Source: a virus. Taken from it: a stretch of DNA of 33,747 nucleotides. Positions 1-33,747 of this stretch are shown piece by piece (position 1 is the first letter of the stretch; each line of letters opens with the position of its first letter). Location: the IMG/VR virus record IMGVR_UViG_3300013286_000033, positions 1 through 33,747 of that record; one strand, given 5' to 3'. Below the pieces are notes generated by a model, which did no database searches, was not told where the DNA came from, and worked only from the letters and a program-made list of their open reading frames with translations. The position numbers and the translations under genes were made by a program.

Positions 1-145
1 CGTCTACCATAACTAGGACTATACACACAGTGAACGCACAGTGCAAATCGTAACGCCGTGATGTGGATTTGACAAGCCTTGAAGGTGGAAATTAGACTGC
101 GAGCTATAGCGAGCGACAAAAAAAGATACAAGAAAGAAAAACGGC
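1..145. other. Left-edge non-coding stretch
   Basis: I see no convincing gene here. A promoter-like pair on the + strand, TTGACA at 69-74 and TAGACT at 93-98 (18-base spacer), points into the hairpin cluster to the right. This would transcribe antisense to the end of the late operon or make a short RNA. The spacing is acceptable, but one such pair can occur by chance. Confidence 0.3.
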
Positions 146-176
146 AAAAAAAATAGCCCGCCATTAGGGCGGGTAG
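146..176 (-). terminator. Intrinsic terminator of the leftward late operon
   Basis: Read on the minus strand, a GC-rich stem (157-162 paired with 168-173, CCCGCC/GGCGGG) is followed after two or three bases by eight consecutive T residues (146-153). This is a standard rho-independent terminator. It lies about 170 bases beyond the last late gene, the M23 peptidase. Confidence 0.85.
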
Positions 177-180
177 TTAG

Positions 181-197
181 GCGACCCAGAGGGTCGC
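181..197. repeat. Perfect hairpin, 7-bp stem
   Basis: GCGACCC and GGGTCGC flank a 3-base loop. It sits just upstream (in the minus-strand sense) of the terminator and forms part of a four-hairpin cluster. There is no T-run on the minus side. Confidence 0.7.
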
Positions 198-269
198 TTA
201 TATATAGGTAATTTTATTCAATTTTCAAGGCACCGTAAACTAGGTTAAAAGCCCCCACAAACGGCGAAA

Positions 270-304
270 GACCCCGCCTAGTACAAAAGTACCAGAACGG
301 GGTC
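270..304. repeat. Nested hairpin in late-operon 3' region
   Basis: The outer arms GACCCCG (270-276) and CGGGGTC (298-304) are perfect complements. They enclose a second small GTAC/GTAC hairpin around 281-291. On the minus strand it is followed by only three T residues, so it is a weak terminator at best or an RNA-stabilising structure. Confidence 0.6.
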
Positions 305-317
305 AAAATCGCTTACA

Positions 318-334
318 GTGGCTCACAGAGCCAC
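318..334. repeat. Perfect hairpin next to the M23 gene stop
   Basis: GTGGCTC (318-324) and GAGCCAC (328-334) flank a 3-base loop. It is the first of four hairpins met by late transcripts after the M23 peptidase stop codon at 345. Confidence 0.65.
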
Positions 335-344
335 CTAGGGGGTG

Positions 345-752
345 TTAAGCATCAAGTAAAGGCTGAGGATTTACGTCGGTCTTGGTATCCCAGTGGGAAA
401 CTGTGTGGGCTTCAAAGTGTAAGTGTGGTCCAGTCACATGACCTTCAGCACCAGACAGCGCAATCTTCTGACCCTTCTTTACTACGTCTCCGACCTTTAC
501 AAAGTCAGAAGAGCAGTGAGCATAGATGGTGTAGAAGGCACGCTTCTCAACTACATGCTTAATAATCACTTGATGATTACCAAAGCTTGGACCCCAAACT
601 TGTCCGACACCAACAACAGTTCCACCCGCAGCAGCAAGCACAGGAGTGCCAACAGGGGTAGGGAAATCAACACCTTGATGGTGTCCGGCAGACCAAGTGG
701 AACCCGGCTTACCATACGGTGTACCGATGTGTCCGTCTTTAATTGGGTACAT
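345..752 (-). CDS. M23-family endopeptidase (putative endolysin)
   Basis: This is a Zn-dependent peptidase of the M23/LytM family, predicted to cut peptidoglycan cross-links for lysis (or, if virion-bound, for entry). The 135-aa protein is essentially one catalytic domain. The HxxxD motif is H25-D29 (HQGVD), a central His is at H79 (YAH), and the HxH motif is H110-H112 (HLHFE), so the metal ligands are complete. No signal peptide or cell-wall-binding domain is seen. I chose the ATG at 752 because AAGAAG lies about 6 bases upstream; an in-frame extension to 800 would overlap the preceding gene deeply. It is the last gene of the late operon, after two small membrane proteins, which is a usual lysis-cassette position. 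Confidence 0.88.
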   Translation of the reverse strand: MYPIKDGHIGTPYGKPGSTWSAGHHQGVDFPTPVGTPVLAAAGGTVVGVGQVWGPSFGNHQVIIKHVVEKRAFYTIYAHCSSDFVKVGDVVKKGQKIALSGAEGHVTGPHLHFEAHTVSHWDTKTDVNPQPLLDA

Positions 753-957
753 TAGTTTTCTTCTTTCCAAATCGAGTATCATGTGGGTTAAGTGCATCAA
801 TAATGATAGTTATTACAGCAACAACAATGGCCTGATATTCGGCAGCCAAATTCAAATTTGTAATATTGTTCAATATCCAAGCGCAACCTGCGCCTAAACC
901 AATCTTGCCAGCTTCGGCAATAGGGCTATGCGCTAGCCATAACAAAAACTTTTTCAT
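739..957 (-). CDS. Small membrane protein, candidate holin
   Basis: The protein has 72 aa. The N-terminus is MKKFLLWLAH. One weakly hydrophobic stretch lies around residues 18-30, and a clearly hydrophobic stretch around residues 43-56 (AIVVAVITIIIDAL). The tail is charged and Lys-rich. Size, one or two membrane segments and position directly before the M23 peptidase fit a holin, but no family was recognised, so the role is inferred. Its start codon overlaps the stop of the preceding gene (TAATG at 955-959), and its 3' end overlaps the peptidase start by 14 bases. Confidence 0.6.
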   Translation of the reverse strand: MKKFLLWLAHSPIAEAGKIGLGAGCAWILNNITNLNLAAEYQAIVVAVITIIIDALNPHDTRFGKKKTNVPN

Positions 958-1262
958 TAGTTCTCCTTCATGTGTTGTTCAAACTCGCCTTCAAGTTTGG
1001 AGACCTTTTCCCCAATACCAATCTGGCGTTCTTCAATTTTGTTTAACTTTGTAGCAATGTCGTTAATTGCTTGGCGGATACCCCCACCATTAGGGCCAAA
1101 TTGTTTCTCGATCCGATCTAATCTATCTTCCATGCGTATCGCCCTTACGCTATTGTCGGTTTGATGTTTTTCAATCTTGCGCCAAGAACCCCAAGCAGCA
1201 CCAAAAACACCAATAATAAAACCAGTAAGAGGGAGTATGGAATTAAAAACTTGAAGTGTCAT
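957..1262 (-). CDS. Membrane-anchored coiled-coil protein (DUF2746-like)
   Basis: The protein has 101 aa. An N-terminal membrane segment (about residues 5-25, TGFIIGVFGAAWG) is followed by a charged helical region with heptad-like spacing from residue 30 to the end (EDRLDRIEKQF, KLNKIEERQIG). It resembles the short membrane plus coiled-coil proteins often found in actinophage lysis cassettes; the DUF2746 comparison is from memory and not tested. It could be a second holin or an antiholin/spanin-like partner. The start overlaps the preceding stop as ATGA. Confidence 0.55.
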   Translation of the reverse strand: MTLQVFNSILPLTGFIIGVFGAAWGSWRKIEKHQTDNSVRAIRMEDRLDRIEKQFGPNGGGIRQAINDIATKLNKIEERQIGIGEKVSKLEGEFEQHMKEN

Positions 1263-3412
1263 AGTGTTCTCACTTGAACATAAACAACCCCACCGTAACC
1301 TTTAAACCTACGGTCAGGGGAACTCATACGCTCAAAACTGATTTGTTCAATAACACAACTAACTTGTTCACCTGAAGTAAAATCTTGGAAAGTAATAGTG
1401 TCGCCTGTGCCTTCAATGGTTTCCAACTTTTGTAGTCGATCCCATGCACGACCTTCGTAACCGGTAGCAATGTTGTAACGGTCTGCTTCAAAATCATAGT
1501 TCATTACAGGAATTTCAAGTACACGATACCTTGGCATAGCTATCAAAGACTTTAACTGGTATGCCTGAAACGTTGGACCTTTGGTGGCATCGCCACTGAC
1601 ACGATTTAAAGTGAACCGTAAAGCCAACTGGTCTAATCCTTGGCCAGCAATTTGTGTGCCAATGTCTTGGTCTGCGATAGCGTCACTCGTTACACTAATA
1701 ACATTTGTTACTGAACCATTTTTTTGGATAGTGGAAATTCCTACAGATCCTTGAACTGGTGAACCTAAACGAACGTTAACTCGTTTAAAGTGTTTGTTCT
1801 CTAAAGTGTTGTAACGTACTGCACCGGTATCAATGTAGCCTGACGATACTAGGTTGGTGGCATGCTGGAAATACAATGCGTTGTTGTTTACTGTGAACGC
1901 TATGCGCCCTGTTGTACCAATCAAAGCTACACCTTGACAATTGCCAGTAGCGGTAGAATTTAAATCATAAGTCCAAGCAAATTTGCCATCAGAAACTTGT
2001 GCAGACAAATCAATACGTAGTAGTCCGCTTTTGCCATCAATGTCGTTAGTTACTGTTGCGTAAGCAAACTTGTCAACGAAAGCAAAATTTTGCACTGTAT
2101 CGTCTGGTGTAGGTTTTTTGTAAGTTAATGGACCGTAAGTTACATAACCGTGGCCATAAAGGGAAGTATCAATCTTACCAATGCGGATGCCACGATTAGT
2201 TCCAATGACCATGAACGAACCAAGGTATGTTCCAATGGATAGCACATGTTCATCGTTAGGGAAATCAGCGGCAGAGTCAGTTGATGTTAATGCTGGTATT
2301 GCACCACTGGTATCTAATGTTAATTTTATGATTGTGGATGTGACACCGCTGTATCCTGAAAGGTAGATAGCGGTTGGGCCTTCAGCAATAGAAGTAAACT
2401 TCCAAGTTGCTGTTGGATGAACATAAATAGGGTTACTGTTATTGTTTGTTAAAACAACAGTTCCACTAGTAGGTGTAGCGTAATCAATGTCAACATGGTC
2501 ATGAAAATAGTTAACAGTTGTAGCATTAGGTGTCCCTGAAACAACCCAAGTGTTGTTGTAATCAGTGCCAAGACCTGCAACAGTAATTGTGTCACCTACA
2601 CGAAAGTTATGTGCAGGGGTCACGCGCAAAGAAGCTGTTTTACTGGAAAGACTTGTCCCTGTTACTGTGTGCGTTACTATGGGAACAATTTGGAAAATGT
2701 AATTATTTACACCAGCAATAAGACGTTGCTTTACCCAATTCATTGCAACACTAGTTACAGTGCCAATAGATGTTGGGTGAGTAAAAACAGATGCACCACC
2801 AGAATAACCAGTTAAAGCACCTCGATAAATACCAACAGCGCTAGCAGCATAATAGTTAACACCATCCGTAGCCAAAGCGAGGATAGTGCCAGAGCCACCC
2901 CAAGTAAGAGTAGTTTTAGTACCGGCAGAAGTGACTCGATACAAACTAGAACCATCAGAATAAATAACAACATCTACACCGTTGGCATCAACACCGCCAA
3001 CCATAAGAGCATTACCCGAAATAGAAGCAATGTTAGTTACATCAGGAAGTAAAGTGACCTGACCTGGAGTCCAAGGATCCAAACCAACAGACTTATTGAA
3101 ACGGTAAATAACATCCTGACCCTGTAAGGGTTCCTCAAACTTGATACCTGAACCGAGATGAAAACTGTTTTGTGACCGAAGCCACCAGCCCTGCAAAGTC
3201 TGTTCACCAGGTGACTGTGTTAAGTCAATTTGTTCACGTTTGTATGGTGCAGTGATCCTGCGGTAAGGGTATTTGTTTGAAGCTGCAATGAAGTATGGTT
3301 CTCCACCGATAGCTACATCGTAAACTTGTTTACTGTTCCTGTAAGATGGATTGACCGATGCAGGTAAACCAATCGGATCAATCACACCATCTGTAATTGA
3401 TTCCGTTGCCAT
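1259..3412 (-). CDS. Large tail structural protein, beta-propeller-like (possible nozzle)
   Basis: The protein has 717 aa and no signal peptide or membrane segment. Residues about 110-250 contain repeating short beta-strand blocks of the type NALMVGG, TILALATDG, YYAASAVGIYRG and QRLIAGV, as in beta-propellers. Residues about 250-320 look like an inserted Ig-like domain. In podoviruses the distal tail nozzle (for example T7 gp12) is a protein of about this size built around a propeller. With a connector-like protein encoded just upstream and no siphovirus tail genes, a nozzle is a reasonable inference; a minor tail protein is the alternative. The ATG at 3412 overlaps the preceding stop (TAATG) and has GAGG upstream. 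Confidence 0.55.
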   Translation of the reverse strand: MATESITDGVIDPIGLPASVNPSYRNSKQVYDVAIGGEPYFIAASNKYPYRRITAPYKREQIDLTQSPGEQTLQGWWLRSQNSFHLGSGIKFEEPLQGQDVIYRFNKSVGLDPWTPGQVTLLPDVTNIASISGNALMVGGVDANGVDVVIYSDGSSLYRVTSAGTKTTLTWGGSGTILALATDGVNYYAASAVGIYRGALTGYSGGASVFTHPTSIGTVTSVAMNWVKQRLIAGVNNYIFQIVPIVTHTVTGTSLSSKTASLRVTPAHNFRVGDTITVAGLGTDYNNTWVVSGTPNATTVNYFHDHVDIDYATPTSGTVVLTNNNSNPIYVHPTATWKFTSIAEGPTAIYLSGYSGVTSTIIKLTLDTSGAIPALTSTDSAADFPNDEHVLSIGTYLGSFMVIGTNRGIRIGKIDTSLYGHGYVTYGPLTYKKPTPDDTVQNFAFVDKFAYATVTNDIDGKSGLLRIDLSAQVSDGKFAWTYDLNSTATGNCQGVALIGTTGRIAFTVNNNALYFQHATNLVSSGYIDTGAVRYNTLENKHFKRVNVRLGSPVQGSVGISTIQKNGSVTNVISVTSDAIADQDIGTQIAGQGLDQLALRFTLNRVSGDATKGPTFQAYQLKSLIAMPRYRVLEIPVMNYDFEADRYNIATGYEGRAWDRLQKLETIEGTGDTITFQDFTSGEQVSCVIEQISFERMSSPDRRFKGYGGVVYVQVRTL

Positions 3413-4548
3413 TACGCTACCTCGTAAAATCCACTGATGTTTACATAACGGTTAGCTGCTATAGTTACAGTTCCAAGAGTTACAATACTTGAAGTTAATG
3501 CAAGTGAAGTTAATGGTGTGTTTGCTGTAACAGATGTTGCAGTAGGAACATAGACATATGCAGTGGTATTTACAGGATTAAAAGTTGCATTGATTGGGTA
3601 GTTAGTTGAAGCAACTGAAAAGTATCCATTAGAGATTCCACCTTGAATTGGTTGAACTGGAAGGGTAAAAGTAAATGTGCCTGAAGGTGTAATAGTTCCA
3701 GTGGATTGAACAATAAAGTTGAAGTAAACAGTTTTACCAATTTGGATGTACTTAGAACTATTAGAAGATCCGTTTAGAGTCCAACTCAATGTTGGTGTCC
3801 AAGTAGTCCAAGCGCCAGGGTTAGTTAACTTGTTATTAAGATCCGTAGTTAAGTTAAGAACTTGAGATTCGGTAACAGTTAAACCAGGTGCGGAAGTAAC
3901 ACCACTAGCCAAAGCAGAACCAGTCAAAGTACCTGCTGCGGCAGGAACAGTAATATCGGCAGAGCCATTAAAAGCGACACCGTTAATGTTACGAGATGTG
4001 GCAAGAGTAGCGGCAGTACTAGCATTAATAGTTCCACCAGAAATGGTGCCAGAGTTTGTTGTGGTACCACTTAATGTTGCACTGGCAACAGTACCACCAT
4101 TGATTGTAGGGCTAGTTAAAGTTTTAACAGTTAAAGTCTGTGCTTTATCTGTACCAACAACATTGCCATCAGAAACACCTAGGCCATGAAGATTAAAGTA
4201 CTCAGTAGTTGTACCATTAGCGACACTGTAACGACCAGTAGCATTGTAATGTTCCTGCGTTTCACGCATGTCGCGACCAGAAATAACATGCTTAACATTA
4301 GCGGCACTACTATGAGCAACAGCAGTAGTGCTATCCACCGCACGAGTAATAGTTAACGTAGTACCAGCAGCAGCAGTAACATCAACCAATTCCTCACTAG
4401 AAGTGTCATAGTCAATTGCTAAAGTATAAGGATACGAACCAGGAAAACCTAAAACCGATCCAACGGTTATAGTTAAATCTGCCGAACTAATACCAGTACT
4501 AAGAGTGGTATCAACAGCATTAGAAGCATAGTAACGAGCAACGGCCAT
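3412..4548 (-). CDS. Tail fibre protein with repetitive Thr/Gly/Ser-rich shaft
   Basis: The protein has 378 aa. Residues 1-110 form a compact N-terminal domain that probably anchors it to the particle. Residues about 135-185 are a low-complexity shaft with recurring T-x-G-G-T and SGT units (PTINGGTVAS, SGTTTNSGTISGG), typical of triple-stranded beta fibres. The C-terminal 150 residues (WTPTLSW, FNFIVQSTGTITPSGTF) look like a beta-sandwich receptor-binding tip. The shaft resembles the C-terminus of the fibre gene at 9864-10943 (PTISGTVAGGTITGG). An AAGGA site precedes the ATG. Confidence 0.7.
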   Translation of the reverse strand: MAVARYYASNAVDTTLSTGISSADLTITVGSVLGFPGSYPYTLAIDYDTSSEELVDVTAAAGTTLTITRAVDSTTAVAHSSAANVKHVISGRDMRETQEHYNATGRYSVANGTTTEYFNLHGLGVSDGNVVGTDKAQTLTVKTLTSPTINGGTVASATLSGTTTNSGTISGGTINASTAATLATSRNINGVAFNGSADITVPAAAGTLTGSALASGVTSAPGLTVTESQVLNLTTDLNNKLTNPGAWTTWTPTLSWTLNGSSNSSKYIQIGKTVYFNFIVQSTGTITPSGTFTFTLPVQPIQGGISNGYFSVASTNYPINATFNPVNTTAYVYVPTATSVTANTPLTSLALTSSIVTLGTVTIAANRYVNISGFYEVA

Positions 4549-4557
4549 AATAGTTCC

Positions 4558-5481
4558 TTATCGGGTGTAGTGAACGCGAGATGGGTAAAGTTCTTCTTGA
4601 CGGCGAATAGCAGTCTGTAAACGGTTCTGGTATTGAGCAAACAGGTAACGAGAAACCTGAGTACCAGCACCCGAAGGGTTAGACTGATCAAGTGCATCAG
4701 CTTCCACAGACATGGCAGTAACGCGAGGAGCATCCAAATATGCGGCAGTACGCCAAGCAGCACCAAGAATAATGACTTCACGTTCAGAATCAGACAAGCC
4801 TGAATCAGTAAAATCATCAGAGGGTAACAATAATTCTGTAGGTTTCTTAGTGTAAACAACTTGTACAGTACGACCGGGAACAATGCCATCATAGATTGAT
4901 ACAGACTTGGAAGTGCTAAACGCAGCGATGTTAGCAGTTTTATCTATACGCCATTTACGGATTGGTAACCATTCCTTTGAAGGACCGATGGTTTGCCAAG
5001 AAACAGCCAACACATTCAATGCTTCCGCAGGAAGTGGATAAGTGTTACGAGCTGCCACAAATGGGAATGTGGTGTAGTAAACACCAAACAAGTCAGGGTA
5101 TACGGCATTGATAGCACTATTAATGTTTTTTTCTACAACACCACGAGGAAACGCAGGGTTAATAGTTACCCTAGCGCCACTAGTATGAGATGCTACAGTA
5201 GTGCCACGATAGCCACGGCCATTAGGTGAAACATAACCAATGTTGTTGGTTTGATCAAAGTTGTCAATCCAAATAAGTTCATCATCAATCTCGACCATAC
5301 CACGAGACAATGTTGTACCGTCTTGTACTTTAATCTGATAGTAAGGATCTGATGTAACGTAACTACCTGATGCTGGGGTATCGGTGACAGCAGCGTTAAG
5401 GTAGGTTGCTTGGTCTTGGCGCTGTGTGTAACCTGCAAGGTTGATAATAACTTCGTCAGTTAGTTGTGCAAAAGTTGTCAT
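4558..5481 (-). CDS. Head-tail connector / tail adaptor-like protein
   Basis: The protein has 307 aa. The N-terminus (residues 1-30) is helical. A beta-rich insert follows (about residues 35-105, DGTTLSRGMVEIDDELIWID and NGRGYRG), then a segment beginning AFPRGVVEKNINSAINAVYP and a C-terminal helical region rich in A/E/R (SDSEREVIILGAAWRTAAYL). Phage connector, stopper and adaptor proteins commonly have this alpha-beta arrangement with an NxxINxxYP-type helix, so I assign it to the head-tail junction by pattern rather than by a defined family. It lies between fibre and small structural genes. Its start overlaps the preceding stop as ATGA. Confidence 0.5.
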   Translation of the reverse strand: MTTFAQLTDEVIINLAGYTQRQDQATYLNAAVTDTPASGSYVTSDPYYQIKVQDGTTLSRGMVEIDDELIWIDNFDQTNNIGYVSPNGRGYRGTTVASHTSGARVTINPAFPRGVVEKNINSAINAVYPDLFGVYYTTFPFVAARNTYPLPAEALNVLAVSWQTIGPSKEWLPIRKWRIDKTANIAAFSTSKSVSIYDGIVPGRTVQVVYTKKPTELLLPSDDFTDSGLSDSEREVIILGAAWRTAAYLDAPRVTAMSVEADALDQSNPSGAGTQVSRYLFAQYQNRLQTAIRRQEELYPSRVHYTR

Positions 5482-5741
5482 GGAATTCTCGCTGATGCTT
5501 CATTCTCACCAAGACCAGAAGTGCCGGCAAGATAATTTAATACACCTTGAAGTTCAAGGTATTGTGTTCGGTTTGTGAAACCAGCTTTGGTATTTAATGC
5601 ACCAACAATGGCTAAACCTGTTGTACCGGCATAAACGTTAGCGGCACCCTGTGCATCTAAAGTGGGTACACCAAAACTGTTTAACGTTCCTGCTAAACGG
5701 TTCATGTGATACTGAAGTGTTCGACCTGGAATGTACGCCAT
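5478..5741 (-). CDS. Small structural protein of unknown function
   Basis: The protein has 87 aa and no recognised family. The sequence is mostly short helices with conserved-looking YLELQGVLNYLAG near residues 60-75 and an RTLQYHMNRLAGTLN segment near the N-terminus, with no Cys and no membrane segment. It is translationally coupled to the connector-like gene (ATGA overlap at 5478-5481), so it may contribute to the same head-tail junction. AAGGTGGG precedes the ATG. Confidence 0.6.
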   Translation of the reverse strand: MAYIPGRTLQYHMNRLAGTLNSFGVPTLDAQGAANVYAGTTGLAIVGALNTKAGFTNRTQYLELQGVLNYLAGTSGLGENEASARIP

Positions 5742-5770
5742 AATGTACCCACCTTAAAATAGAAGTTTTG

Positions 5771-5902
5771 TTATTTACCTTTTGGCATTGGCCGTCCGCC
5801 AACACCTGAGTAGCCACCACCGGGTAGGTCTGGTTTGCCAGTCTTGTTATCGCCTGATGATGAACCGATACGTGTTGCGTTGCATCCACATTCTTTACAC
5901 AT
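5771..5902 (-). CDS. 43-aa Cys-containing Gly-rich protein
   Basis: This is a short ORF with ATG at 5902 and TAA at 5771. The N-terminus is MCKECGCNATRIG, with Cys at positions 2, 5 and 7 that could bind a metal. The remainder is Gly/Pro-rich (PDLPGGGYSGVGGRPMPKG). GAAAGG lies upstream, and the spacing to the previous gene is the TAATCATG junction used twice more in this operon. Its place in a tight chain of coupled small genes supports it being real. Function unknown. Confidence 0.6.
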   Translation of the reverse strand: MCKECGCNATRIGSSSGDNKTGKPDLPGGGYSGVGGRPMPKGK

Positions 5903-5904
5903 GA

Positions 5905-6084
5905 TTACTTACCTTTCTTGGCTTTAACGCCAGATACTTTCTTAAGATTTGGATTTGCTTTCAAAGCAGCAGGGCCAGCTTTACGAGCGCCAGCAGCCAA
6001 AATAGCGCCAGCGTTCTTCATCGGAATACCCTGCTTCTTTGCAATAGATTTCTGTGCAGACTTAAAGCCCATACCTTTAGCCAT
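5905..6084 (-). CDS. 59-aa Lys/Ala-rich basic protein
   Basis: Starting MAKGMGFKSAQ and ending in KKGK, this protein has no acidic residue and many Lys and Ala. AGGAG lies 8 bases upstream of the ATG, and the start overlaps the previous stop (TAATG at 6082-6086). Nucleic-acid binding or packing inside the capsid is a plausible inference from charge alone. No family was recognised. Confidence 0.65.
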   Translation of the reverse strand: MAKGMGFKSAQKSIAKKQGIPMKNAGAILAAGARKAGPAALKANPNLKKVSGVKAKKGK

Positions 6085-6245
6085 TACTTGCTCCTCTTTT
6101 TAGCGGCTTTCATATTGTCAATTAAATTTGGGTAAGGCCGACCAGCAGCCTTAGCACTAGCTTTAGCAGAAGACTTCTGCTTCGGTGATAATGGTTTACT
6201 TTTCTTTGCAGGATTTGGAGTATCCCAAACTTTTTTAATTGCCAT
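6084..6245 (-). CDS. 53-aa basic protein
   Basis: The N-terminus is MAIKKVWDTPNP, a Lys/Ser/Ala-rich middle follows, and the C-terminal RPYPNLIDNMKAAKKR looks like a structured helix. It is coupled at both ends by TAATG overlaps. It belongs to the run of five small proteins (5771-6711) and is probably a minor virion component. Function unknown. Confidence 0.6.
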   Translation of the reverse strand: MAIKKVWDTPNPAKKSKPLSPKQKSSAKASAKAAGRPYPNLIDNMKAAKKRSK

Positions 6246-6511
6246 TACCATTTCACCTTATTAGCCCAATAAGCCGCAGACATTTTGCCTTTAGCAATGT
6301 TGCTCGCATGACGAGCCTTAAACGCTTCATTACGTTTCGATCCATCAGGGGAACCTTTAACACCCTGCTGACCAAAATGAATAGTCTTAACCTTGTCGCC
6401 CTCTTTAGCGACAACAACATGCGACTTAGTTGGATGATTGGGGGTACGCTTTGGCTTGTTGTAGCCAGACACACCTGCACGAGCCAAACGAGGATCTTTA
6501 GCGGTAGCCAT
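6245..6511 (-). CDS. Conserved small basic phage protein (KSHVVVAKEG type)
   Basis: The protein has 88 aa. The core motifs TPNHPTKSHVVVAKEGDKV, FGQQGVKGSPDGS and AAYWANKVKW are, from memory, a conserved small protein of short-tailed phages (DUF6321-like); this could not be checked. It is strongly basic. The C-terminal AxHASNIAKGKMSAAYWANK reads as a single helix. It is coupled by TAATG to the next gene. It probably belongs to the virion or to DNA packing, but its biochemical role is not known. Confidence 0.7.
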   Translation of the reverse strand: MATAKDPRLARAGVSGYNKPKRTPNHPTKSHVVVAKEGDKVKTIHFGQQGVKGSPDGSKRNEAFKARHASNIAKGKMSAAYWANKVKW

Positions 6512-6513
6512 AA

Positions 6514-6711
6514 TTAGCGACCTTTTTTAATCTTTGCTACTAACTTTTTGTCAGCTTTAGAATCCTGTTTTGCGGTAAGACCCTTAACATCCATAGCCTT
6601 GTCACCTTTAGCGAACTTAGCTTTTTGCGCAGGAGACAAACCCTTAGTGGCTTTTGCATCCTGTTTTTTGTCAGCCTTCATTTGGGCTGGTGTCATTTTT
6701 TTGACTGCCAT
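6514..6711 (-). CDS. 65-aa very Lys-rich protein
   Basis: About 19 of 65 residues are Lys, spaced with Ala, Asp and Gln in a helix-compatible pattern (MTPAQMKADKKQDAKATKG, LSPAQKAKFAKGDKA). This composition resembles histone-H1-like tails or small DNA-condensing proteins. Its start overlaps the previous stop as TAATG. DNA binding is an inference from charge and could instead reflect a capsid-interior filler protein. Confidence 0.65.
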   Translation of the reverse strand: MAVKKMTPAQMKADKKQDAKATKGLSPAQKAKFAKGDKAMDVKGLTAKQDSKADKKLVAKIKKGR

Positions 6712-7028
6712 TAGATACCTACTTCTGTCATTACTTGGCCGTGTGCCTTAGTAAGTTTGTTTGCCGGTGGCATTGTGCCTGCATCGTATGCCCGACCAAG
6801 TTTTTCACTAGCTTCAACTGCCGCCTGAACTTGTTGCAGTTTAGTTCCAGCAGGCTGGATACCTTGCGCTCTAGCAGCAGAATAGGCATCTAGTTCGCCG
6901 TTCCATTTCCTGCTGGTCATTACCTTATTGGAATCGGCATCGCCTGCGTTGAGTTGTAGGTTTGATGCGCGTAGGCAGTCACCCCAAGATGAATGATCCT
7001 GGGTTCGGCAACCTGTTCGACATGCCAT
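6711..7028 (-). CDS. Small protein with CRTGC-QDH-GDC N-terminal motif
   Basis: The protein has 105 aa. The N-terminal 20 residues hold Cys3, Cys7, His12 and Cys18 (CRTGC, TQDH, GDCL), a plausible Zn site. The rest is a helical region with SRKWNGELDAYSAARAQGI and QPAG. I recall similar proteins in marine and freshwater short-tailed phages, without a known function. AAGGAG lies before the ATG. A 34-aa stand-alone copy of the N-terminal motif is encoded immediately upstream (7031-7135). Confidence 0.7.
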   Translation of the reverse strand: MACRTGCRTQDHSSWGDCLRASNLQLNAGDADSNKVMTSRKWNGELDAYSAARAQGIQPAGTKLQQVQAAVEASEKLGRAYDAGTMPPANKLTKAHGQVMTEVGI

Positions 7029-7030
7029 GT

Positions 7031-7135
7031 TTAACTCCTTAGAGATGTTTTATCTATTGCTATGTTTGATTGCTGCAAGCAATCTCCATAGGATTTATGG
7101 TCTTGAGTCGGGCAACCAGTACGGCATACTGACAT
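7031..7135 (-). CDS. 34-aa mini-paralogue of the CRTGC motif protein
   Basis: The ORF runs from ATG 7135 to TAA 7031. It carries CRTGCPTQDHKSYGDCL, matching the N-terminus of the neighbouring 105-aa protein at nearly every motif residue. It then ends after about 15 more residues, just upstream of the neighbour's start. The ATG overlaps the stop of the fibre gene upstream (TAATG at 7133-7137). The same four Cys/His positions are kept, so it could fold around a metal on its own. It is either a functional mini-version or the remnant of a tandem duplication. Confidence 0.7.
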   Translation of the reverse strand: MSVCRTGCPTQDHKSYGDCLQQSNIAIDKTSLRS

Positions 7136-7941
7136 TATGCCAACCTATAAGTTACATACGCTGTACCAGCATTATTACGCCGACTAGCAAACCGTGCAGA
7201 AGTGGCAGTAGGGATAAGTGCAGAACCAACAATTGTGTGACTGGTTGCACCATTTACAGTAACAGCACTGCTAGAAGTGTTAATGATTGAAAATTCTATG
7301 TAAGTAGAAAAGTCACTTTGCCAACCTGCTTCCATCACTGTGAGTGTTGGTAAAGTTATGCTAGTCATTGAACCAGTAAGGGTAATAATTCCACCAGCAA
7401 TAGCGGTGAATGACATAGAACCATTTGTGTTGTAAGACTGTGAACCACCAGCACGGTAATAGGCATCAGCAACAGGATCAGTTAAAACTGGTTTCGTACT
7501 TAACACCGTGCTACCTGTGCCAGTAGAACTAATAACACCAGTGCCACCATTAGCCACAGCAACAATACCAGTAACATTTGCGGCAGTACCTGTAGTGTTT
7601 TGATTCAATGTTGGAATGTCTGAAGCGAGTAAAGCCCTGAATGATGCTGTGCCATCCGCACCATTTGGTGCGGCGTAAACAAATTTTTGTGTCTGCGTGC
7701 CTGACAAGTTAGCGGCAGTTGTTGCACTACCTGCAGTTGTGGCTGTGATAGTGCCAGTTAGTTTTGAACCATCAGTAGCGTAAAGCAATGCCGCGTTAGT
7801 CCACGCTAAAGTACCATTACCAATTTTAAATTTACCTGTGTCAGTTTCGTAACCAATTTCACCTTGCGCAAGAATAGGGTTTACTGAAGTCCAGTTAATC
7901 GCCGTATCTCTACGAACCTGAATCTGTGTAATTTGTGCCAT
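7135..7941 (-). CDS. Tail fibre with Mtd-like N-terminal module
   Basis: The protein has 268 aa. Residues about 3-48 carry the repeat found at the N-terminus of many fibre proteins (QVRRDTAINW, NPILAQGEIGYETDTGKFKI), as in the major tropism determinant N-terminal domain. A Thr/Ala/Gly-rich shaft follows (TTAGSATTAANLSGT, VANGGTG), then a C-terminal beta domain (residues about 165-268, NTSSSAVTVNGAT) likely to be the tip. The Mtd-like module is shared with the fibre at 9864-10943. Role: receptor recognition or fibre extension. Confidence 0.75.
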   Translation of the reverse strand: MAQITQIQVRRDTAINWTSVNPILAQGEIGYETDTGKFKIGNGTLAWTNAALLYATDGSKLTGTITATTAGSATTAANLSGTQTQKFVYAAPNGADGTASFRALLASDIPTLNQNTTGTAANVTGIVAVANGGTGVISSTGTGSTVLSTKPVLTDPVADAYYRAGGSQSYNTNGSMSFTAIAGGIITLTGSMTSITLPTLTVMEAGWQSDFSTYIEFSIINTSSSAVTVNGATSHTIVGSALIPTATSARFASRRNNAGTAYVTYRLA

Positions 7942-7942
7942 G

Positions 7943-9688
7943 TTAGTTCACTTTCCGTGCATAGGTTTTAATAATGTTAAATGTTCTATCAAACATTCTG
8001 CTTGCGTAATACTGATTACCAAGATAGTTAGGGTGAAGATCCGCACCATGAATGTAAATCTGACCATTGCCCGGCGTACCTGTAGTGTCACTATCTGTGT
8101 TAGTTCCAGTAACCCAACCTTCAGTGTAAATGTCCACTACACCAATAACGCTTGAATGTGCATTAGCGGCAGCTGAAACTGCAGCAACATTTGCCCTTGC
8201 CTGCGAACTGGTTTCTGTATTAGATCCACGCGTGAACACAATAATTTTAGTGTTAGGTAAATTGGTTTTAATGTAATCATAAACATAGGTAGCGTGCGTA
8301 CCTAGTTGGTAACCAGCACCTGTGTATGGATCATCATTCGTTGTGCCCTGAATAACTACAAGATCAGGGGCAATAGTCGTGATAGGTGTTAGGCGATTAG
8401 GCGCACACCAATTTTCACCATTAGCACCACTAGCAGTTACATAACCAAGAATAGGATCAACATTAGTACCCTTCACATAACCAGTACCTGCCACAGACAA
8501 ATTGTAATAATCCACATTAAGCATTTCGCCATACTGAACAGCTAAATGGTTAGCAACATTAAGTGAAGAAGTTAGCGTGCCACCGTTGCTACCTGCTAAC
8601 CATGAAGCATCAAGAAACGCGACTTTTAACAGTTGCTGGTTTGTTGGAAAAATAGTTTCAGTGACACTACTTAAACCTATGCCACCAAAATCAGCGTAAG
8701 CCAACATAACCCTAATGCGCCGTTGTTTCACAGATGGTAAAACTACTTGATAAAAACTATCTTGGTTTACTGGTTGGTTAGGTCTTACCGCTAGTGCAGT
8801 GGTTGGTACACCATCAACCCACACCCAAATCTGTGCATAGAGTGCTGAACGGGTGTTGTACCTTATGTCAAAATTCTGCCCATAGTAATCAAATTCAATA
8901 CAAAATGGGTTAAAAATTAGATCACCAACACTGGTTAATGTTGCATTATTTTGATAGTAAGTTGTGCCAGTACCGTTTGTGTATGTGGTTGGGTTTAGTC
9001 CCCTAAATGTAAATTTACCACTGTCGTATGGGTACACGGTTGCGCCACTAATTGCAGTGTTTGAAGTGCTAGTTACTAAGCTTGTGTTTGCTGTAGGTAT
9101 CGCTGTGGTGGGATTTTTTGCGTTCGCTAAAAACGCTTCAAATTTTGCCCTAGTCGTAATCGCTGGTGACTGCCACGCAACTTGATAATCAACAGTGTTT
9201 GAAGTTTTAACTAAAATGTCTTCAGCGTTACCACCAGCGGGGACACCAGTACCACCACTAGCCAACACACCCCAATAAGTTGTGTTAGTTGGTGTCCTGC
9301 CAACTGTGCCATCACCTAAACAATAGTAACTACTGTTGTTGTACGAAACTACATCACCAGCGTAATAAGTTGTGCTAGAAGAATAAACGCCCTGACCAGT
9401 GAAACCTAAAGCAAATTTTTGCCAATAGGTTGCGCTAGGTGGTGACACATTAGTTACAGCAAGAATGCAAACATAAGTTGAACCTTGATAATAAACAACA
9501 TCATAGGGTGCATAATTTACACCAGTTGTGTAGCTACCTTTTTGTGTGTAACCCTGACCGTTTGTACCATTATTACCGTTAGTACCATTTGTGCCGTTTG
9601 TACCTGCATTGCCTTTATCGCCTTTAACGCCCTGCGCCAAATACTTCCAAGTGCCAGTAGTAGTGTCATAGTATTTTAATGCACTCAT
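7943..9688 (-). CDS. Tail fibre/tailspike with collagen-like repeats and SGNH esterase domain
   Basis: The protein has 581 aa. Residues 20-46 are collagen-like G-x-y repeats (GDKGNAGTNGTNG). Residues about 50-142 contain two copies of a carbohydrate-binding-like unit (YAPYDVVYYQGSTYVC and YYAGDVVSYNNSSYYC, each followed by a TYW). Residues about 355-575 match an SGNH/GDSL hydrolase: Ser362 in FLDASWLAG, the glycine block at 399-403 (VAGTG), Asn451 in QGTTND, and Asp550-x-His552 in ADLHPN. The usual Gly-Asp before the Ser is Asp-Ala here. The enzyme probably deacetylates a surface glycan during adsorption. Confidence 0.82.
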   Translation of the reverse strand: MSALKYYDTTTGTWKYLAQGVKGDKGNAGTNGTNGTNGNNGTNGQGYTQKGSYTTGVNYAPYDVVYYQGSTYVCILAVTNVSPPSATYWQKFALGFTGQGVYSSSTTYYAGDVVSYNNSSYYCLGDGTVGRTPTNTTYWGVLASGGTGVPAGGNAEDILVKTSNTVDYQVAWQSPAITTRAKFEAFLANAKNPTTAIPTANTSLVTSTSNTAISGATVYPYDSGKFTFRGLNPTTYTNGTGTTYYQNNATLTSVGDLIFNPFCIEFDYYGQNFDIRYNTRSALYAQIWVWVDGVPTTALAVRPNQPVNQDSFYQVVLPSVKQRRIRVMLAYADFGGIGLSSVTETIFPTNQQLLKVAFLDASWLAGSNGGTLTSSLNVANHLAVQYGEMLNVDYYNLSVAGTGYVKGTNVDPILGYVTASGANGENWCAPNRLTPITTIAPDLVVIQGTTNDDPYTGAGYQLGTHATYVYDYIKTNLPNTKIIVFTRGSNTETSSQARANVAAVSAAANAHSSVIGVVDIYTEGWVTGTNTDSDTTGTPGNGQIYIHGADLHPNYLGNQYYASRMFDRTFNIIKTYARKVN

Positions 9689-9867
9689 GCAGAACCACCA
9701 TCAATAGCGTTAATGTAAGTAACATCATTAGGATCAGCCCACAATTGTGAAGTATCAGTTGGGGCTGAAGTAGAAATTTTAACATTATTTTGTTGGGTTA
9801 ATGTCATAGACACCCACGCGCCTGCGCCACTGTTAGCGGTTTGATCCCAAAGTTTTAAAGCGGTCAC
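9685..9867 (-). CDS. 60-aa fibre-associated protein
   Basis: It begins MTALKLWDQTA, resembling the start of the following esterase fibre (MSALKYYDTT), and ends with a QLWADPN / IDGGSA block resembling residues 88-110 of the preceding fibre (QLWADTS, IFDGGTPSA). It therefore looks assembled from, or the source of, modules of its two neighbours. It overlaps both by 4 bases (ATGA junctions). It is possibly a fibre adaptor; function not known. Confidence 0.6.
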   Translation of the reverse strand: MTALKLWDQTANSGAGAWVSMTLTQQNNVKISTSAPTDTSQLWADPNDVTYINAIDGGSA

Positions 9868-10943
9868 GCTGAACCCCCCGTAATAGTCCCACCAGCAACA
9901 GTGCCTGAAATAGTTGGGCTGTTTAAAGTTGGGTTAGTGCCAAAAGATGTTAAAGCAGAAGTTGTTGAAGCCGTGTTTAAAAGTGTGCCGGCAGTGGTGG
10001 GTAAAGTTTGCACAATACCAGCACCAGCAACAGAAGGTGCTTGCAGAATTGAATTACCTGAAGTTAATCCAGACAAACTAATTGCACCAGAACCACCAAC
10101 ACCAGCTGTAACACTTACCTGTGTTTTAGCAGTGATCCCACCAACACCATTAGTTTTTACAATAGTGTTTGCTGTGCCATCAGTAGCCACAGGTGTTGAA
10201 GTAATTGCACTTGTGCCGTTACCTATTAGGGCATTACCTGAAGTTAATGTTGTTGCACCAGTACCACCATTGCCTACAGCAACAGTGCCAGTAACATTTG
10301 TTGCTGTTGTAGCGTTACCTGCTAAAGATGCTGTAATAGTTCCAGCAGTAAAGTTACCTGAACCGTCACGGGCAACAATAGCGTTTGCGGTGTTGTTACT
10401 GGTAGCAGTTGTTTGTGTGTTTGCAATAACGCCAATAATGCTACTAGCCGCCACAGTTGTGTAACTTAAACTAGCCCAGTTAGTAGATCCGTCACCAATT
10501 TTAAATTTGTAGGTATTTGTTTCAAAACCAATTTCACCAGAATCAAGAACAGGATTTACTGAAGTCCAAGTAGTAGAAAGTCCACGCCGAATTTTGATAG
10601 AAGTAATTTGTGCTGAAGGTGTACCACCATCAAAAATAGCAACTTGAGCATTACTTGTGGAAGTGTCAGCCCACAACTGGTCATGATTAGTTGGGGCAGT
10701 ACCAGCAATAACAACACCAATGTCACCAGTGTTACCTTTATCGCCCTGTGGACCCGTAGGTCCTGTGGGCCCAGTAGAACCTGTGTTACCGATTGGTCCT
10801 TGAATACCTTGGACGCCTTGGACACCCTGCGGTCCAATAATGCCAACCTCAACCACATCAACAGTGGTAACAGTGGTATCAAAAACACTAACCGTAGTTG
10901 GAATTTCAACAACAGAAGTAACTTGCTGACTGTAATCCGTCAT
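9864..10943 (-). CDS. Tail fibre with collagen-like and Mtd-like modules
   Basis: The protein has 359 aa. Residues 1-35 are a short anchor. Residues about 37-76 are collagen-like G-x-y repeats (GPQGVQGVQGIQGP, GPTGPTGPQGDKGNTG). QLWAD is at 89-93. Residues about 112-160 are the Mtd-like module (IKIRRGLSTTW, NPVLDSGEIGF). A long Thr/Ala/Gly/Asn shaft (NATTATNVTGTVAVGNGGTG) runs to the C-terminus with no distinct globular tip. This suggests an elongated fibre segment that other proteins cap. It is coupled by ATGA on both sides. Confidence 0.72.
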   Translation of the reverse strand: MTDYSQQVTSVVEIPTTVSVFDTTVTTVDVVEVGIIGPQGVQGVQGIQGPIGNTGSTGPTGPTGPQGDKGNTGDIGVVIAGTAPTNHDQLWADTSTSNAQVAIFDGGTPSAQITSIKIRRGLSTTWTSVNPVLDSGEIGFETNTYKFKIGDGSTNWASLSYTTVAASSIIGVIANTQTTATSNNTANAIVARDGSGNFTAGTITASLAGNATTATNVTGTVAVGNGGTGATTLTSGNALIGNGTSAITSTPVATDGTANTIVKTNGVGGITAKTQVSVTAGVGGSGAISLSGLTSGNSILQAPSVAGAGIVQTLPTTAGTLLNTASTTSALTSFGTNPTLNSPTISGTVAGGTITGGSA

Positions 10944-11290
10944 TGGCTCACCTGAGCCTTAACAGTGAACACCCCTGTAAGAAGGGTAGTAGTCACACTA
11001 TCGGGTGAAACAACCTGTAAATCATAATAGTAAGTTCCAGCGGGGACAGAAGCAGTAACAATAGATGAAGCTGTTATTGTAAACTTCCCGTCAGTAGAAC
11101 CAACAACAATACGACCATTAACAGTCGAAAGTTCAAGCACAACTGTACCAGTAACCCCACCCTTACGCAACTGCATTAAAGCAGAATAACCAGCAACATT
11201 GACATAAGAGTTAGAAATTTTCCAAGTAGGAGCTGAAGTAAAAGTATCGCCCTGCGTAAAGTTGAAACCATTGTAACGACCAGGGTTCAT
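10940..11290 (-). CDS. Small beta-sandwich fibre-base protein (BppU-N-like)
   Basis: The protein has 116 aa. The pattern FTQGDTFTSAPTW, GYSALMQLRK, TGTVVLELSTVNGRI, GKFTITASS and GTYYYDLQVVSPD matches the beta-strand order of phage BppU N-terminal-like domains, which attach fibres to the particle. Assignment is by strand pattern. It lies directly before the first collagen-type fibre gene, which supports a fibre-base role. ATGA overlaps link it on both sides. Confidence 0.6.
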   Translation of the reverse strand: MNPGRYNGFNFTQGDTFTSAPTWKISNSYVNVAGYSALMQLRKGGVTGTVVLELSTVNGRIVVGSTDGKFTITASSIVTASVPAGTYYYDLQVVSPDSVTTTLLTGVFTVKAQVSQ

Positions 11291-11556
11291 TGAGGTACCG
11301 TAACAATCTGTGAGGAGTAACCATACTTGATAAGATTTTGACGTTCTGCTTCGTCAATAGGATAAATGTGTCCACCTTGATAAAAAGTAGTACCAGGTTC
11401 CAACTGGTCAATGCCAGGGGAACGGTAATGAGAATAAGAACCATCAGCGTTTTTAATTACCGTATCTGCACGAGTAATCTTGTAACGCCAAAACAAACGG
11501 TTATCGCCGGCAGGACCTTCATCTACTGTAGGTGGAATAAAGTAGTACTGGGTCAC
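11287..11556 (-). CDS. Small structural protein after capsid gene
   Basis: The protein has 89 aa and a GTG start with AAGGAG 6 bases upstream. Motifs include YYFIPPTVDEGPAGDNRLFWRY, a tight beta-rich core, and the C-terminal YPIDEAERQNLIKYGY. I recall similar short proteins placed after capsid genes in actinophages, without an assigned role. It could be a head-tail or fibre-attachment component. It is preceded by a strong hairpin at 11591-11622 that may lower its expression relative to the capsid gene. Confidence 0.6.
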   Translation of the reverse strand: MTQYYFIPPTVDEGPAGDNRLFWRYKITRADTVIKNADGSYSHYRSPGIDQLEPGTTFYQGGHIYPIDEAERQNLIKYGYSSQIVTVPQ

Positions 11557-11590
11557 TGTCTGCTCCTTAGAAACTTGAAAGGTATGAAGA

Positions 11591-11622
11591 GTTACCCCCG
11601 CCCATTATCTGACGGGGGTAAC
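11591..11622 (-). terminator. Hairpin between capsid gene and downstream genes (attenuator candidate)
   Basis: GTTACCCCCG (11591-11600) and CGGGGGTAAC (11613-11622) form a perfect 10-bp stem with a 12-base loop just after the major capsid stop. There is no T-run on the minus-strand 3' side, so full termination is unlikely. RNA stabilisation of the capsid message or partial termination is more plausible. Confidence 0.65.
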
Positions 11623-11637
11623 ACTTATGAGGGGATG

Positions 11638-12852
11638 TTAGCTAGCGATGCTTGAGCTGGTCTCAATACGGTAAAGCGAAGCTTGACGGTAGATTGAGAA
11701 ACCAAGAACACCGTACCATCCGATTGGACGGAAACGCATCAACTTGTCAACAACTGGGCCAATAACCACATGTGGCTCTTCGGCAATCGCTTCAGCAAGA
11801 GCCTGCTTACCAGCAACAAGTGTGCGGTAAACCTTAGCAGTTGGCTGGAAAGTGATAGTACCAGAAACGACACCAGCGTTAACAACAGAAACACCAATGG
11901 TCTTGCCATCAGAAGAAACTGAAGAAACGCGAGCAGATGTGCCAACGTTTGTTCCAGTAACTAGGTAGCCTACCTGTGGGGTTCCTGAAGATGTTGCAGC
12001 TGTTAGCGTGATTGTGGACGCACCAGAAGCACCTGCTGAACCACCAGTGTTGGTGAATGATCCTGTACCAGTGGTGGCACCTTCGTATGAAGGAACACCT
12101 AGAACAGTACCATTGAACAAACGTGGAGATTCAACGTACATAGCACCTTCGTAAACGCCGATACTGCCTGGCCATAGTTCGCCTGCACCTGATTCGTTGT
12201 ATACGTGTGCTTCACGCCAACCACCAGCGCCGGTCTCGGCACGAAGGTCATGTGAAACCTCTGGGTGGATACCAGTCCAGTATAGGTCGTCAACACGTGG
12301 AACAGCCTTGTTGGTGCGTAGTTTGGCAACAGCCTTACGTACGTCTGCTGAAGTGATACCGCCAGTAGCCTGAGTTACAGTAGCGGTTGAAGTACCGTCA
12401 CCGTAGATTACGTTAGTACCCTGACGAAGCACAGTCTGTGCAACTTCATCAATACTGTCAGCCATGTTGAAGGCGATGATGTCAGCGATTGCTGGATCAA
12501 CGTCAGAAAGGCTGAATAGTTCTAGCTTGCGAGTTGCAAGAGCAGCGTTACCGTATTCAGCAAGGGTTACTGGAACTGGAGTGGTGTTACCGAAACCGAT
12601 AGCATCAGGATCAACGGTCTCTGAAAGAGCCGTTGTTGCCTGAGTTAGGTCGTTGTATAACTGGAACACTACAGATGAACCAGGCATAGCCTGCTGTACT
12701 GGACGCTTATCTGCTACATCGCGGATAAGTGGGACTGCACGAAGTGCGAATTCGACATAACGGTCATATGCTGCCTGTACCAGTGAGGTACCGAGCGAAT
12801 TTCCCGTTGTGTCAGTGTAAGTATTAGTTGAACCATAAGGGGTGTTCGACAT
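11638..12852 (-). CDS. Major capsid protein (N4 gp56-like fold)
   Basis: The protein has 404 aa. Residues 25-125 (FALRAVPLIRDVADKRPVQQ, VVFQLYNDL, ALSETVDP, VTLAEYGNAALATRKLEL) have the spacing of the N4-gp56/P22-coat-like capsid family. FNMADSIDEVAQTVLRQG follows, and the C-terminus (VVIGPVVDKLMRFRPIGWYG) is also typical. Residues about 254-338 form an inserted Thr/Ser/Gly-rich Ig-like domain (VGYLVTGTNVGTSARVSSVS), probably exposed on the shell. AAAGGAG lies 8 bases before the ATG, the best ribosome site seen, in line with high expression. It follows the scaffold gene directly. Confidence 0.88.
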   Translation of the reverse strand: MSNTPYGSTNTYTDTTGNSLGTSLVQAAYDRYVEFALRAVPLIRDVADKRPVQQAMPGSSVVFQLYNDLTQATTALSETVDPDAIGFGNTTPVPVTLAEYGNAALATRKLELFSLSDVDPAIADIIAFNMADSIDEVAQTVLRQGTNVIYGDGTSTATVTQATGGITSADVRKAVAKLRTNKAVPRVDDLYWTGIHPEVSHDLRAETGAGGWREAHVYNESGAGELWPGSIGVYEGAMYVESPRLFNGTVLGVPSYEGATTGTGSFTNTGGSAGASGASTITLTAATSSGTPQVGYLVTGTNVGTSARVSSVSSDGKTIGVSVVNAGVVSGTITFQPTAKVYRTLVAGKQALAEAIAEEPHVVIGPVVDKLMRFRPIGWYGVLGFSIYRQASLYRIETSSSIAS

Positions 12853-12889
12853 ATGCTTACTCCTTTACAATAGTTTGAATGAATGTGGC

Positions 12890-13363
12890 TTAACGGTTTC
12901 GGCCCAAACCGACAATACCCATCAACGACATCAATTCTTCTTTAGTTTGAGCGCTAGCAATACGATTTGCTAAATCCTCATCACGACTAGGGGTGATACC
13001 CGTAGAAGCAGAAGTGTTAATACGTTGCTCGGTAATTGCGTCTTGAGACAATTCCGTTGGTTGCGACTGTTCCTCGGTACGGAAGCCAAACACATCAGCG
13101 TTTTCTTCTAACCAAGCAGCAATCTGTTCAGGTGCTTCAATGTCGCTAGGAATAAACTTAGCAATCTTTGAATTAACACCCTTAGTCTCCAAAACGTCTT
13201 TGACAGAACGTTCACGAAGATTAGACTTGACAGCAGTCAGTTGCTCTTGCAGAGCAGTGCGTTCCCTCTCAGCTTTTTTCAAAGCTTTGCGAAGGTTTGC
13301 TGGACCACTACTATCCTGAGTTTCTTCTTCGTAGTCGTAGTCATCATCGTATTGGTTGGCCAT
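12890..13363 (-). CDS. Scaffolding protein
   Basis: The protein has 157 aa. The acidic N-terminus (DDDYDYEEE) is followed by a coiled coil at about residues 25-55 (LRKALKKAERERTALQEQL), a helical middle (AAWLEENADVFGF) and a C-terminal helix (TKEELMSLMGIVGLG). Length, charge pattern and position immediately before the capsid gene are those of head-assembly scaffolds. AAGGGAG is 7 bases upstream of the ATG. An unusual hairpin lies in its leader (13402-13429). Confidence 0.85.
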   Translation of the reverse strand: MANQYDDDYDYEEETQDSSGPANLRKALKKAERERTALQEQLTAVKSNLRERSVKDVLETKGVNSKIAKFIPSDIEAPEQIAAWLEENADVFGFRTEEQSQPTELSQDAITEQRINTSASTGITPSRDEDLANRIASAQTKEELMSLMGIVGLGRNR

Positions 13364-13401
13364 TACGCCACTCCCTTTCTCTTACTGTTGAGCGTGAACC
13401 A

Positions 13402-13429
13402 AGAAACATACAAGGGGGAGTATGTTTCT
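13402..13429 (-). promoter_or_regulatory. 10-bp hairpin in the scaffold leader
   Basis: A perfect 10-bp inverted repeat (arms at 13402-13411 and 13420-13429) closes an 8-base loop. There is no T-run, so it is not a classical terminator. On the minus strand the loop contains CCCTT, which could pair for 5 bases with AAGGG in the scaffold ribosome site about 35 bases downstream. Candidate roles are RNA processing below the tRNA-like element, or translational control of scaffold and capsid. Confidence 0.55.
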
Positions 13430-13484
13430 GCTTTCACTACCAGGCTTCTGATACACACACATGGGCTGGTCGGTCTGTGCGGAG

Positions 13485-13563
13485 TGGATGTGGTGGGAGT
13501 CGAACCCACGTACCGTTTCTATCCGTCATGCGGATTTAAGAATCGGGCTAACCGGTCACACCC
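13485..13563 (-). tRNA. tRNA or tRNA-like element, isotype undetermined
   Basis: On the minus strand a 7-bp acceptor stem (GGGTGTG with CACATCC, one G-T pair) and a perfect T arm (GTGGG, loop TTCGACT, CCCAC) are clear, with an A discriminator and no encoded CCA. The span is 79 bases. A possible D arm is only CGG/CCG, and the likely anticodon stem (ATCC/GGAT) has a loop lacking the usual U33, so no anticodon can be called with confidence. It may be a tRNA with an unusual middle, a decayed tRNA, or a tRNA mimic used for RNA processing. It sits inside the late operon between an internal-protein gene and the scaffold gene. Confidence 0.5.
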
Positions 13564-13569
13564 TCGGAC

Positions 13570-14514
13570 TTAGAACTGTCCTGTCATTCCTGAACCAAGC
13601 GACCCTGAATCAACATTGGAACGACCCGTAAATCTTTCTTGTTCTTGCTGGGATAACTGTTCGCGTTTACGTCTAGCCGAAGCCAACCCACCAAACACTT
13701 CCTGCTGTGCAGTATCTTGACTGTATTGGTCTCCACTAATCTGGCCTAGAGTGGTCAATCCTGGGGTTATAGCGGCTACCTGAGCCATCCCAGCTTCAGC
13801 ATTTACTCCAGTACCAACACCGCTAGCATACTGCTCATACTGGCTTACAGGGGCTTGTGATAGGCCCTGTCGTAAAGCAGCGGCACCGTACTCAGCAGCC
13901 TTTGCTTGACGTTCAATAAGTGGGGCAGCAGCAGTAGGGTCAAGCAGATGAGCAATCATGTGGCTAGGATCTAAACCATACATTTCCTGCAACGCCTGCT
14001 TGTAGTAAGGATCGGTATCATCTATTGCTTTTTGGGCAGCAGACACACGCTCTTGCAACTGCGAAGGATCAATGTTATTACCAATGAAATCAGCAAAATT
14101 AGATGGACTATCGTAGAAACCTTTAGGTAAAACTGAAAGAATTTTACGGTAAGCATCCTCTGTAGAAATGTACTGATTTGGTGATAATGGCGGTAAACCT
14201 TTTGCTTCACGGGCAAGATTACCGGCAAACCTTTTAGAGTATGCATCATACAAACCCTGCAAAGAAGGGTCTGATGGTTTGCTTTGCATGGCTAGGTTCA
14301 TTGCATCAGAACTGTAACCTTTTTGTGCGCCAGCAACAATGCTGTTAGCCAAATCAGTCATGCCGTATTTAGCGAACAAAGCCTGCATAGTGGTAATAGC
14401 GTTTTGTTGGTTTTGCCAGTCTGCTGAAACTTTAGTAATTTTAGCATTTTCTGTTGCAATTTCAGCAGCAGTAGCAACTGGCTTTACTGGTTTTGGTGGT
14501 TTTATAGGTGGCAT
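13570..14514 (-). CDS. Putative internal virion protein, 314 aa
   Basis: It is mostly helical and rich in A/Q/K. The N-terminus is Pro/Lys-rich (MPPIKPPKPVKPVATAAE). Segments such as MQALFAKYGMTDLANSIV and LQEMYGLDPSHMIAHLLDP, and the C-terminal QEVFGGLASARRKREQLSQQ, suggest long helices. There is no membrane segment. It lies third in a chain of coupled genes after the 1494-aa protein, where ejection or internal proteins are expected in a short-tailed phage. The junction with the preceding gene is TAATCATG. No family was recognised. Confidence 0.6.
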   Translation of the reverse strand: MPPIKPPKPVKPVATAAEIATENAKITKVSADWQNQQNAITTMQALFAKYGMTDLANSIVAGAQKGYSSDAMNLAMQSKPSDPSLQGLYDAYSKRFAGNLAREAKGLPPLSPNQYISTEDAYRKILSVLPKGFYDSPSNFADFIGNNIDPSQLQERVSAAQKAIDDTDPYYKQALQEMYGLDPSHMIAHLLDPTAAAPLIERQAKAAEYGAAALRQGLSQAPVSQYEQYASGVGTGVNAEAGMAQVAAITPGLTTLGQISGDQYSQDTAQQEVFGGLASARRKREQLSQQEQERFTGRSNVDSGSLGSGMTGQF

Positions 14515-14516
14515 GA

Positions 14517-16199
14517 TTAACTCATCAATCCAAAGTTTTTAAGAATAGAATAAGACAAAGAACTTAAAGTATCATTAGCGTTCTTAGTCGTAGCCCAACG
14601 AGGATCTTGGCGAAGATTAGTCTCAAACTGCCACAAAGGTTGAGCCATTGGCTGACCCTTACCATCAAGACTTGTTAAAGCTTTATTGATAGTGTGATCA
14701 TTTAGCCCAATGCTAGATGAAGGAACTTCAAGAATGTTAGACATGCTGTTGATGTACGGTGAAGCAATCTGCGAAACAGTCATACCTTTATCAATTTGGT
14801 CAGCAAACGGGGCATACTTTGATTTAGCCAAATCTTTAATTTGGGATTCAAAGTCTGTCTGTGTAGCAGTTTTACCAATAACACCTTTAGCGGCATCCGT
14901 GTACCAATCATCAGAATGTTGAATACCGTAATCTGCACCAAACTGTTTCAAGTTATTAATAGTTGTGGCAGCAATGCCACCCTTACCAGTAATAGTTCCA
15001 AGGGTAGCGATGTGAGTATTTAACCAAGTTGATGAAATGCTACCAGCGGCACCACCAGAAGAATGTAAAGCAGCATTAGCCAAATGCTGTATTTCTTGTG
15101 GGTTTAATGCCATACCAAGATCAACAGCAGTTTGTTTAATTAAAGTAGATGCTTGAGTTGTTTGATCTTTCCAATCACCAGGATCACCAAGTTTTTTGGT
15201 TTGGGCTAAAGCCCAATTAGCCCCATGCTTTAAGTAAAAGTCTGTGTTACGTAATGCTGCCGCAAAAGCGGTAGGTGTCATTTGATCTGCAACTGCTTTA
15301 TTAAACAAAGTAACAAGTGAAGGATCGCTGTTAATAACAGCCATTTGTACATTGTAATCATCAGCTAACTCGGTAGCAGTTTTTTTCTTAGGTGTTGACA
15401 CCGGTGGAACGCCAGTAGGTGGAACGCCAGTAGGTGGATTAGTATCAGGCGGTGCAGTAGTACTAGCAGCAACCATACCAGCAATCGAAGTAACTTGCTT
15501 TTCAGTTAAAGGCTTACCTGCTTTATTGACAGCAAACTCAACTGCACCATCTGCGTTTACAGTTATCTGTGAACCAGATTTAGTTTTGTAAATCTTTACG
15601 CCATTGGTTTGTGTAGTGACAGTAAGGCCATTGGCAAGTTTTGTTGACTTGGCATCTTTAGCAGTACCCTGACCCCAAGTGGTAAAGTTATCTGTAGTAG
15701 TAGTTCCGGTGGTGCTAGTTTTTGTTGTGCTATCAGTTTTAGTGTCTGTAAAAAATTGTGCAGCAATAGAACCAGTACCCCAAATTTCTTCAGGAGAACG
15801 ATTATCTTTAAAAGTTTTTGTATAACTATTAGCGGCTTCAATAAAATTAGTTTTTGCTTTATTGTATGCTTTAAGAGTATCTGCATTAGGGTTTTTTGCA
15901 TATGTTTCAGCAGCTTGACTCGCAGTGTATGCAAAAGTTTCTGCATCACTAATTGCTCTGTTACTTAAAGTTGAAGAAAGATTATCGCTTAATGCATTTG
16001 AAAGTGCAATTTTATTTTTAGCAAGTTTTGCATCAGCCAGCGCTACTTTAGCAGCTTTCGCTTTTGCTTTAACAGCATCAGCTTTATTTTGAGCATCAGT
16101 TTGTGTACGGCGGGTACGTTCTGCTTCAATAGCGGCAATCAAAATAGGGTCAGTAGGGTAATCACTATCGCCAGGTTTTGGAAGATTCTTGTCAGACAT
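14517..16199 (-). CDS. Putative internal/ejection protein, 560 aa
   Basis: The N-terminal 150 residues are Lys/Ala/Asp-rich and helical (ADAVKAKAKAAKVALADAKLAK). A Thr-rich linker (about 170-215) and a Pro-rich linker (about 250-270, PPTGVPPTGVPP) follow. The C-terminal 280 residues form a helical domain (QMAVINSDPSLVTLFNKAV, YLKHGANWALAQTKKLGDP). A long helix, flexible linker and globular domain fit a protein packed inside the head and ejected with DNA, but no catalytic motif is visible. The start overlaps the previous stop as TAATG. Confidence 0.6.
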   Translation of the reverse strand: MSDKNLPKPGDSDYPTDPILIAAIEAERTRRTQTDAQNKADAVKAKAKAAKVALADAKLAKNKIALSNALSDNLSSTLSNRAISDAETFAYTASQAAETYAKNPNADTLKAYNKAKTNFIEAANSYTKTFKDNRSPEEIWGTGSIAAQFFTDTKTDSTTKTSTTGTTTTDNFTTWGQGTAKDAKSTKLANGLTVTTQTNGVKIYKTKSGSQITVNADGAVEFAVNKAGKPLTEKQVTSIAGMVAASTTAPPDTNPPTGVPPTGVPPVSTPKKKTATELADDYNVQMAVINSDPSLVTLFNKAVADQMTPTAFAAALRNTDFYLKHGANWALAQTKKLGDPGDWKDQTTQASTLIKQTAVDLGMALNPQEIQHLANAALHSSGGAAGSISSTWLNTHIATLGTITGKGGIAATTINNLKQFGADYGIQHSDDWYTDAAKGVIGKTATQTDFESQIKDLAKSKYAPFADQIDKGMTVSQIASPYINSMSNILEVPSSSIGLNDHTINKALTSLDGKGQPMAQPLWQFETNLRQDPRWATTKNANDTLSSLSYSILKNFGLMS

Positions 16200-16603
16200 T
16201 AAAGACCAGCACCCCCACGACTATTCATAACTTGGTTAAACGCATCAAAATAAGTAGTTGCTTTTTGGTAATCCACATAACCAGGATTCTGTTCAGCAAT
16301 TTGTTGGGCCAACATAGCATTATCTGTGCCACCAGTAGTAACGCTAGAAACGTTACTGCCATTACTTGTAACAGTTGTACTGCTTGCATTTTGACCGGCA
16401 TTAAAAGATGCTAGGAAATTTTCTAACTCTTGCGCTGTAGGCGCACGACCAATAGCATTTTGAAACGCTTGAAGGGCGAACCCTTGGGCTTCCTGCAAAC
16501 TATAATGCTTAACACTTGTAGTAGTTCTAGGCCCAGACGGTTTAGAAGCGCTACCTGTTTTAGTTCCTTTAGGCACCAATGGTGTTGGTGTATAGCTAAT
16601 CAT
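16199..16603 (-). CDS. Small internal-type protein, 134 aa
   Basis: A low-complexity N-terminus (TPTPLVPKGTKTG) is followed by a helical segment HYSLQEAQGFALQAFQNAIGR and PTAQELENFLASFNAG, then a Ser/Thr/Asn-rich linker and a C-terminal helix (YVDYQKATTYFDAFNQVM). It is coupled by TAATG on both sides to the 1494-aa and 560-aa genes and probably works with them in the ejection apparatus. No family was recognised. Confidence 0.6.
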   Translation of the reverse strand: MISYTPTPLVPKGTKTGSASKPSGPRTTTSVKHYSLQEAQGFALQAFQNAIGRAPTAQELENFLASFNAGQNASSTTVTSNGSNVSSVTTGGTDNAMLAQQIAEQNPGYVDYQKATTYFDAFNQVMNSRGGAGL

Positions 16604-19600
16604 TAAGGTAATCTCCTAAATACGCCATTGATAATAGTAGTCAAACGCGGTTCGCTTTGTGACAAACTATTCAAGTAAGCATCCCAGTTAGCGTTCTCGT
16701 CAGATAAAGTAGTTTCAACGCGGTAGCCACGAATAATGTTTTTCGTTTCCTCATGCTTTGAATAATCCTGCAACAAATTGTAAACAAGTTTAGATTGTTC
16801 AGTCTTAGGAACTTGACCACTTTGGGCTAAAGTTTTAAGATCCGCAACAGCACGAGTAGCAATGCTACGCTTCTCAGGTGACTGGAAATCGTCAGCCCAA
16901 ATAGGGTTCATTAGTTTAAAGTTTTTAACCCACTCAGACCAATTAGCGTTCTCAGCATCAATTTGGGCTTTGTTATCACCAGCAGCAACCGTAGCATCAT
17001 CATGTAATTTTTTGTTAGCAAAATACTCATTGTTACCAGCAGAAGTATAGATAGAATCCATAAACTGTTGCGGTGTACGCTTCTGACGAAGGTGCATTTT
17101 AAGAACCTCATCATAAATAGCTTGTTTATCACCAGTAAGACCAGGTTCTTGCGGAACGAGGAACGCTGCACCAACAGCATGTTTGGACTTTAATAATGCT
17201 TCATTGTCTTGAAGCCAGTTGATTGCCTGATCTGTGTAAGGAGTAGTAGCACCCTTAATAGTTCCCTCTGAACGGGCAACCGTGTAAGAAATAGCATCAT
17301 TACCATGCTTACCCAAAAACTCATGAAGTGCTGTAGGGTAATCGTTTTTAGACTGAACTAACTTGTAAAACTCGTCACGAAGTTTAGGATCCTCTTGGCT
17401 CACCTGCGGTGACAACGGTGAAACCGTACTAAGCAAACCTTTAATCACAAGAATACTACGAGCATTGTTTTTAATGCGGTCAAGGAACGCCTGCTTTTCG
17501 GCAGGTGAAGCGTTCTCATCAGGCAACTGATTATGGTAATTAGCAGCAGCCAATGCCGATAGCATTGCTGAATGGAAAGACGAATCTTGCTCATTAGCGT
17601 TCAAAGCTTTAAACCATGCACGTGCCGGTGCGTTAGGAATCAAAGAATCAATAACACTGGAACTAAAACCACGAGAACCAATAACAGTTTTTACAGGTCG
17701 AGATAGTGAAGGGAACAAAGCAGTCAACGAGTTAGCAGCAATGTTTACAAACGGTGAAGTGCCTGGGGCATTAAACTCTGGCAAAACAGTTTTAAATGAA
17801 CTTGTATCACCACGAACAGTGATAGGTAGATTGCCAACAACAGGTAAACCTAGTTTAGCGGCAGCGTTCATAACGCCTGCACCAATTTCACCAACAAACG
17901 GTAACGTAACAAACTTGTTACCTTGATCATCTTTCTGGATGAAACCAGGATCATTCAATGCATGTTCAACAAGCTGGTATGCGCGGAACGCTTCAGGGTT
18001 ATCTGCCGTTAGTTTAATGTAACGTTTTGTTGCCTGTTCTTGAGCAAAGTAGAATGGCAGAAAGTTACGGGCAAGTACTGAAAACTGTGTACGCAAAGCA
18101 ATGTTGTGGATTTGTGGAAGCATAGCGTGGCTTGCACGAGTCATTGCTAAACGCAAACCTGTTTCTTCACTAATTTTTCCTGCATCAATCATTGGGCGAT
18201 AGAATCGCATTGCTTCTTTAGTGTGCAAAAAGAATAGTGGTTGACGTGAAAGTCCACCAACAATCGGATCAATAACTTTTTTAAAACCACCCTGAATGAT
18301 ACGGTTCATAACATTAGGACCGATGTAGTCTGCAAGTTCTGGACCAATAACAGATGCAGGTTTAGCAGCCGAATCAATGTCTGCCAGCTCTTTCAAACTG
18401 GCTTTTTCACGGTTAGCGATTTTAGTTAACAGTTCCTCATGGAAAGTGCCATCACCGCCAGTTACAGTATTTCGCAAATCGTCTGTTCGGGCAAAAGCAA
18501 AATCAGATGAATCCTGCGCTGTATACCGCGAAAGCATCATGCGTTCATTAGTGTACAAATCATTTGCAGGGTCAAGTAGCGCACCAGTAGAAGGATTAAC
18601 ACCAACAATACGCGCTTCTTCAAGTTTAGATGCTTCAGCCCATGCTTCATCTTGTGTTTTACCAGACTTAACTAAACGTAAAACGTCTTGAGCAATAGAC
18701 TGCGCTGCAACATTTTGAGAAGCCTTTTGGTTAGCTAGCATCCAATGAATGTCAAAATCATTATTGTGTGCGCTGTACTGGGCAAAAGTGCCATCAGGGT
18801 TAACTGACTTAGGTGCGCGAACACGCTGACCCAAATAGTGCATCAACTGTTTCTGTTTCTCAGCAAAATCAAGATCAGTACCATGACCAGCCATAGTCGA
18901 ACCAGAAGCCATGTGACCTTTAGTTGCTATAGCAATCTGTGAAGCAAGTTCAAGATCATCATCGTTGGCAACTTTACCAAGTCCCTTGGCTATAGTCTTA
19001 CGAACAGTTTTACCTGAAACAGCATCAGCTTCATTGGCCAAAAAGTCTTTAAGACTACCACCGCCAGCTAACGCAAGAATAGCATTAGACATAATGTGTT
19101 CATCTTCACCGGCAATAATTTTGTAATTCATTTTTGCTGCAGCACCAGCAACTTTTGCTTTAGCAACTTCAATAGTTCCATAACGAACAAAAGTTGGAAT
19201 CAACTCGGAAGCGGCAATACGCAAACCAAAACCAGTAGTCAACAAAGCCAAAGGCTTAAAAATACTATCGGTCCAATTCTTTGCAACAAACTCATCAACA
19301 GTTCCATAAGTTTTACCAACAGAACCCATACTACGAACAGCAAGTTTTACTTGACGGAAATCAGGATACGACCATTGACCAGTCTGATGTGACCATAAAG
19401 CGGCAGGAGCAGACTTGTCTGCATCGGAAACCATAGAAACATCATCACCAGTATGAAAACCGTGACCATAGTTTTGTGAACTAATTGTACCCTCGCCACG
19501 CATATGCATATGATCAAGTAAATCCTCGACAAGATGCGAATCGTTAGGCAAACCTGCTGCTTTAAACATTTCGTGGATACCATCAACATAGATGGTTCGT

Positions 19601-21087
19601 GCCGCACCAAGGTCCCCAGAAGCAATAGCGTTAGCGTAATTACCTGTAACATTACGTGCCACTTTATCGCCAAGCGAATAACGCATAACACGGTAAACAC
19701 CTTGCAACGCGGCAGGATCAGAAGGATCAAAAGTTTTAGTTGAAAGGTCTAAAGTACCAGAATCAATAACAAACGGTTGATACCCTGAAAATGTGCGAAC
19801 TTTCTTGGCCACAGCAGAAGCAAACGCTTCTTTACTTAAAGGCCGAAATGCTAAAGGGGCAATCCATTTTGCTTGACCAAGATCATCAACACCTTTGCGT
19901 GGAATAAAAAAGTTAGCAGCATTACGGTATTCAAAAACAGTATCATTAAGAGTGTCAGCAAAAGGTTGGCGTAATTTATCTGAAGCTTTAGATAAAACTC
20001 CACGAGCAACACTGCGCGAAATAATCATAGGCGAACCAGCAATAGCAGATTTAGTCATAAAGTCTGCTTCAAACTGTGACTCTAAAAATGCTTTATGCAA
20101 ACCCTCAATGTTATCTGCATGGGTTCCACCATAAGCAACAATAGAATCATTAACTTTTGCTAAATTAGTAGCAACACCTTCAAGTTCAGGGAACTTGGCA
20201 ACAATGTCACCAGATTCCATCCCAACAAGTTGCTCCAAAGCACGATGGTATTGACGACCTGCACTAGAAGATAAACCACTAGCAACTTTACCAGCATTAT
20301 AAACTGACTGTAACTGGTCAGCATCAAAAAGTTTTAAACTGTTGCGCTCAAGGAACTGTTGTGCGCCCACAGAACGCATAGCCCAAGGGACACGGGCGCC
20401 ACCCTGAGCAACCCAATCCCCAGATTTAACAGCTTTAGAAAGAGAGCCAAGTTTCATTAACGGATCTAAACCAATGTCAAACCCTGCATCAACAGCGCCA
20501 GAAACAAACTTACCCCAGCCGGTATCAGTTTGACCATGTGCGCCAAAAAGGTTAGCAACATCTCGACCCATAGAAACTTTGTATTTTTCGTTTTCTGAAT
20601 CAGCATAAGAGTTGCGGAACTCATCAAGGTTGCCACCAATTTTACGCAAACCCATGGCGGCAAAATCTGCACCTGCAACAGCGCCAGCACCACCGCCAGC
20701 AAAAGCACCAAGCGTAGCACCACCAGCGACAGCAAGAGTGCCGAGTAAGCCAGTAAATATACCGTGACGAGTGTACAAAGAATGAATGTATTTGTAGTCG
20801 CGTTGAACCTCTTGTAAAGGTTTTACTAAAACTTCAAGACCCTTAGTAGCACTATGAACAACACCATCCCACCAATGAGTAGGGTTAGGGTTCTCTGCAG
20901 TATAATCCTGTGCCGCTTGCACAGTAGCAGAAATGTGTGCCGCGTGTGATAACACAGAGGCAGTGTTTATAGGATCAGATGATTTAACAACATCAGAAGC
21001 CAAACCTGGCGAGTTGACAATGTGAGGATTGTCTTGCAAAGCTTTGTTAACAGCATCATTAAAGTTAATAGGTTGATTGCTAGACAA
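16603..21087 (-). CDS. Giant internal virion / DNA-ejection-type protein, 1494 aa
   Basis: This is the largest gene in the window. Residues about 108-147 are a Gly/Ala-rich hydrophobic stretch (GLLGTLAVAGGATLGAFAGG), which could insert in a membrane during ejection. The rest is long and mainly helical, with an R/F/Y-rich segment near 985-1030 (RTQFSVLARNFLPFYFAQEQ). No tape-measure repeats, lysozyme or protease motif is visible. Size and place between portal and scaffold resemble the large internal core proteins of podoviruses (T7 gp16 class) in role rather than sequence. The start appears to be TTG (21085-21087) with GGAG about 10 bases upstream; no nearby ATG would give a better start. Confidence 0.6.
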   Translation of the reverse strand: MSSNQPINFNDAVNKALQDNPHIVNSPGLASDVVKSSDPINTASVLSHAAHISATVQAAQDYTAENPNPTHWWDGVVHSATKGLEVLVKPLQEVQRDYKYIHSLYTRHGIFTGLLGTLAVAGGATLGAFAGGGAGAVAGADFAAMGLRKIGGNLDEFRNSYADSENEKYKVSMGRDVANLFGAHGQTDTGWGKFVSGAVDAGFDIGLDPLMKLGSLSKAVKSGDWVAQGGARVPWAMRSVGAQQFLERNSLKLFDADQLQSVYNAGKVASGLSSSAGRQYHRALEQLVGMESGDIVAKFPELEGVATNLAKVNDSIVAYGGTHADNIEGLHKAFLESQFEADFMTKSAIAGSPMIISRSVARGVLSKASDKLRQPFADTLNDTVFEYRNAANFFIPRKGVDDLGQAKWIAPLAFRPLSKEAFASAVAKKVRTFSGYQPFVIDSGTLDLSTKTFDPSDPAALQGVYRVMRYSLGDKVARNVTGNYANAIASGDLGAARTIYVDGIHEMFKAAGLPNDSHLVEDLLDHMHMRGEGTISSQNYGHGFHTGDDVSMVSDADKSAPAALWSHQTGQWSYPDFRQVKLAVRSMGSVGKTYGTVDEFVAKNWTDSIFKPLALLTTGFGLRIAASELIPTFVRYGTIEVAKAKVAGAAAKMNYKIIAGEDEHIMSNAILALAGGGSLKDFLANEADAVSGKTVRKTIAKGLGKVANDDDLELASQIAIATKGHMASGSTMAGHGTDLDFAEKQKQLMHYLGQRVRAPKSVNPDGTFAQYSAHNNDFDIHWMLANQKASQNVAAQSIAQDVLRLVKSGKTQDEAWAEASKLEEARIVGVNPSTGALLDPANDLYTNERMMLSRYTAQDSSDFAFARTDDLRNTVTGGDGTFHEELLTKIANREKASLKELADIDSAAKPASVIGPELADYIGPNVMNRIIQGGFKKVIDPIVGGLSRQPLFFLHTKEAMRFYRPMIDAGKISEETGLRLAMTRASHAMLPQIHNIALRTQFSVLARNFLPFYFAQEQATKRYIKLTADNPEAFRAYQLVEHALNDPGFIQKDDQGNKFVTLPFVGEIGAGVMNAAAKLGLPVVGNLPITVRGDTSSFKTVLPEFNAPGTSPFVNIAANSLTALFPSLSRPVKTVIGSRGFSSSVIDSLIPNAPARAWFKALNANEQDSSFHSAMLSALAAANYHNQLPDENASPAEKQAFLDRIKNNARSILVIKGLLSTVSPLSPQVSQEDPKLRDEFYKLVQSKNDYPTALHEFLGKHGNDAISYTVARSEGTIKGATTPYTDQAINWLQDNEALLKSKHAVGAAFLVPQEPGLTGDKQAIYDEVLKMHLRQKRTPQQFMDSIYTSAGNNEYFANKKLHDDATVAAGDNKAQIDAENANWSEWVKNFKLMNPIWADDFQSPEKRSIATRAVADLKTLAQSGQVPKTEQSKLVYNLLQDYSKHEETKNIIRGYRVETTLSDENANWDAYLNSLSQSEPRLTTIINGVFRRLP

Positions 21088-21567
21088 TTAGAACGCTCCG
21101 TTTAATCGTCTCGCCAAAGCTTTCAAAGCAGGGGAAGAACTACTGTTACCAGCTAAAGCCTGAATGTAACTCTTAGTATTGTCGTATGAAGTAACATCAG
21201 GGTCAGATAAACCAAGTGATGCTGTAGTAGGACCAGGACCAAGATCAGCGCCATGTGTAACAAAACGGTCAGGGTATTGGTCTGGTGCATTTAAAGGAAC
21301 AATAGGTGTAGGCGCAACAGTTTGTTCTTGTTGACCTGCCGCAGCAATCTGTGACGCAGGAACAGGGTTAGGAGTAGGAGTACTCGCTTCCATAGGTGCG
21401 GAAGACTGAGTATTCATCATCTCCTGACCCTGCCCATACGGTAAACCAGAAATGTATTTAGCTGATTGTTTATGTGCGGGACCACCATCGGTTCGTTGGG
21501 ATAAAGACCCTGGGCCGGAAACTGGTGCTGGACTTGTTGGGCGTTGATAGCCACCTTTACCTGCCAT
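21088..21567 (-). CDS. Pro/Ser/Gln-rich structural protein
   Basis: The protein starts MAGKGGYQRPTSPAPVSG at ATG 21567 with AGGTGA 6 bases upstream; a GTG nine bases earlier (21576) is less likely. The middle is disordered and Pro/Gln-rich (STPTPNPVPASQIAAAGQQ). A C-terminal segment contains DVTSYDNTKSYIQALAGN and ALKALARRLNGAF. It is encoded between small basic genes and the giant internal protein and is probably a minor virion or assembly protein. Function unknown. Confidence 0.6.
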   Translation of the reverse strand: MAGKGGYQRPTSPAPVSGPGSLSQRTDGGPAHKQSAKYISGLPYGQGQEMMNTQSSAPMEASTPTPNPVPASQIAAAGQQEQTVAPTPIVPLNAPDQYPDRFVTHGADLGPGPTTASLGLSDPDVTSYDNTKSYIQALAGNSSSSPALKALARRLNGAF

Positions 21568-21633
21568 GTTTCTCACCTGCCTGTTTAGTTAGTCGAATGG
21601 TTGTTTTGCACATCCAGCATTAAGTCTGGAAAA

Positions 21634-21792
21634 TTATTTAATTTTGTTTTTACGATCAAAAGCCTGAACAGCTTTTGCTTTGGCTTCAACTTTAGGTGCA
21701 GTAATTTTTGAACCTACAGCGCTGAAATCACCATGAACACTAGAATTATCTACTGCCTTGACGCGCATTTTTGGTTTCATCATGTCGCCCAT
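21634..21792 (-). CDS. 52-aa Lys-rich small protein
   Basis: The ORF runs from ATG 21792 to TAA 21634, starts MGDMMKPKMRVKAV and ends DRKNKIK. It is basic, with no Cys and no membrane segment. The junction to the previous small gene is TAATCATG, and AGGGTGG lies upstream. It resembles in composition the basic mini-proteins at 5905-6711. Function unknown. Confidence 0.55.
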   Translation of the reverse strand: MGDMMKPKMRVKAVDNSSVHGDFSAVGSKITAPKVEAKAKAVQAFDRKNKIK

Positions 21793-21794
21793 GA

Positions 21795-21968
21795 TTACTT
21801 GCCACCCTTGTTTGTTCCGCCAACACCCTTAGGTGCATAACCGAACTGTGTTTCTGACTTACCTGGTTTGCGAACCCCTGAAGGTACGCCTGACTTTTTG
21901 ACTGGCTGAACATTAGCCTTGCCAGCAGAACCCTGCGTGGCTGGCTTGTTCTTAGAACCGAACGCCAT
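21795..21968 (-). CDS. 57-aa Lys/Gly-rich small protein
   Basis: The ORF runs from ATG 21968 to TAA 21795, starts MAFGSKNKPATQGSAGKAN and ends GGTNKGGK. AAGGAG lies about 6 bases upstream, a strong ribosome site for so short a gene. It lies directly after the portal gene. The composition suggests a disordered, positively charged virion protein. Function unknown. Confidence 0.6.
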   Translation of the reverse strand: MAFGSKNKPATQGSAGKANVQPVKKSGVPSGVRKPGKSETQFGYAPKGVGGTNKGGK

Positions 21969-21979
21969 CTCTTTCTCCT

Positions 21980-23800
21980 TTATCCTGCTGGTGTCATTCT
22001 TGCAACGGACGCTGCAAGAGTTGGATTTCCTCGCGAGTTTAGACCCGCAAGAAGTTGTTGAACGGCAGGACGGCCACCTGGACCCATACCTGCTTGGCCT
22101 GGAACCACTGTAGGTGCCATACCTGTACGTGGATTCAATTCGGCACCACCAGCACTAGGCATACCGGCTTCAGGGGAACCTGGAACAGGCTCGACCCCTA
22201 CAGGTGCTGGTGGCGGTTCTGGTGCAAACGCGGCAATAACCACTTCCTCTAATGATTTACCTTTACGGCGACCATCAATAATGCTTGCAACCTTAGACAA
22301 AACCTCTGACGGATCCCCACCACTTTGAGCAAGCATAGGAATAGCTTGCGCATAACCAGCAACAGCCTGAATCAAAGCATCTTGCAGTTTCTCAATTTCA
22401 ATCTTTTGTTCTTCCATAGTGACGTTAACTTCCCAAGGCATCTGCCTACGCAAAAAGTCACGACTAATAAGTTGATCGCCACGAGCTTGCAAACCAAACA
22501 CAAGAGCCTGATTAGGGTTAAGGCCAGCCATAAGACCATAAGTCACATCAACGATGTGTTCCCCAGCAATATCTTTCTTAGGGGTGTAAGTAATTTCGTA
22601 AGGTGAACCTGCATCCACACCGCGAACAGTTTTAGTAACATCACCAAAAATGGTTTCATCAATTTGGAAACAAATGTCAATAACGTCACGGAACGTACCA
22701 GCCAACACAGACTGTGCAGTCTTAACTTGTGTATCAAAACCACCCATAAGGGCTTCAACACCACGACCAGTGACAATGGAACCAGACTGATTACCTAAAC
22801 GACCTTCAGGATACCTAGCACCAGTACGTAACTCTTGATCCAAAGCAGCAGACTCTTGAAACAAACCCGGTGGAACATTAAGATCAACACGGCGAATCTT
22901 CTCAGGCTGTGCAGAACGGATAGTCGCATCAGGACCAATCTCCAACACGTTAACATCAGCAGGCAAAGCAAAAGGTGCCTGAACAGATTTCTGTGCGGCT
23001 TCAAGTGATAGTGTAGCGAAACGGCTACGAGCAACCTGAACCCACAAAACATCATCAAACTGGCCACGAAGATTCTCATCAGAATCGATACCAGGTCGAA
23101 CAGCACAAACAACCATAATCTTACCAATAGGGTTCTTTGTTTTCGCTACAACATAATCTTTACGTTCAGGTAAAAAAAGAACCGTTTGGTCTTTATCATG
23201 GTAACGCACCAACTCTAGTTGGGCATTTTGCCCACCCTGATGGTAACGACCACGAATAACAGATTCATGTTCCGGAAACTCCATACACAAATCTTCAATA
23301 GTCTTCAAGTAACGCTTACTGTAAGACAATAAACGACCAAAACGGTCAAACTCTGGATACGAATTGTATGGATCATCAACCCGGATAATAGGGGTTCGAA
23401 GTTCATAATCAATCTCAACAACAAACGGAACCATACCGTAAGTGATATAACGGTCAGCACCAGTAAACATGTGCGTCTGCAAACGAGACTGGTCACGATA
23501 ACCAGCAACAATCATAGTCCGCTTATCGGCACGTTTACGTGCAGCATCAGACACAACATTAGTAGCATTACAGTTAAACGCAGGAAGTGGTGCAATAACT
23601 TCAGCCACATCGCGGGCAGCAATATCAATAAAGTTAGCCACCATAGGCTTAGGATAATCATCAGGGAACAAACCAGGGAAAACTTTATTAATGTTACCCT
23701 TACGAACCTCACGCACATCAGACCAACGCTGATCGCGTTCCGCTGAACTACGGCGAAGATACTTCACACGAGTAGTAATCTCGTCCATAGTTCTAGCCAT
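21980..23800 (-). CDS. Portal protein
   Basis: The protein has 606 aa and forms the dodecameric DNA gate at one capsid vertex. The N-terminal helical region (ITTRVKYLRRSSAERDQRW) is followed by MVANFIDIAARDVAEVI, YITYGMVPFVVEIDYE and DDPYNSYPEFDRFG, all of the kind seen in portals of short-tailed phages. GRGVEALMGGFDTQVKTAQ and the long C-terminal helical part (MEEQKIEIEKLQDALIQAV) also fit. The last 80 residues are a Pro/Gly-rich disordered tail. It is coupled to the terminase gene by TAATG (23798-23802), and the length is usual for the family. Confidence 0.85.
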   Translation of the reverse strand: MARTMDEITTRVKYLRRSSAERDQRWSDVREVRKGNINKVFPGLFPDDYPKPMVANFIDIAARDVAEVIAPLPAFNCNATNVVSDAARKRADKRTMIVAGYRDQSRLQTHMFTGADRYITYGMVPFVVEIDYELRTPIIRVDDPYNSYPEFDRFGRLLSYSKRYLKTIEDLCMEFPEHESVIRGRYHQGGQNAQLELVRYHDKDQTVLFLPERKDYVVAKTKNPIGKIMVVCAVRPGIDSDENLRGQFDDVLWVQVARSRFATLSLEAAQKSVQAPFALPADVNVLEIGPDATIRSAQPEKIRRVDLNVPPGLFQESAALDQELRTGARYPEGRLGNQSGSIVTGRGVEALMGGFDTQVKTAQSVLAGTFRDVIDICFQIDETIFGDVTKTVRGVDAGSPYEITYTPKKDIAGEHIVDVTYGLMAGLNPNQALVFGLQARGDQLISRDFLRRQMPWEVNVTMEEQKIEIEKLQDALIQAVAGYAQAIPMLAQSGGDPSEVLSKVASIIDGRRKGKSLEEVVIAAFAPEPPPAPVGVEPVPGSPEAGMPSAGGAELNPRTGMAPTVVPGQAGMGPGGRPAVQQLLAGLNSRGNPTLAASVARMTPAG

Positions 23801-25692
23801 TAAAAGCTCCCTGCCATTTTCTGTCGCCTAGCAAATTCTTCCAAGTCAACGACTTGGCGTTTCTTCAAATCATTTGGTGTGGCAAACGGATTACGCACCC
23901 AGGTAGAACCAAATCGTCCACTCGTATTCACATAATCCCTAATCTGTGTCTCAACAAACCATAAAGCCATCGGGCCATCCTGCTTATTTTTAGTACCAGG
24001 CGACCACGTAACCAACTGCTCAATCAGCGACTTAACACCCTCATTATCTGTACGAGGAAGTTCAATCAGATTAGTGCCTTTGATTAATTTGTTTTGCTGA
24101 TCAAGTTGACCAAACAAAGGACCCATAGAAGCCACACCATACTCAAGATCCATTTTGTTAGAACCCGTATAGTGGCTAATCAACCGGACACCACGCGAAG
24201 CGAGGAACTGGTTAATTTGTTCATCCTGAGTCAGAAACAACTGAAAAGCGTTCTTCTCAATAACCCAAGCCTGCGGATTATACTTAATAGTCCACGACTC
24301 AATCAGTTCACGAATACGTGAAGGTGTGGGTGCAGGCATACGAGACGCATCAAGTAAATACCGTTTTTTCGTCTGCCGATCAGCCGACACCACAACACCG
24401 AACGTGTCACCCGACATAGCAGGGTCCAAACCACAAACAGTGTAGAACCCGTCAATGTTATCAGGGTGACCAGCGGCACCCACTAAAAGTGGACCGCAAG
24501 ACCTCATACCGTTAACAGAACCCCTAACAGATTCAGGGGAAAACACAGCTTCAGACTCAACATCTTGTTGCTGATAAACCATAGCCCACGTTTTAGGATC
24601 AACAACACTACGGCGTTGACGTAAACGGGTACCATCCCAACGCGGGAAGAAACCTTCATCATCGGGTTCCACAGGATCATTTGCCCAAGGGCGATCTGAT
24701 TTAGGCCACAACGTTTGCCATTTATGAGGATCATCATCAAACTCAAGAACAGCCGGCATAGCCAAATAAGTCCAAGGAGAACCATTATCAGGATACCTAT
24801 CGGGATTACGAATTTCTCGATAAAGATCAATAGGGTCAACGCGAGTCCCCACGATTAGGATTTTACCCGTAGGGCCTACGCGTGTAAGGACTTCTTGCTG
24901 TATCCAGCGGATTTGTTTTTCGTATTCGCCTGCGTTTGAGAGAGTAACAGTATCGTCTAGGATAATTAAATCGGCACGTGCGCCATAGATTTGTCCACCG
25001 ATACCTAGGGCTTGGAGGGTGGGATCTTTTTCTCCTGAGTCGCGCTCAAGGTAAATTGAGTCGCTTGTCCATTTGTCGGCAGTAGCTTTGAAGCCGTCTG
25101 CTGGCGCGTAGCGCCGCTGCAACTCCATGTAGCTTGGTGAAGTTAATCGTTGTTTTACAGCGTACAGGAACTCTTTAGCCATTTCGCGGGTTTTGGAAAC
25201 CACTTTGATACGGATGTTAGGATCGGTACAAATCCGGTAAGTTATGTAGTCAATGCTGACTGTCATACTTTTAGCATGTTCTGGAGGCATGTTCACCAAA
25301 ACGTACTGCGGCAAACCCTTTTCATACGTCATAGAATCATGGACCCAAGAAGGGTCCCTGTTCTCAATAAGATCAATAACGTTCATCTGATGTTCAAACG
25401 TAGCCGAGTTCAAATACTGGGTACGGAAATCCTTGAACGAGATACTTTTATCCTCATCCGATACATGACCCTTGCGGGCCTGAATTGCGCGAAGCAACTT
25501 TACCTTACGAGAAAAATCAGGATCCGAGTTAATGTAATAATAGTACGTCTTCTCAGACTTGTTTACACCGGCGCAAGCATCCGCGACACTAAACCCGTCC
25601 TCCAACAGTTCCAGCAAACGCACCTTCGCATCATCAGCTGACATAGTACCAACAGTACGATGCTGCGAATTTCTTTTCGGTGAAGTAGCCAT
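23800..25692 (-). CDS. terL: Terminase large subunit with fused N-terminal HTH
   Basis: This ATP-driven DNA packaging motor and nuclease is 630 aa from the ATG at 25692. That ATG has GAAGGGA 6 bases upstream; an ATG at 25731 in the same frame lacks a ribosome site. Residues about 20-70 form a helix-turn-helix (EDGFSVADACAGVNKSEKTY) as found in small terminase subunits. The Walker A-type motif is PPEHAKS (136-142) and the Walker B is LIILDD (242-247). The nuclease domain begins with GLDPAMSGD (421-429). It is the first gene of the late operon, and no separate small terminase was found nearby. Confidence 0.88.
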   Translation of the reverse strand: MATSPKRNSQHRTVGTMSADDAKVRLLELLEDGFSVADACAGVNKSEKTYYYYINSDPDFSRKVKLLRAIQARKGHVSDEDKSISFKDFRTQYLNSATFEHQMNVIDLIENRDPSWVHDSMTYEKGLPQYVLVNMPPEHAKSMTVSIDYITYRICTDPNIRIKVVSKTREMAKEFLYAVKQRLTSPSYMELQRRYAPADGFKATADKWTSDSIYLERDSGEKDPTLQALGIGGQIYGARADLIILDDTVTLSNAGEYEKQIRWIQQEVLTRVGPTGKILIVGTRVDPIDLYREIRNPDRYPDNGSPWTYLAMPAVLEFDDDPHKWQTLWPKSDRPWANDPVEPDDEGFFPRWDGTRLRQRRSVVDPKTWAMVYQQQDVESEAVFSPESVRGSVNGMRSCGPLLVGAAGHPDNIDGFYTVCGLDPAMSGDTFGVVVSADRQTKKRYLLDASRMPAPTPSRIRELIESWTIKYNPQAWVIEKNAFQLFLTQDEQINQFLASRGVRLISHYTGSNKMDLEYGVASMGPLFGQLDQQNKLIKGTNLIELPRTDNEGVKSLIEQLVTWSPGTKNKQDGPMALWFVETQIRDYVNTSGRFGSTWVRNPFATPNDLKKRQVVDLEEFARRQKMAGSF

Positions 25693-25787
25693 AACATCCC
25701 TTCGGCTTCGACCATAGGAGAAAGCCGACATTAGTAGTAGCCTTAGGTTAAGACCTTGGTAACAAAACTAGACTTAATTAGTAGTAC

Positions 25788-25817
25788 ACAATAACCGACT
25801 GCATTAAAGGTTATTGT
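25788..25817. repeat. Inverted repeat, 9-bp arms, upstream of terL
   Basis: ACAATAACC (25788-25796) and GGTTATTGT (25809-25817) are perfect complements separated by 12 bases. Candidate operator or leader hairpin of the late operon. Confidence 0.65.
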
Positions 25818-25829
25818 TACTGTTCGCTG

Positions 25830-25855
25830 CACTTAACGTTTCGCGAACCGAAGTG
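25830..25855. repeat. 26-base imperfect palindrome upstream of terL
   Basis: CACTT/AAGTG outer arms (25830-25834, 25851-25855) enclose a 14-base near-palindrome, CGTTTCGCGAACCG, with one mismatched pair. The central TTCGCGAA symmetry is typical of a dimeric repressor site. Confidence 0.6.
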
Positions 25856-25868
25856 TAAACGCAGGTTC

Positions 25869-25892
25869 GGGGTTTCAAATAATTAAAACCCC
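25869..25892. repeat. Inverted repeat GGGGTTT/AAACCCC
   Basis: Seven-bp perfect arms (25869-25875, 25886-25892) enclose a 10-base A/T-rich spacer. It is the third inverted repeat in 105 bases, next to a TATACT box at 25899-25904. Confidence 0.55.
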
Positions 25893-26031
25893 TCACTATA
25901 TACTAAGGGCGAATAAAACAACTCTATCCCGCAATGTTACCAAAATGTTATAAACAAATTATAGATCCCCCTACAAATAAACAAAAATACCCCCAACAAA
26001 AAACACTTTAGAAAAATTCTTTCAAGGGATA

Positions 26032-26043
26032 GTACTATAGTAC
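26032..26043. repeat. Perfect 12-bp palindrome at the strand-composition switch
   Basis: GTACTATAGTAC is its own reverse complement. It reads TATAGT, a -10-like hexamer, on both strands. It lies where the + strand changes from A/C-rich (left) to G/T-rich (right), so it may be a symmetric promoter core or protein-binding site. Confidence 0.6.
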
Positions 26044-26132
26044 CCCGCGCGTAGTTAAAAACCCCCAGGTCGTTGGTCAGGCTGTCGCGTGTTGTTTGTG
26101 TTGGTTATTGTCTGCCACTAACTAGACGGTAT

Positions 26133-26149
26133 TGGCTAGCCACTAGCCA
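26133..26149 (+). repeat. 7-bp hairpin before the first GATAGG motif
   Basis: TGGCTAG (26133-26139) and CTAGCCA (26143-26149) flank a 3-base loop. GATAGG follows at 26153-26158, then an ATG at 26163 that opens only a 21-codon frame. Confidence 0.55.
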
Positions 26150-26353
26150 CCAGATAGGCACAATGCTAGGTGAGTGTCTGCTTGTTATAGATACGACAAT
26201 TCGTAGGTGTCTATCTAGTCGCGGTTAGGTGCCGAGTGTGTTGGTGGTTGTTGTTGTGTTTGGCGTGTCTTATTGTGGGTGAATTCTTGTGATCTGTTTA
26301 CCGGAATTTACTTGTGGTTGTTGGTTGAATTCTAGAGCTTGACCGGTGCCGCA

Positions 26354-26389
26354 AAATTTTTTTATTTTTTTAGTGTTTATTGTGGACAG
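26354..26389 (+). other. T-tract and DnaA-box-like site (candidate origin elements)
   Basis: An AAAA plus T-rich run at 26354-26371 could unwind easily. TGTGGACAG at 26381-26389 differs by one base from the reverse complement of the actinobacterial DnaA box TTGTCCACA. A single box is weak evidence. Confidence 0.35.
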
Positions 26390-26463
26390 TTCGTGTCTAA
26401 TCGCGTATGGTTTAGGTATTGGCTAGCTATTAGGGGTTAGTCGCTTATAGATAGGTAAATAAA

Positions 26464-26541
26464 ATGACTAAGAATACTGAAGAAAAATTCAGCCGCGTTT
26501 GCCTAGCGCTTGAATTCTATTTAGTGCTACTTAGTGCCTAA
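26464..26541 (+). CDS. Possible 25-aa leader peptide
   Basis: The ORF runs from ATG 26464 to TAA 26541, starts MTKNTEEKFSRVCL and ends with a hydrophobic FYLVLLSA. It follows GATAGG with an 8-base gap, the same arrangement as the larger early genes. It could be a leader peptide, a tiny protein or a chance ORF. Nothing else supports it. Confidence 0.35.
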   Translation: MTKNTEEKFSRVCLALEFYLVLLSA

Positions 26542-26614
26542 TTGTGGGCGCGTGTCCGTTGTCGTGTTGATTCTTGACACGATAGCGGGCGCGGGTTTAC
26601 CATTAACCCAATAC

Positions 26615-26639
26615 TCCGACACGGGGACGCCGTGCCGGA
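26615..26639 (+). repeat. 10-bp hairpin (one mismatch) before the 26666 gene
   Basis: TCCGACACGG (26615-26624) pairs with CCGTGCCGGA (26630-26639), apart from one A/C mismatch, around a 5-base loop. It lies 9 bases ahead of GATAGG (26649-26654). Confidence 0.6.
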
Positions 26640-26665
26640 TCTTTATCAGATAGGAATGATTAAGA

Positions 26666-27082
26666 ATGACAACAGAAACACATGACGCGCCTACGGCGCA
26701 ACAATTGCCCGACACGGCTACGGCGCGCATTAACCAGGTTATCGAGATTACGGCGCGAAATTGGTTTGATAAGTCTGGCGGGAATACTTACTATGCGGCA
26801 TATGTAAACGTTTGGAATAGTGCGGAATATCAAGGTTGTGAGCGGTTTATTTTACCCTTTAGTATTGGCAGCGAGAGTCAAGGTAAATATGACGGTTTGC
26901 GACAGTTGTTCAAGTTGGGCCTAATACCTAGTGAGCGTGAGCATGAGCTACGCGCGGCCGGTATTTTAGTGTTATTTAATGCTAGTGATCGGCCTAAGCG
27001 GGATCTGCCTACGGTTTCATCGTGTGAGCGTGCGGGCATGCCACGCGTGGCGCCTAATGTGCCGGTATTCATTGCTAATTAG
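26666..27082 (+). CDS. Early protein of unknown function, 138 aa
   Basis: This is the first substantial rightward gene. A disordered Thr/Ala-rich N-terminus (about 20 residues) is followed by a beta-rich core (INQVIEITARNWFDKSGGN, YYAAYVNVWNS, CERFILPFSIGS) and a helical segment (GLRQLFKLGLIPSEREHEL). The alternation suggests a small OB- or beta-barrel-type fold, but no family was recognised. The start is placed 11 bases after GATAGG. Composition is rich in GCG/CGC triplets, unlike the late genes. Expression is likely early because it opens the operon. Confidence 0.65.
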   Translation: MTTETHDAPTAQQLPDTATARINQVIEITARNWFDKSGGNTYYAAYVNVWNSAEYQGCERFILPFSIGSESQGKYDGLRQLFKLGLIPSEREHELRAAGILVLFNASDRPKRDLPTVSSCERAGMPRVAPNVPVFIAN

Positions 27083-27089
27083 TTAGCGA

Positions 27090-27126
27090 TAGTCAGATAT
27101 CGGCGCTTGCTGTCGGTATCTGGCTA
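27090..27126 (+). promoter_or_regulatory. 15-bp intergenic RNA hairpin before clamp-like gene
   Basis: Bases 27090-27104 pair with 27112-27126 around a 7-base loop. Twelve pairs are Watson-Crick and three are G-U, all compatible with an RNA stem. There is no T-run. GATAGG (27158-27163) and the next start follow. Confidence 0.6.
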
Positions 27127-27173
27127 CCGTTACCTAATCGGGGTTGCGGGTTAGATAGATAGGATCTAAGAAT

Positions 27174-27752
27174 ATGGAAGAATTAACAATTAACGCGGGC
27201 GTACTGCATGAACTTTTAACGGGCGCGTGTGTAGCTGTAGCGGGCGCTAAAGATACGCGGGCGGCGCTTACGGCGGTACAATTAACGGCTAAGCGCGACA
27301 CGGTACGCGCAACGGGTACTAATGGGTTTAAGTTAGCTTATGGCGAATACAAGTTAGCCGATATGCGCGAGTACAGTTTCGGGGTATTGTTACCCGCGAC
27401 AGAATTAAAAAATGTGCTAACACTATTGAAGACACATAAGCGCGACAATATAACCGTGTCCGAGAATGGCATATTTGTAGTTGCCGGAAACGTAATTGCG
27501 GCTACGCCGTTATTGTCGAATTATCCCAACATTGACGATATTATTCCGACAGAATGGGCGCTACCTACGGGCGCGGGCGTACCGGCGCTTAGTTTTGATC
27601 CCGTAGTGCTGTCCGATATGGCTAAAATTCCGAACACGTCCAAGCGGGTTAGCGTTTATTTTAATTATGAAAAATTTGCTAATCTGGCGATGTGGAATAA
27701 CGATTCCGGCGTATCCTGGCGTTATGTGTTTATGCGCTTAAAGTCTGCCTAG
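27174..27752 (+). CDS. Short sliding-clamp (DnaN)-like protein
   Basis: The 192-aa protein resembles part of the bacterial DNA polymerase III beta subunit. ALTAVQLTAKRDTVRATGTNGFKLAYGEYKL (residues 31-61) matches the clamp repeat in which a strand pair precedes AT(D/N)GxRLA. VLLPATELKNVLTLLK (71-86) and SNYPNIDDIIP (115-125) match the region ending in NYPDYxxxIP. Cellular clamps have three such domains in about 370 aa; here there is about one complete repeat plus part of another. It could be a phage clamp that assembles from more subunits, or a host-clamp mimic. The start lies 10 bases after GATAGG. Confidence 0.65.
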   Translation: MEELTINAGVLHELLTGACVAVAGAKDTRAALTAVQLTAKRDTVRATGTNGFKLAYGEYKLADMREYSFGVLLPATELKNVLTLLKTHKRDNITVSENGIFVVAGNVIAATPLLSNYPNIDDIIPTEWALPTGAGVPALSFDPVVLSDMAKIPNTSKRVSVYFNYEKFANLAMWNNDSGVSWRYVFMRLKSA

Positions 27753-27763
27753 TGTCGGTTAGT

Positions 27764-27831
27764 TAGGCACTAGCACCTAATTGTTAGTGCCTAGCTATCT
27801 GGCAGATAGTCAGAATCACGCCTACGGCGTG
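27764..27831 (+). promoter_or_regulatory. Three tandem intergenic hairpins
   Basis: In one gap: TAGGCACTA/TAGTGCCTA (27764-27772, 27785-27793), the quasi-palindrome CTATCTG-G-CAGATAG (27795-27809), and CACGCC-TAC-GGCGTG (27817-27831), all with perfect arms. GATAGG (27838-27843) and the next start follow. No terminator T-run is present, so transcription probably continues. Confidence 0.65.
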
Positions 27832-27854
27832 GCAATAGATAGGGATAGATAAAC

Positions 27855-28052
27855 ATGGGGCAGATATTAGATAGTGACTATTCGGGCGGGGATCTCGCCG
27901 AATACGTCACGGCAGCGAATGGCGAGATAGTAGCGCCGGATCACGCCGGCAGACTACGCGACACATTAGGCCGTTACGGGTATCGGGGGCATTTCACGGG
28001 CGCTTATATATGCTACACGTGCGGGCATATGTGCGAATGTGGTGATTACTAA
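27855..28052 (+). CDS. 65-aa protein with C-terminal Cys cluster
   Basis: The C-terminal CYTCGHMCECGDY holds four Cys and one His within 10 residues, consistent with a small Zn site. The N-terminal 45 residues are acidic and ungapped (MGQILDSDYSGGDLAEY). It starts 11 bases after GATAGG, and its stop overlaps the next start as TAATG. Function unknown; a small DNA- or protein-binding regulator is possible. Confidence 0.6.
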   Translation: MGQILDSDYSGGDLAEYVTAANGEIVAPDHAGRLRDTLGRYGYRGHFTGAYICYTCGHMCECGDY

Positions 28053-28306
28053 TGAGAGATCCACAATTCACTACTAAGCGCGGCACACTAACGGCATATG
28101 CGCTTATGTGCGGTTATATACAGCGTCAAGAAATTGGCGCTAATAGCGTGACACTAGGCGGGCAAGGTGCGGGGAATTATTACCCATATTATGTAACAAT
28201 GGCTAGTAATGCCGGCATAGTCTCGCATGAGTGCTATCTAACTTTACTAGACGCTAGGCGCGCTTATGCGCTAGCTTGTCGAGAATTGGCTATCGTAACC
28301 GCCTAA
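28052..28306 (+). CDS. Early protein of unknown function, 84 aa
   Basis: It is coupled to the previous gene by TAATG. The sequence combines a beta-like segment (SVTLGGQGAGNYYPYYVTMAS) and a C-terminal helix (LTLLDARRAYALACRELAIV), with no strong charge bias and three Cys at scattered positions. No family was recognised. Confidence 0.6.
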   Translation: MRDPQFTTKRGTLTAYALMCGYIQRQEIGANSVTLGGQGAGNYYPYYVTMASNAGIVSHECYLTLLDARRAYALACRELAIVTA

Positions 28307-28322
28307 TCTGTCGCCGGATAGT

Positions 28323-28357
28323 CTGGCATTAACTCATCTATTTGGGGTTAGTGTCAG
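28323..28357 (+). promoter_or_regulatory. 13-bp intergenic RNA hairpin
   Basis: Bases 28323-28335 pair with 28345-28357 around a 9-base loop. Ten pairs are Watson-Crick and three are G-U. It is the same kind of element as at 27090 and lies between two small early genes. Confidence 0.55.
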
Positions 28358-28404
28358 GCTACCTAGCCGGCAGCTAGGGCAACACATTGAAAGAATCAAG
28401 CATT

Positions 28405-28569
28405 ATGGCCAATAACGACACGCCTACGCCACGACACGGCTACGACGTGACCAGTGAAGCGACAGACCTACGCCGCGAGCCGGCGGGTGAGGGTATGGGT
28501 ATTAACACGACACGCCTACGCCGTGAGCCAGCTTTGGCTTATTGTTATGTGGCCGAGTGGTGCCAGTAG
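28405..28569 (+). CDS. Possible 54-aa early protein
   Basis: It starts MANNDTPTPRHGYD at ATG 28405. It contains two RREPA blocks that arise from repeats of a CCTACGCCG-type DNA word, and ends ALAYCYVAEWCQ. Support is weak: no GATAGG or strong ribosome site is present, and the coding part is built largely from the dispersed repeat. It could be spurious. Confidence 0.4.
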   Translation: MANNDTPTPRHGYDVTSEATDLRREPAGEGMGINTTRLRREPALAYCYVAEWCQ

Positions 28570-28737
28570 CGTTGGGATTGCTTGGATTGCGGTATGACCG
28601 GCTTACGATCCGATAGTCGCTATAACATGCGCGACACGGTTAGGGTTGCGTTGCGGCATAATTGTCGGTAGCGTGTGGTAAGGTTTCATTGTGCCACTGG
28701 GCCATAATGATTACACAATGAAAGATAGGAACAGATA
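28570..28737 (+). promoter_or_regulatory. Intergenic stretch with 10-bp inverted repeat
   Basis: No gene is seen. TTTCATTGTG (28684-28693) and CACAATGAAA (28714-28723) are perfect complements with a 20-base spacer. GATAGG (28724-28729) follows immediately, 8 bases before the ATG at 28738. The abutting of hairpin and motif suggests control of the following coupled operon. Confidence 0.55.
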
Positions 28738-28878
28738 ATGGATAGCAACACAATGTATTGGAGTGAGTTACTAGAACTCACACATGAGACACAGGTAGCA
28801 CGATTCAACTGGTGCTTGTGCGAAGACAATGAGGGCAACGAGAACCCTTACACCGATTGCCCAAAGGTTGGTGCATAA
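28738..28878 (+). CDS. 46-aa acidic protein with Cys pair
   Basis: The ORF runs from ATG 28738 to TAA 28878. MDSNTMYWSELLELTHETQ is followed by WCLCEDNEGN and a third Cys (TDCP). It starts the chain of TAATG-coupled mini-genes leading to the WhiB-like gene. Acidic, perhaps a regulator or inhibitor; function unknown. Confidence 0.6.
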   Translation: MDSNTMYWSELLELTHETQVARFNWCLCEDNEGNENPYTDCPKVGA

Positions 28879-29009
28879 TGCTTAAAGATGCAGTGTTTTG
28901 TGTCTATTGCGCTTGGTCAGGGTTAGTAGACAGAGGGGCAGACACTTGCCCTATGTGTAACCGTCAACATTTAGCTGACTTGAAGCAAGATGTGGAAGTG
29001 AGCGCGTAA
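28878..29009 (+). CDS. 43-aa zinc-ribbon protein
   Basis: Two CxxC pairs (FCVYC at residues 7-11 and CPMC at 24-27) separated by 12 residues give a typical mini zinc ribbon. A short charged tail follows. It is coupled by TAATG at both ends. The ribbon suggests binding to nucleic acid or RNA polymerase, but the partner is unknown. Confidence 0.65.
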   Translation: MLKDAVFCVYCAWSGLVDRGADTCPMCNRQHLADLKQDVEVSA

Positions 29010-29188
29010 TGGCTAAATGGCAAGCGAGTAAGTCGGATATGTCGCCACGTAAGGGCTACATTCCAGAGATCAAAAAACCGATAATCTGCTACTGCCCTAA
29101 TGGGGTATGGTGCGATGTCGAAGAGCACGATGATGAAAGTCACGATAATTGTAATTTATCTGACTGTAAAGAATGTGACGGTAAATAA
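29009..29188 (+). CDS. 59-aa Cys/His-rich protein
   Basis: The N-terminal 25 residues are basic (MAKWQASKSDMSPRKGYIP). Then come CYC (27-29), Cys35, two His in EEHDDESHDN, and Cys48, Cys53 and Cys56 (CNLSDCKEC). Enough ligands are present for one or two metal sites. TAATG joins it to the WhiB-like gene, and the pair may be made together. No family was recognised. Confidence 0.6.
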   Translation: MAKWQASKSDMSPRKGYIPEIKKPIICYCPNGVWCDVEEHDDESHDNCNLSDCKECDGK

Positions 29189-29793
29189 TGAGTAAACCAA
29201 GAATAGGTACCGCTGTAACCGTAGGGCTAGAAGCCGGTATTGTGGAACACATTACCGTCAATAACGGTAACACACTTTACATAGTCCAAACCGATACTAG
29301 GCGTGTAGCCGTCACGGAAGCTGGGCTAGAGCGCTCTAACGCGCTACTCAGTAATAAAGAATTAAACAAGATAGATAGGGCAGCTGACTCGCGTAAACCG
29401 CTAGCGCATGCCCTATTGTTGGCTATTAAACCTGATAGGGATCCTATTTGGTATGACGCAGCATGTAATGGCGATTCTGATCCCGAAGCGTGGTGGCTAG
29501 ATTTCAACATCGAAAACATTGACATTCCCCGCTTGGGGCGCGCTCTCACTATGTGTGGTACATGCCCTGTAAAGGAACAGTGCTTACAAGTAGGCCTATC
29601 GGATAGCGAAATAAATACCGGTATTTGGGGTGGCATGCTACCTGGCGAACGGATCATCGCTCGTTATGGCGCACCTAGACGTACTCGTGGCCAGCGCGAC
29701 AAAATGGCAACAGCTGTCAAGGTTCGGCAACGTGTCGAACTTTGGTTACATCAACAATTACGGAAGGAATTTACGACATGGTCAAACAAGTAG
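29188..29793 (+). CDS. WhiB-like Fe-S transcription regulator with N-terminal extension
   Basis: The protein has 201 aa. The WhiB core at about residues 86-160 has Cys93, then CGTC (Cys123, Cys126) and Cys132, the four ligands of a [4Fe-4S] cluster, followed by GIWGG (145-149) and the basic PGERIIARY/RRTRGQR segment. WhiB-like proteins bind the principal sigma factor and alter promoter choice; phage copies are known to redirect or repress host WhiB programmes. Residues 1-50 form an extra small beta-rich domain (TAVTVGLEAGIVEHITV, TLYIVQTDTRRVAVTE) not usual in the family. This gene is the strongest evidence for an actinobacterial host. Confidence 0.85.
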   Translation: MSKPRIGTAVTVGLEAGIVEHITVNNGNTLYIVQTDTRRVAVTEAGLERSNALLSNKELNKIDRAADSRKPLAHALLLAIKPDRDPIWYDAACNGDSDPEAWWLDFNIENIDIPRLGRALTMCGTCPVKEQCLQVGLSDSEINTGIWGGMLPGERIIARYGAPRRTRGQRDKMATAVKVRQRVELWLHQQLRKEFTTWSNK

Positions 29794-30002
29794 AGTTATG
29801 GAAAGCCCGTAGACGGGGCAAGAAGCAGGCTAGGAGCGATTTTGAGCGCGATCTGGCACATCACTTACACCTTAGTGTGGGCGTGGCTACGCCGCGCTCT
29901 GATCGCTCTATGGCAGCATACATTAAAAAAGGTTTGGGCTACATGGCGTTTGTGCCATCTGAACCGGTCACGTGGGCAGAATACGCTGGTGAACGCCAAT
30001 GA
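29778..30002 (+). CDS. 74-aa basic early protein
   Basis: The ATG at 29778 has GGAAGGAA upstream; a TTG 36 bases earlier is less likely. The N-terminus is strongly basic (WKARRRGKKQARSDFERD), and the C-terminal half reads YIKKGLGYMAFVPSEPVTW. DNA or RNA binding is possible from charge. It overlaps the end of the WhiB-like gene and the start of the next gene (ATGA). Function unknown. Confidence 0.6.
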   Translation: MVKQVELWKARRRGKKQARSDFERDLAHHLHLSVGVATPRSDRSMAAYIKKGLGYMAFVPSEPVTWAEYAGERQ

Positions 30003-30271
30003 GTATTGAAATAACTCCTGCTATGCTTGAGGTAACACGGCGTTACCTTAAAGCTGGCGAATTTACCAACATTGTAGAGGATAAAAAAGTGAAAACTTTA
30101 CAACAAATTGTTGAAAGACGATTAAAAGACGCACGAAACAATGCCAAAGAGTTTGATAAGCGGGATATGGTTGACATTTGCAAAATCTGGTGGTCAATCG
30201 CTGGTATGTTACAAGCAATTCTAGATGAAGCAAAGGAAAATGGTAATGACACAGAAAATAACAATAACTAA
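29999..30271 (+). CDS. 90-aa helical early protein
   Basis: It is largely charged helix (LEVTRRYLKAGEFTNIVED, LQQIVERRLKDARNNAKEFD, CKIWWSIAGMLQAILDEA) ending in an Asn run. No family was recognised. It overlaps neighbouring genes on both sides, as is usual in this compact operon. Confidence 0.6.
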   Translation: MSIEITPAMLEVTRRYLKAGEFTNIVEDKKVKTLQQIVERRLKDARNNAKEFDKRDMVDICKIWWSIAGMLQAILDEAKENGNDTENNNN

Positions 30272-30431
30272 ACAAGAACAAGAAGCATTGAAAGAGATCG
30301 AGGCGTACTGGCGGGAAACTATTGCTAGTCAGATCTTTGAAGCTAGTGAAAAATTGAAGTTGGATACGCCGCAGGAAGTGTATGAAGCTTGTGAAAACAT
30401 CGCTAAGGGTACTTATGATTACGGAAATTAG
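30246..30431 (+). CDS. 61-aa acidic helical protein
   Basis: The ATG at 30246 has AAAGGA 7 bases upstream; an earlier ATG at 30225 lacks this. The sequence MTQKITITKQEQEALKEIE then SEKLKLDTPQEVYEACENI is helical and acidic. Function unknown. Confidence 0.55.
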   Translation: MTQKITITKQEQEALKEIEAYWRETIASQIFEASEKLKLDTPQEVYEACENIAKGTYDYGN

Positions 30432-30495
30432 TGTGTTAGCAGGGCTAGCAGTGGTTCTCACTGCCGTGTTGTGGGTGAACCGTAATGACCGGTAA
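30415..30495 (+). CDS. 26-aa single-span membrane peptide
   Basis: The ORF runs from ATG 30415 to TAA 30495. MITEISVLAGLAVVLTAVLW is one transmembrane helix, followed by VNRNDR. AAGGG lies 6 bases upstream. It overlaps the preceding gene by 17 bases and the following gene by 11, so the arrangement looks deliberate. It may modulate a membrane complex, for example as a superinfection or toxin-type peptide, but this is inference. Confidence 0.5.
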   Translation: MITEISVLAGLAVVLTAVLWVNRNDR

Positions 30496-30664
30496 TCTGG
30501 AAGCAACACTCGATTACGCTCTATACGACAGTTTGTGGGCGGAATACCGTACCCGCTGCTCGTGTTGTAAACGCGAAATTGTGGCAAGTAGCTGGGAAAT
30601 GTTGAAAGTTAAAGTCCAATACCACTTGGTCAGCATGGATTGCACATCTAGTGTTACAGATTAG
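30485..30664 (+). CDS. 59-aa Cys-containing early protein
   Basis: The ORF runs from ATG 30485 to TAG 30664. The centre contains RCSCCKREIV (three Cys in four residues) and another Cys near the end (MDCTSS), possibly a metal site. It overlaps both neighbours. Function unknown. Confidence 0.55.
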   Translation: MTGNLEATLDYALYDSLWAEYRTRCSCCKREIVASSWEMLKVKVQYHLVSMDCTSSVTD

Positions 30665-30950
30665 ACCCACAGAGATTAAAGCAGTAACGGATTTGCTTAT
30701 GCAGGAGCATGATGATGTTGAAGCGCTGGCTAAACTGGTGATTGAAACGATTGACGGGCTACGCGCAAAGCGCGACATGTTTGCCATAGTGCATTTGCAA
30801 CCGTCACTAAAGCTGGTCAAGGTAGTTGGTCTGTACGCGACACAGTTGCAGGCCGAAAAGGATTACCCTAAACGGATCCATCGGTACGATGAAAAAGATC
30901 ATGCCTACATCGGTAAGTTTACTGATAGTAGTGTGCTAGAGTTAGAGTAG
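30651..30950 (+). CDS. 99-aa early protein, last gene before terminator
   Basis: It begins with GTG (read as Met) inside the previous gene. MLQIRPTEIKAVTDLLMQEHDD is followed by ALAKLVIETIDGLRAKRDM, probably two helices, then a beta-type FAIVHLQPSLKLVKVVGLYATQ. No family was recognised. It closes the rightward operon about 24 bases before the terminator stem. Confidence 0.6.
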   Translation: MLQIRPTEIKAVTDLLMQEHDDVEALAKLVIETIDGLRAKRDMFAIVHLQPSLKLVKVVGLYATQLQAEKDYPKRIHRYDEKDHAYIGKFTDSSVLELE

Positions 30951-30973
30951 CGATCCTATCCGCTGCCCCTAAC

Positions 30974-31017
30974 GAAATAACCCCTGCCGATCCTATCCGG
31001 TGGGGGTTATTTCTTTT
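30974..31017 (+). terminator. Intrinsic terminator of the rightward early operon
   Basis: GAAATAACCCC (30974-30984) and GGGGTTATTTC (31003-31013) form an 11-bp stem, followed by TTTT. The 12-mer CGATCCTATCCG in the loop (30988-30999) also occurs just upstream (30951-30962). Confidence 0.8.
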
Positions 31018-31021
31018 ACTA

Positions 31022-31036
31022 CACGGCTACGCCGTG
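31022..31036. repeat. TAC-loop hairpin between the two terminators
   Basis: CACGGC-TAC-GCCGTG is a perfect 6-bp stem with a 3-base loop. It matches the kind of mini-hairpin at 27817 and 29881. Confidence 0.6.
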
Positions 31037-31045
31037 ACATAACAA

Positions 31046-31077
31046 AACCCTACCGCCAGTAAATCAACGGTAGGGTT
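31046..31077 (-). terminator. Terminator of the leftward right-hand block
   Basis: AACCCTACCG and CGGTAGGGTT form a perfect 10-bp stem. On the minus strand the 3' side continues TTGTTATG, giving a short T-rich tail. It faces the rightward terminator and insulates the convergent operons. Confidence 0.7.
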
Positions 31078-31145
31078 ATTGCTATTCTTTGCCAGCTTCC
31101 CCTCTGGACAAAAAAATTATTCAGTTATAGTTTTACTTTAACACA

Positions 31146-31817
31146 CTATTCTGTCATAGCTTGCGCTTGGGCGTTGCTAATTGTTTTACGGTAGTTGCCA
31201 CCCGTGTACGGGCTATCGCCACCTAAGAATTTGACCATACGGTTTAACGCTCCTGTGACGCGCCTGTGTACGGTACTGTCAGAGAGTTCCACAGTTTCAG
31301 AGATCCGTTTATAGGTGAGTTGTTCCTGGTATTTCATTTCAATCATTAGCCGATCCAAAGGATCTAACTGGTCTAACGCTCTGCGTACATCAGCTATGCT
31401 GGCCGCTACATTGTTACCTGTTGCGGGGTCACTACCACCACCTGATACTCGTACTTTCATGCCGGTTTGTTGTGCTTCTATTTCGTCTAGGTTTGTTATG
31501 AGTTCTTCTAACACTCCACGACTGTAAAAGTATTCGTCATGGATTTCGTATCCTGTTTTGCGAGCTTTGGCGGCTCGACAGATTTTGTCTGCTTCCCGCT
31601 GGAGCGATTTTGCTAACTGTCGGATACCTGATTTGCGATCCCAAACTTCTTGGTCTGGGTCTAGCCATTCGGCTATTTTTGGTTCATGTTTTAGTGACCA
31701 TAGGAGAAGTTCTTGTTTCAGGTCTTGTGCTTCAAAATAAACTGCGTATCGGGGGTGTATTTGTTTCGCTACACTGGCAGCGATCTCGGTTACTTCTTCA
31801 AGTAGTTCACTATTCAA
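31146..31817 (-). CDS. Sigma-70-like RNA polymerase factor
   Basis: The protein has 223 aa. Residues 166-197 (QLTYKRISETVELSDSTVHR) form a sigma region-4 helix-turn-helix for -35 recognition. Upstream, LRRALDQLDPLDRLMIEMKY-like spacing (144-163) is typical before that domain. The N-terminal part (DLKQELLLWSLKHEP, 32-46) resembles region 2. A Gly/Ser linker lies at about 124-140. The start appears to be TTG with AAAGGA upstream. It could direct RNA polymerase to phage late promoters. It is the last gene of this leftward block before the terminator. Confidence 0.72.
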   Translation of the reverse strand: MNSELLEEVTEIAASVAKQIHPRYAVYFEAQDLKQELLLWSLKHEPKIAEWLDPDQEVWDRKSGIRQLAKSLQREADKICRAAKARKTGYEIHDEYFYSRGVLEELITNLDEIEAQQTGMKVRVSGGGSDPATGNNVAASIADVRRALDQLDPLDRLMIEMKYQEQLTYKRISETVELSDSTVHRRVTGALNRMVKFLGGDSPYTGGNYRKTISNAQAQAMTE

Positions 31818-31830
31818 TTTTGTTTATCCT

Positions 31831-32649
31831 TTATTCGGTTTCTGGTTCATCGTCAAAGTCCACAAAGCAACCGCAACCGCCGAGGTCAAAGTCGTCAATG
31901 AGTGAAGGTTCTGATGTTACTTGTTTTCTTAATTCTTGTAATGTGATGTATTTTGTTTCCCCGTCTCGCTGTTGCTTCAAGATAGAAACATCTCTACCGA
32001 GATAATCCCGCATCTTTTGTTCTTGGTTTTCCCACTCTGCGTAGCGTTCTGGCATAAGGTATAAAAGTTTCTTAAACTGTCCTTGGCCAGCACGAACGCA
32101 ACCACCACCACAGTTGTTATGGGCAAAGCCCATACCGTACAGCCTGGGAACTTCAAGACGTTCATCTTTAGCCCAAGCAATTAGTTGTGGTTTAGCCAAA
32201 TAGGGTTTATCGGTTAATGGTGCTTCTGCTTTGTATGGTAAATAGTTTTTAACAATAGATGGCAAACGGTGCGTTTCTGTCCAGTCAATACCAACATAGA
32301 CAATAGTATCTTCGGGATCGCAGTTATCCTCTAGCCATTTACGAGCTGGTTTTTGTTTCAATTCGTGTGAACAATTTGCTAAACGGGAGTTACCTAAATA
32401 ACGTTTATCCTTAAACACTTCCCAAATGTCTTTACCAGCGTTGAGGTAAATGTATTGTCCACCAATGTTGGCTACGGCATCGTCAATGAACCGATAAGTA
32501 TCTTCATCTTCGCCCACATGAACTGAAGGGTTATGTCCTTTAACGTCAGAGAATACTAGATACAGATCTTCTGTACCGTATTTTTCCGCAACTCGTTTAG
32601 CGCAGGCCCAAGAGCCTATGCCGCCAGAGAACATAACTACATGTTTCAT
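31831..32649 (-). CDS. PP-loop ATPase, PAPS-reductase-like
   Basis: The protein has 272 aa. The PP-loop SGGIGSW (8-14) binds ATP/adenylated substrate in the adenine-nucleotide alpha-hydrolase superfamily. Cys93 (ANCSHELKQKP) sits where PAPS reductases have their conserved segment. A second Cys pair (NNCGGGC, 180 and 184) and a C-terminal GGCGC (258-261) are unusual. In phages such proteins are usually annotated as PAPS reductases, but sulfur transfer or base modification is equally possible. Neighbours (phosphoesterase, Nmad1-like) favour a nucleotide-related role by inference. Confidence 0.72.
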   Translation of the reverse strand: MKHVVMFSGGIGSWACAKRVAEKYGTEDLYLVFSDVKGHNPSVHVGEDEDTYRFIDDAVANIGGQYIYLNAGKDIWEVFKDKRYLGNSRLANCSHELKQKPARKWLEDNCDPEDTIVYVGIDWTETHRLPSIVKNYLPYKAEAPLTDKPYLAKPQLIAWAKDERLEVPRLYGMGFAHNNCGGGCVRAGQGQFKKLLYLMPERYAEWENQEQKMRDYLGRDVSILKQQRDGETKYITLQELRKQVTSEPSLIDDFDLGGCGCFVDFDDEPETE

Positions 32650-32844
32650 TTATATTTCTTCATCATCTTCAATGAACACATCATTGAAACTGCGACTAGG
32701 TTTATCTTCAAAGAAGTCCTGCCACAATACCCGCTGGTGTGCTTTTTCCAATAAGTCTTTGCGGATCAGATTGTATGACTGTTTGTCGCAAAATTTGTAA
32801 ACTTTCCAAGCAACAGTACCTACAAGGTCATAAACTTTTAACAT
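32650..32844 (-). CDS. 64-aa protein of unknown function
   Basis: I place the start at ATG 32844, overlapping the previous stop as TAATG, with GGGGGAAG before it; a TTG four codons earlier is less likely. The sequence is helical (LVGTVAWKVYKFCDKQSYN) with an acidic C-terminus (DVFIEDDEEI). It lies between the phosphoesterase and the PP-loop gene. No family was recognised. Confidence 0.6.
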   Translation of the reverse strand: MLKVYDLVGTVAWKVYKFCDKQSYNLIRKDLLEKAHQRVLWQDFFEDKPSRSFNDVFIEDDEEI

Positions 32845-33587
32845 TACTTCCCCCAAGTCTTTCCAGAAACAGTAAAAGTACCGTCACGATGAATAGGAAT
32901 AATCTGTGGTGTAACAGACTTACCGTCTACCCACAAAATACCAAAACCTTGTTGCCAGTTGTTGATACCAGCTTTAAGATACCCTGCCTGCTTCGCGTCC
33001 ATAAGGTTGCCAACTTCCATACCCCACAAGGTACGGGTAGGAATACCGGCGACTGCTTCAGTGTGGTGCGATAAACCCATACGGTGTGTATGCCCACAGA
33101 CAACAGATACACCAGTGCGCTTCGCTAGGTTTAGTGCTGTGGTGCCAGAGTTTTGGCTAATGTTACCTTCATCGCCGTGAAATAAACGCCAACCAGGGGC
33201 AAGTTCATACGGTTTCTTGTGGTAAGTGATACCGAGGTCTGGGAACCGTAGGAAGTTCTCTAACCCTAGTTCGGGTAGTCCGAGTAGCCCTGGCGCTCGC
33301 ATCATTACAGTGTTGTATAGTCGATCTGTGTGGTTACTGCGAATAACATGCTCTACTCGCAGGGACTCAAGCACCGCTACTGTTTCGTCACGGTTCTTGG
33401 AAATAGATCGTTCGTATTCTAGCGGGGTACCTTGCGCCCAACGACTAATGGTCTGGAAATCCATCTCGTCACCAACAGAAACTACTTTGCTGGGCTTGAA
33501 AGCTTTAATGAACGCAGCAACATTCGCTACTGCTCGTTTGTCGTGGTACGGAACTTGCAGGTCTGAGATTGCTACGATTGCTTCCAC
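32844..33587 (-). CDS. Calcineurin-like metallophosphoesterase
   Basis: The protein has 247 aa. Metal-binding motifs in order: Asp9-x-Gln11 (SDLQVPYHD; the usual second residue is His), GDEMD (39-43), SNHTD (84-88), His137 in FHGDEG and GHTH (165-168). The set is otherwise complete, so hydrolase activity on a phosphoester or nucleotide is likely. The start is GTG with AAGGAG about 6 bases upstream. It is encoded downstream of the Nmad1-like gene; a nucleotide or DNA-end processing role is inferred. Confidence 0.8.
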   Translation of the reverse strand: MEAIVAISDLQVPYHDKRAVANVAAFIKAFKPSKVVSVGDEMDFQTISRWAQGTPLEYERSISKNRDETVAVLESLRVEHVIRSNHTDRLYNTVMMRAPGLLGLPELGLENFLRFPDLGITYHKKPYELAPGWRLFHGDEGNISQNSGTTALNLAKRTGVSVVCGHTHRMGLSHHTEAVAGIPTRTLWGMEVGNLMDAKQAGYLKAGINNWQQGFGILWVDGKSVTPQIIPIHRDGTFTVSGKTWGK

Positions 33588-33590
33588 TTG

Positions 33591-33747
33591 TTACTCCTTG
33601 GGCCAATTGCCGTCAAGCACCATAAGTGCTATCAGGGCATAGTTTGCTAGGTCTACATAAGAATCCCGCAAGGACTCGTTCTGGGGGTCTACATCGTTAC
33701 TTGTTAAGTGCATGATACGACTAATTTTGTCGTGAATACGGACAATA
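33591..33747 (-). CDS. C-terminal part of Nmad1/DUF1599-like protein (cut by window edge)
   Basis: Reading in from the right edge: IVRIHDKISRIMHL, then NESLRDSYVDLANYALIALM, then stop at 33591. This matches the DKxxR...ES..D...DLANYA pattern of the nucleotide-modification-associated domain 1 family, often found in phages. The N-terminus lies outside the window. It is the first seen gene of the right-hand leftward block and ends 4 bases before the next start. Confidence 0.7.
   Translation of the reverse strand, partial: IVRIHDKISRIMHLTSNDVDPQNESLRDSYVDLANYALIALMVLDGNWPKE

Follow-up and report, generated by a model that had tools for sequence, protein, structure and literature searches.

The stretch of DNA analysed here, hereafter the window, is a 33,747-base virus record that falls ~6.3 kb short of a genome of roughly 40 kb. 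Its closest near-complete relative is G001 (39.7 kb, terminase 96% identical), which in the ~6.3-kb stretch encodes a PD-(D/E)XK exonuclease, a DnaB-like ATPase, a resolvase-like nuclease, a CHC2 zinc-finger protein and a toprim primase. No recognised polymerase was found in the window, nor in the part of G001 that matches the missing ~6.3 kb, so the original prediction's remark that no polymerase gene is in view holds for the window and for G001's extra sequence as well.

Beside the terminase lies a variable segment that holds the clamp-like gene (Table 1). Its flanks match G001 at about 71–90%, the G001 genes at this place are unrelated, and by sequence comparison the segment is a putative cargo-like hot spot. 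An 11-base sequence, CGCCTACGSCG (with at most one mismatch), occurs nine times in the window against 0.3 expected; 7/9 copies fall within 26688–28523, and those in the variable segment are found both within and between genes. The protein encoded upstream of the clamp-like gene has no relative in the loci that were compared. Elsewhere, positions 31831–32649 encode a protein that strongly matches phosphoadenosine phosphosulfate reductase-like proteins of phages (phrog_424, E 5e-55; no Pfam match above the cut-off), and positions 29188–29793 encode a 201-aa protein with a WhiB domain (residues 90–155) behind an N-terminal part of ~85 residues without a Pfam match. The window also has a sigma-factor gene, and the best-covered named matches of its terminase are in Streptomyces phages. 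The WhiB-type gene, the sigma-factor gene and the terminase matches together point to an actinobacterial host, and the record probably represents a freshwater virus of bacteria.

Table 1. Features of the locus and of related loci (positions in the window unless another locus is named).
Feature	Position	Strand	Basis or remark
Variable segment beside the terminase, holding the clamp-like gene	26076..28553		No DNA similarity to G001
Upstream gene P0002, 138 aa	26666..27082	+, same direction	Weak match to phrog_6246
Short clamp-like gene, 192 aa	27174..27752, stop included	+	ORF, profile matches, predicted fold
Clamp domain II, residues 1–127, two beta-alpha-beta-beta-beta units	27174..27554	+	PF02767; E. 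coli 129–252; model strands and helices 3–109
Second half of clamp domain III, residues 134–192, one unit	27573..27749	+	Half-domain profile test; E. coli 309–366; model
Pocket element T-N-G-F-K-L, residues 49–54, E. coli T172–L177	27318..27335	+	Alignment; residue list of PMC11139829
Pocket element Y-P-N-I-D-D-I-I-P, residues 117–125, around E. coli P242–V247	27522..27548	+	Alignment
Pocket element F-D-P-V-V-L, residues 141–146, around E. coli N320–Y323, both changed	27594..27611	+	Alignment
C-terminal pocket element V-F-M-R-L-K, residues 185–190, E. coli V360–R365	27726..27743	+	Alignment
FtsK-gamma fusion genes	L252:3989-5035 and L255:2986-4035		Gordonia phages

Domain architecture of the short clamp

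The coordinates, length and ATG start given for the clamp-like ORF in the original prediction were borne out, and an AGGA that ends 9 bases upstream of the ATG is a plausible ribosome-binding site. The protein matches the central domain of the clamp in Pfam (PF02767, DNA_pol3_beta_2; E 1e-10 over residues 7–118, above the cut-off) and the dnaN model TIGR00663 (E 5e-16, residues 2–127 against model positions 125–251, below the equivalog cut-off), and among PDB clamps it matches 4tr6 (E 2.5e-6) and 6man (E 3e-4). A search of the window with the N-terminal clamp domain (PF00712) gave no match, because the protein has the central domain and not the N-terminal one. Together with the predicted fold described below, these matches mark the protein as a genuine relative of the beta clamp (DnaN), a relation far above chance. 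Its length had been put at half the bacterial norm, and this also held: in 98 of 100 cellular genomes sampled from the phylum of Mycobacterium, the clamp family was found in open frames of at least 345 aa, with the exception of one 185-aa frame at a contig edge.

Several comparisons located the part of the clamp that is kept. In a profile–profile comparison with full clamps (E 3e-22), E. coli positions 130–367 were covered except for a single gap of ~60 residues, which falls in domain III, in its first half, and a PDB profile search matched E. coli beta in two pieces, 129–252 and 309–366. A profile of the C-terminal unit, built from 13 short proteins, scored 24.0, 20.2, 16.9 and 14.9 bits on IIIb, the second half of domain III, in four full-length clamps, against 2.2 bits for the best other half-domain and 6.1 for the best of 200 shuffled sequences. 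This half-domain test replaced an earlier placement of the C-terminal unit by adding each short protein to the full-length alignment, which was inconsistent because of internal repeats. The DnaN-domain HMM comparison that the original prediction had proposed as a check is given by the PF02767 and TIGR00663 matches on the first part and by the IIIb test of the family's C-terminal unit.

AlphaFold2 modelled the window protein as three units (pLDDT 76.3, pTM 0.77), with a confident domain II fold and a weak spot at residues 129–136 (pLDDT <50), where domain II joins the last unit. The model of the relative L078 also has three units and is more confident (pLDDT 84.2, pTM 0.83). With VIA, residues 1–189 of the window protein were placed on E. 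coli beta 125–364 (176 aligned, 2.6 Å, Z 16.6) and L078 was likewise placed on E. coli beta (184 aligned, 3.1 Å, Z 18.3), so the structural match to a clamp fold on which the original prediction staked its case was found. Because the clamp domains are alike, some VIA rows superpose on domains I–II instead of II–III, which leaves the sequence tests as the basis for assigning the protein to II + IIIb. The VIA matches listed are clamps only and say nothing on other clamp-fold families; one of them, PDB 7evp, is a beta clamp bound by phage Gp168.

On these profiles and models, the protein is best described as domain II followed by just one half of domain III, the second, and not as a small whole clamp. 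It shares with the bacterial beta clamp (E. coli beta, PDB 2pol; M. tuberculosis, 3p16) the domain II + IIIb fold, the profile match and the segments of the clamp-binding-motif (CBM) pocket, but it has 192 aa instead of ~366–400 and lacks domain I and the first half of domain III, falling short of the three complete domains per chain of DnaN. The T4 gp45 chain, at ~228 aa, is of similar length. However, gp45 has two domains per chain in a trimeric ring (PMC9690074), whereas the window protein has 1.5 domains and matches DnaN; its models contain three units, not the four expected from two full domains of the gp45/PCNA type.

Ring interface and clamp-binding-motif pocket

Bacterial sliding clamps are thought of as rings, and the original prediction allowed for a ring of three or four copies of the short protein. 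The architecture speaks against this, as each chain has three units rather than two whole domains and both known sides of the interface are missing. In DnaN, domain I of one subunit meets the first half of domain III of the other, and the published interface residues (I78, R103, F106, I272, L273, E298 and E304; PMC11139829) all seven fall in those missing segments, leaving none in the short form. The protein would then be monomeric, or would at least form no beta-type ring. An unconventional ring, in which several copies close round DNA through new interfaces as a minimal processivity clamp for host polymerase III, appears unlikely to us. It would have the right arithmetic, since four chains of three units would give the usual twelve units of known clamp rings, and lysines K79 and K86 (second helix) and K151 recur in the closest relatives. 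A precedent may exist in E. coli beta*, a UV-inducible short DnaN form of about 26 kDa that lacks domain I, as the window protein does, and is reportedly trimeric, but beta* keeps all of domain III. Apart from the absence of both sides of the known interface, geometry is an obstacle: neighbouring units in known clamps are related by a pseudo-twofold axis, and if each chain has three of them, every second chain would have to be turned over. Moreover, the strand and helix that open the second half of domain II have no equivalent in the aligned enterophage copies.

The CBM pocket shows the opposite pattern to the interface. Its 18 residues in E. coli numbering (R152, L155, T172, G174, H175, R176, L177, P242, R246, V247, N320, Y323, V344, V360, M362, P363, M364 and R365; PMC11139829) all map to segments kept in the short form. 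Across ten short proteins, identity to E. coli beta is 48% in the pocket compared with 14% elsewhere, a level reached by none of 10000 random position sets, and in the copy of E. coli phage Bas81 the pocket is identical at 16/18 positions, against 21% identity elsewhere. As full-length phage clamps show a similar contrast (44–61% in the pocket, 14–17% elsewhere), pocket conservation alone does not tell whether a clamp forms a ring.

The window copy belongs to the more divergent members. All pocket segments are present and 8/18 positions are identical to E. coli, and four residues that nearly every other protein retains are replaced in it (P363 by R, N320 by D, Y323 by V and R365 by K); the equivalent of P363 is proline in every other aligned protein, and the C-terminal MPxR motif found in all other short members aligned reads MRLK here. 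Because of this divergence, the window copy's own activity is less certain. These substitutions, together with the sporadic occurrence of the gene in its phage group (see below), would suit a situation in which the family is functional and the window copy is decaying or retargeted, no longer binding the usual motifs. We consider this quite improbable given the intact 192-aa frame with its plausible ribosome-binding site and the confident domain II fold in the AlphaFold2 model. The further suggestion in the original prediction, that the protein occupies host-clamp contacts, fits the finding that the part kept is the clamp's contact pocket; the binding itself we infer. A search for a phage-encoded partner with a CBM gave four loose matches to the motif where 1.2 were expected, and none of them is convincing; a QLGLY sequence in the sister exonuclease, considered as a CBM, is probably that enzyme's own nuclease motif.

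Relatives, DNA tethers and database labels

Direct searches with the window protein found no match in cultured phages or in IMG/VR, and relatives were reached through the terminase and then by profile. With 403 terminase relatives in IMG/VR, the window belongs to a large group of phages, and sister contigs carry related short clamps of 190–203 aa near the terminase (L005, L016, L019, L078 and L080). Its occurrence is sporadic: of the 33 terminase loci whose relevant flank measures 3 kb or more, L005, L019, L078 and L080 carry the gene, and a further copy is in L016, which has less flank. The window copy matches phrog_3007 (E 3.7e-5, residues 13–154) and phrog_12598 (E 0.015, residues 24–157), while for L078 and L005 the phrog_12598 matches (E 1.3e-9 and 1.7e-10, respectively) reach the C-terminus. 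The domain II + IIIb architecture is common to the window copy and to this family, members of which include proteins of Klebsiella phage ZC2, Shigella phage Sf11, Rhodococcus phage REQ2 (Orf51), Gordonia phage Matteo (gp40) and Mycobacterium phage Tortellini (gp57). These relatives have the same 1.5 domains and a similar length (178–266 aa) but low identity to the window copy when aligned (about 16–32%). An enterophage branch comprises 290 records, and actinophage short clamps occur in phages of Gordonia, Rhodococcus and Mycobacterium. In cultured relatives the short clamp is found in genomes with RecE/RecT, exonuclease VIII, Sak4 or SSB genes, and Sf11 has a primase-polymerase in the same genome.

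Enterophage copies are under purifying selection (dN/dS 0.06–0.12), and the L078/L080 pair gives 0.32. The nearest full clamps are mycobacterial for the actinophage copies and enterobacterial for the enterophage copies. Several independent origins of the short form were considered and are not required by the domain II tree, which has long branches throughout and does not reject a single origin (AU p 0.33).

Some relatives carry additional segments that would tie the clamp to DNA. Gordonia phage proteins Bowser gp53 and Nyceirae gp49 consist of a short clamp (short-clamp profile over residues 7–215 and 8–226, respectively) followed by FtsK gamma (PF09397, E 3.4e-23 and 3.1e-19), a DNA-binding winged helix, and 22 Gordonia phage records match at least 80% of this fusion. 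Database entries call the fusion proteins FtsK-like translocase, sliding clamp or RusA, although FtsK gamma is the only FtsK domain that was matched in them. The C-terminal tails of REQ2 and Tortellini are rich in lysine (17 K/R in 71 residues and 11 in 45, respectively), and Matteo and Horus have basic N-terminal tails. Unlike several of these relatives, the window copy has neither a basic tail nor an FtsK-gamma or other DNA-binding fusion, and its pocket is more divergent.

The gene type is already in databases, under both clamp and RusA labels. Submitters often label the short clamps DNA polymerase III sliding clamp or beta subunit, and RefSeq (mostly) and PHROGs (phrog_3007, phrog_12598) name them RusA-like Holliday junction resolvase (e.g., L114, L139, L254). 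That the window protein is such a resolvase derives from these labels and has, in our view, next to no chance of being right: it is contradicted by the clamp fold and the clamp sequence, no RusA profile in Pfam or NCBIfam matched up to E 1, and Tortellini has a separate RusA gene two genes downstream of its short clamp. We therefore rejected a RusA identity, and the label on the short clamp-like proteins is apparently an error. In the part of the literature covered by our search, we found no paper on short phage clamps, the II + IIIb architecture, a ring-less reading or the FtsK-gamma fusion.

A possible role in capturing host proteins

The reading that we give an even chance is that the protein is a ring-less derivative of the beta clamp whose docking pocket captures host proteins with CBMs and which forms no beta-type ring. 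Its basis is the computed architecture, the lost interface segments, the family-wide pocket and the tethers in relatives. In outline, the clamp would have been cut down to II + IIIb, the module that forms the CBM pocket; the protein would bind the CBMs of, for instance, host DnaE1, the delta subunit of the clamp loader or repair enzymes, and would do this without itself passing through the clamp loader; and host enzymes could in this way be held at, or withheld from, the DNA of a phage that has no polymerase of its own. Since FtsK gamma or basic tails in relatives would anchor the pocket on DNA, we lean towards an adaptor role. A diversion of the host replisome, as had been proposed, is plausible. 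A more specific version is put forward tentatively, as possible rather than probable: a loader-independent half clamp, in which FtsK gamma, basic tails or partner proteins tie the CBM-docking module to DNA and recruit host polymerases and repair enzymes. Herpesvirus UL42, a clamp-like viral processivity factor that is monomeric and not ring-shaped (PMC9690074), is what the protein may work like. UL42 differs in that it binds DNA directly, by a basic face, and works for a polymerase of its own.

One variant of the same mechanism would be a decoy, weakening the host replisome. As a soluble decoy, the protein would be a competitor of the host clamp, binding polymerase III and clamp-loader delta in its place and so shutting down host replication during infection. 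The retained pocket is consistent with this, and a plasmid for a monomeric E. coli clamp (I272A-L273A, cleft intact) could not be cloned, which its authors read as a dominant negative effect (PMC3022782), a precedent for the ring-less capture reading as well; furthermore, overexpression of the full-length mycobacteriophage clamp Waterfoul gp48 slows host growth (PMC9339283). Nevertheless, we regard the decoy as improbable, considering that the window and G001 have no recognised polymerase, such that a phage that blocks host polymerase III would, without some timing of the block, stop its own replication too, and that the DNA tethers in relatives argue for action on DNA.

If the ring-less capture of host proteins is true, a widespread phage family splits the 'tool belt' role of the clamp from encirclement, and this would be one way for polymerase-less phages to steer the host replisome. 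In principle, clamp inhibitors made by rival phages could also be blunted by a free pocket. The 'RusA-like Holliday junction resolvase' label on many phage proteins is also corrected, and the question of how such phages steer the host is testable in model phages, such as E. coli phage Bas81 and the Gordonia phages.
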